64,000 nt of DNA from Bacteroidales bacterium (GTDB lineage: Bacteria > Bacteroidota > Bacteroidia > Bacteroidales > Marinilabiliaceae), in assembly GCA_024401365.1 (NCBI GenBank), contig JAKSLE010000004.1, forward strand, positions 1 through 64,000, given 5' to 3'. The notes below the pieces were generated by a model. That model worked only from the letters and a program-made list of their open reading frames with translations, was not told the DNA's origin and did not search any database. Position 1 is the stretch's first letter, and the number at the start of each line of letters is the position of its first letter. Below are positions 1 through 64,000 of this stretch, piece after piece. The position numbers and the translations under genes are program-made.

Positions 1-876
1 GGTCTTATCAAGTACGTCATGGCTCTTATGAACGGTGCTCGTCTTGGTATCGCTGCCCAGGGCGTAGGTATCTCTCAAGCTGCTTTCAACGAGGCTTTGG
101 CATACGCTAAGGATCGTAAGCAGTTCGGTAAGGCTATCATCGAGTTCCCAGCAGTAGCTGAGATGTTGAGCTTGATGAAGGCTAAACTTGATGCTACACG
201 TGCTCTCTTGTACGAGACATCACGTTTCGTTGATATTTACAAGGCACTCGACGATATCGCTAAGGAGCGTAAGCTCGAACCAGAGGAGCGTCAGGAGCAG
301 AAGAAGTTCGCTAAGTTGGCCGACTCATTCACTCCACTCGCTAAGATGATGGGTTCTGAGTTTGCTAACCAGAATGCTTACGACTGTATTCAGGTTCATG
401 GCGGTTCAGGCTTCATGAAGGAGTACACTTGCGAGCGTCTCTACCGTGATGCACGTATCACATCAATCTACGAGGGTACAAGCCAGTTGCAGACAGTAGC
501 AGCTATCCGCTACGTAACAACAGGCGCTTACTTGAACCAGATTCGTGACGCATACGAGACACTTCACTTCGATGCTCGTTTCGATATTCTCCGTGACAAG
601 CTCAAGGATATGGCTGATAAGGCTGGCATGGCTATCAACCAGGTTGTTGAGTCTAAGAATCAGGAGTTGCTCGACCTTGTAGCTCGTCGTCTTGTTGAGA
701 TGTGTGCTCATACAATCATGGGCCACCTTCTCCTTCAGGATGCTAACAAGAATCCTGAGCTCTTCGAGAAGTCGGCTAACGTATACATCCGTTACGCTGA
801 GGCTGAGGTTGAGAAGCACATCACTTTCATCCGCAAGTTCCAAGAGGAGAACCTCGAGTGCTACCGTATGGCTTAA
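1..876 (+). CDS. Acyl-CoA dehydrogenase, C-terminal part (5' end outside window)
   Basis: Flavin-dependent oxidation of a short-chain acyl-CoA to the enoyl-CoA, passing electrons to electron-transfer flavoprotein, is the known role of the family. The reading frame is open from base 1, so the start and the N-terminal FAD domain lie outside the window. Visible are the C-terminal helical domain, the HGGSGFMKEY segment, the RLYRDARI segment and the IYEGTSQLQ motif, whose Glu is at the position of the catalytic base in many family members. About 100 further residues follow this motif, an extension seen in a subset of anaerobe acyl-CoA dehydrogenases. A strong terminator follows at 928. Substrate chain length cannot be read from this fragment. 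Confidence 0.93.
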   Translation, partial: GLIKYVMALMNGARLGIAAQGVGISQAAFNEALAYAKDRKQFGKAIIEFPAVAEMLSLMKAKLDATRALLYETSRFVDIYKALDDIAKERKLEPEERQEQKKFAKLADSFTPLAKMMGSEFANQNAYDCIQVHGGSGFMKEYTCERLYRDARITSIYEGTSQLQTVAAIRYVTTGAYLNQIRDAYETLHFDARFDILRDKLKDMADKAGMAINQVVESKNQELLDLVARRLVEMCAHTIMGHLLLQDANKNPELFEKSANVYIRYAEAEVEKHITFIRKFQEENLECYRMA

Positions 877-927
877 TGCCTTGGACATAGCACTACTAGA
901 AGATTATTCGAAAAACCGTTACATAAA

Positions 928-964
928 GGGAGTTTCGGCCACACGGCCGAAGCTCCCTTGTGTT
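928..964 (+). terminator. Intrinsic terminator after acyl-CoA dehydrogenase
   Basis: A 13-bp stem with one mismatch (GGGAGTTTCGGCC against GGCCGAAGCTCCC) closes a 4-base loop and is followed by a T-rich stretch. It separates the dehydrogenase from the outer-membrane protein gene. Confidence 0.85.
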
Positions 965-982
965 TTATATACGCCACTATAT

Positions 983-1012
983 TTTGCGACCAAACAAAAA
1001 GTGGTAATTTTG
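983..1012 (+). promoter_or_regulatory. Bacteroidota-type promoter for the FadL-like gene
   Basis: TTTG at 983-986 and TAATTTTG at 1005-1012, 18 bases apart, match the Bacteroidota -33/-7 consensus (TTTG and TAnnTTTG). The predicted transcript starts about 30 bases before the ATG at 1047. Confidence 0.7.
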
Positions 1013-1046
1013 CATCATACAATAAAACATATATATAAAGGTTCAA

Positions 1047-2498
1047 ATGTCACTATTAAGGTTTTTGGCTGTAGCAACGGCATACAGCGTTTCCGTTCTT
1101 GCATTTGCAGGAGGCTATCTCACAAACACTAATCAGCACGCGTCATTTTTACGAATGATTGCTCGTGGAGCTTCGGTATCGCTCGATGGAGTTTACTCCA
1201 ACCCTGCAGGTCTTTCGTTTTTGGAAGATGGAAATCACATCTCGCTGACTATTCAGAGTGCGTATCAGAAGAGAGATATCAAATCTCAAAGTCCAATATT
1301 TATCAACAGCCAGTGTCCCGACGGCGTACGTTCGTACCATGGCAAGGCAGCAGCGCCTATCGTACCTTCTGTACACTATGCCTATCGCAAGGGCGACTGG
1401 ACAATAGCTTCGGCTTTAGCCATAACTGGTGGTGGTGGTAAGGCTTCGTTTGACAAAGGATTACCTCTCTTTGAGGCATCGGCAATAGGCATGATGACCA
1501 AGGAGACCAATGGAGCCCTCTCTTCGGACATGTACGATATCTCTAGCGCAATGGAGGGCAGACAGTACATAATGGGTCTGACTTTGGGTTTGGGATACAA
1601 ATTCAATGAGCACTTCTCTGCATTCGCAGGCGGTCGTATGAACTACTTCATGGGTGGTTATACCGGTCACCTCAAGATCAATCTTCGTAATGGAGTAGCA
1701 GAAACTCTCGGTCAACAAGTATATCTGCAAGCATACCAACAGCTTTTGGCAGCTGGTATAGACGCTCAAGCAGCAGCACAGCAGGCTATGGCCATGGCAC
1801 AACAGCAAGGTACTGCTATGAGTCAGAAACTCGACGCATCGGCTATTAAGTTGGACTGCGACCAAACAGGTTGGGGGTTGACACCAGTCATTGGCGTTTT
1901 CGGCAGATTCGGTATTATTGATCTCGCTGCGAAATACGAGTTCATCACAAATCTCAATATCGAGAACGACACACATACCCTTGAGCGTCCTGCATCGGCA
2001 GCTGAATTGCTTCGTCCATACGAGAATGGCGTAAATACTCCTAACGACATACCTTCGTTGCTTACTCTTGCAGCCGGCGTACATATTCTTCCATCATTGA
2101 GAGCTACTGTAGAGTGGCACTTCTTCGACGACAAGAACGCAAGAATGGCCGACAACAAGCAGAAGACTCTTGAGCGCGGTACATTTGAGTACCTTGCAGG
2201 TATAGAGTGGGACGTAATAGACCGCATCACTATCTCGGGTGGCTATCAGCGTACCGACTATGGCTTGTCGGACGACTTCCAGTCGGATACTTCATTTGCT
2301 TGCGACTCTTACTCACTCGGCTTCGGCACAAAGGTAAAGTTGACAGAAAAGATGGCGATGGACATTGCATACTTCTGGACAACATACGAAGACTATACCA
2401 AAAAGTCGACCAACTACAACAGACTCGGAGTAAACGGCACCGACATATACAGCAGAACAAACAAAGTATTTGGCGTATCGCTAGAGTACAAGTTCTGA
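1047..2498 (+). CDS. OmpP1/FadL family outer-membrane transport protein
   Basis: Probably a 14-strand outer-membrane beta-barrel that lets hydrophobic compounds such as long-chain fatty acids across, as in the FadL/TodX family. A signal peptide covers about residues 1-22 (hydrophobic run ending SVLAFAGG). The mature start, followed by GASVSLDGVYSNPAGLSFL, matches the FadL-type N-terminal hatch segment with its NPAG motif. The rest alternates short amphipathic strands and ends in an aromatic residue (EYKF), as barrels do. A Gln/Ala-rich insert (near residues 225-260) is unusual and may be a periplasmic or extracellular loop. It has its own promoter and a terminator at 2521, so it is probably a single-gene unit. 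Substrate is unknown. Confidence 0.85.
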   Translation: MSLLRFLAVATAYSVSVLAFAGGYLTNTNQHASFLRMIARGASVSLDGVYSNPAGLSFLEDGNHISLTIQSAYQKRDIKSQSPIFINSQCPDGVRSYHGKAAAPIVPSVHYAYRKGDWTIASALAITGGGGKASFDKGLPLFEASAIGMMTKETNGALSSDMYDISSAMEGRQYIMGLTLGLGYKFNEHFSAFAGGRMNYFMGGYTGHLKINLRNGVAETLGQQVYLQAYQQLLAAGIDAQAAAQQAMAMAQQQGTAMSQKLDASAIKLDCDQTGWGLTPVIGVFGRFGIIDLAAKYEFITNLNIENDTHTLERPASAAELLRPYENGVNTPNDIPSLLTLAAGVHILPSLRATVEWHFFDDKNARMADNKQKTLERGTFEYLAGIEWDVIDRITISGGYQRTDYGLSDDFQSDTSFACDSYSLGFGTKVKLTEKMAMDIAYFWTTYEDYTKKSTNYNRLGVNGTDIYSRTNKVFGVSLEYKF

Positions 2499-2520
2499 TA
2501 AAGGGCATATACGAAAAACA

Positions 2521-2556
2521 ACGAGCTCCCATCCGCAGATGAGAGCTCGTTTTGTA
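2521..2556. terminator. Hairpin between convergent genes (bidirectional terminator)
   Basis: ACGAGCTC at 2521-2528 pairs with GAGCTCGT at 2543-2550. T-rich sequence follows on the plus strand, and an A-rich stretch precedes it, giving a T-run on the minus strand. It lies between the FadL-like gene and the convergent plug-protein gene. Confidence 0.7.
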
Positions 2557-2604
2557 TTTACAATACTCTTTTACTCGCCCAAGTCTGAAGAAGCAATGCA
2601 TGTA

Positions 2605-3975
2605 CTAATGGATGAACGCATTAGGCGTTTTAAGCGTATTATGCTTCTTGTATGCCAACACTCGATAGTACCCAGTAGATGGATCGCGATAATAGACACA
2701 TATGTGATAATCATTCTCGGTCTCAGAAAATGAGGCCTCGGTATTAGTCATATCCACCCTACCTTCGGCATCCACCTCCACTATGCGGTAGTTTGCCAAT
2801 GACTGCTTAACCAGATAGGTGTAATCTTCAAGAACGAAATTGGATTCGCTGGCATTCCACTCCTCTACCCAACCGAACTTATTGCGGTTCATAGGGAATG
2901 GCGCATCATTGAAATCGCCCACTACATACAAACTAGAGTTACGTCCGAACCTATATGCAGGCTCATGGAGATTAATATGTATTATAGAATAATCGGCAGT
3001 AATATCAAAGTTCGTTTTAGGCTCATCGTAATTGTGGATATACTGCAATCCGTTGAAATCCTCATGATACGAGTACCCTAGAGGTACGGTAGCCAAAGGT
3101 ATCTCGGCATGATAATAACCGTCGAACACCGACACTCTGGTATCGCTCAACACGTGACCGCGCAAGCTGCGTGTATCGGCCCATCTCCACTCCGAACCAC
3201 CTTGAAACACCAACGGGTCGGTATATGACATATCGTCGCCACGTACTATGGTAGGATTGTCAAAAAAGAGGAGCGACGACATGTCGTTGTTCTGCCAGGA
3301 ACAGACCGAGATATCGCGCAACGACTTGGAGGAGCCATTGGATAGTCCTTTATGTACCGTAACCGTAAGATCTTGCATACCGTTATTGTTGGTCTTCCTT
3401 ACGCACGACTCAATACCCATCTCATGCTCCGCTATAATGACCGGACGAGTCAATATATGCTCATCGTCGCCCATTGAATATACAGAGATGGTATAATTGC
3501 CCGACACCTTGAATTGGCGGACAGGTACATGTACTTTGTAATGGACATAATCGACAGTCGTATTGAACGACAACATATACTCCGAACAATCGTACTGTTT
3601 TTCAAATCCATCCCAATACTCGAGCGTAAGCATATCATCGGGTTGCCACTCAACATCGCAATGTCGAACCACGAAATAGAGCTGTCGCGAGTCGGCAAAC
3701 AGTTCATCGAAAGACAATAGAATATCTAAATCACTATTAGCATCCAAATCGTAAACATACTGCTGTTTCCACTCCTTCTGAGGGGTTATTCTGACTGTAT
3801 GAACAGACGGAAGTTGATAAAAGAGAGAATCCCAAACGGCAGATCGCGCATAAGAGCAAATCGGCAACACACTGAAACAGAGTAAAAAACAAAAGGTTGC
3901 AATAATTGGCGAGAAAATTTGTCGCCAATTAAAGTTTTTTTGGTCTAATAATTCGTTTTTGACGTTAAGTTTCAT
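2605..3975 (-). CDS. Type IX secretion system plug-domain protein (DUF5103)
   Basis: Proteins with this domain plug the SprA/Sov translocon of the type IX secretion system from the periplasmic side. The N-terminus has a hydrophobic segment (about residues 20-43, ending CSYARSA) consistent with a signal peptide. The start of the mature protein (SVHTVRITPQKEW, then LLSFDEL, then RHCDVEWQPDDM) follows the conserved order of the DUF5103 N-terminal domain, including the HCDxxW motif. The C-terminal half holds a second beta-rich domain (YSIIHINLHEP, YVVGDFND). The length of 456 residues is near the family norm. It stands alone, divergent from nqrA across a 102-base control region. Confidence 0.82.
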   Translation of the reverse strand: MKLNVKNELLDQKNFNWRQIFSPIIATFCFLLCFSVLPICSYARSAVWDSLFYQLPSVHTVRITPQKEWKQQYVYDLDANSDLDILLSFDELFADSRQLYFVVRHCDVEWQPDDMLTLEYWDGFEKQYDCSEYMLSFNTTVDYVHYKVHVPVRQFKVSGNYTISVYSMGDDEHILTRPVIIAEHEMGIESCVRKTNNNGMQDLTVTVHKGLSNGSSKSLRDISVCSWQNNDMSSLLFFDNPTIVRGDDMSYTDPLVFQGGSEWRWADTRSLRGHVLSDTRVSVFDGYYHAEIPLATVPLGYSYHEDFNGLQYIHNYDEPKTNFDITADYSIIHINLHEPAYRFGRNSSLYVVGDFNDAPFPMNRNKFGWVEEWNASESNFVLEDYTYLVKQSLANYRIVEVDAEGRVDMTNTEASFSETENDYHICVYYRDPSTGYYRVLAYKKHNTLKTPNAFIH

Positions 3976-4000
3976 TTTCTTTGCACTCGATTTATTGGCT

Positions 4001-4032
4001 CAAAAGTAGTCATAATTTTCAGAGTTAACTCT
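4001..4032. promoter_or_regulatory. Divergent control region of nqrA and the plug-protein gene
   Basis: On the minus strand TACTTTTG (4001-4008) fits the -7 consensus for the plug gene. On the plus strand TAATTTTC (4013-4020) is one base off the same consensus for nqrA. A perfect 12-base palindrome, AGAGTTAACTCT, occupies 4021-4032 directly beside the nqrA -7-like element. No good -33 box was found for either. Confidence 0.45.
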
Positions 4033-4077
4033 CTGAACTAAAGAAAAAACAAGAAACACAAAACACAAATACAAACA

Positions 4078-5421
4078 ATGTCTGAAGTGATTAAACTCAA
4101 AAGAGGCCTCGACATTCGCTTGGCAGGTAAGTCGGAGACGATTTACACCCAGGTGGCTCCATCTGAGCAGTTTGCCATTTGTCCGGCTGATTTCAAAGGA
4201 TTGACGCCAAAGATGGTAGCAAAGGTGGGCGACAAAGTGAATGCGGGTGATGTGCTTTTCGTAGACAAGCAGCATCCTGAGGTTCTATTTGTATCGCCTG
4301 TTTCGGGCGAGCTTGCAGCCGTTAATCGCGGTGAGCGACGTGTAATACTTGAGGTAGTTGTTAAGGCCGACGGTGTAGCTACTACACGCGACTTTGGCAA
4401 AGAGGACGTTAAGAGCCTCTCTCGCGATCAAGTTATCAACAAACTATTGAAGACTGGTGCATGGACCTACTTCAAGCAGCGTCCATACAACGTGGTTGCT
4501 GATCCATGGAGCCCAATCCGTTCGATCTTCGTATCGACATTCGACACAGCTCCTTTGGCACCAGACTACGATTTCATCATTACTGGCAACGAGGCTAACT
4601 TCCAGGCTGGTCTTGAGGTATTGGCAAAGGTTGCTCCTACATTTGTAGGTGTACGTTCTGAGAGTGCAAACAACGCATTTGCACAGGCAAAGGGCGTAAC
4701 TGTAACAGCATTTGCAGGCAAACACCCTGCAGGTTGCGTAGGTGTACAGATTAACCATGTTCAGCCTATCAATGCTGGCGAGAAGGTATTGACAATCGGC
4801 GTTCAGGAGGTTGTAGCTATCGGTAAGCTCTTCTCAACAGGTGTTATGGACTTCGCTCGTGTAGCTGTAGTCTGTGGCTCTGAGGTTAAGAAGCCTACAT
4901 ACGTTCGCACAACACTTGGCGCACAGTTGACAAACATTCTCAAGGACAACATTGCTTCTGACAATGTTCGTATCATTTCGGGCAACGTTTTGACAGGCAC
5001 ACAAGTTAACAATGACGGTTACTTGCGCTACTACGACTCACAGGTAACAATAATTCCTGAGGGTAATGAGTATGAGTTCTTGGGCTGGGCTATGCCAGGT
5101 CTTAACAAGTTCTCTAACCACAAGACATTCCTCTCGTGGTTGACAGGCTCTAAGACATACAAGCTCGACACAAATATGCATGGTGAGCACAGAGCATTCG
5201 TTGTTTCAGGCGAGCTCGACGCTGTATTACCAATGGACATCTACCCAGAATTCCTTTTCAAGGCTATCATGGCTCAGGACATCGACAAGATGATTGAGCT
5301 TGGCATCTACGAGGTAGTAGAGGAAGACATCGCTCTCTGCGAGTTCGTCTGCACAAGTAAGCTTGGCTTGCAGAAGATCTTGAGAAACGGTCTTGACCTT
5401 ATGGCTAAGGAGGTAGGATAA
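4078..5421 (+). CDS. nqrA: Na+-translocating NADH:quinone reductase subunit A
   Basis: Peripheral subunit of the six-subunit Na+-NQR complex, which oxidises NADH, reduces quinone and pumps sodium out of the cell. The N-terminus (KLKRGLDIRLAGK) and the following barrel-sandwich hybrid-like segment with VGDKVNAGDVLF and SPVSGELAAVNRGERR are typical of NqrA. The length of 447 residues matches the family. It is the first gene of an uninterrupted nqrABCDEF operon with intergenic gaps of 9 to 38 bases. The start at 4078 follows an A-rich leader without a clear Shine-Dalgarno site, as is usual in this phylum. Confidence 0.97.
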   Translation: MSEVIKLKRGLDIRLAGKSETIYTQVAPSEQFAICPADFKGLTPKMVAKVGDKVNAGDVLFVDKQHPEVLFVSPVSGELAAVNRGERRVILEVVVKADGVATTRDFGKEDVKSLSRDQVINKLLKTGAWTYFKQRPYNVVADPWSPIRSIFVSTFDTAPLAPDYDFIITGNEANFQAGLEVLAKVAPTFVGVRSESANNAFAQAKGVTVTAFAGKHPAGCVGVQINHVQPINAGEKVLTIGVQEVVAIGKLFSTGVMDFARVAVVCGSEVKKPTYVRTTLGAQLTNILKDNIASDNVRIISGNVLTGTQVNNDGYLRYYDSQVTIIPEGNEYEFLGWAMPGLNKFSNHKTFLSWLTGSKTYKLDTNMHGEHRAFVVSGELDAVLPMDIYPEFLFKAIMAQDIDKMIELGIYEVVEEDIALCEFVCTSKLGLQKILRNGLDLMAKEVG

Positions 5422-5459
5422 CGTTAATAAGTAAGTAAAAAGTAAAAACGTAATAAGAC

Positions 5460-6608
5460 GTGAAAGCTTTAAGAAAATATGTTGACAGCGTGAAGCCTAA
5501 CTTCCAGGAGGGTGGCAAGTTCAGCTGGCTCCGTTCTACATTCGGTGCCTTCGAGACTTTCCTCTTTACTCCAAACGAGGTAAACAAGGGCGGTGTTCAC
5601 GTTCGCGACGCGGTGGATTTGAAGAGAACCATCATCGTCGTAGTGTTGGCTTTGATTCCAGCACTTTTGATGGGTATGTACAACACTGGTTACCAGCACT
5701 TCCGTGCTATTGGCGAGGCAGCTGAGTTTGGGGATATGTTCCTCTACGGCTTCTTGCAGGTATTGCCAATGTTGATCGTATCTTATGTTGTAGGTCTCGG
5801 TATTGAGTTTGCCGTTGCACAGATGCGCGGCCACGAGGTAAACGAGGGTTTCCTTGCAACAGGTATGTTGATCCCTATGATTATGCCAGCAGACGTTCCT
5901 CTTTGGATGGTTGCTTTGGCTACAGCATTCGCAGTTATCTTCGCTAAGGAGGTATTCGGTGGTACAGGTATGAATATCTGGAACCCTGCTTTGATTGCTC
6001 GTGCATTCTTGTTCTTCGCTTATCCTAGCAAGATGTCTGGTGACTCTGTATGGTATGGCGCAGAGAAGGCAGTAGACGGTTTCTCGGGTGCAACAGCACT
6101 TTCGAATGCTAATGCTACTGGTGCTACAGGTTTCGACTTCATGGATTGTGTATATGGTCTTATCCCAGGTTCTATCGGTGAGACATCTGTAATTGCTATC
6201 GCTATCGGTGCTGTATTGATGCTCTGCACAGGCGTTGCCAGTGTAAAGACAATGATTTCGGTATTCGTAGGTGGTGCATTGACAGCATACCTCTTCAATA
6301 TCGGTGGCGCTACGGGCATGGGTTCATTGTGCTGGTGCGATCACCTTGTAATTGGTGGCTTCTGCTTCGGTGCAGTATTCATGGCTACAGACCCTGTAAC
6401 ATCTCCACGCACAGAGTGTGGCAAGTACATCTACGGTTTCTTGATTGGTGCTATGGCAATTATCATCCGTGTATTGAACCCTGGTTATCCAGAGGGTATG
6501 ATGCTCGCGATATTGCTCATGAACACATTTGCTCCACTTATCGATAGCATTATCGTAGGTCGCAACATCAGCCGCAGAAAGAATCGTGTTAAACAACAAG
6601 CAAAATAA
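5460..6608 (+). CDS. nqrB: Na+-translocating NADH:quinone reductase subunit B
   Basis: Integral membrane subunit carrying a covalently bound FMN and riboflavin, and a main part of the sodium path. The start is a GTG codon (read MKALRKYVDSVK). Several membrane segments follow from residue 57. The flavinylation motif D-G-F-S-G-A-T is present, which puts the FMN-bearing threonine at residue 212. The covalent link is made in other bacteria by the flavin transferase ApbE, which is not encoded in this window. Length (382) is close to that of other Bacteroidota NqrB proteins. Confidence 0.97.
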   Translation: MKALRKYVDSVKPNFQEGGKFSWLRSTFGAFETFLFTPNEVNKGGVHVRDAVDLKRTIIVVVLALIPALLMGMYNTGYQHFRAIGEAAEFGDMFLYGFLQVLPMLIVSYVVGLGIEFAVAQMRGHEVNEGFLATGMLIPMIMPADVPLWMVALATAFAVIFAKEVFGGTGMNIWNPALIARAFLFFAYPSKMSGDSVWYGAEKAVDGFSGATALSNANATGATGFDFMDCVYGLIPGSIGETSVIAIAIGAVLMLCTGVASVKTMISVFVGGALTAYLFNIGGATGMGSLCWCDHLVIGGFCFGAVFMATDPVTSPRTECGKYIYGFLIGAMAIIIRVLNPGYPEGMMLAILLMNTFAPLIDSIIVGRNISRRKNRVKQQAK

Positions 6609-6617
6609 GCAACGACA

Positions 6618-7304
6618 ATGGCAGCAAACAATAATTCGAAGGGCTTCTCGACGAATAGCAACACCTACACTATTGTTTATGCAGTAGTAATGGTAGTCAT
6701 CGTTGCATTCCTCTTGGCATTCGCACATTCTGCATTAGGTCCTACACAGGAAAAGAATGTACGACTCGACACAAAGAAGCAGATTCTTAGCGCATTGAAC
6801 ATCAATGAGTTCTCTGATGCTCAGGCAACATTCTCAAAGAATGTAGTAAAGATTTTGGACAACAACGGTGCAGAGAAGGGCTGTGCAGTAGCAGACTTTG
6901 ACGTAACAGGTGCTGATAAGAACGATGTTATCTATCAGTGTTCAGTAGACGGCGCTACAAAGTACGTTATCCCTATGAATGGTAACGGTCTTTGGGGTGC
7001 AATCTGGGGCTACATTGCTCTCGACGAGAACAAGAGCACAGTATATGGCATCTATTTCAACCACGCCAGCGAGACAGCTGGTCTTGGTGCTGAGATTGTT
7101 AAGCCAGCATTCTGCAACCAGTTCAAAAACAAGAATATTCAGCGAGACGGCGTATTGACATCTATCGCAGTTGTCAAGAAGGGCCAGGCTGCTGAGGGCA
7201 AGGATTATGTAGATGGTATCTCGGGTGGTACAATCACATCTTCGGCCGTTAGCGTAATGGTAGAGACAAGTCTCAAGAAGTTCGAAGGTTTCTTAACAAA
7301 GTAA
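6618..7304 (+). CDS. nqrC: Na+-translocating NADH:quinone reductase subunit C
   Basis: Membrane-anchored subunit with a second covalent FMN. One membrane helix is seen near residues 17-40, followed by a periplasmic FMN-binding domain. The flavinylation motif near the C-terminus reads S-G-G-T-I-T-S, with Thr205 as the expected attachment site. The second Gly replaces the more common Ala of SGAT. It lies 9 bases after nqrB, and nqrD follows after 17 bases with an unusually good ribosome-binding site. Confidence 0.96.
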   Translation: MAANNNSKGFSTNSNTYTIVYAVVMVVIVAFLLAFAHSALGPTQEKNVRLDTKKQILSALNINEFSDAQATFSKNVVKILDNNGAEKGCAVADFDVTGADKNDVIYQCSVDGATKYVIPMNGNGLWGAIWGYIALDENKSTVYGIYFNHASETAGLGAEIVKPAFCNQFKNKNIQRDGVLTSIAVVKKGQAAEGKDYVDGISGGTITSSAVSVMVETSLKKFEGFLTK

Positions 7305-7306
7305 AC

Positions 7307-7316
7307 TAGGAGGAAA
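7307..7316 (+). promoter_or_regulatory. Strong Shine-Dalgarno site before nqrD
   Basis: AGGAGG lies about 8 bases before the ATG at 7322. Most genes in this window lack such a site, so nqrD seems to be set up for strong independent initiation inside the operon. Confidence 0.6.
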
Positions 7317-7321
7317 GAAAA

Positions 7322-7951
7322 ATGAGCTTATCTAAGAAGAACAAAGAGGCATTTTTGAATCCTCTTACAATCAACAACCCTGTTACAGTACAGGTGCTTG
7401 GTATCTGTTCGGCTCTTGCTGTTACAGCCCAGCTCAAGCCTGCATTGGTTATGGGTCTTGCCGTTACAGTTATCGTAGCTGTAGCCAACGTTGTTATCTC
7501 CCTTTTGAGAAAAACAGTTCCTAACCGTATCCGTATTATCGTTCAATTGGTAGTTGTAGCTACTCTCGTAACACTCGTATCTGAGGTTTTGAAGGCTTTT
7601 GCATACGACATTAGCGTACAGTTGTCGGTATACGTTGGTTTGATTATTACAAACTGTATCTTGATGGGTCGTCTTGAGGCCTTCGCTATGCAGAACGGTC
7701 CATTCGAGTCTTTGCTCGATGGTATCGGTAGCGGACTTGGCTATGCTAAGATTTTGGTTATCGTAGCATTCTTCCGCGAATTGCTTGGTTCTGGCAAGCT
7801 TCTTGACTTCAACATTTTGAACTACGACTGTATTCAGAATGCCGGCTATCAGAACAACGGTCTCATGTTGCTTGCACCAATGGCATTGATCATTTGCGGT
7901 TGCATCATCTGGTGGGAGCGTGCTCACAATAAGGATCTACAGGAAAAATAA
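7322..7951 (+). CDS. nqrD: Na+-translocating NADH:quinone reductase subunit D
   Basis: Integral membrane subunit of the NQR complex, homologous to NqrE and to RnfE. The 209 residues form about six hydrophobic helices. The family features seen are an N-terminal NPLTINNPVTVQVLGICSALAV stretch and the C-N-C-type segment ITNCILMGRLEAFA; its cysteine belongs to the conserved pair that NqrD and NqrE use to hold the intramembrane 2Fe-2S centre. It pairs with the adjacent nqrE, which has the inverted topology. Confidence 0.96.
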   Translation: MSLSKKNKEAFLNPLTINNPVTVQVLGICSALAVTAQLKPALVMGLAVTVIVAVANVVISLLRKTVPNRIRIIVQLVVVATLVTLVSEVLKAFAYDISVQLSVYVGLIITNCILMGRLEAFAMQNGPFESLLDGIGSGLGYAKILVIVAFFRELLGSGKLLDFNILNYDCIQNAGYQNNGLMLLAPMALIICGCIIWWERAHNKDLQEK

Positions 7952-7973
7952 ACAGTAACAGCAGAAGATTATC

Positions 7974-8597
7974 ATGGATTTAGTAAGTCTTTTCGTCCGC
8001 TCGATTTTTGTGGACAATATGATATTCGCCTTCTTCCTCGGTATGTGTTCATACTTGGCCGTATCGAAGAGTGTTAAGACGGCGTTTGGTCTTGGTCTTG
8101 CAGTTACATTCGTACTTGTAGTGACCTTGCCAGTTAACTATTTGTTGCAGACAAAGGTGTTGGGTCCAAACTGTCTTGCAGATGGCGTTGACCTCACATT
8201 CTTGTCATTCATTCTTTTCATTGCTGTGATTGCAGGTATCGTGCAATTGGTAGAGATGGTAGTAGAGAAGTTTGCTCCATCGCTCTATGCATCACTCGGT
8301 ATCTTCCTTCCATTGATTGCCGTTAACTGTGCTATCATGGGTGGTTCGCTCTTCATGCAGCAGCGTATTGGTCTCGAGCCAACAGACCCAAAGGCAATTA
8401 CTGACATTGTTTCGGCAATTGTTTATGCTTTGGGTTCAGGTATTGGTTGGTTGATCGCTATCGTAGCTCTCGCAGCAGTACGTGAGAAGATGGCATACTC
8501 TAATGTACCACCAGCATTGCGTGGCCTTGGCATCACATTTATTGTGGTAGGTCTTATGGCTATGTCATTCATGTGTTTCAGTGGTCTTAAATTGTAA
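7974..8597 (+). CDS. nqrE: Na+-translocating NADH:quinone reductase subunit E
   Basis: Integral membrane subunit of about six helices (207 residues), paired with NqrD around the intramembrane 2Fe-2S cluster. The N-terminus ([24 protein letters not shown]) and the [15 protein letters not shown] segment with its conserved cysteine are characteristic. It lies 22 bases after nqrD and 23 bases before nqrF. Confidence 0.96.
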
Positions 8598-8620
8598 AAC
8601 TCAGTAACACAATAGCTGAT

Positions 8621-9889
8621 ATGATGAATTTAATTCTATCGAGCATTGGAGTATTCTTGGTAATTATCCTCTTGCTCGTTGTTATGCTCCTCGTAGCTAA
8701 GACATATCTTACTCCGAGCGGCAACGTAAAAATTAAGATCAACGGCGACAAGGAAGTTGAGGTTGGCCAGGGTGGCAGCCTTCTTGGCACACTTGCAGCA
8801 GAAGGTATTTTCTTGCCTTCGGCATGTGGTGGCAAGGGTTCTTGTGGTCAGTGTAAGTGTCAAGTAGTAGAAGGCGGCGGCGAGATTCTTGATTCTGAGA
8901 AAGGTCATTTCTCTCGTAAGCAGCAGCAAGACCACTGGCGCCTTGGTTGCCAGGTTAAGGTTAAGGGCGATCTTGGCATCAAGGTAGACGACGCAGTAAT
9001 GGGTGTTAAGGAATGGGAGTGCGAGGTTATCTCGAACAAGAACGTTGCTACATTCATTAAGGAGTTCAAGGTTAAGCTTCCTCCAGGAGAGCACATGGAC
9101 TTCGAGCCAGGTTCATACGCACAGATCAAGATTCCTGAGTACGATATCAACTATGCTGATTTCGATCGTTCACTCATTGGCGACCTTTATGTTCCAGCAT
9201 GGGAGAAGTTTGGTCTCTTCAACTTGAAGCAGAAGAATACTGATGCTACAATCCGTGCATACTCAATGGCCAACTACCCAGACGAGGGTGATATCATCAC
9301 ATTGACTGTACGTATTGCTACACCTCCATTCAAGCCAAAAGACCAAGGTCCAGGCTTTATGGATGTACCTTGTGGCATTGCATCAACATACATCTTCAAC
9401 CTCAAGCCAGGTGACAAGGTAACTATGTCGGGCCCTTATGGTGAGTTCCGTCCACGTTACGGCACAGGCAAGGAGATGATTTGGGTAGGTGGTGGTGCCG
9501 GTATGGCTCCATTGCGTGCACAGATTATGCACTTGCTCAAGACACTTCACGTACGTGACCGTGAGATGCACTATTTCTATGGTGCACGTGCTATCGACGA
9601 GGTATTCTTCATGGAAGACTTCCTCGAGCTTGAGAAGGAGTATCCTAACTTCCACTTCCACTTGGCACTTGACCGTCCAGACCCTAAGGCTGACGCAATG
9701 GGTGTTAAGTACACAGCAGGCTTCATTGCTCCAGTACTTGGTGACACATACCTCAAGGCACACGAGGCTCCAGAAGACATCGAGTACTACCTCTGTGGTC
9801 CTCCAATGATGGCTAAGACAGTTCTTGACCTCTTGGATTCACTTGGTGTTGAGAGCAAGGACATCATGTTCGATAACTTCGGTGGATAA
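8621..9889 (+). CDS. nqrF: Na+-translocating NADH:quinone reductase subunit F
   Basis: Electron-entry subunit of the NQR complex: it oxidises NADH through FAD and a 2Fe-2S centre. One N-terminal membrane helix (about residues 5-27) is followed by a ferredoxin domain with cysteines at 69, 75, 78 and 110 in the usual C-x5-C-x2-C-x31-C spacing. A ferredoxin-reductase domain then follows with the FAD-binding RAYSMAN motif, the GGGAGMAPLR nucleotide loop and a C-terminal YLCGPPMM and DNFGG ending. All expected cofactor residues are in place. A terminator closes the operon at 9913. Confidence 0.97.
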   Translation: MMNLILSSIGVFLVIILLLVVMLLVAKTYLTPSGNVKIKINGDKEVEVGQGGSLLGTLAAEGIFLPSACGGKGSCGQCKCQVVEGGGEILDSEKGHFSRKQQQDHWRLGCQVKVKGDLGIKVDDAVMGVKEWECEVISNKNVATFIKEFKVKLPPGEHMDFEPGSYAQIKIPEYDINYADFDRSLIGDLYVPAWEKFGLFNLKQKNTDATIRAYSMANYPDEGDIITLTVRIATPPFKPKDQGPGFMDVPCGIASTYIFNLKPGDKVTMSGPYGEFRPRYGTGKEMIWVGGGAGMAPLRAQIMHLLKTLHVRDREMHYFYGARAIDEVFFMEDFLELEKEYPNFHFHLALDRPDPKADAMGVKYTAGFIAPVLGDTYLKAHEAPEDIEYYLCGPPMMAKTVLDLLDSLGVESKDIMFDNFGG

Positions 9890-9912
9890 TTATTTATCCA
9901 GCCAACAAATAG

Positions 9913-9951
9913 AATCGCTGAATGGGCAAATGCCTGTTCGGCGATTTTTGT
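9913..9951 (+). terminator. Intrinsic terminator of the nqr operon
   Basis: AATCGCTGAA (9913-9922) pairs with TTCGGCGATT (9937-9946), with one G-T pair, and runs into a T tract. Confidence 0.8.
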
Positions 9952-10046
9952 TTTTATTAAAAGCAGTACAAACATCAATTATTGGTCGACAGAACATAGT
10001 CGATACTACAACTGTGAATACTCTCTGATACGATAGAGCATAGTTG

Positions 10047-10064
10047 TTGCTCGCAGTTTTTTTA
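10047..10064 (+). repeat. Dispersed CTCGCAG-T7 element, copy A
   Basis: The 18-mer is TTGCTCGCAG followed by seven T and an A. Identical or near-identical copies are at 40107, 25582 (minus) and 62549 (minus). Here GAGCA at 10036-10040 could pair with the TGCTC inside the element to make a short hairpin before the T-run, but that pairing is not kept in all copies. Confidence 0.6.
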
Positions 10065-10115
10065 TTTTTTGACCTCTCAGTGCTCTTTTTGGCTAAATGC
10101 TTTTGTTTGCTTTTT

Positions 10116-10145
10116 TTTGCATTTATTGTATTTTTTGTATCTTTG
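10116..10145 (+). promoter_or_regulatory. Bacteroidota-type promoter of the decarboxylase cluster
   Basis: TTTG at 10116-10119 and TATCTTTG at 10138-10145 are 18 bases apart and lie 42 bases before the mmdA start. This is one of the best consensus promoters in the window. Confidence 0.7.
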
Positions 10146-10186
10146 CCATCGCTCAACACATAGCATCATAGAAAGAGAGTTAAAAT

Positions 10187-11737
10187 ATGGACGAAATAAA
10201 AAAACTAATGCAGAAGCGTGCTCAGTCGCGCTTAGGTGGTGGTGAAAAACGCATTGAAGCTCAGCACGCCAAAGGTAAACTTACCGCTAGAGAGCGTATA
10301 GCGCTTCTCTTGGACCCAGGTAGTTTTGAAGAGTACGATATGTTCGTAACTCACAGGTGCACCAACTTCGGTATGGAAAAGCAACAGTATCCTGGTGATG
10401 GCGTTGTAACTGGTAGTGGCACGATCAATGGTCGTCTAGTATTTGTATTCGCGCAAGACTTCACCGTAATGGGTGGTTCTTTGTCGGAGACAATGGCCAA
10501 GAAGATCTGCAAGATCATGGATATGGCTGTCAAGGTAGGTGCTCCTGTTATCGGCCTTAATGATTCGGGCGGTGCTCGTATCCAGGAAGGTGTAGCTGCA
10601 TTGGCAGGCTTCGGCGAGATCTTCGAGCGCAACATTATTGCTTCGGGTGTTATTCCACAGATTTCAGCAATCCTCGGTCCTTGTGCCGGTGGTGCAGTAT
10701 ATTCTCCAGCATTGACTGACTTCATCTTGATGAACCGTACCAACAGCTATATGTTCCTCACAGGTCCTAAGGTTGTTAAGACGGTTACATACGAGGATGT
10801 CGACGAAGAGTCATTGGGTGGTGCAGCAGTTCACAGTCAGAAATCGGGCGTAGCTCACTTCGTATCAGAGAACGAGGAAGAGGCTATGCAGATGATACGC
10901 GAATTGCTATCTTATCTTCCTCAGAACAATACAGAGCCAGCTCCACGAGTTGAGACAAACGACCCTGTAGACCGTCTTGAGGATGCCTTGAACGAGATTA
11001 TTCCTGACGACGTCAACAAGCCATACGATGTTAAGCAAGTCATTACTGCTATCGTTGATGACAACAAGTTCTTCGAGGTTCAGAAAGACTGGGCTCAAAA
11101 TATTGTTATCGGCTTTGCACATTTCAATGGACGCTCAGTTGGCATCATTGCCAACCAGCCTGCTAAGAACGCTGGTACACTTGACAGTAACGCATCGCGT
11201 AAGGCAGCTCGTTTTGTTCGTTTCTGCGACGCATTCAACTTGCCTATCGTTTCACTTGTAGACGTTCCAGGCTTCTTGCCAGGCACAGCTCAAGAGTATG
11301 GTGGTGTTATTGTTCATGGCGCTAAGTTGCTCTTTGCATACGGTCATGCTACTGTACCAAAGGTAACAGTTATCCTTCGTAAGGCATACGGTGGAGCATA
11401 CATCGTGATGTCAAGTAAGCACTTGCGTGGTGATGTCAACTATGCATGGCCAACAGCTGAGATTGCCGTTATGGGACCTAAGGGTGCCGTAGAGGTTCTC
11501 CACAGCAAGAAGATTAAGGAGCTTGCTACACCAGAAGAGCAGCAGAAATATATGGACGACGCTATCAACGAGTACAAAGACTTGTTTGCTAATCCATACA
11601 ATGCAGCGCAGTATGGCTACCTCGATGATGTCATTGAGCCAAGAAATACACGTTATAGAATCATCAGAGCACTTGAGTCTATCGTGAACAAGCGAGATCA
11701 GAACTTGCCACGTAAGCACTCTAACCTACCTCTATAA
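10187..11737 (+). CDS. mmdA: Acyl-CoA carboxyltransferase subunit (methylmalonyl-CoA decarboxylase alpha / propionyl-CoA carboxylase beta type)
   Basis: Moves the carboxyl group between methylmalonyl-CoA and biotin on the carrier subunit. In succinate-to-propionate fermenters this is coupled to sodium export by the membrane beta subunit. The 516 residues hold the two crotonase-like carboxyltransferase halves. Motifs seen include the N-terminal [21 protein letters not shown], the [13 protein letters not shown] oxyanion-hole region, and [13 protein letters not shown] with [12 protein letters not shown] in the second half. The next genes encode the OadG-like, biotin-carrier and OadB-like subunits, which favours the sodium-pump reading over a plain propionyl-CoA carboxylase. 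Substrate specificity is inferred from context. Confidence 0.9.
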
Positions 11738-11742
11738 TAGGT

Positions 11743-12621
11743 ATGAGCTCACACAAGATATTACGAATGAGAAAATTAAACTTAGCAAAAGGGTTCATCG
11801 CATTGACTTGTGCAATGGCGATGAACACCATTGCTTCGGCTCAGACTGCCAGCGACCTCACTATCAACGAGATCAAGGTAGAGCGTGATTCTACTGGCGC
11901 AGTTACCGAAGCATGGGTCGAGATTTTCAATCCTACCTACTCTACGGTGGATATGGCTCGACTATATCTCAGTAATGACAGAAACAACCTTACTAAGTCG
12001 ATAGTTCCACAAGGACTTACCGACACGCAGTTTCTCCCTCGCGGATTTGTTGTTTTTGACTGTGATGGCAAAAGAGGCGAAGGTCCTCTACACACAACAT
12101 TTGACATCGCTAATTCTGAGTACATCTACTTAGTTGAATCTAACGGACAAGTAGTCATTGACTCATGTGCTGTACCAAAAAGCGGCTCCCTTGCGCGTAC
12201 ACTCGATGGTGTAGGTGAATGGGAGACTCCAAAAGAAAACAGCAAGGGTTTCTCGAACCAGATGGCGGTTGTAAAGAACAACTCCGACCGTTTCAAGGAG
12301 GTTGACCCTTACGGAGCAGGCATGGCCATCATTAGTATCTCCGTTGTATTCGGCATTCTTATTGTTTTGGCATTGGTATTCTCGCTCGTCGGCAATTTCT
12401 TCGTATGGAGAGAAAAGACGGCTGAGGCTCGCGCTAAGGCCAAGATAGAGAAGCAGAAGGCCAAGGAGGCTAAGGCACTTGAAGCAGAAGAAGAGCAGGC
12501 AGCTATAGCAGCTGTAGTGGCAATGTATATGCTTGATGCACACGACGATGCTGCAGGTCAGCTCACTATTGTCCAAAACGAGAACACCACACACTGGCAG
12601 TTCCCATTCAAGAAACACTAA
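11743..12621 (+). CDS. OadG-family subunit fused to a lamin-tail-like domain
   Basis: OadG-type gamma subunits are small membrane proteins that hold sodium-pumping decarboxylases together. Here the OadG part is C-terminal: a membrane helix near residues 195-222 followed by a charged Ala/Lys/Glu-rich cytoplasmic helix. Ahead of it is a signal peptide (ending NTIASAQ) and a domain of about 125 residues that looks like a lamin-tail (LTD) beta-sandwich (LTINEIKVE, WVEIFNPT, LYLSND, FVVFDCDG). A start at the internal ATG 11767 would give a cleaner signal peptide, so the first eight codons are uncertain. It follows the carboxyltransferase by 5 bases. LTD-OadG proteins are known from Bacteroidales, but what the extra-cytoplasmic domain binds is not known to me. 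Confidence 0.75.
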   Translation: MSSHKILRMRKLNLAKGFIALTCAMAMNTIASAQTASDLTINEIKVERDSTGAVTEAWVEIFNPTYSTVDMARLYLSNDRNNLTKSIVPQGLTDTQFLPRGFVVFDCDGKRGEGPLHTTFDIANSEYIYLVESNGQVVIDSCAVPKSGSLARTLDGVGEWETPKENSKGFSNQMAVVKNNSDRFKEVDPYGAGMAIISISVVFGILIVLALVFSLVGNFFVWREKTAEARAKAKIEKQKAKEAKALEAEEEQAAIAAVVAMYMLDAHDDAAGQLTIVQNENTTHWQFPFKKH

Positions 12622-12639
12622 CATAAACAGATTATTCAG

Positions 12640-13059
12640 ATGCAATATAATTTCAAACTTGCAGGCAAGAAGTACTCAGCAGAGGTTGAGGAAGGAGAGG
12701 GTGACAAGTTGTCTATAACCCTTAACGGTAAGAAGTACGACGTTGAGATAGAGCGTCCACAGGCAGCAGCTCCAGTTGTTCGCCCTGTGACTCCAGCACC
12801 TCAGCGCACAGCAGCTCCAGTAGCTACAGCTCCTCGCCCATCAGCAGGTGGCAAATCTATCAACTCACCACTTCCAGGTGTCGTACTCGACATCAAGGTT
12901 AACGTTGGCGACACCGTACAGGTAGGCCAGGTAGTAATGGTTGTTGAGGCTATGAAGATGGAGAATAACATCGAGGCTACACAGGCTGGTACAGTTACCA
13001 AGATTCTAAAGCAGAAGGGCGACCCAGTAATGGAGGGCGATGCTCTTATCCAACTTTAA
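12640..13059 (+). CDS. mmdC: Biotin carboxyl carrier protein of the decarboxylase
   Basis: Carries the carboxyl group on a biotinylated lysine between the carboxyltransferase and the membrane beta subunit. The C-terminal biotinyl domain contains the E-A-M-K-M-E motif with the target lysine, framed by SPLPGVVLDIKV and GDPVMEGDALIQL. A Pro/Ala/Thr-rich flexible linker lies at about residues 45-68, after an N-terminal segment (YNFKLAGKKYSAEVEE). At 139 residues it is typical for this type. It lies within the mmd operon. Confidence 0.93.
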   Translation: MQYNFKLAGKKYSAEVEEGEGDKLSITLNGKKYDVEIERPQAAAPVVRPVTPAPQRTAAPVATAPRPSAGGKSINSPLPGVVLDIKVNVGDTVQVGQVVMVVEAMKMENNIEATQAGTVTKILKQKGDPVMEGDALIQL

Positions 13060-13093
13060 GAATCAAGGCTATTAACCTATAAGTATTAAGACA

Positions 13094-14251
13094 GTGGAAA
13101 CTTCATTCTTTGAATTTATCGGAGAGAGCCTTACGCAATTCTTCTCATACACCGCGTATGCCAATCTGACTATTGGCCACTTGGTGATGATAGCAGTGGG
13201 CTTACTCTTCATATACTTGGCTATCGCCAAGGAGTACGAGCCAATGCTTCTCGTACCTATTGGATTCGGTATCTTGATTGGCAATATACCATTCGTAGAT
13301 GGTTTGAAGATAGGTATCTATGAGTCGGGTTCGGTACTCAACTACTTGTACTTCGGTGTATCTCAAGGTGTCTACCCTCCGTTGATCTTCTTGGGTATTG
13401 GCGCGATGACCGATTTCTCGGCGCTTATCAGCAACCCTAAAATGGTCTTGATTGGTGCAGCTGCTCAGGTCGGTATCTTTGGCGCATACGCTACTGCATT
13501 GGCTTTGGGATTTGCTCCTAATGAGGCTGGTGCTATTGGTATTATCGGTGGCGCCGACGGTCCTACAGCTATCTTCCTTTCGTCTAAACTTGCCCCAGAC
13601 TTGATGGGTGCTATTGCCATATCGGCATACTCATACATGGCTCTTGTCCCTGTGATACAACCACCAATCATGCGTGCGTTGACAACCGCAGAGGAGCGCG
13701 TCATCCGTATGAAGACTCCACGTAAGGTAAGCAAGAGAGAGAGAGTATTGTTCCCTATCATCGGTCTTCTTATGACATGCTGGTTGGTTCCTAGTGGTCT
13801 TCCACTTCTCGGTATGCTCTTCTTCGGCAACCTTCTCAAGGAGAGCGGCGTTACAAAGCGTCTTGCCGACACAGCTAAGGGCTCTCTCATCGATATCGTG
13901 ACTATCCTCATCGGTGTGACTGTAGGTGCATCTACTCAGGCTACCACTTTCCTCACCATGAAATCTATCGGTATCTTCGCTCTCGGTGCAGGTTCGTTCG
14001 TACTCGCTACTACTGGCGGTGTATTGTTCGTTAAGTTCTACAATCTCTTCGTAAAGAAGGAGAATCGTATCAACCCACTGATCGGTAATGCAGGCGTATC
14101 TGCTGTACCAGACTCAGCTCGTGTATCTCAGGTTGAAGGTTTGAAATACGACAAGACAAACTACTTGCTGATGCATGCCATGGGGCCAAACGTAGCCGGA
14201 GTTATCGGTTCGGCTGTAGCTGCCGGTATTATCCTGAGCTTCTTCAGTTAA
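13094..14251 (+). CDS. mmdB: Sodium-translocating decarboxylase beta subunit
   Basis: Membrane subunit that decarboxylates carboxybiotin and uses the energy to export Na+. About ten hydrophobic helices are visible in 385 residues. The conserved GIGAMTDFSALISNPK, GIIGGADGPTAIFLSS and PVIQPPIMR stretches identify the OadB/MmdB/GcdB family; the Asp in GGADGPT corresponds to the residue needed for sodium transport in oxaloacetate decarboxylase. The start is a GTG codon at 13094. It is the last subunit gene of the cluster; galM follows after 13 bases. Confidence 0.93.
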   Translation: METSFFEFIGESLTQFFSYTAYANLTIGHLVMIAVGLLFIYLAIAKEYEPMLLVPIGFGILIGNIPFVDGLKIGIYESGSVLNYLYFGVSQGVYPPLIFLGIGAMTDFSALISNPKMVLIGAAAQVGIFGAYATALALGFAPNEAGAIGIIGGADGPTAIFLSSKLAPDLMGAIAISAYSYMALVPVIQPPIMRALTTAEERVIRMKTPRKVSKRERVLFPIIGLLMTCWLVPSGLPLLGMLFFGNLLKESGVTKRLADTAKGSLIDIVTILIGVTVGASTQATTFLTMKSIGIFALGAGSFVLATTGGVLFVKFYNLFVKKENRINPLIGNAGVSAVPDSARVSQVEGLKYDKTNYLLMHAMGPNVAGVIGSAVAAGIILSFFS

Positions 14252-14264
14252 GACAGAATAAATT

Positions 14265-15311
14265 ATGAGCATCCAACAGACTTCATTCGGAATGGTCGAC
14301 GGCAAGGAGGTACTCCTCTTCACCCTCGACAATGGTAAAATACAGGTTAAGATAACTAATGTAGGTGCAACAATCACCTCAATAGTCACGCCTGATCGCG
14401 AAGGCAAGATGGCAGATATTGTCCTCGGCTTCGATGACCCTAAGACATATCTTGACCCAGAATACAACGAAGGGGGCTTCTACTTGGGCGCTACTGTAGG
14501 TCGTTTTGCTAATCGTATCAAACTTGGCAAGTTTACTCTTGACAGCAAGTCGTACGAACTGGAAATAAACAACGGAGCGAACCACCTCCACGGAGGCATC
14601 AACTCATTCAACACCAAGTTTTGGGACGCACAGCCTTTCGAGTCCGAGAAAGTTGCCGGTGTCAGCATGACATACGTCAGCGCCCACATGGAGAATGGAT
14701 ACCCTGGTCAACTGACTACAACCGTGGTCTTCACCCTCGACGACACCAATAGCTTGAGCATCAACTATCAGGCTACAACCGACAAGAAGACTATCGTCAA
14801 CCTGACCAATCACTCGTACTTCAACCTTAGAGGCGAGGGGCATATCCTCGATACTAAGGTGCTTATGGAGGCATCTTCTTACACCCCCAGAGACGAGGAA
14901 TGTATTCCTACCGGCGAAGTCGCTTCTGTCATGGGCACCCCCCTCGATTTTACTTTCGAGCATAAAATCGGAGAGAGAGTACATGCTTTCGAGGATGGAT
15001 ACGACCACAACTACGTAATCAATGGTAACTATGGTCAGCTCCGCAAGGCTGCTGAGGCATGGGACGACAAGACGGGCCGAAAACTTGAGTTCTTGACTAC
15101 AGAGCCAGCGTTCCAATTCTACACTGGATACTGGCTGAAGAACAACAATAAGTTTGGCAGAGGCGAAAAGAAATTCGTTCAGTTTGGCGGTTTCTGTTTT
15201 GAGGCACAACACTACCCCGATTCGCCAAACAAGCCACAGTTCCCATCTACGGTACTCAAACCAGGTGAGACCTATACACAGACAACTATCTATAAGTTTT
15301 CTGCAAAGTAA
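14265..15311 (+). CDS. galM: Aldose 1-epimerase
   Basis: Interconverts the alpha and beta anomers of galactose or related sugars in the cytoplasm. The protein has no signal peptide (348 residues). Family motifs are GRFANRIKLGKF, ANHLHGG with the catalytic-site His, LTNHSYFNL with the general-acid His, and FQFYTGYWL. The catalytic-base Glu is probably that of CFEAQHYPDSPN near the C-terminus. It lies 13 bases after the decarboxylase beta gene, so it is probably cotranscribed, although the two functions are unrelated. Confidence 0.92.
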   Translation: MSIQQTSFGMVDGKEVLLFTLDNGKIQVKITNVGATITSIVTPDREGKMADIVLGFDDPKTYLDPEYNEGGFYLGATVGRFANRIKLGKFTLDSKSYELEINNGANHLHGGINSFNTKFWDAQPFESEKVAGVSMTYVSAHMENGYPGQLTTTVVFTLDDTNSLSINYQATTDKKTIVNLTNHSYFNLRGEGHILDTKVLMEASSYTPRDEECIPTGEVASVMGTPLDFTFEHKIGERVHAFEDGYDHNYVINGNYGQLRKAAEAWDDKTGRKLEFLTTEPAFQFYTGYWLKNNNKFGRGEKKFVQFGGFCFEAQHYPDSPNKPQFPSTVLKPGETYTQTTIYKFSAK

Positions 15312-15337
15312 GAACTAGCTGATACAGAAAATAGATT

Positions 15338-15369
15338 AAGGAGATGCGCGGTAGCGTGTCTCCTTTTTT
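15338..15369 (+). terminator. Intrinsic terminator after galM
   Basis: AAGGAGA (15338-15344) pairs with TCTCCTT (15359-15365), leading into a run of six T. Confidence 0.8.
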
Positions 15370-15753
15370 ATTCTATGTGTTGCGTCTCAATGGCTGGGTA
15401 GATCGTTTTCAGCCAGTCGAGTAGCTGCTTTAGTCGTGCCGACTGTTGCATTGTGCCGTTTGGCGTAGGTGGGGATTTGTTTTGCGAAAAAATAACGAGG
15501 CTTGCCCAACGATTTCTGATTTTCTACGTAAACACACCAATGTACAGTGCAGAACGGCACTCATACACCTTTATTCTACTGCACAGTAGAACACTATTCA
15601 ACAAGTATAGTGGCATCATGACAGCTCCATTTACCACAGGGCAGGCATCCTCTAAAACATATCCCGAATACGATGAGCAAATGCCAATTGCTGCAGAGGA
15701 GTTGAATGAATAAGTTAAATCTCTTACATTTGCAAAAACAATACGTGTAAATC
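15370..15753 (+). other. Gene-free stretch with a palindrome
   Basis: No convincing gene was found. Short frames exist on both strands, but none has a recognisable domain. The one clear structure is an 18-base near-perfect palindrome at 15574-15591 (TTCTACTG, CA, CAGTAGAA). The half-site ACAGTGCAGAAC at 15544 partly echoes it. This may be a degraded mobile sequence or a protein-binding site. Confidence 0.4.
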
Positions 15754-16911
15754 ATGAAGAAATTACTACTAGCATTTTTTATGGCCATAGTTATGGCCTT
15801 GCCTGCCATGGCGGAAGAAGAAGACCCAGGATGGAGCTTCAATGAAGAGACTGGCGAATTGAGAGTGTGGGGGGATTTTGAGGGCAGTTACCCGTGGGAT
15901 AAAATAAAAGAAAGTATAAAGAGTGTAGTATTTGAGGAAGGAGTTGCTAGAATTGGTCAATCGGCTTTGTACAGTTGTGAAAATTTGACGTCAATTAGTA
16001 TCTCAAGTACCGTAGAACATATAGAGCTACGAGCTTTTCATGACAACAGAAACGTTAAGAGCATTGTTGTTGATTCTAATAACACTAAATATGACTCTCG
16101 AAACAACTGCAATGCTATAATAAACACTGAAACAGGTGAATTAATCAGGGGGTGCGTGAATACAGTTATTCCTTTCGGCGTCAAAAAGATAGGAGTAAAT
16201 GCGATGTCGATGATCAATGGACTAACAGAATTCTATCTTCCTAGTAGTGTTGAAGAAATAGATGATTATGCATATGTCCACAATGATTTTCAGAGCGTAT
16301 CCATACCATATGGAGTTCGAAAGATAGGGAGTTGTGTTTTCCACTTTTCTAAAAGTTTGACCGATATTGAATTTGCCAATAGTGTCGAGGAAATTGGTGG
16401 ATATACATTTAGTTATTGTACCTCTCTTAAAAGTGTTAAGTTACCTGAAGGATTGTCCGTAATAGATTATTGCATGTTTGGTGATTGCACAAGTTTGGAG
16501 TATTTAGAGATTCCCAAAAGTGTAACAAGAATAAATAGTTATGCTTTTTATACCCCTGTTGGAACATCGTATAATCTCCCTTGTGGCGTAAAAGTACTTA
16601 AGGTAAATTCTGAAACACCTGCAGAAGTTTTTGAGAACACATTTTACAAACTGGACCTTTCAAATATTACGCTCCTTGTTCCAGAAGGAAGTAAAGCAGC
16701 GTATGAAAGTGCTGACTATTGGAAAGATTTTGGCACAATAGAAGAAACAAAGCTGACCCCTACCGCTTTACGAGAGTCAAAGTCATCGTCAAAGTCAGGG
16801 TCAGAGTCGAAGTCGAAGTCGAAGTCAAAGTCATTGAAGACAATAGAGGACGGCAAGGTAGTCATCATCAAGGGCGATAAGAAATGGGATCTCACCGGTC
16901 GCGAATTATAA
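15754..16911 (+). CDS. BspA-like leucine-rich-repeat secreted protein
   Basis: A signal peptide (residues 1-20, ending LPAMA) is followed by tandem LRR_5/BspA-type repeats, each about 23 residues with the pattern V..IG..AF..C.SL..I..P (for example LTSISISSTVEHIELRAF and KSVKLPEGLSVIDYCMF). Proteins of this type act as surface adhesins or binding proteins in oral and gut Bacteroidales. After the repeats comes a Ser/Lys-rich hinge coded by a hexanucleotide array. A short C-terminal tail follows (GKVVIIKGDKKWDLTGREL), resembling the end segment of many Bacteroidales exported proteins; whether it acts as a T9SS signal is uncertain. The gene looks AT-richer than its neighbours, and gene-free DNA precedes it, which suggests transfer. 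Ligand unknown. Confidence 0.85.
   Translation: MKKLLLAFFMAIVMALPAMAEEEDPGWSFNEETGELRVWGDFEGSYPWDKIKESIKSVVFEEGVARIGQSALYSCENLTSISISSTVEHIELRAFHDNRNVKSIVVDSNNTKYDSRNNCNAIINTETGELIRGCVNTVIPFGVKKIGVNAMSMINGLTEFYLPSSVEEIDDYAYVHNDFQSVSIPYGVRKIGSCVFHFSKSLTDIEFANSVEEIGGYTFSYCTSLKSVKLPEGLSVIDYCMFGDCTSLEYLEIPKSVTRINSYAFYTPVGTSYNLPCGVKVLKVNSETPAEVFENTFYKLDLSNITLLVPEGSKAAYESADYWKDFGTIEETKLTPTALRESKSSSKSGSESKSKSKSKSLKTIEDGKVVIIKGDKKWDLTGREL
16775..16832 (+). repeat. Imperfect hexanucleotide (Ser-Lys/Ser-Glu) tandem array
   Basis: About ten imperfect copies of a TCAAAG/TCGAAG-type hexamer encode a Ser-Lys-rich hinge in the BspA-like protein. Gain or loss of units would stay in frame. Confidence 0.7.
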
Positions 16912-16940
16912 CCCACGAAACAGGTCTTATATATAATATC

Positions 16941-16970
16941 AAAGGGCACCCAAACAGGGTGCCCTTTTTT
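16941..16970 (+). terminator. Intrinsic terminator after the BspA-like gene
   Basis: AAAGGGCACCC pairs with GGGTGCCCTTT around a short loop and is followed by T residues. This is a strong hairpin. Confidence 0.88.
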
Positions 16971-17024
16971 ATGAACCATGTACCTTCTGTGAGTCCTACC
17001 ACGTGAAGCAACGCTTCGCCTCGC

Positions 17025-18152
17025 CTACACGTCGCCCCTCTTCCTCAGGCTCTCGACATATCCCCTCCACTTATCTATGCACTGCGTCATATCTTGTGGA
17101 AGTTCACTGGTAAACTGCAACGTCTCTTTCGTCACAGGATGCACAAAACCTAGGGTCTGCGCATGCAAGGCCTGACGAGGAAGAATCTTGAAGCAATTCT
17201 CAACAAAAGCCTTGTAGCTAGCAGACTGCTGACCTTTCAATATCACATTGCCACCATACCTCTCATCAGAGAATAGTGGATGCCCTATGTGCTTCATATG
17301 GGCACGTATCTGGTGCGTACGACCTGTCTCTAGGTGACAGTGTATCAGACTCACATATTGTAGAGCCTCTACCAAATCGTAATGCGTCACCGCGTGCTTC
17401 CCTATCTCACTCCCCTCTGGAAAAACATCCATTCTGAGCCTGTCTTGAACACAACGACCAATATTCCCTCTCACCGTACCATGCTCTTGCTCCATAATAC
17501 CCCAAACCAGACTCACATACTGCCTCTGCGTAGTCTTGTCATGAAACTGCTTGGCTAAGTGCATCTTGGCATAATCGTCTTTGGCTACAACAAGTAACCC
17601 CGAGGTGTCTTTGTCTATACGGTGAACTAACCCTGGACGTGGGTCGTTGACATTTGCAAACATGGGCAATTGCCGCAGATAATACGCCAACGCATTTACC
17701 ATGGTCCCCGTAAAATTGCCATGCCCCGGATGCACTACCATACCTGCCGGCTTATTGATTACCAACAGCGTATCGTCTTCATATACTATATCTAAAGGAA
17801 TATCTTCTGGAACTATCTCAACATCCCTGCGCGGATAGGTCATGAAAACCGTCACTATATCCGCAGGCCGCACCTTGTAGTTCGATTTTACTGGCTTGCC
17901 ATTTACTTGTATGTTTCCAGCATCAGCAGCCATCTGTATCTTGGTACGGGATGCATGAGGTACCCTATCTGCTACATATTTGTCAATGCGCATAAGCCTC
18001 TGCTTAGGGTCAGCCGTAAACCTCCAATGCTCATAGAGATTGCCATCGGCTCCCTCGCGCTCTTCCATCTCTCCTTCGTCCGACGACATCTCGTCGTCCA
18101 CATCAAGTTCGTCTAATTCATCAACGAACTCTTTCTCATCAAGCTCTGCCAT
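17025..18152 (-). CDS. rluD: Large-subunit rRNA pseudouridine synthase, RluD family
   Basis: Converts specific uridines of 23S rRNA to pseudouridine. An acidic N-terminal tail of about 45 residues (rich in Asp/Glu) precedes an S4 RNA-binding domain (RIDKYVADRVPHASR, IQVNGKPVKSNYKV). The catalytic domain carries the HRIDKDTSGLLVVAK motif with the nucleophilic Asp. The C-terminal part has RTHQIRAHMKHIGHPLFSDE, which is highly conserved in RluA/RluD enzymes. It starts 8 bases after the PASTA gene, so the two form an operon. The exact rRNA positions modified are inferred from the family only. Confidence 0.93.
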   Translation of the reverse strand: MAELDEKEFVDELDELDVDDEMSSDEGEMEEREGADGNLYEHWRFTADPKQRLMRIDKYVADRVPHASRTKIQMAADAGNIQVNGKPVKSNYKVRPADIVTVFMTYPRRDVEIVPEDIPLDIVYEDDTLLVINKPAGMVVHPGHGNFTGTMVNALAYYLRQLPMFANVNDPRPGLVHRIDKDTSGLLVVAKDDYAKMHLAKQFHDKTTQRQYVSLVWGIMEQEHGTVRGNIGRCVQDRLRMDVFPEGSEIGKHAVTHYDLVEALQYVSLIHCHLETGRTHQIRAHMKHIGHPLFSDERYGGNVILKGQQSASYKAFVENCFKILPRQALHAQTLGFVHPVTKETLQFTSELPQDMTQCIDKWRGYVESLRKRGDV

Positions 18153-18160
18153 CTACTACC

Positions 18161-18967
18161 CTACTCTTGGTTCACTTGAACTTCTATTACCTTCTGCATA
18201 TCCTTGGTCAACCACAGATGAACAGCCGAGCCTGATGGCAACGATAATCCTCCATCAGCTATAGGATTCTGCTGATATACTACAGCTTGCAACGAATCGG
18301 CCGAGGTCTGAATATCGTCGTCATAATACAGGTTACCCTTCTGCAGCGACTGCGCCAATAATGCAGCCACAGCCTCGTGCAACGGCATACCTACGCACTG
18401 AGGCACTATAACCTGAGCTCCATTGTTGCCCTTGCCTACTACCAAGTCTATTACTTGCCCCTTGGCAATCATTGTTCCCTCCGAAATCTTCTCGCCTTTA
18501 TATCTCTGCTCCAATACCAGGTCATTGTACTCACTAGGTATATATGTTACCTTGCCTACTCGCAATCCTGCTACGTTGAGCACAACCTGCGCATTTCTCA
18601 ATGAGTAGTCTACCAATTGTGGCATCTTAACCTTTGGCCTGTCATACGCATTGATGGTCAGAAATACTTTTCTTCCCTTCTTCACCTTCTTGCCCGAAGC
18701 TGGAATCTGATCTATTATCTCTCCCGCACGAGCATCTTCCCTGAAAACTGAGTCTATAACCTCAAAATCCAAATCGGAATTCTGCAACTCCAAGGCTATC
18801 GTTGCTACCTGATGCCCCTTCAAGTCAGGAACCAAAACCGTAGTACCACTCTTCGTATAGATGCCTAAAAGCCACGCCAAAACACCAATAAGCGCTACAA
18901 CTATAAGCACCATGAACAACAAATGCCACAAGAACGACTTAGAAAAGATGAATTTGAAAAATCCCAT
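18161..18967 (-). CDS. PASTA-domain membrane protein
   Basis: One N-terminal membrane helix (about residues 13-35) is followed by three PASTA repeats outside the membrane (starting near TTVLVPDLKGHQ, PKVKMPQLVDYS and AQVIVPQCVGMP). PASTA domains bind peptidoglycan fragments or beta-lactams in other proteins. There is no kinase or transpeptidase domain, so this is a stand-alone PASTA protein, a form common in Bacteroidota directly upstream of rluD. Role in cell-wall sensing is inferred. Confidence 0.88.
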   Translation of the reverse strand: MGFFKFIFSKSFLWHLLFMVLIVVALIGVLAWLLGIYTKSGTTVLVPDLKGHQVATIALELQNSDLDFEVIDSVFREDARAGEIIDQIPASGKKVKKGRKVFLTINAYDRPKVKMPQLVDYSLRNAQVVLNVAGLRVGKVTYIPSEYNDLVLEQRYKGEKISEGTMIAKGQVIDLVVGKGNNGAQVIVPQCVGMPLHEAVAALLAQSLQKGNLYYDDDIQTSADSLQAVVYQQNPIADGGLSLPSGSAVHLWLTKDMQKVIEVQVNQE

Positions 18968-18978
18968 ATATCCTAGAT

Positions 18979-19212
18979 TTAGTGAATCTCCTTGAGTAAA
19001 TACTCTAATCCATTGAGCTTAATCTCATACAAAGTCTTCAACAACATGCCCATCCTCCCTTTAGGATAAGCATTGTTCTGCTCCATCCATGCTAAGTACG
19101 GCTCTGGCAATCGCGCCAATACATAACCCTGATATCTACCATAGGGCATCTGCATTCGTACGAGGTCCGTAAGTACCGTCAAATCTGGAGTTGCACTCTG
19201 CATAAAACTCAT
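18979..19212 (-). CDS. DUF3820 family small protein
   Basis: A 77-residue protein with the family motif MPYGRYQG, followed by LPEPYLAWM, GRMGMLL and YEIKLNGLEYLL. The start at 19212 (MSFMQSATPDL) is preferred because the family begins near here; the frame is open further upstream, but that extension is hydrophobic and probably not translated. Function is unknown; family members have been loosely tied to virulence regulation. It lies 11 bases upstream of the PASTA gene and is probably first in that operon. Confidence 0.8.
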   Translation of the reverse strand: MSFMQSATPDLTVLTDLVRMQMPYGRYQGYVLARLPEPYLAWMEQNNAYPKGRMGMLLKTLYEIKLNGLEYLLKEIH

Positions 19213-19331
19213 TATTATTTGCTGTTGCGAATTTACCGTGATTTTAGAACAAATGCAAATATAAAAATATAGTGACAACATTAACATTTATTCACTAACT
19301 TAGCGCCATCACATACAATTAATTGCATAGC

Positions 19332-20831
19332 ATGAAAAAAACATTGACATCTCTGGCCGTTGCAGCCTTGGCTTTAGTAGGTTGCACACAGGCACCAAAA
19401 ACAGAGTCGCCTGTCCTCTCAATCGAGGGCGGCAACATTCAGGGCGTAACTACCGACATCGATGGTGTATACGCCTACAAGGGTATCCCTTACGCAGCAG
19501 CACCTCTTGGCGATCTCCGCTGGAAGGCTCCTCAACCAGTAAAACCTTGGCAGGGCACAATGCAGGCCGACCGCTATGGTCACCCTAGCTACCAGTCGGT
19601 TCACTACCCTGGCGGCTACACTACTGAGTGGGGCTACGGCGCCGAGTCGCCTTATAGCGAGGATTGTCTCTACCTCAACGTATGGACAAAGGCTCCTGGC
19701 AAGGTAGACAAGAAACTCCCAGTAGCAGTATGGATCCATGGTGGTGGCTTCCGCGAAGGTTGGGGCACAGAGCCTGAATTCGAGGGCTCAGAGTGGGCAA
19801 ACAAGGATGTTGTCCTCGTAACTATCAACTACCGCCTCGGCGTATTTGGCTTCCTCAACCATCCTGAACTTATCGCAGAGAACCCCGACGGCGTTTGCGG
19901 CAACTATGGTATACTCGACCAGATCGAGTCTCTTAAGTGGGTTAAGAAGAATATCGCTCAATTCGGTGGCGACCCTGATAACGTAACTATCTTCGGACAG
20001 AGCGCAGGTGCAGGTAGCGTACGATTCATCTGTACTTCTCCTCTCGCAAGCGGTCTCTTCCACAAGGCAGTTATCATGTCTGGCGGTGGTCTCTCTACAC
20101 CTAAGGAGTCATCACGTCCATACAAGATGCTGACAATGCAGGAGTCGGCCGACAACATGAAGAGCATCCTCGACTGGGCAGGCATCAAGTCACTCGAGCA
20201 GATGCGTCGCACTTCTACAGAGGTAATGCACACTGTAGCTGATATCAAGGCTATGTCGGAGGGCAACCCATTCCGTGGTATGTTCTACTCACCAATTGTT
20301 GACGGCAAAGTTATTCCTGAGAACTTCGACGACGCAGCCGTACATGGAACTCTCGCTAATGTACCTTATATGATCGGATACACTTTGAACGACCTCGGTT
20401 CTATGGGCGAGGGCATAGCTAATTTCTGTTTCAACCGCGACAGCATTGGTGTTCCAGCATACGCATACCAGTTTGCTCGTCCATTGCCTGACGATGGTAG
20501 CCATCCTGAAGTGACAGCTCGCCTCAAGGGTGCATTCCACTCTTCAGACCTCTGGTACGTATTCAAGACACTTAAGTATTGCTGGCGTCCTTGGACAAAG
20601 GGTGATTGGGCTCTCTCTGAGAAGATGCTCACATCTTGGACAAACTTCGTTAAGTACAGCAATCCTAACGGTCAGACAGAGGGTGCATGGACACCTTGCA
20701 CAAAGGCGAATCCTAACTTTATGCTCTTCCAACTTGATGCACAGGAGAACGAGGCATCTGCTATGGGTACTCCTCTAGTAGGCGATTCTCAGGCCTTCCC
20801 TGGTATGCCAGCTCCAAAAGAGACAAAATAA
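19332..20831 (+). CDS. Type-B carboxylesterase, lipoprotein
   Basis: Hydrolyses carboxylic esters outside the cytoplasm. An N-terminal lipoprotein signal ends in the lipobox LVGC, with Cys18 as the lipidated residue. Family motifs are EDCLYLNVW, the oxyanion-hole HGGGF, the nucleophile elbow GQSAG (Ser224) and GAFHSSDLWYVF with the likely catalytic His403. Length (499) fits the family. A TTG three codons upstream could extend the frame, but the ATG at 19332 gives the cleaner signal peptide. Such enzymes in Bacteroidales often remove acyl groups from plant or host glycans; the substrate here is unknown. Confidence 0.9.
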   Translation: MKKTLTSLAVAALALVGCTQAPKTESPVLSIEGGNIQGVTTDIDGVYAYKGIPYAAAPLGDLRWKAPQPVKPWQGTMQADRYGHPSYQSVHYPGGYTTEWGYGAESPYSEDCLYLNVWTKAPGKVDKKLPVAVWIHGGGFREGWGTEPEFEGSEWANKDVVLVTINYRLGVFGFLNHPELIAENPDGVCGNYGILDQIESLKWVKKNIAQFGGDPDNVTIFGQSAGAGSVRFICTSPLASGLFHKAVIMSGGGLSTPKESSRPYKMLTMQESADNMKSILDWAGIKSLEQMRRTSTEVMHTVADIKAMSEGNPFRGMFYSPIVDGKVIPENFDDAAVHGTLANVPYMIGYTLNDLGSMGEGIANFCFNRDSIGVPAYAYQFARPLPDDGSHPEVTARLKGAFHSSDLWYVFKTLKYCWRPWTKGDWALSEKMLTSWTNFVKYSNPNGQTEGAWTPCTKANPNFMLFQLDAQENEASAMGTPLVGDSQAFPGMPAPKETK

Positions 20832-20905
20832 AGTTGACTTTTGCGTACGTGTCACACTTAGTTCAGTTGTCTAGTAGGTGTAAGTTATGATATAAAACAG
20901 TAGTT

Positions 20906-21082
20906 ATGGAGTTTATCTTTCAATTTTTTGCTCAGTTATTTTCGGAGTCGGAGCTCATGGGAAGCGTCGACAACGAGATTATTGGCGAACAAGAAGGTGC
21001 TTTGGCTATAGATGAAGCCGAAAACACCGAGGAGCAAGAAGATGGTCTCGTAAACATCTTCAAGATGGTAGACTTCCACTAA
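20906..21082 (+). CDS. Small acidic protein of 58 residues, unknown
   Basis: An ATG-to-TAA frame of 58 codons begins MEFIFQFFAQLF and continues into a very acidic middle (EEQED), ending KMVDFH. The N-terminus is amphipathic and aromatic. I recognise no family. It sits between the esterase and the FecR gene with only 18 bases before the latter, where an ECF sigma factor gene would normally be. The frame could also be chance, since no strong ribosome-binding site is visible. Confidence 0.45.
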   Translation: MEFIFQFFAQLFSESELMGSVDNEIIGEQEGALAIDEAENTEEQEDGLVNIFKMVDFH

Positions 21083-21100
21083 TTTATACACATTTACACC

Positions 21101-22006
21101 GTGAACAGAAATATTGAGATAGATAATATCAGTGCCGACCAGCTACATACTCTCGAGGCTATCAGAGCTAAAAAGGAGGACGTGTGGCAGAATATCTGCA
21201 GACAAACTGGTATGAACAACACCAAACAGGCGGCTAAAGTAGTTGAGATGCCAAAGAAGCGTTGGGCTTGGAATGTAGGCATAGCTGCTGCTGTAAGCGC
21301 ATTGGTTGGCTTGGGCTCTTTGATGTATATCAATTCAAGGACTATCGACGAGATAGATGATTGCGCTAATAGCTACTACGCTTCAGCCGACAAATCTGTC
21401 ATAACTCTCGAGGATGGTACCGAGGTAATACTCGCCAAAGGTGCTTCTATAGGATACGAATTCACAGACAACAAACGAACCGTAGTATTGAAGGGACAGG
21501 CGTGCTTTGATGTAGCAAAGGACGAAAACCGTACCTTCTCCGTTTTCCTCCAAGGCAGAGATGCTAAAGTCGAAGTACTTGGCACTTGCTTTGTCATTGA
21601 TAATATCGATGGCCGCGAGACTAGCGGAGTTACCGTCAAAAGAGGTCACGTGAGAGTCAATACTCCATATAGGACAACCGATCTTAAGTACAACGAGAGA
21701 GTTATCATCTCTGGTAGCGCTATCGAGAAGTTGAATATCTCACAGACAGCATCAGTAGATTGGAGCACCGACAAGATGGACTTGAGAGGTGCCACTCTCA
21801 GCGAAACTGTGGATGGATTGTTGGCTATGTATCCCGAGATAAAAAACATCAAGGAGATTCCTGCCGGCTTGATAAAGAGTGAGACACAAACAAAAGTAAC
21901 TTCCAAATTCGACAAAGAATCACTGGATAACGTTCTCAACGAACTATCTATGCATTTTGGAATAAAGATGAAATTTGATGGTGGCAGTCTGATAATAACT
22001 CGTTAA
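21101..22006 (+). CDS. FecR-family anti-sigma/transmembrane sensor
   Basis: FecR proteins sit in the inner membrane, bind an ECF sigma factor with their cytoplasmic end and sense the state of a TonB-dependent receptor with their periplasmic end. A cytoplasmic region of about 65 residues is followed by a membrane helix (WNVGIAAAVSALVGLGSLMY), a FecR domain (VITLEDGTEVILAKGASI, VVLKGQACFDVAKDENRTF) and a C-terminal STN-like domain. Start codon is GTG. It is followed by a TonB receptor, as expected, but no sigma-factor gene is adjacent. Confidence 0.85.
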   Translation: MNRNIEIDNISADQLHTLEAIRAKKEDVWQNICRQTGMNNTKQAAKVVEMPKKRWAWNVGIAAAVSALVGLGSLMYINSRTIDEIDDCANSYYASADKSVITLEDGTEVILAKGASIGYEFTDNKRTVVLKGQACFDVAKDENRTFSVFLQGRDAKVEVLGTCFVIDNIDGRETSGVTVKRGHVRVNTPYRTTDLKYNERVIISGSAIEKLNISQTASVDWSTDKMDLRGATLSETVDGLLAMYPEIKNIKEIPAGLIKSETQTKVTSKFDKESLDNVLNELSMHFGIKMKFDGGSLIITR

Positions 22007-22039
22007 ATTTGCATAGCGAGCTTAGAGAAACAAAACTCA

Positions 22040-24733
22040 GTGCAGACTATACATCTAGAATATAGTGATTTGTTTATAAGGCGCCTCGTGCGCCTTTTTT
22101 TATGCGTCTTTATTTGCCTCTCAGTATTGAGCTCCAAATGCGAGGCACAGACCAACGACAACGACTTCCGATCTTTGCCGTCAACTATCTTCTTGCCCCA
22201 GAGAAACTACCCTACTACAGATAGCTTGATACACACTATCGAAAAAGTTGGCAATATTACTATCGGATATTCTTCTAGAGTACTGCCCAATCCTCATAAA
22301 CCCGTGGAACTGAAACACCAAAGGTGGCAACTGATGGATATCTTAAGCGATATCTTCGGACGCTACAAGGTCCAGTACCACGTCGAGGAGCGCAGAATTA
22401 TAGTAACCCTCCCCGATGGCAACAAAAGATACACCATCAGCGGTTTCTTAAAGGAGGCAGATAGCCAAGAGGCTTTAATAGGCGCCAATATATACGACGC
22501 TCTTCTTCTTAGAGGTGCAGTCAGCAACGGATATGGTTATTATAGTCTTACTCTCCCCGAAGGTAACGTGCCTCTGAGGGCTTCTTTCGTAGGTTATATA
22601 CCTAAAAACATGACCATCGACCTCAAGGGGGATACCACAATAAACATCGAACTGGAGAAACAGAACAATATACTGAATCTGGATATCGAGGTCACCAACC
22701 TTGAGCCTCCTGTCGATGCTGGAGCTGGCGTCATTACTATCCCTATCCAACAGGTAAAGGCGATGCCCAACCTCATGGGCGAAAGTGACATCATCAAGGC
22801 TATGCAGCATACTCCAGGCATACAGAGCGGAGAGGATGGCTTTGGCGGCTTAAGCGTGAGAGGTGGTAATTCCGACCAGAACATTGTCCTTATAGATAAT
22901 GTGCCTTTGTACAACCCTATGCACCTTATGGGCTTATATACCGTATTCAACGCCGAGGGCATCAATTCTGCATCTCTCATCAAAGGTGGATTCCCAGCCC
23001 GATATGGTGGACGTATGTCAAGCGTGCTGGATATTAAGATGAGAGAGGGTAATATGCAGGCGTTCAAGGGGTATGTGAATATCGGTTTGCTCTCTTCTAA
23101 CCTTATGTTCGAAGGCCCTATCGTCGAAAACAAAATGTCTTTCATCCTGTCGGCTAGAAGAACTTATGCCGATATCTTCATGGGATACATGCAACCTAAG
23201 CGCGACACCCGCTACTCTTTCTATTTTTACGACGTCAGCGCTAAGTTGAATTATATTATCAACGACAAGAATAGACTCTTCGTCAGCTACTTCATGGGGT
23301 CTGACAATCTGAACAACGACTACAACTTCAGAAACAAGACTATTGTTTACTGCTCCAACGACAAGAGGGAGATACGCGTAAATGACGAACAGCAGTACCG
23401 ATGGGGAAGCATAGTATCTTCTGTCAGATGGAACAGAACATACGGCGGTAAGGTTTTTAGCAATGTCACTGCCTCATTCAGTCGCTACCGCTTCAGAAAC
23501 CAGGAGGAAAAGGTGGCGAATGATAATGGCGGCATAAGTACATCAACATACTTTAGTGGATTGAACGATTTTTCCGTTAAGGCCGATGCGTCGTACTACC
23601 CTGCCGTGGGCTTTGTCAATACTGTGAGAGTTGGTGGCGATGCTACAGTGCATTCTCTCTATCCTGGATTTACTATCGTCAACCGAGCTATTACCTACGG
23701 AGATACCATTACTGCAGAGAAGAGGCATCCACTGAGATGCCTTGAGGCTCATGCCTATATCGAGTCCCAGATGCAGATGAAAAGATTAAGTGCCAACGTG
23801 GGTGTCCATTTCTCAGGTTTCGATAGCAAAAAACAATCGCCTTATTTCCAAATTGAACCTCGACTATTGTTGTCATATAGGCCTGTAAGCAGTGTATTGC
23901 TCAAACTTGGTGGTTCTTGCATGAGCCAGTTCTTACAGCAGATGCACATGACTACAGTCGACACTCCCGCTGATATGTGGCTGCCTGTATCAAGCAAACT
24001 TCCTCCGCCTAGAGTATGGCAGGCTTCTTTGGAGGGCGAATTCAACGTCTCTGAAAACCTGAGGATATCTCTCGAGGGTTATAGGAAGAATTACGTGAGA
24101 CTCCAGACATACAAGACCTCATCGGGCGTGGAATTATTGTCTAATGCCGATTGGGATGCTCTGATGACTGGCGGACATGGTTACGCCAATGGCATGGAAA
24201 TAATGCTGCACAAAACCGGAGGCCGCTTGTCTGGTTGGGTGGGCTACTCGCTTAGCAAATCAGAGAACGCTTTCTCTGGTATAAATGGCGGCAAATACTA
24301 CCCTACCGACTACGATAAGAGACATTGTACTACCGTTTACGCTGTCTATGCCGTCAAGAGCCATGTGGATTTGTCTGCTTTGTGGACTTTCAATACGGGC
24401 GCTCCTGTAACTATCCCCGATGGTCAGTATAAACTAATAACTGGGGGCACCCTCGCCGGACAAATCTCTTCTCTGGCTTCTTTGCCTGGCGAAAAGAATA
24501 AGTATAGGATGAATAATTCTCATTCGCTAACGTTGGGCTGCAATATACATTACGATAAGCCAAAGGGCGAACATACCCTTAGCTTCGGCGTCTATAATGT
24601 GTATGGCCAGAAAAACGCCATGTTTATCTACTGGGTACCACAGGGCGAGGGGGAGTCAACAACGTATAACCTTAAGCAGTATAGCTTGACCGCTTTCCCA
24701 CTGCCTTACATAACATATAGCTTCAGATTCTGA
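22040..24733 (+). CDS. TonB-dependent outer-membrane receptor with STN and carboxypeptidase-regulatory-like domains
   Basis: Energised uptake of an unknown ligand across the outer membrane. Order: signal peptide (ending SKCEAQ), STN (secretin/TonB short N-terminal) signalling domain at about residues 65-115, a carboxypeptidase-regulatory-like domain starting RYTISGFLKEADSQEALIGANIYD, a plug domain (PNLMGESDIIKAMQHTPGIQSGEDGFGGLSVRGGNSDQ contains the typical plug signature), then a 22-strand barrel ending in SFRF. The STN domain fits signalling to the upstream FecR. Start is GTG 22040 or GTG 22088; both give a usable signal peptide. There is no SusD partner; the next gene is a DUF4249 lipoprotein that overlaps by one base (TGATG). 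Confidence 0.87.
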   Translation: MQTIHLEYSDLFIRRLVRLFLCVFICLSVLSSKCEAQTNDNDFRSLPSTIFLPQRNYPTTDSLIHTIEKVGNITIGYSSRVLPNPHKPVELKHQRWQLMDILSDIFGRYKVQYHVEERRIIVTLPDGNKRYTISGFLKEADSQEALIGANIYDALLLRGAVSNGYGYYSLTLPEGNVPLRASFVGYIPKNMTIDLKGDTTINIELEKQNNILNLDIEVTNLEPPVDAGAGVITIPIQQVKAMPNLMGESDIIKAMQHTPGIQSGEDGFGGLSVRGGNSDQNIVLIDNVPLYNPMHLMGLYTVFNAEGINSASLIKGGFPARYGGRMSSVLDIKMREGNMQAFKGYVNIGLLSSNLMFEGPIVENKMSFILSARRTYADIFMGYMQPKRDTRYSFYFYDVSAKLNYIINDKNRLFVSYFMGSDNLNNDYNFRNKTIVYCSNDKREIRVNDEQQYRWGSIVSSVRWNRTYGGKVFSNVTASFSRYRFRNQEEKVANDNGGISTSTYFSGLNDFSVKADASYYPAVGFVNTVRVGGDATVHSLYPGFTIVNRAITYGDTITAEKRHPLRCLEAHAYIESQMQMKRLSANVGVHFSGFDSKKQSPYFQIEPRLLLSYRPVSSVLLKLGGSCMSQFLQQMHMTTVDTPADMWLPVSSKLPPPRVWQASLEGEFNVSENLRISLEGYRKNYVRLQTYKTSSGVELLSNADWDALMTGGHGYANGMEIMLHKTGGRLSGWVGYSLSKSENAFSGINGGKYYPTDYDKRHCTTVYAVYAVKSHVDLSALWTFNTGAPVTIPDGQYKLITGGTLAGQISSLASLPGEKNKYRMNNSHSLTLGCNIHYDKPKGEHTLSFGVYNVYGQKNAMFIYWVPQGEGESTTYNLKQYSLTAFPLPYITYSFRF
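22078..22101 (+). terminator. Terminator-like hairpin at the start of the TonB receptor gene
   Basis: AAGGCGC (22078-22084) pairs with GCGCCTT (22090-22096) around a 5-base loop and runs into more T residues. It lies inside the first codons of the receptor gene as annotated, or just upstream if the later GTG at 22088 is the start. It may terminate or attenuate transcription between fecR and the receptor. Confidence 0.6.
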
Positions 24734-25584
24734 TGAGTAGGTTGGTGTACATATTATTACTTTTAGCAACAGTGCTTGTGTCTGCTTGCGAGAGCGATGC
24801 CAATATCTCTATCAGGGTGTCGCCTCAAACTGTCGTGTACGCTTTTGCTGAAATAGGAAACGAGTGCGAAATAAACGCCTACCAGTCTGTATCATATACA
24901 GACAAGGATCAGTATCGCCCATTGGCCAAGGGCACAAAAGTAAGGCTCAACGTCAACCTCAATACACAATACGAGGCTGTCCTTGATGGCGCAAGTACTA
25001 AGGTAAAATTCAACGGCCTTGATTTAACGCCAAATACATATTTCAGCGTCGAGGTGGAAAAGAGTGATGGCGAAAGTACATACGCTTCTAGTCGTATACC
25101 TCCCTCTCCTAATGTTTTCATGGTAGGCACAGATACAACATTGATAGATGGCTCCGAATACATTGCTTGTACCTTACGCTTGCTGGATAGTGGCCATGGC
25201 GACCATTTCTACCAACTTATAGCTCGTGACAAATGGAATAATGTGGTAAACGATGTAATATACTCCGATATATTCTTCGAAGAGGCTAAGGCTAATATGC
25301 TGACAGAAACTAATAGCTACGGTCTGTTCACAAATAGCGGATATATCGGCCGACTGATGATTTTACATTGTTATATCCCTGTCAAGAATGTCCCAGAGAA
25401 CTTCGCTCTCGAACTTTACCAACAAACATACGAGCATTATTGCTATTTGCAGAGCATTGCCGTACATGAGGCCTATATCTTGCTCCCCGTATTCAGCCAA
25501 AATGGTCTTTATACCAATGTTTACAATGGTATAGGTCTGGTTTCTGGCGTCAATAAATGGAGATTGGATTTCAGTAACGAATAA
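24733..25584 (+). CDS. DUF4249 lipoprotein
   Basis: A lipoprotein signal with lipobox VSAC precedes a beta-rich domain typical of DUF4249 (RVSPQTVVYAFAEIGNECEI, with the later YASSRIPPSP). Such genes commonly follow TonB receptors of this class in Bacteroidota, and the protein is thought to be a surface partner of the receptor. The start overlaps the receptor stop codon, showing translational coupling. The stop codon falls at the edge of a copy of the dispersed CTCGCAG-T7 element on the other strand. Confidence 0.85.
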   Translation: MSRLVYILLLLATVLVSACESDANISIRVSPQTVVYAFAEIGNECEINAYQSVSYTDKDQYRPLAKGTKVRLNVNLNTQYEAVLDGASTKVKFNGLDLTPNTYFSVEVEKSDGESTYASSRIPPSPNVFMVGTDTTLIDGSEYIACTLRLLDSGHGDHFYQLIARDKWNNVVNDVIYSDIFFEEAKANMLTETNSYGLFTNSGYIGRLMILHCYIPVKNVPENFALELYQQTYEHYCYLQSIAVHEAYILLPVFSQNGLYTNVYNGIGLVSGVNKWRLDFSNE

Positions 25585-25599
25585 AAAAACTGCGAGCGA
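25582..25599 (-). repeat. Dispersed CTCGCAG-T7 element, copy C
   Basis: Reads TCGCTCGCAG, seven T and A on the minus strand, one base different from copies A, B and D. It overlaps the stop codon of the DUF4249 gene and lies about 60 bases past the stop of the minus-strand lipoprotein gene. Confidence 0.6.
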
Positions 25600-25658
25600 C
25601 AAGGTACCTCCATATATACTAAGAGGCACTTGCTACTTGTCAGAAAAACACATTACAA

Positions 25659-26519
25659 CTACTTCACTACTTCTGAAATGGTTGTACGTATAACGTGCGC
25701 CTCAGTAATATTTCCAATAGTCCATACAGTCCAGAAAAGACCACTCTCTCCGTCCTCGTCCTTTACTGCCAGCATATATCGAAGATCGCCTAATTCACAC
25801 GAATATGTCTCTTCTCCTATATTGGTGAGCAGAATGCTGTATGGGGTAACTTCTGCGCCAAACACATCAGCTACTGAGCAGATGATGCCAACTCCCCAGC
25901 CCTTCATCTCGACCAGTTCGTTCTTCTCATCTATACCCATTATATCGCCTTCGGTGCTGAATGTGAAATCTACACGGGCCTTATCGGAATATCCCTCAAA
26001 CTGATCACAAGATATTACACCGTTGTCCATGGTCAGTTCTTTTGCAGGACCATATACAGGATGCTTTTCCAGATATGCACGCTTGATGTTCATCTCGCCG
26101 ACACTATCGCACTGGACATAGATGTTCTTTACATTCTTCTTATAAATACTATCGAGATCAACACGCAATGTCGCACGTCCGTCTACAATAGTCGACGCAT
26201 TACGACTCATCATATCTGTTGTCGAATAGCTGACACAGATATTGAACTGGCCCACCTTTCCCGTGATATTTTCAAGCTCAACAACAACGCGGTCGTAATT
26301 CGTAAGGTCGGCTGAAAGGCCATCGCCATTGTCATCACCGTACCACCAGCCACGGCCACCCCACGACTTGTCGTATTTAACATGATTAGTTTCTGCATCG
26401 AATGATGAATCCCATCCAAATGATGAAAGATATTCAAACGACATCCAATCTTTAGGTTCCTCTTTTGTACAAGAAGTTGCTACTAAAACAAAGGAGATAG
26501 CAAAAAGTATTATTCTCAT
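25659..26519 (-). CDS. Lipoprotein of unknown function
   Basis: The start at 26519 gives a good lipoprotein signal (MRIILFAISFVLVATSC). The first half of the mature protein (GWDSSFDAETNHVKYDKSWGGRGWWYGDD, then LTNYDRVVVELEN and GRATLRVDLD) resembles a galactose-binding-like carbohydrate module; the second half is unassigned. I do not recognise the family. It faces the DUF4249 gene tail to tail and is a single-gene unit. A role in glycan binding is a guess from fold-like features only. Confidence 0.7.
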   Translation of the reverse strand: MRIILFAISFVLVATSCTKEEPKDWMSFEYLSSFGWDSSFDAETNHVKYDKSWGGRGWWYGDDNGDGLSADLTNYDRVVVELENITGKVGQFNICVSYSTTDMMSRNASTIVDGRATLRVDLDSIYKKNVKNIYVQCDSVGEMNIKRAYLEKHPVYGPAKELTMDNGVISCDQFEGYSDKARVDFTFSTEGDIMGIDEKNELVEMKGWGVGIICSVADVFGAEVTPYSILLTNIGEETYSCELGDLRYMLAVKDEDGESGLFWTVWTIGNITEAHVIRTTISEVVK

Positions 26520-26646
26520 CAGTGTATGTTTGTGTAATGAAATGTTGTGTCTGTTAAACGTTCCCATTATCTATGCGCTTGCAAAATTACAAAAGAAACA
26601 TAAGTACGCCTTGAAGATTAACATAAATAACATTTATTTACACTTA

Positions 26647-26683
26647 TAAAAAGAGAATCCCTGACCTCAATGAGACCAGGGAT
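26647..26683 (-). terminator. Intrinsic terminator downstream of rpmH
   Basis: On the minus strand ATCCCTG pairs with CAGGGAT and is followed by TCTTTTT. It lies about 95 bases past the rpmH stop codon. Confidence 0.7.
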
Positions 26684-26776
26684 AGATTCTTCTTGCATGA
26701 TTGCATAGGGCTTCTCAAAGATCCTACCGGTAAAGGAACTAAGGAACTCCGCTATACAAACGTAAGTGCGGACGGC

Positions 26777-26938
26777 TTAGTAAGCCTTACCGTGCTCCTC
26801 GTCAGAAACTGTGAGTTTCTTACGACCCTTTGCACGACGTGCTGCCAATACTCGGCGGCCATTAGCTGTTGCCATTCTCTGGCGGAAACCGTGCTTGTTA
26901 ATGCGCTTACGGTTTGATGGTTGAAATGTTCTTTTCAT
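26777..26938 (-). CDS. rpmH: 50S ribosomal protein L34
   Basis: A 53-residue basic protein beginning [18 protein letters not shown] and continuing [24 protein letters not shown], which is the L34 signature. It is a structural protein of the large ribosomal subunit. The bacterial neighbours rnpA and dnaA are not next to it here. A strong promoter lies 35 bases upstream and a terminator follows, so it is transcribed alone. Confidence 0.97.
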
Positions 26939-26972
26939 TGCTATAGCTTGTTTTCAATCTTATTTCGGAGCG

Positions 26973-27003
26973 CAAAGGTAGTGAGTTTTTATCAACTATC
27001 AAA
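26973..27003 (-). promoter_or_regulatory. Bacteroidota-type promoter of rpmH
   Basis: On the minus strand TTTG (27000-27003) and TACCTTTG (26973-26980) are 19 bases apart, a full match to the consensus. Confidence 0.75.
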
Positions 27004-27156
27004 CCTTTGCGTGTAAAATTTACTTAATTCCCGTATTCGGCACGACGAACACGCATAGATAATCGGTCCACACTAGGCTTCAGCATGGAAAACGGTGCAA
27101 AAATAGGAGAAACGAAGAGAAGAGACGTATGATGAACCCATAAAAACAGCGAAAAG

Positions 27157-27567
27157 TCACCCACAGAGGTTAAGCAACTCAGCCCGATAATCGGAAACGC
27201 TGTCGAAATTGATCCAATAGAACATTTGCTGCTTATAGAAGAGGCGTTGATCCGGCCTTTGGGGATGCAGTTCGCGGAGCTGGTCGCCGTGCTGGAGGAG
27301 CAGTTTATAGTAATAAGACACGGCGGCGCGATAAGGGCCGAGGATGCGATGTTGGTGAGCATAACGACGCCAATGGCGGATACGGTTCCACTGCTGCATA
27401 TCATCCTTCGCCAAGCGCTGAGCATCGGCGAACATATCACGAGCACGACGCTGATTATCAGTCACATGCACCATGATGATATGATATCTCTTACCATATC
27501 GTTTGATATAAAAGCTACGACCATCGATGCGTGCGCGGGAGTCGTCCCTCATGGCTTTTCGAGCCAT
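27157..27567 (-). CDS. Basic conserved-looking protein of unknown function
   Basis: The start at 27567 gives a 136-residue Arg/Lys/Tyr-rich protein (MARKAMRDDSRARIDGRSFYIKRYGKRYH, then RRARDMFADAQRLAKDDMQQWNRIRHWRRYA). The pattern of basic and aromatic residues, with YRAAVSYYYKLLLQHGD, looks like a real folded protein and resembles uncharacterised Bacteroidales proteins I have only a vague memory of. Base composition is GC-richer than the flanks. Overlapping frames on both strands exist but have less protein-like content. Nucleic-acid binding is possible from the charge alone. Confidence 0.55.
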   Translation of the reverse strand: MARKAMRDDSRARIDGRSFYIKRYGKRYHIIMVHVTDNQRRARDMFADAQRLAKDDMQQWNRIRHWRRYAHQHRILGPYRAAVSYYYKLLLQHGDQLRELHPQRPDQRLFYKQQMFYWINFDSVSDYRAELLNLCG

Positions 27568-27744
27568 TGTAATATGTTTATGGAGGATAGATACTACAGC
27601 CATTATCTGTATCATGTGGTATAATGATGTGTACGATGTGCTCAGCAGATAGTTTCGGTTTGAACGTAATTTTTTAAAAATATTTAGCGATAAAGAATAA
27701 CACAGAGACAGTTGTCGTAGTGGCTCATATAATACGACTGTTTT

Positions 27745-27778
27745 TTTGCAATTATAACATGTACATTTAATACATTTG
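27745..27778 (+). promoter_or_regulatory. Probable promoter of the 361-residue unknown
   Basis: TTTG at 27745-27748 and TACATTTG at 27771-27778 with a 22-base spacer, 23 bases before the ATG at 27802. Confidence 0.6.
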
Positions 27779-27801
27779 CAAAGTACTAGTCAACAAAACA
27801 T

Positions 27802-28887
27802 ATGAAAAAAGCGCTACTGACATATATTTTGATTGTGTTAGGCAACATTTGCCATGCTCAAAGGTTCGATTATATAAAACATGACATTGAAGCTTTTTCC
27901 GTGTACGCTTACGGCGATACAGCAAATGGAATAATTCCCATTTACGAAATAATTGCTGTGGACCACAAAGACAGCATAACAGCCCAAAAGATAAACCGCC
28001 AACTACTTGACCATTGGGAACTTAATGACTACAAATCGCCTACAGAAGTGCCTATTGCCATTTTTCGAAACATTGAAGAACTAAGCCCTATACGATCCAT
28101 AGACAACGCCGTTGTTATCAATTATGAAATGTACGACAACACTGGTCTCAACTATACAGATACCCGCTTTTATGACCTTGATACAGGGACAGAACTAAAA
28201 GACACTACTATTCCTACGTATGCCTATTTCACTGAAGACGGTTACATTAAATGGCTCAATGACATGTGGCACGATTACGTTTTCGACTCATTGGACAAAG
28301 AGGGATACTTTAGCCATGGCAGAGAAGGCTATTACATTGACGACATAGAATATTTTGACAGATACAACAATGGCTGTTCACTATTCCACACAAACAACTC
28401 ATGGGAACCAGGTACACTTCACGTAAGCCTTGCAGATTGCTATATCAGATACCATTTATGCTGTTCTCCAAGCTACAGTCACCAATATACGTACGCCGAA
28501 ATAGAGCCACTCCTTTCTGAATTTGGCAAACAAATCCTTGCCCCTTCCTCCGAACCAATGAATGCAGTTGCCCACCTTCGTCACCAGTTATCCTGCCAAC
28601 CACTCATCAAAGAACATCTGTATGCCTATGTTAATCTTGACGGAGAAACTGCCATTATTTCCTTTAACATCAACAACGACAACATAACAGGAACTCTATA
28701 CCTAAAAAACACACCACTTTATCTACTAGAAGGGAAAGTCGCGACCAAATTCTTTCACAAGAACATAACTATAAAAACACTTCAAGGAGAACGTGTCGGT
28801 GTAATAAAAGAGCTTAGCTACAACCGAAAAGAAACCATATTCTACACTCCTCAAAAACATTCATTAAAAATAGAGTACGTTGAATAA
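27802..28887 (+). CDS. Secreted protein of unknown function (361 residues)
   Basis: A signal peptide (MKKALLTYILIVLGNICHAQ) precedes an acidic, Tyr/Asp/Asn-rich mature protein with no motif I can assign. Several Cys residues sit in the middle (NGCSLFH, DCYIRYHLCC). The gene is AT-rich compared with nearby housekeeping genes and has its own promoter. It stands in the patchy stretch between rpmH and the hexuronate genes, next to a relic of the uxaA 3' end, so it may be an acquired gene or the old neighbour of uxaA. Confidence 0.7.
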   Translation: MKKALLTYILIVLGNICHAQRFDYIKHDIEAFSVYAYGDTANGIIPIYEIIAVDHKDSITAQKINRQLLDHWELNDYKSPTEVPIAIFRNIEELSPIRSIDNAVVINYEMYDNTGLNYTDTRFYDLDTGTELKDTTIPTYAYFTEDGYIKWLNDMWHDYVFDSLDKEGYFSHGREGYYIDDIEYFDRYNNGCSLFHTNNSWEPGTLHVSLADCYIRYHLCCSPSYSHQYTYAEIEPLLSEFGKQILAPSSEPMNAVAHLRHQLSCQPLIKEHLYAYVNLDGETAIISFNINNDNITGTLYLKNTPLYLLEGKVATKFFHKNITIKTLQGERVGVIKELSYNRKETIFYTPQKHSLKIEYVE

Positions 28888-28938
28888 ACTGAGAAGATCA
28901 TTCACGTTCAGCGTAGGACCATGCTGGCAAACAAAAAA

Positions 28939-29059
28939 CAGGGGCGAGTCGGCATGACCCATCCCTGCATCAATAAATATTATATGACTACTACCGAGGC
29001 TAATGGAAGCCACCGGAGTGTTTTGTATAAGATTATAATGTAACGCCAGTCTTGAAGAT
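28939..29059 (-). pseudogene. Relic of a uxaA 3' end with its downstream hairpin
   Basis: At 29033-29059 the minus strand reads I-F-K-T-G-V-T-L-stop, the same eight residues that end the intact uxaA, but with synonymous codon differences (ACT for ACC, TTA for TTG). At 28939-28967 lies a diverged copy of the hairpin found just after the intact uxaA (29869-29899). The spacing between stop and hairpin is nearly the same in both places (66 and 60 bases). So this is a colinear duplicate of the gene end, not chance. Confidence 0.75.
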
Positions 29060-29060
29060 T

Positions 29061-29281
29061 ATGAAAAATGTATTGGAGGAATGGGTTGATTGTAATACAA
29101 AAAGCTTGAAATATTTATGGCGTTAAAAGAAAATTTCTGTAATTTGGTCTTCAGTAATCAAAGCGAGAATTGTTTTGTTGGTTTTTAAAGGTACTTAAAT
29201 CTGCAACAATCCTTGCAATTATTGCTATAATAATTGAGTAAAAAATAGATTCGTCGAACTTACATAAATTAATCACAAACG
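29061..29281. other. Short gene-free AT-rich stretch
   Basis: Between the uxaA relic and the DUF4160 gene I see no frame or motif I can support. It is AT-rich and may be decayed coding sequence. Confidence 0.4.
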
Positions 29282-29572
29282 ATGCCCAAGGTATTGCTCT
29301 ACATAACTGCCAAATTATTTTGGATATTCTTGTTCTACAATAAGGATTTCAACGAGAATCGGGCTCATGTTCACGTGGGTAAGCGAGACACACAGAATCT
29401 ATGTAAAATATGGTTGGAACCGAAGGTAGAAATAGCAAAGCTAGGCGACCTCACAGACGCTCAGGGCAAAGAGGTTTTAGCCTTGACTGAGACATACAAA
29501 GACAAGTTGCTTGCCCAATGGAAGAACTTCAAAGAAGGGAAAGCATTACGAATCATTAAAGTTAAGAAATAA
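29282..29572 (+). CDS. DUF4160 domain protein
   Basis: A 96-residue protein with the DUF4160 pattern: MPKVLLY at the start, FLFYNKDFNENRAHVHVGKR (the conserved HxHV) and KIWLEPKVEIA. It ends in a basic Lys-rich tail. DUF4160 genes are often found next to DUF2442 genes, and such pairs have been suspected to be toxin-antitoxin-like, but I know of no proven activity. The stop codon is separated by one base from the start of the DUF2442 gene. Confidence 0.8.
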   Translation: MPKVLLYITAKLFWIFLFYNKDFNENRAHVHVGKRDTQNLCKIWLEPKVEIAKLGDLTDAQGKEVLALTETYKDKLLAQWKNFKEGKALRIIKVKK

Positions 29573-29573
29573 T

Positions 29574-29840
29574 ATGTTCACCAAAGAAGGATATTGGAAT
29601 GTGGTACCACAGATAAAATCTGTGTTGTTCCCAACGCGCGGCAAGTGGCAGGTTGACCTTGTAGATGGTCGTAGTGTTGTCATGCCCATTAGTGCCTTCC
29701 CTTGTCTAAAAAAGGTGCCTGTACGTGAACGTCCGCAATGGTATCTGATGGGAGGTGGTGTGACATGGGATTCATGTCCCGAGGTCATACATGTCGAGCA
29801 GATATTAGGCGATTATCAGAAATATGGTCATGAGGCATAA
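29574..29840 (+). CDS. DUF2442 domain protein
   Basis: An 88-residue protein starting MFTKEGYWNVVPQIKSV. It contains VDLVDGRSVVMPISAFPCL, RPQWYLMGGGVTWDSCPE and the DUF2442 ending with VEQILGDY. The start at 29574 is chosen because it follows the DUF4160 stop after one base and begins where the family begins. Together with DUF4160 it forms a two-gene unit facing the 3' end of uxaA. Confidence 0.85.
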   Translation: MFTKEGYWNVVPQIKSVLFPTRGKWQVDLVDGRSVVMPISAFPCLKKVPVRERPQWYLMGGGVTWDSCPEVIHVEQILGDYQKYGHEA

Positions 29841-29868
29841 TATTAGAAGGGATGAATTTATAATAAGA

Positions 29869-29899
29869 CAGGGACGAGTCGGCAAGACTCATCCCTGTT
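29869..29899. terminator. Hairpin between DUF2442 and uxaA
   Basis: ACAGGGACGAGTC pairs with GACTCATCCCTGT around GGCAA, a 13-bp stem with one mismatch. There is no long T-run on either side, so it may be a weak bidirectional terminator or an RNA-stability element. A diverged copy is at 28939-28967. Confidence 0.6.
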
Positions 29900-29942
29900 C
29901 TCAATAGATATATAACCATGCCCGTGGTATGAAGGTCACGAA

Positions 29943-29953
29943 GGGGGGGGGGG
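29943..29953 (+). repeat. Homopolymer of 11 G
   Basis: An uninterrupted G11 run lies 6 bases downstream of the uxaA stop codon, in the 3' untranslated region. It is absent from the duplicate gene end at 28939-29059. Confidence 0.85.
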
Positions 29954-29959
29954 AGCAGA

Positions 29960-31456
29960 TTACAATGTAACGCCGGTCTTGAAGATAGCTATTTCGCGGT
30001 AGCCCTTCTTCTCGTTATTGACCTTTTCGCCCGAAGCCACACTGATGATATAATCTGCAAATCGCTGATGGACAGCAGCCATAGGCTCATCTTCCACTAA
30101 AACACCTGCATTAAAGTCGATCCATGTCGGCTTATTCTTTGCCAGTGTCGAATTAGTAGAGATTTTCATCGTAGGCACAAAGGTACCGAATGGCGTACCG
30201 CGGCCAGTGGTAAAGAGTATTATCTGACATCCAGCGGCTGCAAGTGCCGTAGCAGCTACTAGGTCGTTGCCTGGAGCCTCAAGAAGATTGAGTCCGCACT
30301 TCTCTATACGGTCGCCATAACGGAGGACAGCGCGAACGATAGACTTACCACACTTCTGGGTACAACCGAGAGCCTTCTCCTCGAGAGTAGAGATACCACC
30401 AGCCTTATTACCTGGCGATGGATTCTCTCCCACCGGCTCTCCATGACTGAGGAAGTAATTCTTGAAGTCGTTGATAAGGGCAACCGTCTCATCAAATCGC
30501 TCCTTATTCTCACAACGATTCATAAGTATTGTCTCTGCACCAAACATCTCTGGCACTTCGGTAAGAACAGAAACTCCACCTTGAGAAACAATAAAATCAG
30601 AGAATACTCCAAGAAGCGGATTGGCTGTGATGCCCGAGAATCCATCAGACCCTCCACACTTAAGGCCTACCTTAAGTTTAGAAAGAGGCACATCTACTCT
30701 GACATCTTTCTTGGCTTGTTCGTATAGCTCGCGGGCTATAGCAAGGCCTGTAGGCACCTCATCGCCTTCAACCTTCTGCGCTACCATGAATTTCACACGC
30801 GACTCATCAAATTCTCCACAGAAATCTCTGAAGACATCGGGCTGATTGTTCTCGCAACCAAGGCCAACAATGAGTATACCTCCAGCATTGGGGTGGTGAA
30901 CCATGTTTCGAAGAACTTTCTTGGTGTTCTCATGGTCTTCGCCCAACTGTGAGCAACCGTAGTTGTGTGGAAATGCTACAATAGCATCTACCCCTTCACC
31001 CCCGTTAGTTTCACTCTTCAGCGCATCAACAATCTGATTTACTATGCCGTTGACACAGCCAACTGTAGGTATGACCCAAATCTCATTACGTACGCCTACA
31101 TTGCCATTCTTACGAAGATAGCCTTTGAATGTCAACTGTTTTTCTGCCGCAGGAAGTTCAACTAATTTAGGCTCGTATGTATAATCGAGCAACCCCGCCA
31201 GATTGGTCTTTATATTTGTATCCGACATCCACTGCCCTTGCTTAGCATCTACTAGGGAATGACCTATCGGATAACCGTATTTAATCACATTCTGCCCCTC
31301 CTTAATATCTACGAGAGCAAATTTGTGACCTACTGGAATATCTTCCACGATAGTGATATTCTCGCCATCTACGACTACCGACTCTCCTTTTGACAGTGCG
31401 CTGATAGCTACAGCCACATTATCGTCAGGATTTATCTTCAAATATTTAGTTGCCAT
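29960..31456 (-). CDS. uxaA: Altronate dehydratase
   Basis: Removes water from D-altronate to give 2-keto-3-deoxygluconate in galacturonate breakdown. The 498-residue protein has an N-terminal SAF domain (about residues 5-80) joined to the larger catalytic UxaA domain, which carries GYLRKNGNVGVRNEIWVIPTVGCVN, KCGGSDGFSGITANP and the Cys-containing EKALGCTQKCGKS stretch. This full-length fused form matches E. coli UxaA. It is the last gene of the leftward hexuronate operon, 152 bases after kdgA. Confidence 0.94.
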   Translation of the reverse strand: MATKYLKINPDDNVAVAISALSKGESVVVDGENITIVEDIPVGHKFALVDIKEGQNVIKYGYPIGHSLVDAKQGQWMSDTNIKTNLAGLLDYTYEPKLVELPAAEKQLTFKGYLRKNGNVGVRNEIWVIPTVGCVNGIVNQIVDALKSETNGGEGVDAIVAFPHNYGCSQLGEDHENTKKVLRNMVHHPNAGGILIVGLGCENNQPDVFRDFCGEFDESRVKFMVAQKVEGDEVPTGLAIARELYEQAKKDVRVDVPLSKLKVGLKCGGSDGFSGITANPLLGVFSDFIVSQGGVSVLTEVPEMFGAETILMNRCENKERFDETVALINDFKNYFLSHGEPVGENPSPGNKAGGISTLEEKALGCTQKCGKSIVRAVLRYGDRIEKCGLNLLEAPGNDLVAATALAAAGCQIILFTTGRGTPFGTFVPTMKISTNSTLAKNKPTWIDFNAGVLVEDEPMAAVHQRFADYIISVASGEKVNNEKKGYREIAIFKTGVTL

Positions 31457-31505
31457 GTTAACGCCTAAAAAATTATTGAAACAGTATTTTGTGCCTTGAA
31501 TAGAA

Positions 31506-31546
31506 AATTGGTGCCACCATAATTTATTGTATTGGCGACACCAATT
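31506..31546. other. Inverted repeat between kdgA and uxaA
   Basis: AATTGGTG at 31506-31513 and CACCAATT at 31539-31546 are perfect inverted copies separated by 25 AT-rich bases. It could fold in the RNA between the two genes as a stability or partial-termination element, or mark an operator. Confidence 0.5.
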
Positions 31547-31608
31547 GTATGTGCTTGATACACGTACAAATCACAAAACACAAAACATTCTTTTATTCAG
31601 GAAGGGAC

Positions 31609-32277
31609 TTAACCCTTAATCTCTTTAATCCAAGCAATGCAATCCTTGCTGATATTTGTGATGTAAGCCCAATCCTCAGCAGCGATCTTCTCCTTAGGGA
31701 ATAGCTTAGAACCCATACCCACGCAGAATACGCCAGCCTTGAACCACTTCTCAAGATTCTCCTTCTCAGGAGCGACACCACCTGTAACCATGATTTTCGA
31801 CCAAGGCATAGGAGCAAGCACACCCTTGATAAGGTTAGCTCCTACCACATCACCTGGGAATACCTTAGTGAAGTCACAACCAAGTTCCTGTGCCTTGCCA
31901 ATCTCCGAAGGGGTAAGACAACCTGGACAGTATGTTACACAACGACGGTTACATACCGGTGCTATATCTTCGTTGAAGAGAGGTCCAACAACAAAGTTGG
32001 CACCAAGTTGTAGATACATAGCAGCTGTAGGTGCATCAACGATAGAACCAATACCGAGAGCCAACTCAGGGCACTCCTTGTCGGCCCACTTTACGAGTTC
32101 AGCGAAAACCTCCTGAGCAAAATCTCCTCGGTTTGTAAACTCAAAAGCTCGAACACCACCATCGTAGCATGCCTTTACAACTTTCTTTGCTATCTCTACA
32201 TTCTTGTGGTAGAATACTGGTACCATACCTGTGGCACCTATCTTATTCATTACGGATGTCTTATCGAATTTTGCCAT
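31609..32277 (-). CDS. kdgA: 2-keto-3-deoxy-6-phosphogluconate aldolase
   Basis: Splits KDPG to pyruvate and glyceraldehyde-3-phosphate, the last step of the hexuronate route. The 222 residues form the small class I aldolase barrel: MVPVFYHK, RAFEFTNRGDF with the active-site Glu, CDFTKVFPGD with the Schiff-base Lys, and KIMVTGGVAP. The start is taken at ATG 32277. A GTG three codons further up lies at the edge of the C/G-rich palindrome and is unlikely. The gene follows the DUF559 insert inside the operon. Confidence 0.93.
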   Translation of the reverse strand: MAKFDKTSVMNKIGATGMVPVFYHKNVEIAKKVVKACYDGGVRAFEFTNRGDFAQEVFAELVKWADKECPELALGIGSIVDAPTAAMYLQLGANFVVGPLFNEDIAPVCNRRCVTYCPGCLTPSEIGKAQELGCDFTKVFPGDVVGANLIKGVLAPMPWSKIMVTGGVAPEKENLEKWFKAGVFCVGMGSKLFPKEKIAAEDWAYITNISKDCIAWIKEIKG

Positions 32278-32280
32278 AAG

Positions 32281-32320
32281 CCTCACCCCCCGACCCCCTC
32301 CCCCAAAGGGAGGGGGAGGT
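32281..32320. repeat. C/G-rich palindromic repeat beside the DUF559 gene
   Basis: CCCCCTCCC (32294-32302) pairs perfectly with GGGAGGGGG (32308-32316) around CCAAA, preceded by CTCACCCCCCGA. From general knowledge, this sequence type (CCTCACCCCC, then GACCCCCTC, a short spacer and the mirrored G-run) recurs in many Bacteroidota genomes, often near DUF559 genes. It fills the space between the DUF559 stop codon and the kdgA start. Confidence 0.75.
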
Positions 32321-32330
32321 CTAGCGGGAT

Positions 32331-32708
32331 TTATTTTGATAGATTATTACTAATTACTTGAATTACTTTTTGGGGATTGAACATTACCTCCCCGTTAGAG
32401 AATCTGATTACAGAATAACCATGAGATTCAAGATACCGAGTACGGATCTGATCTTGCTCCTGTTGTTCTGGGGTATTGTGATATCCTCCATCCACCTCTA
32501 TAACTAAAAGAGATTTAAGACAGACGAAATCAACGATACACTCACCTATAATATGTTGTCTTCTAAATCTGACTCCCTTAAAAGACTCCCTCAAGATACC
32601 CCACATAGCTAATTCTGCATCAGTCGGATTCTTGCGGTGATCCCTTGCGTTTTTCTTCAAGAGTTCATAAGAAACGGATTCGGCAGTCTGATATTTAGGA
32701 CATTCCAT
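32331..32708 (-). CDS. DUF559 (restriction-endonuclease-like fold) protein
   Basis: A 125-residue protein of the DUF559 family, which belongs to the Vsr/PD-(D/E)xK-like nuclease fold group. Motifs: NPTDAELAMWGILRE, FRRQHIIGECIVDFVCLKSLLVIEVDGGYH (the GxxxxDFxC...IEVDG core holds the likely metal-binding Asp and Glu) and RTRYLESHGYSVIRFSN. It begins 6 bases after kdgK and lies between kdgK and kdgA, where it has no obvious metabolic job. The adjacent palindrome suggests that the two moved in together. Nuclease activity is inferred, not shown. Confidence 0.88.
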   Translation of the reverse strand: MECPKYQTAESVSYELLKKNARDHRKNPTDAELAMWGILRESFKGVRFRRQHIIGECIVDFVCLKSLLVIEVDGGYHNTPEQQEQDQIRTRYLESHGYSVIRFSNGEVMFNPQKVIQVISNNLSK

Positions 32709-32714
32709 ATATTA

Positions 32715-33737
32715 CTAGCGTTGTACGCGGCCGTTTGCTGCGCCACCGGCGAGGGCTTCTACCTCTTCTGCGGATACTAGGTTGAAGTCGCCTGGTACTG
32801 TGTGCTTGAGAGCAGATGCTGCTACTGCGAACTCGAGAGCCTCGCCCTGGGTCTTTTTAGTGAGGAGGCCGTGGATGAGACCGCCAGAGAAAGAGTCGCC
32901 ACCACCGACGCGGTCGATGATAGGGTTGATCTCATAGCGCTTAGACTGATAGAACTCCTTGCCGTCGTATATCATGGCCTTCCATCCATTGAATGTTGCA
33001 GAGTACGACTCACGAAGTGTAGAGACTACATACTTGAAGTCAAATTCCTTCATCATAGCCTGGAAGATACCCTTATATCCCTCAGCATCTGTAGAACCTC
33101 CCTCTACATCAGCATCTGGCTTGAAGCCAAGACAAAGTTCAGCATCCTCCTCATTACCTATACATACGTCTACATACTTCATAAGTGGGCGCATAATAGA
33201 TATTGCCTTCTCCGATGTCCAAAGTTTCTTACGGAAGTTGAGGTCAACCGAAACCGTAACACCATGACGCTTAGCAGCCTCACAAGCAAGCTTAGTAAGT
33301 TCTGCTGCCTTGTCAGAAATAGCAGGAGTAATACCCGACCAGTGGAACCACTGAGCACCCTCCATAATCTTATCGAAATCGAAATCAGCTGGAGTAGCCT
33401 CAGCAATCGACGAATTCGCACGATCGTATATTACCTTTGATGGGCGCATAGATGCACCTGTCTCACAGTAGTAAAGTCCTACACGATCACCACCACGAGC
33501 AATGAAATCAGTATTTACGCCATAACGACGGAGAGCATTGAGAGCTATCTGACCAATTTCATGCTTAGGAAGCTTTGACACAAAGTATGCATCGTGACCA
33601 TAGTTGGCACAGCTTACAGCTACATTAGCCTCGCCACCGCCAGGGATAATCTTAAATGAATCTGTCTCTACGAAACGGTGTGTACCTTCTGGTGAAAGGC
33701 GAAGCATAATCTCGCCAAGTGTTACAATCTTTGCCAT
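32715..33737 (-). CDS. kdgK: 2-keto-3-deoxygluconate kinase (PfkB family)
   Basis: Phosphorylates KDG to KDPG with ATP. The 340-residue sequence has the PfkB N-terminal signature (GGGEANVAVSCANYG) and the C-terminal signature RVGGGDSFSGGLIHG with the catalytic Asp. The substrate call rests on the family likeness and on its position between uxaC and kdgA. An Ala/Gly-rich C-terminal tail (AGGAANGRVQR) is slightly longer than usual. It is second in the leftward operon, 38 bases after uxaC. Confidence 0.9.
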   Translation of the reverse strand: MAKIVTLGEIMLRLSPEGTHRFVETDSFKIIPGGGEANVAVSCANYGHDAYFVSKLPKHEIGQIALNALRRYGVNTDFIARGGDRVGLYYCETGASMRPSKVIYDRANSSIAEATPADFDFDKIMEGAQWFHWSGITPAISDKAAELTKLACEAAKRHGVTVSVDLNFRKKLWTSEKAISIMRPLMKYVDVCIGNEEDAELCLGFKPDADVEGGSTDAEGYKGIFQAMMKEFDFKYVVSTLRESYSATFNGWKAMIYDGKEFYQSKRYEINPIIDRVGGGDSFSGGLIHGLLTKKTQGEALEFAVAASALKHTVPGDFNLVSAEEVEALAGGAANGRVQR

Positions 33738-33775
33738 ATAATATTGTTATCTGTATTCGATTAAACTGTTTCTTA

Positions 33776-35191
33776 TTAGAAGTTGAAGTAATTCTTCGCA
33801 TTGTAGTAGCTGATATCTGCTACCATCTGATTGACACGCTCAGCTTCATATCCCGAGTATGGCACCTCTCCATTCTCGATATCAGTACCGAGAAGATTAC
33901 AAAGCGTACGACGGAAGTACTCGTGACGTGGGTACGACAAGAACGACCTAGAGTCGGTCAACATACCTACGAAGCGACTGAGAAGGCCAAGAACAGAGAG
34001 CGCATTCATCTGCTTTTGCATACCATCCTTCTGATCAAGGAACCACCAACCTGAACCAAGTTGTATTTTACCAGGAATAACTCCATCCTGGAAATTGCCC
34101 AACATTGTGGCCAACACCTCATTGGCACATGGGTTTAGGTTGTATAGAATAGTTTTTGTGAGTTTACCGTCGCTATTTAGTCTGTCAAGGAACTTTGAAC
34201 AGGCCTTGGCGGTATTGAATTCACCTATAGAATCGAATCCTGTATCTGGGCCTACCAACTTAAACATCTTAGTGTTATTGTTGCGAATAGCACCATAGTG
34301 GAATTGCTGTGCCCATCCCTTATCATAGTCCATCTCGGCCAAGATGACCATCATGCAACTCTTGAACTTGATGACCTCCTCTTTTGTAAGTTCCTTGCCA
34401 CCATATACCTTATTGAATATTGCATTGATCTCGGCATCGGTATAATCCTCGGCATAGAACTCCTCTATACCATGATCGGATAGCTTACAACCAAGAGACT
34501 CAAAAAAATCCTGACGCTTCTGTAGTGCGTCAATCATATCTGTAAAGTTGGATATCTTAACACCCGAAACCTCGGACAACTTCTCAACATACGCACGGAA
34601 ATCTGACGAAACCTCAACACCCATAGCCTTATCAGGGCGCCATGTTGGAAGCATCTTAGTCTCGAAACCCGACTCACGCACCTGCTTATGATACTCAAGA
34701 GAATCTATAGGGTCGTCTGTAGTACAAACTGCCTCAACATTATAGCGGCGCATCAAGCCACGAGCTGTGAAATTGGGGTCGTTCTGAAGTTTATCATTAC
34801 ACTCGTCAAATATCTCACGAGCAGTCTTTGGGCTCAAAAGCTTATCGATACCAAAAGCCGTCTTAAGCTCAAGGTGTGTCCAATGGTAAAGGGGGTTACG
34901 GAAAGTATAAGGAACCGTTTCGGCCCACTTTTCAAATTTCTCCCAATCTGTAGCAGAACCTGTACAATATTCCTCTGCCACTCCATTCGAACGCATTGCG
35001 CGCCACTTATAGTGATCTCCACCCAGCCATATCTCTGTAATAGACTTAAACTTATGGTTGTCAGCCACCATCTTTGGATTAAGATGACAATGATAGTCTA
35101 TAATAGGAAGTCCTTCTGCATGCTCATGATAAAGCTTGCGAGCCGTTTCATTAGTGAGAATGAAATCTGAATGAATAAACGAGTTAGCCAT
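33776..35191 (-). CDS. uxaC: Glucuronate (uronate) isomerase
   Basis: Converts D-galacturonate to D-tagaturonate (and D-glucuronate to D-fructuronate). The 471-residue amidohydrolase-fold protein begins with FILTNETARKLYHEHAEGLPIIDYHCHLNPK, the conserved UxaC start with the HCH metal site. WLGGDHYKWRAMRSNGV and GSGWWFLDQKDGM are also typical. First gene of the leftward operon, divergent from the LacI-type regulator over 266 bases that hold operator-like palindromes. Confidence 0.96.
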   Translation of the reverse strand: MANSFIHSDFILTNETARKLYHEHAEGLPIIDYHCHLNPKMVADNHKFKSITEIWLGGDHYKWRAMRSNGVAEEYCTGSATDWEKFEKWAETVPYTFRNPLYHWTHLELKTAFGIDKLLSPKTAREIFDECNDKLQNDPNFTARGLMRRYNVEAVCTTDDPIDSLEYHKQVRESGFETKMLPTWRPDKAMGVEVSSDFRAYVEKLSEVSGVKISNFTDMIDALQKRQDFFESLGCKLSDHGIEEFYAEDYTDAEINAIFNKVYGGKELTKEEVIKFKSCMMVILAEMDYDKGWAQQFHYGAIRNNNTKMFKLVGPDTGFDSIGEFNTAKACSKFLDRLNSDGKLTKTILYNLNPCANEVLATMLGNFQDGVIPGKIQLGSGWWFLDQKDGMQKQMNALSVLGLLSRFVGMLTDSRSFLSYPRHEYFRRTLCNLLGTDIENGEVPYSGYEAERVNQMVADISYYNAKNYFNF

Positions 35192-35226
35192 GTCTATGTA
35201 TAAGTTATTTCTTCAAGTGATATGCG

Positions 35227-35236
35227 CAAACGTTTG
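35227..35236. promoter_or_regulatory. LacI-type operator upstream of uxaC
   Basis: CAAACGTTTG is a perfect palindrome with the central CG typical of LacI-family operators, flanked by GCG on one side (GCGCAAACGTTTG). A -7-like TACTTTCG on the minus strand lies at 35249-35256, so the site would fall just downstream of the uxaC transcription start and block it. Confidence 0.6.
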
Positions 35237-35391
35237 TCATATCAAAAGCGAAAGTAGGGTCTTTTTTTGAACCACACAAGAGTAAAGACAAAAAAAGTTG
35301 CGCATTGTAGAATAATTCATGTGAAAAGGATTATATATAATGTATTAATAATGCCCATAGAACATATTGGAGCAAAAAATAGTGCAAAAAA

Positions 35392-35422
35392 TTTGCATGT
35401 TGCGCAACGGTTTGTATTTTTG
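35392..35422 (+). promoter_or_regulatory. Promoter of the LacI-type regulator with internal operator
   Basis: TTTG at 35392-35395 and TATTTTTG at 35415-35422 are 19 bases apart. Between them is the perfect palindrome TTGCGCAA (35400-35407). A related TTGCGCAT lies near 35289. Autoregulation and control of the rightward genes by the same protein is likely. Confidence 0.6.
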
Positions 35423-35457
35423 CAACGTTAATAAATCAAAAAAAGCCTTGATGCGTT

Positions 35458-36468
35458 ATGCAAATCAGACCGACAATAGTAGATATAGCAAGAGAGTTGA
35501 ATCTTCATCCATCAACTGTTTCTAGAGCGTTGACCGGCCAAGGTCGTGTTGGAGAGGCGACTAAAGATCTTGTTTTCAAGAAAGCAGTAGAGTTGGGATA
35601 TAACTGTAATCAGGTTGCGTCGTCATTACGCAAAGGCATTACAGACACTGTGGGCATGGTAGTACCATTGATCAACCGATTATTCTTCAGCAATGTGATA
35701 AGTGGAGCAGAGTCGGTATTGAATCCAGCGGGATACAACCTAGTGGTATGTCAGACTCACGACAGGAAAGAGGACGAGACGCGAGTAATACGCAACCTAC
35801 TTAGAAACCAAGTTGCCGGAATGATAGTCAGCCACTCTCTGGAGACCATCAATCCCGAGTTGCTTCAGAATGTGAGCAGCAATGGTGTAGTATTGGTTCA
35901 GTTCGACCGTGCATTCGAAGATCTCCCTGGCACTTGCGTAGTAAATGACAATTTTGCGGGTGCCTATGCTGCAACTAAGCACATGATAGAGAATGGCTAC
36001 AAGAGAATTGGTCACCTTGGAGGCGAATTTACCAGCAACATATACGAAGAGCGTCTAGCAGGATACAGGCATGCTCTTGAAGAAGCTGGCATGGCATTCG
36101 ACGAGTCTATCATCTTCACAAACAGTATTTCTCGAGACAAAGGATTCTACAATATGGCCATGGCGCTTGAAAAGAAATGCGATGCGCTATACTGTGCTGG
36201 CGACTATGCGGCACTTGGCGTAATGGAGTATGCTAGGCACAACAACATACGCATACCAGAGGACTTCGGCGTAGTTGGCACTGCCAATGAGACATTTGCC
36301 GAATTAATCAACCCTTCGCTTACCAGTGTTGAGCAGAATGCACGAGACATGGGCATTGAGGCTGCAGAAGCATTTCTGGCCATCAGAGAAGGCAAATCTC
36401 CTGTCAAGCGAAAGATAGTAGTGCCTATGAAGTTGATAATCAGAGAGAGTGCTAACCGCAACAGATAA
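35458..36468 (+). CDS. LacI-family transcriptional regulator of the hexuronate genes
   Basis: Binds DNA with an N-terminal helix-turn-helix (TIVDIARELNLHPSTVSRALTGQGRVGEATKDLV, residues 4-37) and a hinge helix (NQVASSLR), and senses a sugar acid or intermediate with its periplasmic-binding-protein-like C-terminal domain (336 residues in all). It stands between the leftward catabolic operon and the rightward transporter/uxaB genes and has LacI-type palindromes on both sides of its promoter. The effector (perhaps galacturonate or KDG) is inferred. Confidence 0.92.
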   Translation: MQIRPTIVDIARELNLHPSTVSRALTGQGRVGEATKDLVFKKAVELGYNCNQVASSLRKGITDTVGMVVPLINRLFFSNVISGAESVLNPAGYNLVVCQTHDRKEDETRVIRNLLRNQVAGMIVSHSLETINPELLQNVSSNGVVLVQFDRAFEDLPGTCVVNDNFAGAYAATKHMIENGYKRIGHLGGEFTSNIYEERLAGYRHALEEAGMAFDESIIFTNSISRDKGFYNMAMALEKKCDALYCAGDYAALGVMEYARHNNIRIPEDFGVVGTANETFAELINPSLTSVEQNARDMGIEAAEAFLAIREGKSPVKRKIVVPMKLIIRESANRNR

Positions 36469-36521
36469 GCGCTTACCTATTTTATAGAAAAACAAAGTAC
36501 ATTACTGAATAAGGATATATA

Positions 36522-37964
36522 ATGAGCAATAACAAAATGACAAACTGGCGTTGGTGGATGTGTGGTCTACTTTTCGTAGCGACTACCGTCAACTATCTAG
36601 ACCGCCAGGTTCTTTCTCTTACTGCGAAGGAATTTATCTATCCAGATTTTCACTGGACCGATTCCAATTACGGTGACATTACAGCCTACTTCTCTATTTT
36701 CTATGCATTCTGTATGCTCTTTGCTGGAAAATTTGTAGACTGGATGGGCACAAAGAAAGGTTATTTATGGGCCATTGGCATTTGGAGTGGAGCTGCTTGT
36801 TTGCACGCTGCCTGTGCTGTAGGCACTCAATATATCCATGGGCTTGAGTCGCTCGAAGCCATGAGAGCGCTAGAGAATGGTAGCGATATAGCTATTGCCG
36901 TTGCTTCAACAGGTGTATGGATGTTTCTTGTTTGTCGTGCCATCCTTGCGCTTGGCGAGGCAGGCAACTTCCCTGCTGCTATAAAGGTAACAGCCGAGTA
37001 CTTCCCTAAAAAGGACCGTGCGTATGCTACATCAATCTTCAACTCCGGCGCTTCAGTAGGTGCGCTTTCTGCGCCATTCATTATTCCACCATTGGCAGCA
37101 GCATTCGGATGGGAATGGGCATTTATCATTATAGGTGCTCTTGGTTTCATTTGGATGGGCTTCTTCGTAAAATGGTACGAGAAGCCAGAGAAATCGCACA
37201 AGGTCAACCAGGCAGAATTGGAGTATATCTCCCAAGACAATACAGATGAGCCTGTGGCAGCAACGACAGAAGCCTCAGAAGAAAAACAGGTTTCTATATG
37301 GAAAAGTTTCACCTACAAACAGACATGGGCATTCATCACAGGCAAGTTCTTTACAGATGGCATTTGGATGTTCTTCCTGTTTTGGGCTCCTGCATACTTC
37401 CAGGATGTATATGGCTACAAGGCATCATCGGGTACAGGCATGATGTTGATTATGACACTTTACCTTATTGTAACAGTTGTTTCTATATATGCCTGCAAGC
37501 TTCCTACATACTATGTTGACAAAAAAGGCATGGAACCATATGCAGGTCGTATGAAATCGATGTTCTTCTATGCGCTTCTCCCACTCCTCTGTCTATTGGC
37601 GCAGCCACTTGGTGGATATTCTGCATGGTTACCAGCCATTATTATAGGACTTGTAGGAGCAGGACACCAATCATGGTCGGCCAACCTATTCTCGGCTATT
37701 GGCGACATGTTCCCAAAATCGGCCATAGCCACAGTTACAGGTGTAGGAGGCATGGCTGGAGGCATAGGTTCATTCCTTATAAATATGTACTCTGGACAAC
37801 TCTTTGACTATGCAGATCTAAAAGGCTCGGAATTCACCTTCTTAGGCTTTGAAGGAAAACCTGCAGGATATATGATAGTATTCTGTGTATGTGCGGTAGC
37901 ATACATCTTAGCATGGTCGATAATGAAGACATTAGTACCAAAGTACAAGAAAATAGAATTGTAA
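36522..37964 (+). CDS. exuT: MFS hexuronate transporter (ExuT type)
   Basis: Twelve-helix major-facilitator protein (480 residues) of the anion:cation symporter family. The N-terminal TNWRWWMCGLLFVATTVNYLDRQVLSL is the hallmark of ExuT/GudP-type sugar-acid carriers. The middle RAILALGEAGNFPAAIKVTAEYFPKKDRA matches their conserved loop. It lies 53 bases after the regulator and brings galacturonate or glucuronate into the cell for uxaC. Exact substrate is inferred from the neighbours. Confidence 0.92.
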   Translation: MSNNKMTNWRWWMCGLLFVATTVNYLDRQVLSLTAKEFIYPDFHWTDSNYGDITAYFSIFYAFCMLFAGKFVDWMGTKKGYLWAIGIWSGAACLHAACAVGTQYIHGLESLEAMRALENGSDIAIAVASTGVWMFLVCRAILALGEAGNFPAAIKVTAEYFPKKDRAYATSIFNSGASVGALSAPFIIPPLAAAFGWEWAFIIIGALGFIWMGFFVKWYEKPEKSHKVNQAELEYISQDNTDEPVAATTEASEEKQVSIWKSFTYKQTWAFITGKFFTDGIWMFFLFWAPAYFQDVYGYKASSGTGMMLIMTLYLIVTVVSIYACKLPTYYVDKKGMEPYAGRMKSMFFYALLPLLCLLAQPLGGYSAWLPAIIIGLVGAGHQSWSANLFSAIGDMFPKSAIATVTGVGGMAGGIGSFLINMYSGQLFDYADLKGSEFTFLGFEGKPAGYMIVFCVCAVAYILAWSIMKTLVPKYKKIEL

Positions 37965-37984
37965 TATTTAACAAACAATAAATC

Positions 37985-38455
37985 ATGGCTATATTCGGAA
38001 CAGTAGCAACACTTGAAGCACAAGGTTGCCCAAAGAAATATGGCAAGGTCTTCGAGTTCTTGAAGAATGAAGACCTCGACAAGCACTTCGCTGAAGTTGC
38101 CCCAGGCAAGAAAAAAGAAGTTGTCGTAGCAGAAGGCATCAAAGCCATCTTTCAGGAATACGACACCAAGTTTCACCAAGACGCGCGACTTGAAGGTCAC
38201 CGCAAATATGCCGATGTACAGTACATCCATGAAGGTGGAGAGTATATAGGCTATTGTGACATTTCGAAAGCCGTAGGTGAGATCAACTACAGCGATGAAA
38301 AAGACATCTTTTTCTGCAACTCCGATCAGATTTCATTCGTCTATCTCTCCAAAGGCGAAGCTGCAGTATTAGAACCATGCGACCTTCATGCGCCATGCAC
38401 AGCATTAGCAGAAAAGAAACACGTAAAAAAGATTGTGTTCAAAGTAAAAATATAA
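37985..38455 (+). CDS. YhcH/YjgK/YiaL family protein (DUF386)
   Basis: A 156-residue cupin-like beta-barrel protein. The conserved HRKYADVQYIHEGGEYIGY and a late LEPCDLHAPC metal-binding-type motif identify the YhcH/YiaL family, which often accompanies sugar-acid or sialic-acid genes and has been proposed to act on sugar anomers or carry a small-molecule step. Placed between exuT and uxaB, it probably assists hexuronate breakdown, for example as an anomer or lactone-handling enzyme, but this is not shown. Confidence 0.85.
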   Translation: MAIFGTVATLEAQGCPKKYGKVFEFLKNEDLDKHFAEVAPGKKKEVVVAEGIKAIFQEYDTKFHQDARLEGHRKYADVQYIHEGGEYIGYCDISKAVGEINYSDEKDIFFCNSDQISFVYLSKGEAAVLEPCDLHAPCTALAEKKHVKKIVFKVKI

Positions 38456-38488
38456 CACAACGAAAAACTAACACAACAACAAAACATC

Positions 38489-39976
38489 ATGGCATTACCT
38501 GCATTAAACAAGCGCACAGCACCAAAGAGTGTTGCGCCTGAGAAGATTATCCAATTTGGCGAAGGCAATTTTCTCCGTGCTTTTGTAGATTGGATTATAT
38601 GGAACATGAACCAGCGCACCAACTTCAACGGTTCGGTCGTTATATGTCAGCCTATTGAAAAAGGCATGGTAGACTGGCTTAATGGGCAAGACTGCCTTTA
38701 CCATGTCAACCTTCAAGGTCGTCAAGACGGCAAAGCAGTAAACACACTTGACCGTATTGATGTAGTCAGCAGAGCGCTCAACCCATACAGTCAGAATCCA
38801 GCATTCATGGCATTGGCGGAGCAGCCAGAGATACGCTTTGTAATCTCGAACACAACTGAAGCCGGCATCACATTCGACCCCAGCTGTAAGTTCACCGATG
38901 CACCAGCATCATCGTACCCAGGCAAGCTCACACAACTTCTTTTCCACCGTTACAAGACATTTAACGGCAATCCAAAGAAAGGTCTGATTATAATGCCATG
39001 TGAGCTCATTTTCCTCAACGGGCATCATCTCAAGGATTGTATCTACAAATACATTGAGTTGTGGAAAGAAGACTTTGGCAAGGATTATGAGGGATTCAAG
39101 AACTGGTTTACAAAATACAACTATGTATGTGCTACACTTGTAGACCGCATAGTACCAGGCTTCCCACGCAAAGACATTGCCAACATCCAGAAAGCGGTAG
39201 GCTATGCCGACAATATGGTAGTACAAGCAGAGATTTTCCACCTTTGGGTAATAGAGAAGCCAGAAAACATGAGCATAGCCGCTCTACGCAAAGAATTCCC
39301 TGCCGACAAAGCCGGTCTACATGTACTAATTGCCGAGAGTGAAAAGCCATACCACGAGCGTAAGGTAACACTACTCAATGGGCCACACACTGTTCTCTCG
39401 CCAGTTGCATTCCTTTCGGGCATCAACATTGTACGCGATGCATGCAACGACAAGGTTATAGGCAAGTACATCCACAAGGTACAATTTGAAGAACTCATGG
39501 AGACGCTCAACCTACCTATGGCAGAGCTAAAGCAATTTGGTGCCGATGTATTGGAGCGTTTCAACAACCCATACGTAGATCATCAGGTAACATCTATTAT
39601 GCTCAACTCGTTCCCTAAGTATGAGACACGCGACCTTCCAGGTCTCAAGGTATACTTAGAGCGCAAGGGAGAACTTCCAAAAGGTCTCGTACTCGGACTT
39701 GCAGCTATTATCACCTACTACAAAGGCGGCAAGCGTGCTGACGGCGTAGAGATAGTACCTAATGACGCGCAAGAGATTATGGACCTTCTGAAGAAACTCT
39801 GGGCTACAAACGACACGCAGAAAGTTGCAGAGGGGGTACTTGGTGCTACAGACATTATCTGGAAAGAAAGCAAACAAGACCTCAACAAGATTCCTGGTCT
39901 CACAGCGATGGTCAAGGGCTTCCTCGACTCTATTGCAGAAAAGGGTATGGTTGAGACAGTAAAGTCGATCCTCTAA
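38489..39976 (+). CDS. uxaB: Tagaturonate reductase
   Basis: Reduces D-tagaturonate to D-altronate with NADH. The 495-residue protein belongs to the long-chain mannitol-dehydrogenase superfamily. It opens with the nucleotide-binding IIQFGEGNFLRAFVDW and has the conserved ISNTTEAGI and LIIMPCELI stretches and the catalytic-type KVTLLNGPHTVLSP segment. UxaB rather than fructuronate reductase UxuB is favoured by the presence of uxaA and the absence of uxuA. Last gene of the rightward set; a terminator follows. Confidence 0.93.
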   Translation: MALPALNKRTAPKSVAPEKIIQFGEGNFLRAFVDWIIWNMNQRTNFNGSVVICQPIEKGMVDWLNGQDCLYHVNLQGRQDGKAVNTLDRIDVVSRALNPYSQNPAFMALAEQPEIRFVISNTTEAGITFDPSCKFTDAPASSYPGKLTQLLFHRYKTFNGNPKKGLIIMPCELIFLNGHHLKDCIYKYIELWKEDFGKDYEGFKNWFTKYNYVCATLVDRIVPGFPRKDIANIQKAVGYADNMVVQAEIFHLWVIEKPENMSIAALRKEFPADKAGLHVLIAESEKPYHERKVTLLNGPHTVLSPVAFLSGINIVRDACNDKVIGKYIHKVQFEELMETLNLPMAELKQFGADVLERFNNPYVDHQVTSIMLNSFPKYETRDLPGLKVYLERKGELPKGLVLGLAAIITYYKGGKRADGVEIVPNDAQEIMDLLKKLWATNDTQKVAEGVLGATDIIWKESKQDLNKIPGLTAMVKGFLDSIAEKGMVETVKSIL

Positions 39977-40004
39977 GCAGAATTTCAGAATACCATTAAA
40001 TACG

Positions 40005-40047
40005 ATATCCCTTACATCCGACTAGAGATGTAGGGGATATTTATTTA
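40005..40047 (+). terminator. Intrinsic terminator after uxaB
   Basis: ATATCCCTTACATC pairs with GATGTAGGGGATAT (one mismatch) around an 8-base loop and leads into TTATTTAT. Confidence 0.8.
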
Positions 40048-40106
40048 TATAAGGCATCATATATGCGTATAGAAAGAGTAGTGTCTGGGTATAGAGAGCC
40101 TATTGT

Positions 40107-40124
40107 TTGCTCGCAGTTTTTTTA
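40107..40124 (+). repeat. Dispersed CTCGCAG-T7 element, copy B
   Basis: Same 18-mer as at 10047. It lies past the uxaB terminator and about 100 bases before truA. GAGC at 40096-40099 could pair with the GCTC inside it. Confidence 0.6.
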
Positions 40125-40223
40125 TTTTGACGTATCTCAAAAGTGATAAAAGACGTTATTTAGAACAGGCATATTTATATGTGGGTAATTTTGTGTAGTT
40201 TTGGACGAAAATAGAAAACCATA

Positions 40224-41015
40224 ATGGCAAGATTCAAACTCCTCATTGAATACGAAGGGACAAAATACAACGGCTGGCAAGTACAAAAAGGCCAGAAATC
40301 CATCCAAGGTGCATTCTTTGATGCCTGCAAGACAGTATTTGGAGAAAAAGCCAAATTTGAATTCTACGGTTCGGGGCGTACCGACTCAGGCGTTCATGCG
40401 TTGGGGCAAGTTGCGCACCTTGACGTTCAGACCAACCTACCAGAAGGGCGCATACGCATGGGGCTCAATGACAATCTACCCTCAGACATAAATGTATTAT
40501 CGATAGAAAAAGTCGACCCACAATTTCATGCACGCTTTGATGCTGTAGAACGCAGTTACATCTATATCATATCTAAGCGACGATCGGCATTTGGCAAGCA
40601 AAATATCTGGTGGATAAAAGACAAGCTCAACGTTGCGCGTATGATAGAAGCCTCGGAAAACTTCTATGGGCGTCACGACTTCAGGTCGTTTACAGACCGT
40701 GATGCAGAGACCGACACGACGTTGGTCAACATAAGCGTTATGGACATTCACGAGACAGACAACCTCATTGCCATACATATAGTAGGTTCGCACTTCCTAT
40801 GGAAGATGGTACGCCGTATAGTTGGCACACTTGTGGAAGTCGGCCGTGGCAACATTCATGAAAAAGACGTAGCACAGATGCTACGCACATACTCACCGAC
40901 ACCAGCTAAGCTCACTGCTCCGCCATCGGGGCTATATCTAGAGCACGTATACTACAAAGGCGAACGTACTCTACGCGGGCAAAAAATAATCCCGGGAATA
41001 CTTCGCCTTGTATAA
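40224..41015 (+). CDS. truA: tRNA pseudouridine(38-40) synthase
   Basis: Makes pseudouridine at positions 38-40 in the anticodon arm of tRNAs. The 263-residue protein starts MARFKLLIEYEGTKYNGWQ and has the catalytic GSGRTDSGVHALGQVAH motif with the nucleophilic Asp. VGSHFLWKMVRRIVGTLVEVGRG near the C-terminus is also typical. A TAATTTTG -7-like element lies at 40186-40193. It converges with the MscS gene. Confidence 0.96.
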   Translation: MARFKLLIEYEGTKYNGWQVQKGQKSIQGAFFDACKTVFGEKAKFEFYGSGRTDSGVHALGQVAHLDVQTNLPEGRIRMGLNDNLPSDINVLSIEKVDPQFHARFDAVERSYIYIISKRRSAFGKQNIWWIKDKLNVARMIEASENFYGRHDFRSFTDRDAETDTTLVNISVMDIHETDNLIAIHIVGSHFLWKMVRRIVGTLVEVGRGNIHEKDVAQMLRTYSPTPAKLTAPPSGLYLEHVYYKGERTLRGQKIIPGILRLV

Positions 41016-41038
41016 ATTCGGAATAAAAGGGGGATAAA

Positions 41039-42130
41039 TTACTTATCTCCCTTTATTGTATAAACTGTCTGTGTAGGGAATGCAAAGTTCAAGCCCTCGG
41101 CATTGAAGCGTCTCAATATTTCTCTATTCACTTCGCTTTGGACCTGGAATACATCAGGCTGTTTGCTAAGCAAATTACCCTTATCATCCCTCATTCTAAT
41201 AAAATATACGAAAAGGATAGAGAGAGAGAAGTCGCCATAATTTGTAAAATAAGCCTTACAATTGTCATGCACGTTCTCATTTGCCTTACCTATCTCCTCC
41301 AATATAGCTATTGCTCTATCCATCATTTCGGGAGTAGTATCGTATGTAAGGCCCAGTTGCAACTTAATTTTTCGTGAAGGTTCATTAGTAACATTCTCTA
41401 TGACCTGGCTAACTGCCTGAGAGTTTGGCACCACCACCTGTGTACCATCGAGTGTTCGGATACGGAAACTACGCAACCCCACCTCCTCTACTGTACCATC
41501 GTGGCCAGCCATACGGATACGGTCCTTAACCTTGAACGGATGGTCGGTAAAAATAGTAAAGCCGCCGAAGAAGTTGCTCACAGAATCCTGAGCGGCCATA
41601 GCCAAAGCCAAACCACCGATACCCAAGCCTGCGATCATGGCGGTAACGTCGTAACCAGCGTTATTAAGAGCGACCACCAAACCGAAGCCCCAGATAATAT
41701 ATATCAGCACTTTTCGCACTATTGGGAAGAAATGCGAATCGAACGTTGCGCTCTCGGCTTTTGGCACCACGTAATTATCGAGCAACGCCTGCACTACACG
41801 AGAGACCAACCAAGTAACATTGAGTGTCATCAAAGCTGCATACGTTGTATTCAGCACACTAGCGACCGATGGAGAAAGAGTCAATCCTCTGAAACCGACA
41901 TAGATTGACATCAAGACTATAAATACGATAACAGGAGCGCGCAGCAACCCTATCATCAAATCATCCAGATTTGTTTTGGACTTTTTTGCCCACATCTTGA
42001 CAAATTTCTCTATCAGCCAATAGACCAACCTACTGAGCAATATACCACCGACCCAAAATACACACGCCCAAAGCCATTGGTTGAGCGTATTACCTGCAAA
42101 TTCACCTTGCAATGCTTCGAATTTAAACAT
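41039..42130 (-). CDS. MscS-family mechanosensitive ion channel
   Basis: Opens under membrane tension to release solutes after osmotic down-shock. Three or more N-terminal helices precede the MscS core: GLGIGGLALAMAAQDSVSNFFGGFTIFTDHPFKVKDRI spans the pore-lining TM3 and the start of the beta-domain, followed by VEEVGLRSFRIRTLDGTQVVVPNS. The start at 42130 (MFKFEALQGEF) is preferred; the frame is open to 42268, but that extension overlaps the promoter of the divergent gene and is not protein-like for the family. Confidence 0.9.
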   Translation of the reverse strand: MFKFEALQGEFAGNTLNQWLWACVFWVGGILLSRLVYWLIEKFVKMWAKKSKTNLDDLMIGLLRAPVIVFIVLMSIYVGFRGLTLSPSVASVLNTTYAALMTLNVTWLVSRVVQALLDNYVVPKAESATFDSHFFPIVRKVLIYIIWGFGLVVALNNAGYDVTAMIAGLGIGGLALAMAAQDSVSNFFGGFTIFTDHPFKVKDRIRMAGHDGTVEEVGLRSFRIRTLDGTQVVVPNSQAVSQVIENVTNEPSRKIKLQLGLTYDTTPEMMDRAIAILEEIGKANENVHDNCKAYFTNYGDFSLSILFVYFIRMRDDKGNLLSKQPDVFQVQSEVNREILRRFNAEGLNFAFPTQTVYTIKGDK

Positions 42131-42234
42131 ATTGTGCACCTGTTTTCTACTTAAGATATTCACTTTATACTCAACTCCACCCCATCGAGTTGCTATTTTA
42201 GTTTTATTTAGCATAACTCTATTGAAGAATGCCG

Positions 42235-42242
42235 TACCTTTG
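42235..42242 (+). promoter_or_regulatory. -7 element before the EamA-family gene
   Basis: TACCTTTG fits the Bacteroidota -7 consensus 33 bases before the ATG at 42275. No good -33 box was found. Confidence 0.45.
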
Positions 42243-42274
42243 CTACCCGAAAACAATCGATCTTTCAATATATT

Positions 42275-43174
42275 ATGTGGGCTTTTTTAGCACTTCTATC
42301 TGCCCTTTGTCTGGGCATATATGACGTATTGAGAAAAATATCTCTCAAGCAAAACGCCGTTCTTCCCGTTCTCCTTGGGTCGACATTCACCTCGAGCATA
42401 ATGCTCCTTCCCCTACTGATACTCTCACAGACAGGTGTAATATCTGAGGACGCCTTCTACTATATTCCTGCGATCAGTCTGCACGACCACCTACTGTTGG
42501 TCAACAAGGCAGCCATTGTATTAGGCTCATGGGTATTTGTGTATTATGGTCTGCGCGACCTACCTCTATCGATAGTATCCCCTATACGTGCTACTGCACC
42601 TATATGGACTTTGATAGGTGCCCTGATAATATTCCAGGAACGTCCAAATGGGATACAGTGGATAGGTCTTATTGTCACACTAGGCTTCTTCTTTCTGTTC
42701 AGTTTTGCTGGCAAGCGTGAGGGGATAAACTTCAAGTCGAACCGTGCAGTATGGTTTGTTGTAATTGGCACCCTCATTGGCTCATGCTCGGCATTGTATG
42801 ACAAGTTTCTTGTGCGAGAAGCAGATATACCACGCACAGCTATACTCTGCTACTACTCATTCTATCAGTTTCTGCTAGTCATACCATTGTTGATGCTGAT
42901 ATGGTACCCTAACCGCAAATCGCAGCCATTCCGCTGGGTACCTACCATCCCTGCCATAGGTGTAGTAATAATCATTGCTGATTTTGTCTACTATGGAGCC
43001 ATAGCCAGTCCAGATGCGTTGATATCCCTCATCTCCCCACTAAGACGTTCAAACGCTCTGGTGGCGTTCCTTATGGCATATTTCTTCTTTCATGAGCGCA
43101 ATATGCTACGCAAAGGATTGTGTCTCTTAGGAATACTTACGGGTATAGCCATAATAGTATTTGGTTCGTTATAG
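42275..43174 (+). CDS. EamA/DMT-family transporter
   Basis: A 299-residue protein of about ten helices with two EamA repeats (first ending FQERPNGIQWIGLIVTLGF, second ending FFHERNMLRKGLCLLGILTGIAIIV). The conserved VSPIRATAPIWTL and ISLISPLRRSNALVAFLMA stretches lie at equivalent positions in each half. Drug/metabolite exporters of this family carry many small solutes; the substrate is unknown. The next gene has its own promoter. Confidence 0.88.
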   Translation: MWAFLALLSALCLGIYDVLRKISLKQNAVLPVLLGSTFTSSIMLLPLLILSQTGVISEDAFYYIPAISLHDHLLLVNKAAIVLGSWVFVYYGLRDLPLSIVSPIRATAPIWTLIGALIIFQERPNGIQWIGLIVTLGFFFLFSFAGKREGINFKSNRAVWFVVIGTLIGSCSALYDKFLVREADIPRTAILCYYSFYQFLLVIPLLMLIWYPNRKSQPFRWVPTIPAIGVVIIIADFVYYGAIASPDALISLISPLRRSNALVAFLMAYFFFHERNMLRKGLCLLGILTGIAIIVFGSL

Positions 43175-43191
43175 TAATTATACTACCTTTG
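43160..43191 (+). promoter_or_regulatory. Promoter of the coiled-coil membrane protein (near-leaderless)
   Basis: TTTG at 43160-43163 and TACCTTTG at 43184-43191 are 20 bases apart, a full consensus match. The ATG is at 43199, so the predicted mRNA has only a few bases of leader. Confidence 0.65.
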
Positions 43192-43198
43192 TAACGCA

Positions 43199-44059
43199 AT
43201 GAAAAACAATCATATCATAATCATAGTAGCAGCAGTAATAATAGCACTACTTGCTGGGCTCTACTTCAACAGTCGTAGTGAGATGGCTGAAATGGAGGAG
43301 GTATTTACAGAAGAGAAGGAACTCCTCATAACCGAGTATCAGGACCTCTATACTGATTTTGACTCCCTACGCACCAACAATAGCGAGCTAGAACTAAAAC
43401 TTGAGCAAGAGCGAGATCGTGTAGCTCAACTTCAGGACGAGCTTCGCACGGTAAAAGCTTCAAATGCCCGCCGTATTAAGGAGCTCCAAGGAGAGCTTAC
43501 AGCTATGCGCGGTGTAATGCGTAGTTTCATTGTCCAGATAGACTCGCTCAACCAGACGAACGAGCAACTAAAGAAAGAAAATGAAGGTATGCGCGACCAA
43601 GTGGCACGTGCTCGCAGGACAGAAGCCGAACTAAAAGAAAAGAATGAGGCGCTGAACGACAAGGTACAACTGGCAGCCCGACTAGAGACACGCAACGTCA
43701 AGGGCGAGGGTCTGACATCAAAAGAAAAATCAACAAACAAGTATAGCAGAATTGCTAAAATCAAAGTCTCGTTTACAATTCTCAAGAATATTACCAGCGA
43801 GACAGGCATCCGTAACGTCTATGCGCGCATAGAGCGTCCTGACGGCGAATTGCTAATGCACTCCAAGAATGATACATTTAAGTTTGAGGACCAGTCGCTC
43901 AATTTCTCGGCTATGCGTGGCATAGAGTACGGCGGTGAGGATACCGACACATACATTGTATATACTGTAGACTCAGGCGAGCTTATGGCTGGCGAGTACA
44001 GAATAGAGCTATTCACTGATGGCGAATTGATCGGCAACGGCAAGTTCACTCTCAACTAG
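43199..44059 (+). CDS. Membrane-anchored coiled-coil protein
   Basis: An N-terminal membrane helix (about residues 5-24) is followed by a long coiled coil (residues about 28-165, rich in Glu, Leu, Arg and Lys, e.g. LEQERDRVAQLQDELRTV). The C-terminal domain of about 110 residues is beta-rich (YSRIAKIKVSFTILKN and GEYRIELFTDGELIGNGKF). The C-terminal part looks like an immunoglobulin-like or OmpA-independent beta-sandwich. I do not recognise a named family; similar proteins occur in Bacteroidales. A role at the cell envelope is likely from the layout. Confidence 0.8.
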   Translation: MKNNHIIIIVAAVIIALLAGLYFNSRSEMAEMEEVFTEEKELLITEYQDLYTDFDSLRTNNSELELKLEQERDRVAQLQDELRTVKASNARRIKELQGELTAMRGVMRSFIVQIDSLNQTNEQLKKENEGMRDQVARARRTEAELKEKNEALNDKVQLAARLETRNVKGEGLTSKEKSTNKYSRIAKIKVSFTILKNITSETGIRNVYARIERPDGELLMHSKNDTFKFEDQSLNFSAMRGIEYGGEDTDTYIVYTVDSGELMAGEYRIELFTDGELIGNGKFTLN

Positions 44060-44105
44060 TCTCCACCCCTTATTACTTATCAACATTTTAATCCCACCAT
44101 GCGAC

Positions 44106-45983
44106 ATGGAAGAAGAAAAGACAATTACATTTGATGAACTTGGTCTGAACGATGCACTGCTGAAAGCCATTAAAGACAAAGGCTTTGAAACACCGACTCC
44201 AGTACAAGCACGTACTATTCCTGAGATTCTTAACCACGGAAGAGACATCATCTCGCTGGCACAGACAGGAACAGGTAAGACTGCAGCATTTGGACTACCA
44301 ATAGTACAACTTGCAGACGACCAGACATCGCACACACAGGCCCTAATTTTAAGTCCTACACGCGAGTTATGTCTTCAGATAGCAAAAGACCTCGCCAGTT
44401 TCTCTGCCACACGTCCTCGAGTACAGATAGTACCTGTATACGGTGGCAGTGACATCAAGGCACAACTCAAGGCACTCAAGGGTCCTGCACAGATAGTAGT
44501 GGGCACACCTGGTCGTGTGATAGACCTCATAAATCGTGGTAGTCTTAAATTGGGCGATATCCGTTGGCTTGTCCTAGACGAGGCTGACGAGATGCTCAAC
44601 ATGGGCTTCAAGGAAGATATTGAAACTATCCTTGCTTCGACACCTGAAGAACGACAGACACTCCTTTTCTCAGCTACTATGCCTCCATTCATAGCAAAGA
44701 TGGTTGGCCAGTACATGAAGGACCCAATGGAGATAAAGATTGGTCGCACTAATGAGGGTGCTACAAACGTTGAGCACCACTATTACGTTGTAAAAGCACA
44801 AGACCGCTACGCTGCACTCAAGCGCATCGTGGATATGGTCCCAGATATATATGGTATTGTATTCTGCCGTACACGTCAGGAGACAAAGGAGATAGCAGAC
44901 AAGCTGATTGCTGATGGATACAATGCTGATGCACTCCACGGCGATTTATCTCAAGCTCAGCGCGATATGGTAATGCAGCGTTTCCGTATCAAGCACTTAC
45001 AGATACTTGTGGCTACAGACGTTGCAGCTCGAGGCATTGACGTTACTGAACTTACTCACGTAGTGAACTATAACCTTCCTGATGACCCTGAAGTATACAT
45101 ACACCGTAGCGGTCGTACAGGTCGCGCAGGAAAGAGCGGAGTAAGTGTATCCATAGTTCACACCCGCGAACTATCGCGTATCAAGCAGATAGCGAAAGTA
45201 AGCCATAAGGATTTCGTCCGCAAGATGGTTCCTACAGCCGAAGAGATATGCCAACTCAAGGTTCGTCACTTCATAGAGGGAGTTGAAAAGCATGAGGTAG
45301 ATACAGATGGTACTATAGCCAACTTGCTTCCAAAAGTATACGAGCACCTGGCCAGTCTCTCTAAAGAAGAGATTATAGCTAAGTTCGTATCTATGGAATT
45401 TGAGAGCCTCAACAGATATTATCAGAATGCAGGCGATCTCAATGTTGCTATAGCAGAAGACAATAAGAAAGGACGCAAAGGTGACCGACCTGGTATGCTG
45501 GATGAAGCAGATACAGCTCGTCTATTCCTTAACATAGGTAAGATAGACCGCATCAAGGCACAGGATATCATTGGTCTCATTAACGACTATACTCGCAAAC
45601 TCCCTCAGAAGGTGAATATCGGGCATATCGATATCAACCGCAATTTCTCTTTTGTAGAGGTTGACAAACAGTGGGTAGGCGACATTATAGAACTTATGAA
45701 CGGCAAGTCGATCGACGGATTCAAACTAGTAGTGGAAGAGACAACACCTCGTCCAGCTGGCAAGAGTGAGCGTGGCGACCGTCGTGAGCGCAAGGGAGGT
45801 GACCGCAAGGGCGGCAATGGTCGTCGTGGCGAAAAACGTGGAGAACCTCGTGGCGAAAAACGCAACGAACGTCGTGAACGTGGCGGCGAAAAACGTCAAA
45901 AGGGAGAGCGAAACGAACGTCGCGAACGCGACTTCAAGGGCTCTAAAGAATTTAAAGGTGGCAAAAAAGGACCTAAGAAATAG
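44106..45983 (+). CDS. DEAD-box RNA helicase with DbpA-type RNA-binding domain
   Basis: ATP-dependent RNA unwinding, probably in ribosome assembly or cold adaptation. The Q motif (GFETPTPVQ), motif I (AQTGTGKT), motif II (DEAD), motif III (SAT) and motif VI (HRSGRTGRAGKSG) are all intact. A DbpA/CsdA-like RNA-binding domain follows at about residues 480-545, and then an Arg/Gly/Lys/Glu-rich tail (repeats of RGEKR type) that should bind RNA loosely. 625 residues. The end overlaps the start of the next gene. Confidence 0.94.
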   Translation: MEEEKTITFDELGLNDALLKAIKDKGFETPTPVQARTIPEILNHGRDIISLAQTGTGKTAAFGLPIVQLADDQTSHTQALILSPTRELCLQIAKDLASFSATRPRVQIVPVYGGSDIKAQLKALKGPAQIVVGTPGRVIDLINRGSLKLGDIRWLVLDEADEMLNMGFKEDIETILASTPEERQTLLFSATMPPFIAKMVGQYMKDPMEIKIGRTNEGATNVEHHYYVVKAQDRYAALKRIVDMVPDIYGIVFCRTRQETKEIADKLIADGYNADALHGDLSQAQRDMVMQRFRIKHLQILVATDVAARGIDVTELTHVVNYNLPDDPEVYIHRSGRTGRAGKSGVSVSIVHTRELSRIKQIAKVSHKDFVRKMVPTAEEICQLKVRHFIEGVEKHEVDTDGTIANLLPKVYEHLASLSKEEIIAKFVSMEFESLNRYYQNAGDLNVAIAEDNKKGRKGDRPGMLDEADTARLFLNIGKIDRIKAQDIIGLINDYTRKLPQKVNIGHIDINRNFSFVEVDKQWVGDIIELMNGKSIDGFKLVVEETTPRPAGKSERGDRRERKGGDRKGGNGRRGEKRGEPRGEKRNERRERGGEKRQKGERNERRERDFKGSKEFKGGKKGPKK

Positions 45984-46596
45984 TATCTTTAGGTTGCTGA
46001 TCATAGCAATCTTCTGCTGGGCATTGCCAGTCAGTGCGATGGCCCAGATAGAGGATAGTGACTATTACGAAGAAAATTACGATTCCTCATCATCCGACGA
46101 ATACTCGAGTGATGAGGATTATTATTATGACGACTACGATGATTACTCGGAAGAGTATCACTACGAGATGCCTTGCGAACATCGTGGCAACTCTACCTAT
46201 TGGCAGACTCTGACATATAAGTCGAGCCTGGAAAACTACAACAAGCCTCTAGGCTCCGAGGGATGGGTACGTTTTTCAGATTCCTGCATTGAAATTGACT
46301 GCTCGGCAATGAAAATGTACTTTGGGTTATCAACCCATCAGAGGGTTACACCCGAATATTACAGGGCGTTTCGCGACCGTGCCGATGAAATTTTCGATGT
46401 CATGGAGATCCGCAAGGGGTTCGGCCCCAACAAAGGTAAGTTTGTCATATTCATAGGTCAGTCGACACCCGACGGGCACCTTAAAAATACGGTACAACTC
46501 ATCTGCCTACCTCTTCGAGTCGAGGGCAAACGACAGTTGGAACTCCCCCCCGAGATGCGCGCATGGATAAGCGACATCGAAAAGAAAAACCGATAA
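45958..46596 (+). CDS. Acidic secreted protein of unknown function
   Basis: A GTG start at 45958 gives a good signal peptide (MAKKDLRNSIFRLLIIAIF, then CWALPVSAMAQ) and overlaps the helicase gene by 26 bases. The mature protein starts with an acidic Asp/Ser/Tyr low-complexity region (residues about 30-65) and continues with a folded-looking domain ending in basic residues (ISDIEKKNR). I do not recognise a family. Overlap suggests translational coupling with the helicase, though the two act in different places. The frame is open upstream, but only inside the helicase tail. Confidence 0.75.
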   Translation: MAKKDLRNSIFRLLIIAIFCWALPVSAMAQIEDSDYYEENYDSSSSDEYSSDEDYYYDDYDDYSEEYHYEMPCEHRGNSTYWQTLTYKSSLENYNKPLGSEGWVRFSDSCIEIDCSAMKMYFGLSTHQRVTPEYYRAFRDRADEIFDVMEIRKGFGPNKGKFVIFIGQSTPDGHLKNTVQLICLPLRVEGKRQLELPPEMRAWISDIEKKNR

Positions 46597-46617
46597 CAAT
46601 ACTGAAATTTAACTATC

Positions 46618-47370
46618 ATGAACCGCTTATTTGCTTTCTATGAAGGTCGCATAGCTCTACGAGAAGAGAACGGACAGTTGCGCGTTCCTCAGATTTTTGA
46701 CGGCATTCCTACTGAGGATATAGCAGGAGTAATACACCTCGAGGACAACAATGTAGCAACATCTTTATATAACGAAGAGCAATTGGCATCACATGGCTTG
46801 GGGCTCTTTGATATACGAGCATCTCGCTTACAGATACCAGAAGAAGAATTCAACGCCCTTTGTCGTGCAAAGCAGATTCTTTTCTGGCACAACAATACGC
46901 TATACTGCCCTACCTGTGGCGAGGCTACCCATCGTTCGGATTTCATCGAGAAAAAGTGTCCTAAATGTGGGCACCTATCCTATCCCCCCCTGGCTCCAGC
47001 TATAATTGTGCGAGTTGAAAAGGGAGAGGATGAGATTCTTATGGTTCGCACCAAGAACTTCCGTTCCGACCACTATGGTCTTGTAGCAGGATTTCTTGAA
47101 CCAGGAGAAAGCCTTGAAGAGTGCGTAGAACGTGAGCTCATGGAAGAAACTAGCATACGTGTCAAGAACATCAAGTACGAGGGGTCGCAACCATGGCCTT
47201 TCCCTTGCGGAGTCATGATTGGGTTCTCGGCACAATATCTTAGTGGTGAAATTCACAAGCAGGAGTCGGAACTCGTTGATGCCCAATTCTTCCATCGTAA
47301 CGCACTTCCCAAGTTGCCAGACGGCATGTCAATAGCACGTCAACTTATTGATGCTTGGATTAAAAAATAA
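46618..47370 (+). CDS. nudC: NAD+ diphosphatase / RNA NAD-decapping hydrolase
   Basis: Cleaves NADH and removes NAD caps from RNA ends. Zinc-ribbon cysteines are in YCPTCGEA and KKCPKCGH, followed by a Nudix box (GFLEPGESLEECVERELMEE). The NudC signature SQPWPFP is present, but followed by C-G instead of the common Q-S. At 250 residues it matches E. coli NudC in length. It lies 21 bases after the acidic secreted protein and 17 before the DUF389 gene. Confidence 0.94.
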   Translation: MNRLFAFYEGRIALREENGQLRVPQIFDGIPTEDIAGVIHLEDNNVATSLYNEEQLASHGLGLFDIRASRLQIPEEEFNALCRAKQILFWHNNTLYCPTCGEATHRSDFIEKKCPKCGHLSYPPLAPAIIVRVEKGEDEILMVRTKNFRSDHYGLVAGFLEPGESLEECVERELMEETSIRVKNIKYEGSQPWPFPCGVMIGFSAQYLSGEIHKQESELVDAQFFHRNALPKLPDGMSIARQLIDAWIKK

Positions 47371-47387
47371 CTAAATACCATAATACT

Positions 47388-48731
47388 ATGAATATTCTGT
47401 GGAGAATGATCCAAATGAAGATCAAACATCTTCTGCGTTTGAACGATGATGCTGAGAGCGAGGAGGAGGTTATCGCTGGCATTCGCGCAGGCGTTGAGTT
47501 TCGTGGCGCACGACTCTGGATTTTGATAATTGCGGTATTTGTCGCTTCACTGGGACTGAATACCAACTCAGCTGCTGTTATTATAGGTGCCATGCTCATC
47601 TCTCCACTTATGGGACCTATCATCGGTATAGGTCTGGGTCTGGGCATATATGATTTTGAGTTGCTCAGAAAGAGTGCCCGTAACTATATTGTAACTACCA
47701 TCTTCAGCATATTCACAGCTACCATATATTTTCTCATCTCCCCATACTCCGAAGCTAGAAGTGAGTTGCTGGCACGTACAGCTCCAACTATATACGATGT
47801 CTTGATAGCCCTGTGTGGTGGTCTGGCTGGCATCATAGCTTTAGGCAGCAAGAGCCAGAGGTGGGGCAATGTCATACCTGGAGTAGCCATAGCCACTGCC
47901 CTCATGCCCCCATTGTGTACTGTGGGCTACGGCATATCTACTTTCACTTGGAGCTACGCTGCCGGTGCGTTGTACTTGTTTATTATCAACACTATATTTA
48001 TTGTAGTAGCTACATTCATAGGGGCTACGTTCATCATGCGCTTTCATAAGCGAACCTTCGTAGATAGGTCTAAAGAGTTGAGAGTGCGACGGATATCTAC
48101 CTCTATCATAGTTGCAACCATCATTCCTTCGTTGATACTTACCTTCTCTATGGTACGTAAGAGTTATTTCGACCAGAAGGTTACCCAGTTCATCCAGAAT
48201 GAACTTCATTTCCCTAAAACGCATATCGTATCGTATAGCAGCGACTACAACAATAAGTCGTTTGATGTCGTAATGATTGGCGCAGCCGTCGACTCTATCC
48301 AATTACGCGTGGCTAACGAGAAGATGCCTTTCTACGGGTTGGAGGATGTAGTTATGCAGGTGGTTCAATCTTCTGATGCAGACGGCAATGACATGATGGA
48401 CAAACTTCGCAACGACAAAAATGCCATACTGCACGACAAGGAGATTATCGTCAGTCAGCAGAAACAGATAGCCGAACTTGAGGAAAAATTAGCAAAATAT
48501 AGTCATGCCGAATCTATGGCAGGCGAGGTGTACGACGAACTGCGTCTCCTCTACCCTCAGATAGCAGAGATAGTCATTGCCAAGGGTAAGAACGCCAAAT
48601 CCAAAGAGGAGGTCATAGCCTTATTGGTATTATCCGACAAAATGAGTGACGAGGAATTGGCTAGAATGAAAGATTGGCTGAAACTGCGCTCCCGCATCAA
48701 ACAGTTGCGCATAGAAATCCTTCAGCACTAA
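47388..48731 (+). CDS. DUF389 membrane protein (TIGR00341)
   Basis: Membrane protein of 447 residues with about six to seven helices. The DUF389 core (ASLGLNTNSAAVIIGAMLISPLMGPIIGIGLGLG) and ALGSKSQRWGNVIPGVAIATALMPPLCTVGYG are clear. The C-terminal third is soluble and helical, with a coiled-coil stretch near residues 345-375 (KEIIVSQQKQIAELEEKLAKY). Function in transport is suspected but unknown. It overlaps the convergent CPBP gene by 4 bases at the stop codons. Confidence 0.87.
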   Translation: MNILWRMIQMKIKHLLRLNDDAESEEEVIAGIRAGVEFRGARLWILIIAVFVASLGLNTNSAAVIIGAMLISPLMGPIIGIGLGLGIYDFELLRKSARNYIVTTIFSIFTATIYFLISPYSEARSELLARTAPTIYDVLIALCGGLAGIIALGSKSQRWGNVIPGVAIATALMPPLCTVGYGISTFTWSYAAGALYLFIINTIFIVVATFIGATFIMRFHKRTFVDRSKELRVRRISTSIIVATIIPSLILTFSMVRKSYFDQKVTQFIQNELHFPKTHIVSYSSDYNNKSFDVVMIGAAVDSIQLRVANEKMPFYGLEDVVMQVVQSSDADGNDMMDKLRNDKNAILHDKEIIVSQQKQIAELEEKLAKYSHAESMAGEVYDELRLLYPQIAEIVIAKGKNAKSKEEVIALLVLSDKMSDEELARMKDWLKLRSRIKQLRIEILQH

Positions 48732-49585
48732 TCTTCAATCACTTTTTCTGGCTCTTCTTGAATTACTGCAGGCTTCTCGACTTTTTCTAGATATTCTATC
48801 TCAGGTAATTTCTTGTAGAAAGTATAGAGCAACCTAGCACAAATAGCCAAGGCCGCAATAGAGGCTATAATAGCTATTACTACACCTGTTGCTCCGAGTT
48901 CCTCAGCTAAGGTAGTTGTATCGCCATTATCTTCGCCCAATATAGTCATTACCGTAGCGAACGAGTTGTTTAGTATATGAACAAAGCTCGTAAGCAAGAT
49001 ATTGCCTGTCTTATAATATATTACACCTAACATCAGGCCCACTACAAATGCGAAAGGCACCTGTGCTGGATTTATATGCATAATACCGAATATCAACGCC
49101 GAAATCAGTATGGCTTTCTTGAAATCCATGCCCTTTCGCAACATATAGCCCAAAATAGCCCCACGAAAGACTACCTCCTCAGCTATAGGAGCTATAACTG
49201 ATATTGCCAAGGCTCCAACAACATTCATACTCATGTCGTTGAATTGCGCCTCCATAATATTGGGGAGGTCAAGCAAGGCGCTCAACACATTTGTTCCTGC
49301 TGTACCTATAATATAAGCTAGAATCGCCAAGAGAGCATACTTCGCCCCAATACCCGATGGCTTGAAATCGTGCTTATACATAAACATCTTCATCGGCCAT
49401 ATCATAACTATGATAGAGAGCACAGATGATATAATAAGACTTGTTGAGATAAATGTCGCTTGGTCTTGGATATTTATGGCACCTGTAATAACCATTGACG
49501 CAGCCATGAATATGATTACTCCCACAGCCTGCATCAAAAGGAATAAGATAAATGCCACAACTGGCATCAGCAATGTTTTTTTCAT
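48728..49585 (-). CDS. CPBP-family intramembrane metalloprotease
   Basis: Multi-pass membrane protein with the CPBP/Abi signature: PIAEEVVFRGAIL (motif 1, Glu-Glu and Arg), FGIMHINP (motif 2 His) and FVHILNNSFA (motif 3 His-x3-Asn). Members of the family cut prenylated or membrane proteins or act in self-immunity. The start at 49585 (MKKTLLMPVV) is preferred over 49603, which would run into murA. It lies 10 bases after murA, and its stop overlaps that of the DUF389 gene. An acidic tail ends the protein. Confidence 0.87.
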   Translation of the reverse strand: MKKTLLMPVVAFILFLLMQAVGVIIFMAASMVITGAINIQDQATFISTSLIISSVLSIIVMIWPMKMFMYKHDFKPSGIGAKYALLAILAYIIGTAGTNVLSALLDLPNIMEAQFNDMSMNVVGALAISVIAPIAEEVVFRGAILGYMLRKGMDFKKAILISALIFGIMHINPAQVPFAFVVGLMLGVIYYKTGNILLTSFVHILNNSFATVMTILGEDNGDTTTLAEELGATGVVIAIIASIAALAICARLLYTFYKKLPEIEYLEKVEKPAVIQEEPEKVIED

Positions 49586-49595
49586 AATCAAAAAA

Positions 49596-50903
49596 CTATC
49601 CAATTCTCGTTATCTTGGCACCCAAAGCTCCTAAACGAGCCTCTATATCCTGATATCCTCGGTCTATCTGCTCTATATTATGGATTGTTGATACTCCATT
49701 AGCCGATAGTGCTGCAATCAACAATGCAACACCTGCACGGATATCTGGCGATGTCATTGTGGTAGCTCTCAACTTTGTCTGTCTGTTCAGACCTATGACT
49801 GTAGCTCGGTGTGGGTCGCAGAGAATAATCTTGGCTCCCATATCTATCAACTTATCCACGAAGAAGAGTCGGCTCTCAAACATCTTCTGATGTATCAATA
49901 CCGAACCATTGGCTTGTGTAGCTAATACAAGGAATACGCTCAACAGGTCTGGTGTCAGTCCAGGCCAAGGTGCATCAGCAATTGTCATTATAGAACCGTC
50001 AATGAACGAGTCGATAGTGTAATGCTTCTGCATAGGTATATGTAAATCGTCTCCATGAACCTCTATCGTAACTCCCATTCTTTCAAAAGCTAATGGGATA
50101 ATACCTAAATGCTCCACTCCAGCACCTCTGATCCATATATCACCAGCTGTCATGGCCGCCATAGCAATGAACGAGCCTACCTCAATCATATCAGGTAATA
50201 TGGTATGCTCTGCACCATGAAGCTCCTTCACGCCTTCTATCTTGAGCAAATTGCTGCCTACTCCCTCTATCTTGGCACCCATGGCTATGAGCAGACGGCA
50301 CAATTGCTGTACATATGGCTCACATGCTGCATTGTATATGGTTGTCTTTCCTGGGGCCATAGTCGCAGCCATCAAAGTATTGGCTGTACCTGTTACCGAC
50401 GCCTCATCAAGTAGCATATAGGTACCCTTCAGGTCTTGTGCCTCTACTGAGTAGAATACATCTCCAGCATCAAAGTTGAATCGCGCGCCCAACTTCTGGA
50501 ATCCATAGAAGTGAGTATCTAGACGACGGCGACCTATCTTGTCTCCTCCTGGCTTTGGAAAATAGGCCTTACCAAAACGTGCCAAGAGCGGACCCATTAT
50601 CATTATCGATCCACGAAGCGACGAGGCTTGTCTCTTGAACTCCTCGGTCTGCATATACTCAAGATTCACATTCTCAGCGGTCAGTGTCACCGTATTGGCA
50701 TCGTGTCTGTCGACTTTAACACCCAAATTGCCTAACAGTATCAGCAGATTATTGATATCCAGAATGTCTGGAATATTGTTAATCTTTACAGGCTCAGATG
50801 TCAAAAGTGCCGCACAGATAATCTGCAACGCCTCATTCTTAGCTCCTTGTGGCTTTATCTCACCACACAATGGCGTTCCGCCTTCAATCTTGAATGTACT
50901 CAT
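49596..50903 (-). CDS. murA: UDP-N-acetylglucosamine 1-carboxyvinyltransferase with Asp at the fosfomycin-target position
   Basis: First committed step of peptidoglycan synthesis: transfer of enolpyruvate to UDP-GlcNAc in the cytoplasm. The 435-residue protein has the conserved Lys22 (GAKNEAL) and the inverted alpha/beta barrel repeats. The catalytic loop reads P-K-P-G-G-D-K-I-G, with Asp121 where fosfomycin-sensitive enzymes have Cys (Cys115 in E. coli). Asp at this position keeps activity but prevents alkylation by fosfomycin. It follows the DUF4290 gene by 17 bases, in an operon with the CPBP protease gene. Confidence 0.96.
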   Translation of the reverse strand: MSTFKIEGGTPLCGEIKPQGAKNEALQIICAALLTSEPVKINNIPDILDINNLLILLGNLGVKVDRHDANTVTLTAENVNLEYMQTEEFKRQASSLRGSIMIMGPLLARFGKAYFPKPGGDKIGRRRLDTHFYGFQKLGARFNFDAGDVFYSVEAQDLKGTYMLLDEASVTGTANTLMAATMAPGKTTIYNAACEPYVQQLCRLLIAMGAKIEGVGSNLLKIEGVKELHGAEHTILPDMIEVGSFIAMAAMTAGDIWIRGAGVEHLGIIPLAFERMGVTIEVHGDDLHIPMQKHYTIDSFIDGSIMTIADAPWPGLTPDLLSVFLVLATQANGSVLIHQKMFESRLFFVDKLIDMGAKIILCDPHRATVIGLNRQTKLRATTMTSPDIRAGVALLIAALSANGVSTIHNIEQIDRGYQDIEARLGALGAKITRIG

Positions 50904-50920
50904 CGTGTATACCCTTGGTT

Positions 50921-51577
50921 TTAGTAGCGCTTACGCTTATTGCCACCGTTATTCTGCTTCTTGTTGTTATTCTGCTTTTTGTTCTTTTTGTTGTTGCTTC
51001 CCTGCTTACCGTTGCTCTGCTTCTTATTCTTTGGCTCTTGATAGTATGCCGTACGTATCTGCCCATCAATCTCTAGTCTGTCACCTGTCAGAAGCAATAT
51101 CTCCTTCATCAAGCGCTCATCGGTAGCGTAGTCTTTGTTCATCGCTATCAATGTCTTCTTCATGTGGTTGGCTATATAGTTAACCAACACCTTTCTCTCT
51201 TGTGGGTCTTCTATATCGCAGGCAGCATTCGCAAAATGCTCTGTCAGATATCCATAGTGAGGCAACCTTACCCTATGCATAGGATACTCAAGCGGACGCG
51301 GAAGGGATGCAACTTCTTCTGGCGTAGGCTTAGGATATGGTCCATCCACATCCAGTCTGTAACACGCTATGGCATGCAGATGATCCCAAAGCTTATGCTT
51401 GAAGTCTGGTTCATTCTTGTGCTCAGGATACATGTTGGCCATCACATTTACTATCGACGCCGCACACGCATTCCTAGCCTCTCGATCCCTGATGGTCAAC
51501 GCATGGTCCACCATCTTCTGTATATGTCTGCCATATTCTGGCATCTCTAACTTTTCTCTGCTTGAGTTGTAGTCCAT
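50921..51577 (-). CDS. DUF4290 protein with Asn/Lys-rich tail
   Basis: The 218-residue protein starts at 51577 (MDYNSSREKLEMPEYGRHIQKMVDHAL), the usual start of the DUF4290 family, which is common in Bacteroidota upstream of murA. The folded part ends near residue 175. A low-complexity basic tail of Asn, Lys and Gln (KKNKKQNNNKKQNNGG) follows and could bind nucleic acid. Function is unknown. Ordered DUF4290-murA-CPBP, it is the first gene of the operon. Confidence 0.85.
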   Translation of the reverse strand: MDYNSSREKLEMPEYGRHIQKMVDHALTIRDREARNACAASIVNVMANMYPEHKNEPDFKHKLWDHLHAIACYRLDVDGPYPKPTPEEVASLPRPLEYPMHRVRLPHYGYLTEHFANAACDIEDPQERKVLVNYIANHMKKTLIAMNKDYATDERLMKEILLLTGDRLEIDGQIRTAYYQEPKNKKQSNGKQGSNNKKNKKQNNNKKQNNGGNKRKRY

Positions 51578-51603
51578 TATATCAATGTCTTTAACGCGTG
51601 GCG

Positions 51604-51611
51604 CAAAGATA
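51604..51611 (-). promoter_or_regulatory. -7 element of the DUF4290-murA operon
   Basis: TATCTTTG on the minus strand, 27 bases before the DUF4290 start. No matching -33 box was found at the usual spacing. Confidence 0.45.
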
Positions 51612-51762
51612 ACCATTTTTCTTAAACGGCTATCTTCGCGCACCCTTTAACTAGATGTTCAATCGTTAATCGTGGTTCATAAAGTTCGTAGTCACTGATT
51701 TTTTCAAAAACGTCAAAAATAAAAACACTAATACATACAATCAAATACTTGGTTCTCAAATT

Positions 51763-52668
51763 CTAATAGTAGTGATATCTATCCCACTCTGTCATGATAC
51801 GCTGTATCTCGTAGCGGTTGCTGTCAAGACATCTCTCTATGTTCCACTTTGGATCGCTGAAGAAATTGTCAACTCCCCATGTAGCAATCATCGAAAGGTC
51901 GTGAAGGTCAACCAACTCCAAAATATACTCTGTGCGACCACGATAGTCTGTACCTATTGCTCGTACAGCCAACTGCAAGTCAGCATGTGATGCAAATCTG
52001 CGCTCAAACATACCATACTCGTTTACTACGTTGAAACGGGTTGGCAACCCCATAGATAGTCTCTGTACATCAATGTCCGAAATGCCAAAGATGCTCACAA
52101 TCAGGGTTGTAGTCACTACCGATGGACGTGTCACATAATAGCTTCTCAATGACACTGTCGATGGACGGAATACATAACCATAATGTGCGTATGGATTCAC
52201 TACATGGTGATGCATTGGAGCCCCAGCAGGCGAATGTGGCTTGTAACCAGGATTGCTGTTGGGATGGTAACCATGATTGTGATTGTCATAGTGACCACCA
52301 TTGTAGCCATGGTTGCCGCCACCGCTGTAACCATTATTGTTATGATTATTGCCATTGCTGTTGCCATGGCTGTTGTTGCTGCCTGGCTTTACAATCTGCG
52401 CATCCTTGAGAATGGTGCCGCTTGGCTTTACCGACTGATTTGTCACACTTCCCACATTGTTCACATTGCTCGATGTGCCTTTATTGGTGTTTGTCTGTGT
52501 GCTATGGTTGTTGCGGTTGCCATTCTCATTTGCATGGCGAGTGTTTGTATGTGTAGAGGTAGTCGTTCTCTCGTTGTTGCGAGAAGAAGTTGTACCTTGA
52601 TTGCGAACTTGTGCGCCAGTAGATACTGCAATCATTATGCCGAGTATCAATGTTACTAATGCTTTCAT
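51763..52668 (-). CDS. Secreted His/Asn/Gly-rich protein of unknown function
   Basis: A signal peptide (MKALVTLILGIMIAVSTGAQ) is followed by a low-complexity Asn/Thr/Ser/Arg region (residues about 22-75), then a Gly/His/Asn/Tyr-rich region (about 95-150; GGHYDNHNHGYH and similar) ending HHHVVNPYAHYGYVFRP. The last 130 residues look folded (DIDVQRLSMGLPTRFNVVNEYGMF to the end DRYHYY). Many His residues suggest binding of Zn, Ni, Cu or Fe, but this is inference. It is a single-gene unit with long gene-free DNA upstream. Confidence 0.75.
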   Translation of the reverse strand: MKALVTLILGIMIAVSTGAQVRNQGTTSSRNNERTTTSTHTNTRHANENGNRNNHSTQTNTNKGTSSNVNNVGSVTNQSVKPSGTILKDAQIVKPGSNNSHGNSNGNNHNNNGYSGGGNHGYNGGHYDNHNHGYHPNSNPGYKPHSPAGAPMHHHVVNPYAHYGYVFRPSTVSLRSYYVTRPSVVTTTLIVSIFGISDIDVQRLSMGLPTRFNVVNEYGMFERRFASHADLQLAVRAIGTDYRGRTEYILELVDLHDLSMIATWGVDNFFSDPKWNIERCLDSNRYEIQRIMTEWDRYHYY

Positions 52669-53055
52669 CGTCGTAAAGTTTTATGTCAAGTTTCCCCGAC
52701 GGTTAATGTTCTTGTCTAACCTCAATCAAATACCGTGCCAAAAACACAGCTACCCTCGAGATCAAATCTGTTCCTATTATTATTTGTTGTTTTTTGTAGT
52801 ACGAATCCTCACCCCTTTTTGTTCCCCATAACAATGACCAACACCTCCCAATATCCCCCCTCAAAAAAAGAACCACATCTTTAATTATGATAAATACCGA
52901 CCTCCCAGGCTCATATCTCTATATACACTCTATATAGATACTATATAGACAGACAATACCCAGACCCCATATATTAAATATCTATAATCGAAACAAAAAC
53001 ACGCCCCCATAAAGGAAGGCGTGCCCCAAAAATCTATTTTATTAACCAAAACCTA
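52669..53055. other. Gene-free stretch with TATA-rich repeats and a minus-strand terminator
   Basis: No frame I can support. Between about 52914 and 52950 are short TATATA-type repeats (CTCTATATA, CTATATAGATA, CTATATAGACA). A clear hairpin at 52991-53023 terminates the YfiR-like gene. The 52669-52860 part, upstream of the His-rich protein gene, must hold its promoter, but no consensus element was found. Confidence 0.5.
52991..53023 (-). terminator. Intrinsic terminator of the YfiR-like gene
   Basis: On the minus strand CACGCC pairs with GGCGTG and is followed by TTTTTGTTT, 33 bases past the stop codon. Confidence 0.75.
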
Positions 53056-53577
53056 TTAGTACACCTCTGTACCCAAATCCATCAGCCTGCGATCAATACG
53101 CAAACCATTCTTCTGAATATTCTTGTCAGAAATCTCAAAGCCCAACTTACCATTGTTGTTTGTGAAAGCTATACCTGCTCCATTGGCACAGTGCCCTTGC
53201 TTGGAACTTACTATCAGCGACTTCGATCCTTCTTGATGATTAACCACTACATTGATCTGCTCACTCTTGGCCTCTCCTAGACAGACAATGTCACTCTTGC
53301 CAACAGTAGCTACCGAAGCGGCCGATCGTACTACAACATTCCTGTTCATGATCTTCTTAGCCGCAGCCAAGGTCTTGAGCTCCTTTGTCAACTCATTGTC
53401 ACCTATAATAGTGATAACAAGGTCCTTGTTGGCATCCTCCATAGGCCAACTTGTGTTTTTTGCAAAATTGAAAATGTAAAGGGCTTGAAACTTTGCCATC
53501 TGAGCAAATAAAGAATTGCTGAACCCCAATGCCATACATATAATAAGTACAACACGAACTAAAATCTTAGTTACCAT
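53056..53577 (-). CDS. YfiR family protein (DUF4154), secreted
   Basis: A signal peptide (ending NSLFAQ) precedes the DUF4154 domain (MAKFQALYIFNFAKNTSWP, IGDNELTKELKTLA, SDIVCLGEA, GSKSLIVSS and GIAFTNNNGKLGFEI). This is the fold of YfiR, a periplasmic regulator of a diguanylate cyclase in Pseudomonas. No cyclase gene is adjacent, and in Bacteroidota such proteins are usually alone, so that role cannot be carried over. 173 residues is the expected size. Confidence 0.87.
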   Translation of the reverse strand: MVTKILVRVVLIICMALGFSNSLFAQMAKFQALYIFNFAKNTSWPMEDANKDLVITIIGDNELTKELKTLAAAKKIMNRNVVVRSAASVATVGKSDIVCLGEAKSEQINVVVNHQEGSKSLIVSSKQGHCANGAGIAFTNNNGKLGFEISDKNIQKNGLRIDRRLMDLGTEVY

Positions 53578-53625
53578 AGCAGTAAGTATTTTATTAAGTT
53601 AGTAAGTAAATGTAAGTTTAGTAAA

Positions 53626-53688
53626 CGTGACGGTCGGTTGGTCACGGAAGCCTTCTACTCTCTTCCGTAATGGTATGTTTCAAAGATA
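53626..53688 (-). promoter_or_regulatory. Leader of the YfiR-like gene: -7 element and two competing hairpins
   Basis: TATCTTTG (53681-53688, minus strand) would start a transcript with a leader of about 100 bases. In the leader, CGTGAC (53626-53631) can pair with GTCACG (53641-53646), and ACGGAAG (53644-53650) with CTTCCGT (53662-53668). The two stems share bases 53644-53646, so only one can form fully. Confidence 0.4.
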
Positions 53689-53984
53689 AGCAAAAATTTC
53701 TCTCGTTGTTCTCCATTTTTCAAAATAATGCAACAAACCCCTCTCTATTGTATCATTTTAACTAAATTCTTACAACCTACACAACCTATCCCTCGTTATA
53801 AGCCACCAAAAGCAACACTAATTTATTTTTTATTCAATCAACTTATTTATCAACCTTTGTTGCCCCCTTTAGTTAATTTACGTTAATTATACGACGACAA
53901 CACACTTTTTTGTAACAATTAGAGTAGTATTTTTCGTATAAGACAGAAAACAACAACGGGTAACAAGCAATTTTTAAGAGAAAT
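53689..53984. other. AT-rich gene-free region upstream of rpoD
   Basis: No gene seen. TTTG at 53909-53912 and TATTTTTC at 53928-53935 are a near-match to the promoter consensus, but the spacing of 15 is short. The rest is AT-rich without clear structure. Confidence 0.4.
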
Positions 53985-54845
53985 ATGAGACAGCTCAAGA
54001 TTACAAAGTCAATCACAAACCGTGAGAGCGCTTCTCTTGATAAGTATCTTCAGGAAATCGGCCGTGAGGAACTGATTACTGTAGAGGAAGAGGTAGAACT
54101 CGCACAGCGTATCAAGCAGGGCGATGAACGTGCACTCGAGAAATTGACACGAGCAAACTTGCGATTCGTAGTGTCAGTAGCTAAACAGTACCAAAACCAG
54201 GGACTTAGCCTTCCAGACCTTATTAACGAGGGTAACCTCGGCCTTATAAAAGCAGCAGAGAAATTCGACGAAACTCGTGGATTCAAATTCATCTCATACG
54301 CAGTGTGGTGGATCCGCCAGTCTATCCTCCAAGCTTTGGCAGAACAGTCACGTATCGTACGCCTCCCTCTTAATCAGGTGGGCTCATTGAATAAAATCAA
54401 TAAGGCTTTCAATAAGTTCGAACAGGAGAACGAGCGTAAACCTTCAGCCGAGGAACTGGCCGACGAACTCGACCTACCAGCTGATAAGGTAGCAGATACC
54501 CTCCGCGTGTCTGGCCGCCATATCTCAGTAGACGCTCCTTTCGTAGAGGGCGAGGATAATAGCTTGCTCGACGTATTGGTAAACAACGATTCACCTAACG
54601 CCGACCGCCAGCTTATCAACGAGTCCCTTTCTCGCGAAATCGAACGTACATTGTCAACTCTCACCGAGCGCGAGAGCGATATCGTAAAACTCTTCTTCGG
54701 TATCGGTTGTCAGGAGATGACCCTCGAGGAGATAGGTGAACGCTTCGGCCTTACCCGCGAACGCGTACGCCAGATCAAGGAGAAGGCTATCCGCCGCCTC
54801 CGCCACAACACTCGCAGCAAACTTTTGAAATCTTACCTGGGATAA
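53985..54845 (+). CDS. rpoD: Primary sigma factor (RpoD/SigA type of Bacteroidota)
   Basis: Directs RNA polymerase to housekeeping promoters of the TTTG/TAnnTTTG type. The 286-residue protein is short, as in this phylum: it lacks the long non-conserved N-terminal region of the E. coli protein. Region 1.2 ([24 protein letters not shown]), region 2 ([39 protein letters not shown]), region 3 and region 4 with the helix-turn-helix ([29 protein letters not shown]) are all seen. Confidence 0.96.
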
Positions 54846-54867
54846 TCCCATAAGGTTAGCATATTTT

Positions 54868-54914
54868 AAGGCTACAAAGTTCTCCAAAGCAGAATTTTGT
54901 AGCCTTATTTTTTG
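54868..54914 (+). terminator. Intrinsic terminator after rpoD
   Basis: AAGGCTACAAA (54868-54878) pairs perfectly with TTTGTAGCCTT (54896-54906), followed by ATTTTTTG. The next gene begins only 14 bases later, so its promoter must overlap this hairpin. Confidence 0.85.
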
Positions 54915-54927
54915 TAACTTCGCAACC

Positions 54928-55755
54928 ATGAAACTATTTCACGTACTCATATCGGCCGTATGCGTGTTGGCATGCCTAGCCTTGTCTTGCGCCTCTAATC
55001 CAGCTAATTCCAATCTGGTACGAATCCATACCCCCTACGGTATAATGGTGGCTAAACTGTACGACGACACCCCTATCCATAAGGAGAATTTCCTGGCACT
55101 GGTGCGTAACGGCGAGTACGACTCCCTACTATTCCATCGCGTAATCCGCGGATTCATGATTCAGGGCGGAGACCCAGATTCTCGACACGCTAACCGATAC
55201 ACCCAACTGGGCGGCAACCAAATAGGAGGTCCCCTCGAGGCCGAAATAGTCCACCCAAAATATTTTCACAAACGCGGAGCTATAGCCGCAGCACGCAAGG
55301 GCGATATGTACAACCCTCACAAAATGTCTTCTGGCTCCCAGTTCTATATCGTTCAGGGTGAGATTTTCTCAGATTCCCTTTTGAGCGACTTCGAGGCTCG
55401 TATAAATAATCGCACACGCCAGAAAATATTCCAATCTCTTCAGGAGGAATATGCCGATACCTTGAAGTACTGCCAGCAGAATGGACTCCAGGAACAACTT
55501 ATCGACCTCCAGATAACTATCATGGGACGCGTCGAGGAGGAGATGGAGAACCGCGGCTTCTACCGTTTTTCCGACGAACAGCGCGAGGCTTATACTACAA
55601 TAGGCGGTACCCCCCACCTCGATGGCGAGTATACCGTCTTCGGTGAAATAATTGAGGGACTGGAGGTTATCGACTCCATAGCCGCACAACAGGTAATAAG
55701 CCCCTTCGATCGACCCGATAAGGATATCTGGATGACAATGGAAATAATCGAATAA
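54928..55755 (+). CDS. Cyclophilin-type peptidyl-prolyl isomerase, lipoprotein
   Basis: Speeds proline isomerisation during folding of exported proteins. A lipoprotein signal ends LALSC (Cys21). The cyclophilin domain begins LVRIHTPYGIMVAKLYDDTP and keeps the active-site pattern HRVIRGFMIQGGD (Arg, Phe, Gln) and SGSQFYIVQG. An insert of about 60 helical residues separates this from the end piece GGTPHLDGEYTVFGEIIEGLEV. First of three tandem cyclophilin genes. A TAACTTCG -7-like element sits 6 bases before the ATG. Confidence 0.92.
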   Translation: MKLFHVLISAVCVLACLALSCASNPANSNLVRIHTPYGIMVAKLYDDTPIHKENFLALVRNGEYDSLLFHRVIRGFMIQGGDPDSRHANRYTQLGGNQIGGPLEAEIVHPKYFHKRGAIAAARKGDMYNPHKMSSGSQFYIVQGEIFSDSLLSDFEARINNRTRQKIFQSLQEEYADTLKYCQQNGLQEQLIDLQITIMGRVEEEMENRGFYRFSDEQREAYTTIGGTPHLDGEYTVFGEIIEGLEVIDSIAAQQVISPFDRPDKDIWMTMEIIE

Positions 55756-55767
55756 CACCTACAAGCC

Positions 55768-56571
55768 ATGATGCTTCGCTCCCTTATCAGTATAATATCG
55801 TTCTTCTGCATTTCAGCAATAGCTAATGCTCAGTCCGTCAAGGTCAAAATACATACCAACCTTGGCGACATGAAGGCCGTATTGTACGATGACACCCCAA
55901 AGCATCGTAACGAATTTATTAAGCTTGTTCAGGAAAAACATTTCGACGGTACACTATTCTATCGAGTAGTACGCAATTTCGTTATCCAAGGCGGTTCTTC
56001 CGATTCTAAAAACGCCCGTCCAGGTCAGCATATTGGCTACGGCGACGAGGCTGACAACATCGATTCTGAATTCACAAAAAAACATTTCCATAAATTCGGA
56101 GCCTTATGCGCACCTCGCCAACCCGACAAGGTGAATATGCTTAAGACTTCCGATATATCTCAGTTCTACATCGTACGTGGCCAGGTCTATGCCGACTCAA
56201 TCCTCACTTTGATGGAGAAACGAGTGAACAACCCTATCAAAAAACGCCTGCGCGATCTTTACTACACCCCTCACAAGGAGGAGCTGGAGCAACTGAAACA
56301 GACCGACAAAAAGGCTTACAATAAACTTCTCACAGAAATAAAGGAGAAAATCGACTTCGAATACCGAATATCCGACTACAAGGAGTTTACCTCTGAAATG
56401 CGCGAGGCTTATACTACTATAGGCGGAACGCCCGACCTGGATGGTGAGTATACCGTCTTCGGCGAACTTACTTCGGGGTTCGATGTCCTTCGCAAAATAG
56501 CCAACCTAAAGGTCGATAAGAACGATCGCCCGGTGCAGGATGTACGCATAACTATAACAATCGAGGATTAA
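55768..56571 (+). CDS. Cyclophilin-type peptidyl-prolyl isomerase, periplasmic
   Basis: Paralogue of the preceding gene, 12 bases downstream. The signal peptide ends AIANAQ without a lipobox. The cyclophilin core keeps YRVVRNFVIQGG and SQFYIVRGQ, with a charged helical insert (about residues 150-210) and the GGTPDLDGEYTVFGELTSGFDVL ending. 267 residues. Its stop codon overlaps the start of the third gene by one base (TAATG), so the three are one operon. Confidence 0.92.
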   Translation: MMLRSLISIISFFCISAIANAQSVKVKIHTNLGDMKAVLYDDTPKHRNEFIKLVQEKHFDGTLFYRVVRNFVIQGGSSDSKNARPGQHIGYGDEADNIDSEFTKKHFHKFGALCAPRQPDKVNMLKTSDISQFYIVRGQVYADSILTLMEKRVNNPIKKRLRDLYYTPHKEELEQLKQTDKKAYNKLLTEIKEKIDFEYRISDYKEFTSEMREAYTTIGGTPDLDGEYTVFGELTSGFDVLRKIANLKVDKNDRPVQDVRITITIED

Positions 56572-57842
56572 TGAGAATGAAGTTACGCGCCATCATATTA
56601 TCGTCCCTATCCGCTATTTTTGTTTCAGCTTGTACTTCAGGCTTTGGAGAAAGCCCAACTACCGCGTCTCCTCAGTCAGCAGTAAAGGATTACGCCGAGC
56701 GCAACATTGAGTCAATGGCTAATATAACTGCCTACGATGTCTACGGTGCAGCTTTGTCTGATGCCAACGCAGTATACGTATCTCAAGATGTGGTAATTAC
56801 CCCAATGGCTTGGATCAAAGGCGCCCAAAAAGCTAAACTTACGCCTATCGGCAGCAAGCGTGCCTTCAATGTTTTTGGCTTTACTGCCTATAATATAGAT
56901 GACAACTTGGTGGCATTGAGAGTCGAACGCCGCGTAACAGCGGATAAGCTTGCCCCCCTCGACACTTTGGCTTCTTCAACAGATGAACTCTATACTTTAT
57001 CTGTCAACTCTCGCAAAAAAATAGTAAAAAATACCGTTTCTGTTTCCCCTGAGGGCGTTATAAGCCCTTCGTCTATCATGGGCAACCCTGTCTATAATGC
57101 TAATGGGCAACTTTTCGGCATAGTCGGCGAAAACAACCGTCTGATTCCTGCTTCTACCATAGCACAGATACTCCCTCGCGTAGATGGTGAGCACGAGAGC
57201 GTATATCAACTTCGTCTGAAGTCTAATAAGCAGTACCCAGCAGCTTCTTCAATATCAGGATTCACTATCCATACCTCAATGGGTAAAATATCAATGCGCC
57301 TACTCGACCAGACTCCAGAATATAAGGAGAATATTATCCGTCTGGTTTCCGACCAGTTCTATGACAGCTTGCTCGTCCATCGCGTATTGTCCAATTACCT
57401 CATACAGACAGGTGCAGCCGATAGTCGACACGCAAGTCCAGATAGCCAGGTCGGTTGGCAAGGCCCTGGCTACACCATTCCTATGCACCTAGTACCTGGC
57501 ATTTTCCACCGTCGCGGAATGGTGGCCGCTAGCAAACTTCCTCAGGATCACAACAAGAGCAATCGCTCCGATGGCTCTCAGTTCTACATAGTCTCTGGTC
57601 GTAAGTTCTCTAACAAGGACCTCGACGAAATAGAAAAGGAGTACCACAAAAAGTTCTCTGCAGCACAGCGCGAGGTATACTCTACTGTCGGAGGAGCACC
57701 TTATCTTGATGATGATTATACAATATTCGCCGAGGTCACATCGGGCATGGATGTGGTGGACAGAATCGCCGCCCTCCCTCTCAATGGCGACCGACCGATA
57801 CAGGATGTTAGAATATACCGGGCAACACTAATCCGTAAGTGA
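56571..57842 (+). CDS. Degenerate trypsin-like domain fused to a cyclophilin, lipoprotein
   Basis: A lipoprotein signal (lipobox VSAC, Cys21) is followed by an unusual domain at about residues 35-205 and then a cyclophilin domain (about 229-420) with HRVLSNYLIQTG and GSQFYIVSG. The first domain has the layout of an HtrA/trypsin-like protease: AVYVSQDVVITPMAWIKGA where the His box would be, DDNLVALRVE at the Asp box, and SIMGNPVYNANGQLFGIVG where GNSGGPLVN-type Ser sequences occur. The His and Ser are missing, so it would be a pseudo-protease. In the cyclophilin active site Phe is replaced by Tyr. Third gene of the operon. The protease likeness is my inference from pattern. Confidence 0.75.
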   Translation: MRMKLRAIILSSLSAIFVSACTSGFGESPTTASPQSAVKDYAERNIESMANITAYDVYGAALSDANAVYVSQDVVITPMAWIKGAQKAKLTPIGSKRAFNVFGFTAYNIDDNLVALRVERRVTADKLAPLDTLASSTDELYTLSVNSRKKIVKNTVSVSPEGVISPSSIMGNPVYNANGQLFGIVGENNRLIPASTIAQILPRVDGEHESVYQLRLKSNKQYPAASSISGFTIHTSMGKISMRLLDQTPEYKENIIRLVSDQFYDSLLVHRVLSNYLIQTGAADSRHASPDSQVGWQGPGYTIPMHLVPGIFHRRGMVAASKLPQDHNKSNRSDGSQFYIVSGRKFSNKDLDEIEKEYHKKFSAAQREVYSTVGGAPYLDDDYTIFAEVTSGMDVVDRIAALPLNGDRPIQDVRIYRATLIRK

Positions 57843-57927
57843 TTTTCGCTCTCGTTTTTCGTAACATCAAACACCTTGATTCGTATCAAACAAACAGTTT
57901 TAATAACAACATAAACTAAAATTCGTC

Positions 57928-59214
57928 GTGATAGCATTAATGATCGCAGTGTTCCTGATTGGTTATGCATGCATAGCTTTGGAACATCCACTGAAGGTTA
58001 ATAAGGCAGCCCCTGCTCTTATTATCGGTGTACTTACTTGGGTTCTCTACATCACAATGGGCAACTTGCCTGCTGAGGAGACTCTCGAGCACCTTCAGCA
58101 CCATCTCGGTGAGACTTCGGAAACCCTCTTCTTCCTCCTCGCCGCAATGACAATCGTTGAGGTTGTAGATAGCCATAGCGGCTTCAGCGTCCTCACAAAC
58201 ATTATCAAAACCCGTAGCAAGGTACGTTTGCTCTGGATCATCTGTATCCTTACATTCTTCATGTCGGCAGTACTCGACAACCTTACTACAACTATCGTAA
58301 TGATAGCTCTGCTCCGTAAACTTATTGCCGACAAGGAGACTCGCTGGACCTTCGTAGGCGCAGTTATCATCGCAGCTAATGCAGGTGGCGCTTGGAGTCC
58401 TATCGGAGACGTTACAACTATCATGCTCTGGATCGGTGGTCAGATTTCTGCCCTTAACATCATCGGAGCGATCTTCATCCCTAGCCTCGTAGCTCTCGTG
58501 GTTCCTTTGGCTGTTTTGTCTTTTACTATGAAAGGCGAAGTTCAACGCCCTTCAAAGTCAGCTACCGAAACTAACTTGACATCAAGAAATATGCAGATAG
58601 GTATGCTCTGCCTCGGCGTACTGATGCTCGTATGCGTCCCTCCTTTCAAGATGATTACTCACCTCCCTCCTTATATGGGCATGCTCCTCGGTTTGGGTAT
58701 CGTATGGGTGGTAACTGAGATTATGCACCGTAAGCGCGACCGTATCGATCGTGAGCGTCTTATCATCGAGACTGTAATGCGTAAGGTTGACGTACCTACA
58801 ATATTGTTCTTCCTAGGTATCCTTACAGCTGTAGGTGCTTTGGCAACTGCAGGCATCCTTAAGGATTTCTCTGGATGGCTCGACGAGGTAACAGACAAGA
58901 ATATATACGTAATCAACCTCACTATCGGTGTTCTCTCTTCTGTAGTTGATAATGTTCCTCTCGTAGCTGGTGCTATGGGTATGTACGAAATTGCTGCCGA
59001 TGCCGCATCCGTATATGCTATCGATGGTACTTTCTGGGAGATGCTCGCATATTGCGCAGGTACTGGTGGCAGTATCCTCATCATCGGCTCCGCTGCTGGC
59101 GTGGCCGCTATGGGTCTCGAGAAAATCGACTTCATGTGGTATATCCGTCGCATGAGCTGGCTAGCACTCTTGGGCTACCTCGCTGGTGCGCTCGTATTCT
59201 TCCTCATGAAATAA
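57928..59214 (+). CDS. nhaD: Na+/H+ antiporter NhaD
   Basis: Exchanges sodium for protons across the inner membrane. The 428-residue protein of the ion-transporter superfamily has about 12 helices. DNLTTTIVMIALLRKL and ANAGGAWSPIGDVTTIMLW in the first half and SSVVDNVPLVAGAMGMYE with GTGGSILIIGSAAGVAAMGLE in the second half are the NhaD signatures. Start codon is GTG. With Na+-NQR and the decarboxylase pump it fits a sodium-based energy economy. Confidence 0.93.
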   Translation: MIALMIAVFLIGYACIALEHPLKVNKAAPALIIGVLTWVLYITMGNLPAEETLEHLQHHLGETSETLFFLLAAMTIVEVVDSHSGFSVLTNIIKTRSKVRLLWIICILTFFMSAVLDNLTTTIVMIALLRKLIADKETRWTFVGAVIIAANAGGAWSPIGDVTTIMLWIGGQISALNIIGAIFIPSLVALVVPLAVLSFTMKGEVQRPSKSATETNLTSRNMQIGMLCLGVLMLVCVPPFKMITHLPPYMGMLLGLGIVWVVTEIMHRKRDRIDRERLIIETVMRKVDVPTILFFLGILTAVGALATAGILKDFSGWLDEVTDKNIYVINLTIGVLSSVVDNVPLVAGAMGMYEIAADAASVYAIDGTFWEMLAYCAGTGGSILIIGSAAGVAAMGLEKIDFMWYIRRMSWLALLGYLAGALVFFLMK

Positions 59215-59250
59215 TTTATATAAGTGTCAACCTTTTGAGTTTTTCCCGTT

Positions 59251-60939
59251 ATGAACTATTCTTTCTTTGACTTCTTGCGCCTACTGGGTTCCTTGGCTCT
59301 CTTCCTGTACGGTATGAAGATGATGTCCGAGGCTTTGCAGAAGGTAGCAGGCTCTCGCCTCAAGAATATCTTGGGCATAATGACGTCCAACCGCTTCTTG
59401 GGACTCATAACGGGTTTCCTCATAACTACTGTAATCCAGTCTTCTAGCGCCACTACAGTCTTGGTGGTGAGCTTCGTAAACGCAGGCCTCATCTCCCTCA
59501 CAGAGTCTATAGGCGTCATCATGGGTGCTAATATCGGTACCACTGTGACTGGCTGGATTATCAGTATTCTGGGCTTTAGCGCCGATATATCTGCACTGGC
59601 TCTGCCTGCCATCGGTATCGCACTCCCACTTATATTCAGCAAGCGCAATACTTGGCACAATTGCGGTGAACTTATCGTGGGTATAGCTTTGCTCTTCATG
59701 GGTCTCGACTTCTTGAAGGCTTCTGTACCTAATATCAACGACTCGCCCGAAATACTCGAATTCTTGCGAGATTATACTAGCAACGGCTACGCATCTTTGT
59801 TCCTTTTCTTATTCATCGGAACTGTGCTTACCATCGTCATCCAATCTTCTAGCGCCACCATGGCTCTCACATTCGTAATGTGTTCTCAGGGTTGGATTCC
59901 TTTCGAAATGGCAGCCGCTATGGTAATGGGCGAGAACATAGGTACCACAGTTACAGCTAATATCGCAGCAGCCGTCGGTAACATTTCTGCTCGCCGCGCA
60001 GCTATGGTCCATATGGTATTCAACTTGTTGGGTATCGTATGGCTCCTCCTCCTATTCTACCCTTTCACCGATCTCGTGGATAGCATAGTTATAGGTATGG
60101 CTGGCGCTTCTCCTCGCGTCGACGTCGAGCAGGTCCCTCTGGCATTGGCAGTATTCCACTCCGTATTCAACCTCACCAACGCCTTCGTGTTCATCTGGTT
60201 CACTAAACTGATCGAACGAATCGTTATGAGAGTCCTCCCTTCTAAACCTGATACCGAGGAGGAGTTCCACCTGAGGTTTATTACTACCGGTATGCTGACA
60301 ACTTCCGAATTGTCTCAGATCCAAGCCAAAAAGGAACTGTCTCTCTTCGCCGAACATACCCACAAAATGTTCGGCATGGTAAGACAAATGCTTACCGAGG
60401 AAATGTCTTCGTCCGATTTCGAGAAACTTTTCGAGAAAATCAAGAAACAGGAGGATCTTAGCGATAACGTAGAGGTGGAAATTGCCAACTATCTTACTAA
60501 GGTCAACCAAGGTAAACTCTCCGATGAGGGACGCCGCCGCAACAAGGCTATGCTCAAAATCGTCGGCGAAATCGAAAGCGTGGGCGATGCCAACTTCTCT
60601 ATCGCTCGCCTCATAAACCGCGTACGAACACAGAACCTCTCTATGCCTCCTATGGTAAAGGAGAAACTTCTCTTGATGTTCGACCTGGTGGATAAGGCTC
60701 TCTCCGTAATGGACAAAAACCTCTCTTCTGACGAATTCAGATGCGACCTCAAGAGCGCTCAGGTTTGCGAGTCGGATATCAATACTTTCCGAAATCAGGA
60801 GAAAGCACAGAACTTCGAGAATGTCAAAAACGAGGAGTACCCCTACGAATTGGGTGTCTACTTTACGGATATGCTCCAGGAGTGCGAGGAACTTGGCGAC
60901 TACGTAATCAACGTTTCCGAGGCATTGGCAGAGGTGTAA
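59251..60939 (+). CDS. Na/Pi cotransporter family protein with PhoU-like domain
   Basis: Sodium-driven phosphate transport is the known role of the family. The membrane part (residues 1-310) has two inverted repeats with the QSSSATTVLVVSFVNAG and QSSSATMALTFVMCSQG motifs and GANIGTTVTGW/GENIGTTVTAN. A cytoplasmic PhoU-like helical domain follows (about residues 345-555). 562 residues is the normal length. It starts 36 bases after nhaD, so both may be cotranscribed. A terminator follows at 60963. Confidence 0.93.
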   Translation: MNYSFFDFLRLLGSLALFLYGMKMMSEALQKVAGSRLKNILGIMTSNRFLGLITGFLITTVIQSSSATTVLVVSFVNAGLISLTESIGVIMGANIGTTVTGWIISILGFSADISALALPAIGIALPLIFSKRNTWHNCGELIVGIALLFMGLDFLKASVPNINDSPEILEFLRDYTSNGYASLFLFLFIGTVLTIVIQSSSATMALTFVMCSQGWIPFEMAAAMVMGENIGTTVTANIAAAVGNISARRAAMVHMVFNLLGIVWLLLLFYPFTDLVDSIVIGMAGASPRVDVEQVPLALAVFHSVFNLTNAFVFIWFTKLIERIVMRVLPSKPDTEEEFHLRFITTGMLTTSELSQIQAKKELSLFAEHTHKMFGMVRQMLTEEMSSSDFEKLFEKIKKQEDLSDNVEVEIANYLTKVNQGKLSDEGRRRNKAMLKIVGEIESVGDANFSIARLINRVRTQNLSMPPMVKEKLLLMFDLVDKALSVMDKNLSSDEFRCDLKSAQVCESDINTFRNQEKAQNFENVKNEEYPYELGVYFTDMLQECEELGDYVINVSEALAEV

Positions 60940-60962
60940 CACGACACTTATCCTCAAAAAAT

Positions 60963-60995
60963 AAATACCTGAATACCTCCCGTATTCAGGTATTT
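60963..60995 (+). terminator. Intrinsic terminator after the Na/Pi cotransporter gene
   Basis: AAATACCTGAATA pairs perfectly with TATTCAGGTATTT around a 7-base loop. A TATTTTTG -7-like element for ubiE begins right after it (60999-61006). Confidence 0.85.
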
Positions 60996-61026
60996 CTGTA
61001 TTTTTGCACCAGTTGAAGAGTATAAA

Positions 61027-61770
61027 ATGCAAGAACAAACAACAACCCCAATAAAGCCATATAACCAGGAGGACCAGTCTAAAGCTGCCGAGGTGGAACA
61101 AATGTTCAATGCCATCGCACCAAAGTACGACCTCCTCAACCACCTATTGTCTATGAACATAGATAAAGGATGGCGAAAAAAAGCTATCAATAGCCTCAAG
61201 GATCTCAAACCTCTGTCTCGCATCCTCGACGTGGCTACCGGTACTGGCGATTTGGCTATATTGGCTAATAAAATGCTCAACGTCCCCGTCTCTGGCACCG
61301 ACCTCACAGAGGGAATGATCGAAATAGGACGTCAAAAAGTAGCTAAACTGGGACTGGAAAACGAGATTTCTCTCTCAAAAGCCGATTCCGAGGCTCTCCC
61401 TTTCGCCAATGGAGAGTTCGATGCCGTTACCGTGGCTTTCGGAGTGCGTAACTACGCCCACCTCGATAAGGGCCTCGCCGAAATGGCCCGCGTATTGCGC
61501 CCAGGTGGACGAATGGTAATCCTCGAGTTCTCTCGCCCTCGCTCCTTCCCAATGAAACAGTTGTATATGTTCTACTTCCGAAATATTCTTCCTATCATCG
61601 GACGTTGCGTATCTAAAGACCGTAGAGCTTACGAATATCTCCCAGAATCTGTCCTCGCTTTCCCAGATGGCACGGATTTTGAAGAGTATCTTACCAACGC
61701 TGGAGTTAAACCCGTCAAGCGTATATCTCTTACTTTCGGTATCGCAACTATTTATATCGCAGAAAAATAA
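61027..61770 (+). CDS. ubiE: Demethylmenaquinone methyltransferase
   Basis: Last step of menaquinone synthesis, methylating demethylmenaquinone with SAM; it supplies the quinone for Na+-NQR. The 247-residue protein has the UbiE/MenG motifs: MFNAIAPKYDLLNHLLSMNIDKGWR, LDVATGTGDLAI (SAM-binding), DAVTVAFGVRNYAHLDKGLAEM and GGRMVILEFSRP. Its stop overlaps the porT start (TAATG). An ubiE-porT pair is a recurring arrangement in Bacteroidota. Confidence 0.95.
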   Translation: MQEQTTTPIKPYNQEDQSKAAEVEQMFNAIAPKYDLLNHLLSMNIDKGWRKKAINSLKDLKPLSRILDVATGTGDLAILANKMLNVPVSGTDLTEGMIEIGRQKVAKLGLENEISLSKADSEALPFANGEFDAVTVAFGVRNYAHLDKGLAEMARVLRPGGRMVILEFSRPRSFPMKQLYMFYFRNILPIIGRCVSKDRRAYEYLPESVLAFPDGTDFEEYLTNAGVKPVKRISLTFGIATIYIAEK

Positions 61771-62513
61771 TGCTGAAGAATTGGGCATATAGCGTATTTG
61801 TTGTCTTCTTATTGACTTTCTCGTCAATGGGCACAACCTCGGCTCAGGTCATCCCTGAGGCGCGCGACCGCCATCTGCCTAATCTCCCTTCTTACGAATA
61901 CCAACGTCTGCATTTCGGCTTCTTGGTGGGCTTCAACTGCTTGGATTACCACGTGTATAATACGGGCGACCGTACCCCAGAAAATAAATTCGTGGCTAGA
62001 TATGCCGAGGTGGAATCTTTGGTCCCCGGTATAAATCTGGGCATCATTACAGACTTGCGAATAGCTAAACACCTCAACTTACGTGCTCTCCCAGGAGTAA
62101 GCTTCGGAGAGAGAAACTTGACTTTCTATGATGAGTTCGGTAATAAAATAGACGAGGATCCCGTACGTATCAAATCTACTTACCTCGACCTCCCTATCAT
62201 GGTCAAGTATAGCGCTTACCGCTTGCGTAATGTACAGCCTTTCGTAGACGCTGGCACATCTTTTAAGTACGACTTGGCTCGCGACAAACAGAGCCATTTC
62301 CGTATGAAATCTTTTGACACTTGCCTCGATGTCGGAGCCGGAGTGGATTTCTACCTCCAGTATTTCCGCTTTTCTGTCGAACTTAAGAGCTCTTTTGGTC
62401 TGACTAATATATATAGAGCTCAAGTCGAACCAGATATCGAGGACCTTCCTTATCAGCAGGCTCTCCGAAGCCTCAAGGCAAGAATCTTTTGCATCAATTT
62501 CTTCTTCGAATAG
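61770..62513 (+). CDS. porT: Type IX secretion protein PorT
   Basis: Outer-membrane-associated eight-strand barrel needed for type IX secretion in Porphyromonas and Flavobacterium (SprT). A signal peptide ends TTSAQ; the mature protein has the PorT start (NLPSYEYQRLHFGFLVGFN), LVPGINLGIITDLRIAKHLNLRALPGVSFGERNL and STYLDLPIMVKYSAYRLRN, and ends FFFE. The 1-base overlap with ubiE shows coupling. Together with the plug protein at 2605 this indicates a functional T9SS in the organism. Confidence 0.9.
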   Translation: MLKNWAYSVFVVFLLTFSSMGTTSAQVIPEARDRHLPNLPSYEYQRLHFGFLVGFNCLDYHVYNTGDRTPENKFVARYAEVESLVPGINLGIITDLRIAKHLNLRALPGVSFGERNLTFYDEFGNKIDEDPVRIKSTYLDLPIMVKYSAYRLRNVQPFVDAGTSFKYDLARDKQSHFRMKSFDTCLDVGAGVDFYLQYFRFSVELKSSFGLTNIYRAQVEPDIEDLPYQQALRSLKARIFCINFFFE

Positions 62514-62548
62514 TACTTCTATTTGACTGTCTCTTTCTGCACTCTAAT

Positions 62549-62566
62549 TAAAAAAACTGCGAGCAA
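62549..62566 (-). repeat. Dispersed CTCGCAG-T7 element, copy D
   Basis: Reads TTGCTCGCAG, seven T and A on the minus strand. It lies between the convergent porT and MFS-acyltransferase genes, about 48 bases past the stop of the latter. No hairpin partner for the CTC part is nearby. Confidence 0.6.
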
Positions 62567-62613
62567 CCTTATATCAGCATTGTATCTGCCTATACCCTCA
62601 GACCTATCACAAA

Positions 62614-64000
62614 TCACTCATAATCATTGTATACGCCTTCAAGCCAATGGTTAAAATCAACCCTGCTCATATTTCTCGATTGCGCCTTTACTTCTTCTGT
62701 CTTTTCTTCAAAAACAAATTCCACATCTCTCCTCTTTCTGAGAAATATAGTAAACGTTAATATCTGAACTAGACTTAGCAGTAACAATCGCACAATCGAA
62801 GGGGTACTCTTCCTCCCATAACGACTCCACGAACTGCCCCACAACCCCTTGATATGAACCAAGAGTACTCGCGTATACTCAGGCAATTCTTTGGCTGTAT
62901 TATAGGCCAACTGCCTTGTACCTATACTCTCCTTGCCGTCTGTGGTAATATGCCCCGATGGATAAAAGAGCACATTGGTCTTGTCTTTCAACGCATCGCT
63001 TATTATGTCACCTAATTGCATAGCTTGCTCAACTCCCTTGCGCGATTTTCTCAAGTCGGGAACCCTAATGGCATTAAACATCGATAGCACATGGCCTATT
63101 ACCGGTATCTCAAAATATTCTTCGTCTACCAGTGGACGGAATTTCTCTTTATAAAAGGTACCGAAGAGCATTATAGGATCTATAACTGCCACATGATTTG
63201 GCCATATCAAAAGATTCTCCCCTTCTCGGGTCTGCAACAATTCTTCATTTTTAATTACTATGTTGTAGTGCCACTTCATAAAGAATAAACCTACCCAACT
63301 GGTCACTTGCCTGCACGCAAATACAAATATCAGCGAGGCTATCACAAATACTATTCCTAATAATAGGAATACATAGCGCGACGAAAAACAGGCCATCATA
63401 ATATAGTTGCTGGCCGAAGCAACAAAAATATACACGAATGATATCAGATTGAAGTAGGCTAATACCATGCCTTGCTTGTTCTCTGGCACATTCTTCTGTA
63501 TATACGCATCCAACGGTATCTTGAAAATACCTCCTACTATGGCTACTACCATCAATAGCGCTACAAACAAATGCAGATTGCCTCCTAATACAAAGAGGAG
63601 TACCAACGCTATCGACATCAATATTCCTAGTAGCGGCGTCATCCCTATCATGAAGAACTTGCCGTCCAACTTGCCGCCTAACAGACAGCCTATCGTAATG
63701 CCTACCGCCATCAAGGCTAGCAAAAGGCCTGTCTCAGTGTGCGTCAGCGACAATGGCTCTTCTTCACAGTATATTATAAGTAGCATCTGTATCGATGCAC
63801 ATAGCCACCAGAAGAGCGAAAGATAATGTACCACCTCATTCACCCCAGGGTATTGCTTGAGCGTATTGTGCGAATCTCGTATAAACTTTATGGGATTTAT
63901 CGATGTGTCGTCACTTTGAATACTCTCTTTAACCTTGATCGTCAACGAAAAGCCATATCCTAGTACCGCCAACCCCATCAACGTGGCATACCATAACATG
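62614..64000 (-). CDS. MFS transporter fused to a PlsC-type acyltransferase (5' end outside window)
   Basis: The frame runs to the window edge, so the first part of the transporter is missing. Visible are the last six or so helices of an MFS transporter (LLALMAVGITIGCLLGGKLDGK, FKIPLDAYIQKNVPENKQGMVLAYFNL). A phospholipid acyltransferase domain (about residues 240-420 of the visible part) follows, with the H-x4-D motif (NHVAVID) and FYPSGHI. It resembles the LplT-Aas lysophospholipid transporter/acyltransferase system. The acyl-ACP synthetase (AMP-binding) domain that often comes next is not present at the C-terminus. Confidence 0.85.
   Translation of the reverse strand, partial: MLWYATLMGLAVLGYGFSLTIKVKESIQSDDTSINPIKFIRDSHNTLKQYPGVNEVVHYLSLFWWLCASIQMLLIIYCEEEPLSLTHTETGLLLALMAVGITIGCLLGGKLDGKFFMIGMTPLLGILMSIALVLLFVLGGNLHLFVALLMVVAIVGGIFKIPLDAYIQKNVPENKQGMVLAYFNLISFVYIFVASASNYIMMACFSSRYVFLLLGIVFVIASLIFVFACRQVTSWVGLFFMKWHYNIVIKNEELLQTREGENLLIWPNHVAVIDPIMLFGTFYKEKFRPLVDEEYFEIPVIGHVLSMFNAIRVPDLRKSRKGVEQAMQLGDIISDALKDKTNVLFYPSGHITTDGKESIGTRQLAYNTAKELPEYTRVLLVHIKGLWGSSWSRYGRKSTPSIVRLLLLSLVQILTFTIFLRKRRDVEFVFEEKTEEVKAQSRNMSRVDFNHWLEGVYNDYE

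Follow-up and report, generated by a model that had tools for sequence, protein, structure and literature searches.

Toxin-antitoxin (TA) modules are scattered over genomes and, to our knowledge, how those lacking a transposase move is an open question. Integrative elements inserted at gene 3' ends duplicate the 3' end of the gene and keep the gene complete. The combination of a DUF4160 and a DUF2442 protein has been described as a functional type II TA system, DhiTA, in Dickeya dadantii and E. coli (PMC8198452) and, in the available part of a report on Thermus, as a plasmid-stabilising 'Persistence-Enhancing Module' whose plasmid yielded no transformants when the second ORF was missing (PMC12724237). 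The same combination is counted among TA systems in a table of a marine survey (PMC12654330). In the available parts of the DhiTA and Thermus descriptions, no relic of a neighbouring gene's end is mentioned.

Two further kinds of described system are of relevance here. In insertion with long target duplication, as related in the available text for the restriction-modification genes of Helicobacter pylori (Nobusato et al., 2000, through PMC1643837) and also cited elsewhere (PMC2654758), a small selfish-type module lies between target repeats and a relative carries the empty allele. Unconventional circularizable structures are, in the portion of the source available, non-transposon modules without a recombinase gene of their own that lie between direct repeats and form circles by recombination of these repeats, those described having resistance genes and long repeats (PMC7843796). 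A literature search of limited extent turned up no account of relic homologous gene ends flanking TA modules.

The locus described here lies within a window of 64,000 nucleotides (the whole stretch of DNA that was analysed) and comprises a DUF4160/DUF2442 pair between an intact uxaA-like gene and the relic of a uxaA 3' end. The pair has the same two domains as DhiTA and the Thermus module, likewise with the toxin-type gene first and the two genes adjacent. As in long target duplication, direct repeats surround the insert, and as in unconventional circularizable structures they enclose a module without a recombinase gene, for which circle formation would be the analogous step. However, the repeat copies differ in the manner of orthologs, mostly by synonymous changes, and at a related locus (L134 in genome G398) the relic is foreign, so that there the two copies do not both come from the recipient's target; in contrast to the long repeats of the circularizable structures, the repeats here are short gene ends. 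Unlike integrative elements, the window locus has no integrase gene inside (apart from the pair, no long ORF is present in the 805 bases that separate the copies), the distance from stop to stop was only 543-1214 bp in the seven loci measured, and the target gene is a different one at each locus. The proposed mechanism resembles both long target duplication and unconventional circularizable structures, with a full fit to neither. The reading preferred here, to which a probability of about one half is given, is that the pair, as a TA module of the DhiTA kind, arrived by horizontal transfer and brought along the 3' end of the gene that it adjoined in the donor (a diverged uxaA), by means of a single crossover.

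The DUF4160/DUF2442 pair

Both members of the pair are encoded on the plus strand and are 4 bases apart. The first ORF (29282-29572) encodes a DUF4160 protein of 96 aa, a putative DhiT-like toxin (PF13711, E 5.5e-13; 49.4 bits against a gathering score of 23), and the second (29577-29840) a DUF2442 protein of 87 aa, a putative antitoxin (PF10387, E 2.8e-6; 27.9 against 23.9 bits). By its domain content the pair would be a TA module of the DhiTA kind, for which we infer toxicity. The DUF4160 protein scored far below the cut-off of the DhiT equivalog (NCBIfam NF048015, toxin_DhiT; 21.5 against 100 bits, E 2.7e-4), and it is a distant DhiT relative, not the equivalog. It gave no match in either the plasmid or the phage collection at the default limit; a canonical DUF4160 protein matched 30 plasmid records. 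None of the four proteins tried with PADLOC gave a match, and the best hits among solved structures (E 0.65 and 0.44) were both unrelated.

Relatives of the window's own subtype (58-59%) were found in two other genomes of 71, at L105, which has a flank repeat of 30 bp, and at L104, which is without such a repeat. In the nearest relative, the gene adjoining L105 is truncated by the end of the contig. Two further DUF4160 loci exist in the genome of the window itself, G000:C34:165157 (L102) and G000:C29:8778 (L110), and a window-like flank repeat was looked for at both and not found. At the latter (2378-2923 of L110), the protein of a neighbouring gene looks by eye similar to that encoded at window positions 27157-27615.

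Two uxaA ends in the window

The intact uxaA-like gene (29960-31456, minus strand) encodes a protein of 498 aa belonging to the altronate/galactarate dehydratase family (GD_AH_C at E 2.2e-99, GD_AH_second and SAF). A relic of its last eight codons and stop was identified by repeat and pattern searches at 29033-29059 of the same strand, with the two ends 927 bases apart. The relic translates as I-F-K-T-G-V-T-L-stop and differs from the intact end by two changes, both of them synonymous, as the first-pass annotation had claimed. It forms part of a direct repeat of 93% identity (D2, 29030-29059 and 29957-29986). The duplicated hairpin which that annotation placed beside both ends was recovered as a second direct repeat of 88% identity (D1), consisting of terminator-like hairpin A on the relic side (28935-28967) and hairpin B 3' of intact uxaA (29865-29897); on the uxaA (minus) strand these fold at -17.5 kcal/mol (z -3.1) and -26.3 kcal/mol (z -7.3), respectively. 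When a gapped alignment was made, D1 and D2 merged into a single homology of ~125 bp between copy A (28935-29059, comprising hairpin, spacer and uxaA end) and copy B (29865-29986, extending into intact uxaA). Its score of 105 compares with a mean of 26 and a maximum of 48 in 1000 shuffles, and the similarity is thus beyond chance, as had been proposed. The spacer alone is weaker, with its local score reached by 10 and its global score by 22 of 2000 shuffles. The two synonymous changes of the window prove little by themselves, because 25% of random changes in that stretch are synonymous.

At its 5' edge the relic breaks off abruptly. Between the copies (29060-29864) the ORFs of at least 50 aa are limited to the pair, one opposite-strand ORF that overlaps it and a version of the DUF2442 frame with a longer start; the family search of this interval covered the pair. 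The spacer that separates hairpin B from the stop of intact uxaA contains, at about 29944-29954, a run of ~11 G that has no counterpart in the relic copy and may be prone to length change.

The exact degenerate pattern of the gene end is present twice in the genome of the window and at most once in each of the other 70 family genomes, being present at all in 18 of the 71, while a reversed control pattern was found in none of these 71. With one mismatch allowed, the genus member G010 has two matches, each at the end of an intact uxaA-like gene. Chance similarity of the two uxaA ends is ruled out by the shuffles together with these counts. When the genome of the window was searched, copy B and copy A matched at E 1.1e-7 (71% identity) and the next match spanned 30 bases, which rules out a repeat dispersed through this genome. 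No relative lacking the pair but carrying both uxaA ends, a pattern that would speak against the first-pass interpretation, was seen in the 15 genus or 71 family genomes searched.

The uxaA locus in related genomes

Two sister MAGs (L020 and L021 in G011 and G012) have a uxaA 91% identical to that of the window, and behind it come, in this order, a different hairpin and the gene corresponding to window 27157-27615; they are without the DUF4160/DUF2442 pair and without a 361-aa gene present in the window (27742-28900). The window hairpins score 11 to 15 against the terminator of these sisters and 33 against each other. As the 361-aa neighbour is missing and the terminator is unlike either copy, the sister loci do not show the native end of the window gene. 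The gene at 27157-27615 has 92.6% DNA identity to the sister genome, compared with a mean of 76% for the aligned blocks of the window and the G011 contig.

The 361-aa gene has no Pfam match and lies within 1159 aligned bases that share 96% DNA identity with G008, at a different place in that genome, although the uxaA proteins of the window and G008 are just 76% identical. This block is a second, separate horizontal insert, so that together with the pair at least two inserts have been received behind uxaA.

Over its last 27 codons the window uxaA shows 7 differences from L020 in 81 bases, compared with 310 in 1410 for the remainder. Relative to L022, a column permutation gave p 0.003, but the terminal segment ranks only 7th of 472 overlapping segments. 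A different origin for the 3' part of uxaA, as raised in the first-pass annotation, is on these figures suggestive only, as is a mosaic gene end with a change of ancestry ~27 codons before the stop. Such a breakpoint would lie outside the nine codons of the relic and would for that reason not be explained by a single crossover within the repeat. It would favour the direction originally proposed, in which the relic is the old end, and would also fit one-ended recombination of linear donor DNA, where a donor piece comprising uxaA end, hairpin and pair crosses over in uxaA and is attached on the other side by a non-homologous join, nine codons ahead of the native stop, leaving the relic as the recipient's own end. 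The abrupt 5' edge of the relic agrees with this, and homology-facilitated illegitimate recombination is described, in the accessible part of the source, for competent bacteria and E. coli conjugation (PMC3240628). It is nonetheless considered unlikely, as it misfits genome G398 (see below), where the relic is foreign and the intact end native.

Relic gene ends beside other TA modules

DUF4160 loci from the genus and order were chosen as the higher-scoring among the matches listed (116 taken, of which 115 had a recognised ORF and 112 had flanks long enough for the test), and HicA loci in the same way (103, 99 and 96, respectively). A recognised DUF2442 partner was present in 83 of these 115 DUF4160 modules. 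One DUF4160 locus was counted twice (L102 lies inside L212) and has no relic. Among these matches, a flank-to-flank alignment score of at least 30 was reached by 18 of 112 DUF4160 modules and 7 of 1367 control positions (Fisher p 5e-16, with Fisher values to be taken as guides only because control positions overlap each other and some contain other mobile genes). The excess was smaller for the HicA modules listed, at 9 of 96 against 8 of 506 own-locus positions. In the subset of loci inspected this broad class is mixed, containing arrays, dispersed repeats and bare terminators: L194, L195, L239, L244, L237 and L131/L233 resemble tandem or dispersed repeats, and L147, L241 and L240 resemble terminators only.

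A strict scan was defined by a copy of a flanking gene's 3' end, stop included, lying across the module with a score of at least 20. Among the matches listed, it found a relic at 5 of 115 DUF4160 modules (L206, L184, L134, L100 and the window) compared with 1 of 2896 control positions, the single match there being AT-rich and located in L195, or with 1 of 605 own-locus positions. Three of the 99 HicA modules listed (L288, L378 and L331) also carried one, against none of 506 own-locus positions (p 0.004); the version of the scan used for HicA and for own-locus positions also takes a changed stop codon, as needed by L288. When the score was lowered to at least 12 the edge was lost (6 of 115 DUF4160 modules against 6 of 2896 control or 7 of 605 own-locus positions). 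The relic scar, which other gut bacteria thus share, marks a minority of modules, ~95% of those scanned being without one, and it is not peculiar to DUF4160/DUF2442, as hicAB modules have it too. L128 seems by eye to have a relic of a flanking gene end, which was missed by the stop-containing scan and is excluded from the count.

The relics match different genes from locus to locus, and that of L100 may derive from the tail of a paralogous gene. Homology stops at the stop codon or within ~17 bases of it at L134, L184, L288, L378 and L331, and continues through the terminator region in the window, L206 and L100. At L139, a 125-bp repeat of 98% identity (1185-1309 and 2636-2760), which starts with TAAC and ends with GTTA and which we take to resemble an integron attC site, encloses a DUF4160/DUF2442 pair and one further gene. 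At L284 a hicAB module, with nothing else, lies between att-like repeats of 110 bp and 97% identity (1154-1263 and 2095-2204), with one copy overlapping the 3'-terminal part of a tRNA-Phe gene (2182-2257).

Repeats at gene 3' ends do look att-like, as at L284, and would be expected as attL and attR if the modules were cargo of integrase-borne islands, the rest of which (integrase included) had been deleted or whose integrase acted in trans. This is considered very improbable, since no long ORF besides the pair lies between the window copies, the stop-to-stop distances are short, and relics matching different genes would require many integrases.

Codon divergence and an empty site

Across the seven ungapped relics (L100, with a gapped alignment, is left out of this count) 30 changed codons were found to be synonymous and 9 non-synonymous, where 8.2 synonymous would be expected at random (p 1e-13). 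L206 and L134 contribute 16 of the 30 and the window contributes 2. This bias indicates that the ends evolved as coding sequence after their separation, in agreement with the first-pass annotation, and the relic and intact ends would accordingly derive from different genomes or paralogous genes and not from a duplication with one freely decaying copy.

An empty site was available for L134. Genome G463, a sister of G398 (94% protein identity over the 408 aa compared), has no DUF4160 pair at this site. The intact gene end of G398 is 97% identical to that of the pairless G463 over 76 bases, being native up to the stop, after which follow a new terminator-like hairpin, the pair and the relic end. 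The relic itself is only 81% identical to G463 and 78% to its own intact neighbour. No donor was found among the other homologous ends compared, the best being 82-83% identical, and two paralog fragments of the same genome, which were among these ends, reached 75% and 69%. Past the relic stop the sequence returns to that of G463 (90.5% over 148 bases). Ancestry switches at the stop codon in both instances, with 13 bases shared there. The intact end of G398 is thus native and the pair and relic are foreign, which fits the exact product of one crossover with a circle made up of donor gene end, terminator and pair. The first-pass suggestion that the old gene end was left behind is contradicted at this locus. 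The foreign-relic direction comes from this one resolved empty site; L206 gives none, because it has no same-genus relative among the genomes compared.

In-place duplication followed by neutral decay is disfavoured as a general explanation by both the 30:9 codon bias and the G398/G463 comparison. Insertion with long target duplication, in which a target of ~125 bp would be copied to both sides by an unknown mechanism and the copies would later diverge in place, has the same anatomy as the H. pylori genes cited above (Nobusato et al., 2000, through PMC1643837). It is considered rather improbable, as decay in place should not favour synonymous changes and as the G398 relic is about equally far from two ends, that of its neighbour and that of G463, which are themselves 97% alike.

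A different insert was observed in G463 about 150 bp further down (L309, G463:C15, about 2555-3308). It contains two small ORFs, of 78 and 137 aa, whose products look by eye like an antitoxin and a PIN-domain toxin, respectively. G398 is empty at that site, and the flanking alignment blocks overlap by ~10 bases.

Proposed route and implications

Most likely, the window pair came together with one of the two uxaA ends. In the preferred reading, horizontal acquisition by a single crossover, a donor gene end and the module would enter as a circle, or loop out of an older repeat-module-repeat structure, and would cross over once with the recipient's orthologous gene end, either close to the stop codon or within the terminator. 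A complete coding end and a terminator would remain with the host gene, with the module landing behind it and breaking nothing, and one of the two orthologous ends would stay as a relic on the far side of the module. We infer the circle, the crossover and the donor. Against the crossover stands the limited homology, which covers 27-90 bases of coding end, in some cases with the terminator added, at 78-96% identity, and by which RecA would be poorly served.

The horizontal reading of the first-pass annotation gains support from the coding-type divergence and from the recurrence of modules beside such relics (in 5 of 115 DUF4160 and 3 of 99 HicA modules listed). Its further suggestion of a mobile module travelling by homologous recombination at a gene end agrees with this recurrence, with the recombination itself still a supposed step. 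A wider proposal, put forward tentatively and regarded as doubtful, is that small TA modules of the Bacteroidales have a recombinase-free mobility, in which a circle or unit carrying the 3' end of a conserved neighbour gene enters another species at the same gene end, through one crossover located at the stop codon or the terminator, and leaves a foreign-end scar. Gene ends would then serve as landing pads, since integration there leaves gene and terminator whole.

The scar is readable, consisting of a homologous gene's final codons in synonymously changed form, and it marks the insertion as horizontal. It tells beside which gene a module lay before, and its occurrence can be tallied from genome to genome. 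With it, strain collections and a recA mutant would serve to test the route, and it hints at a way in which TA modules lacking their own transposase move.
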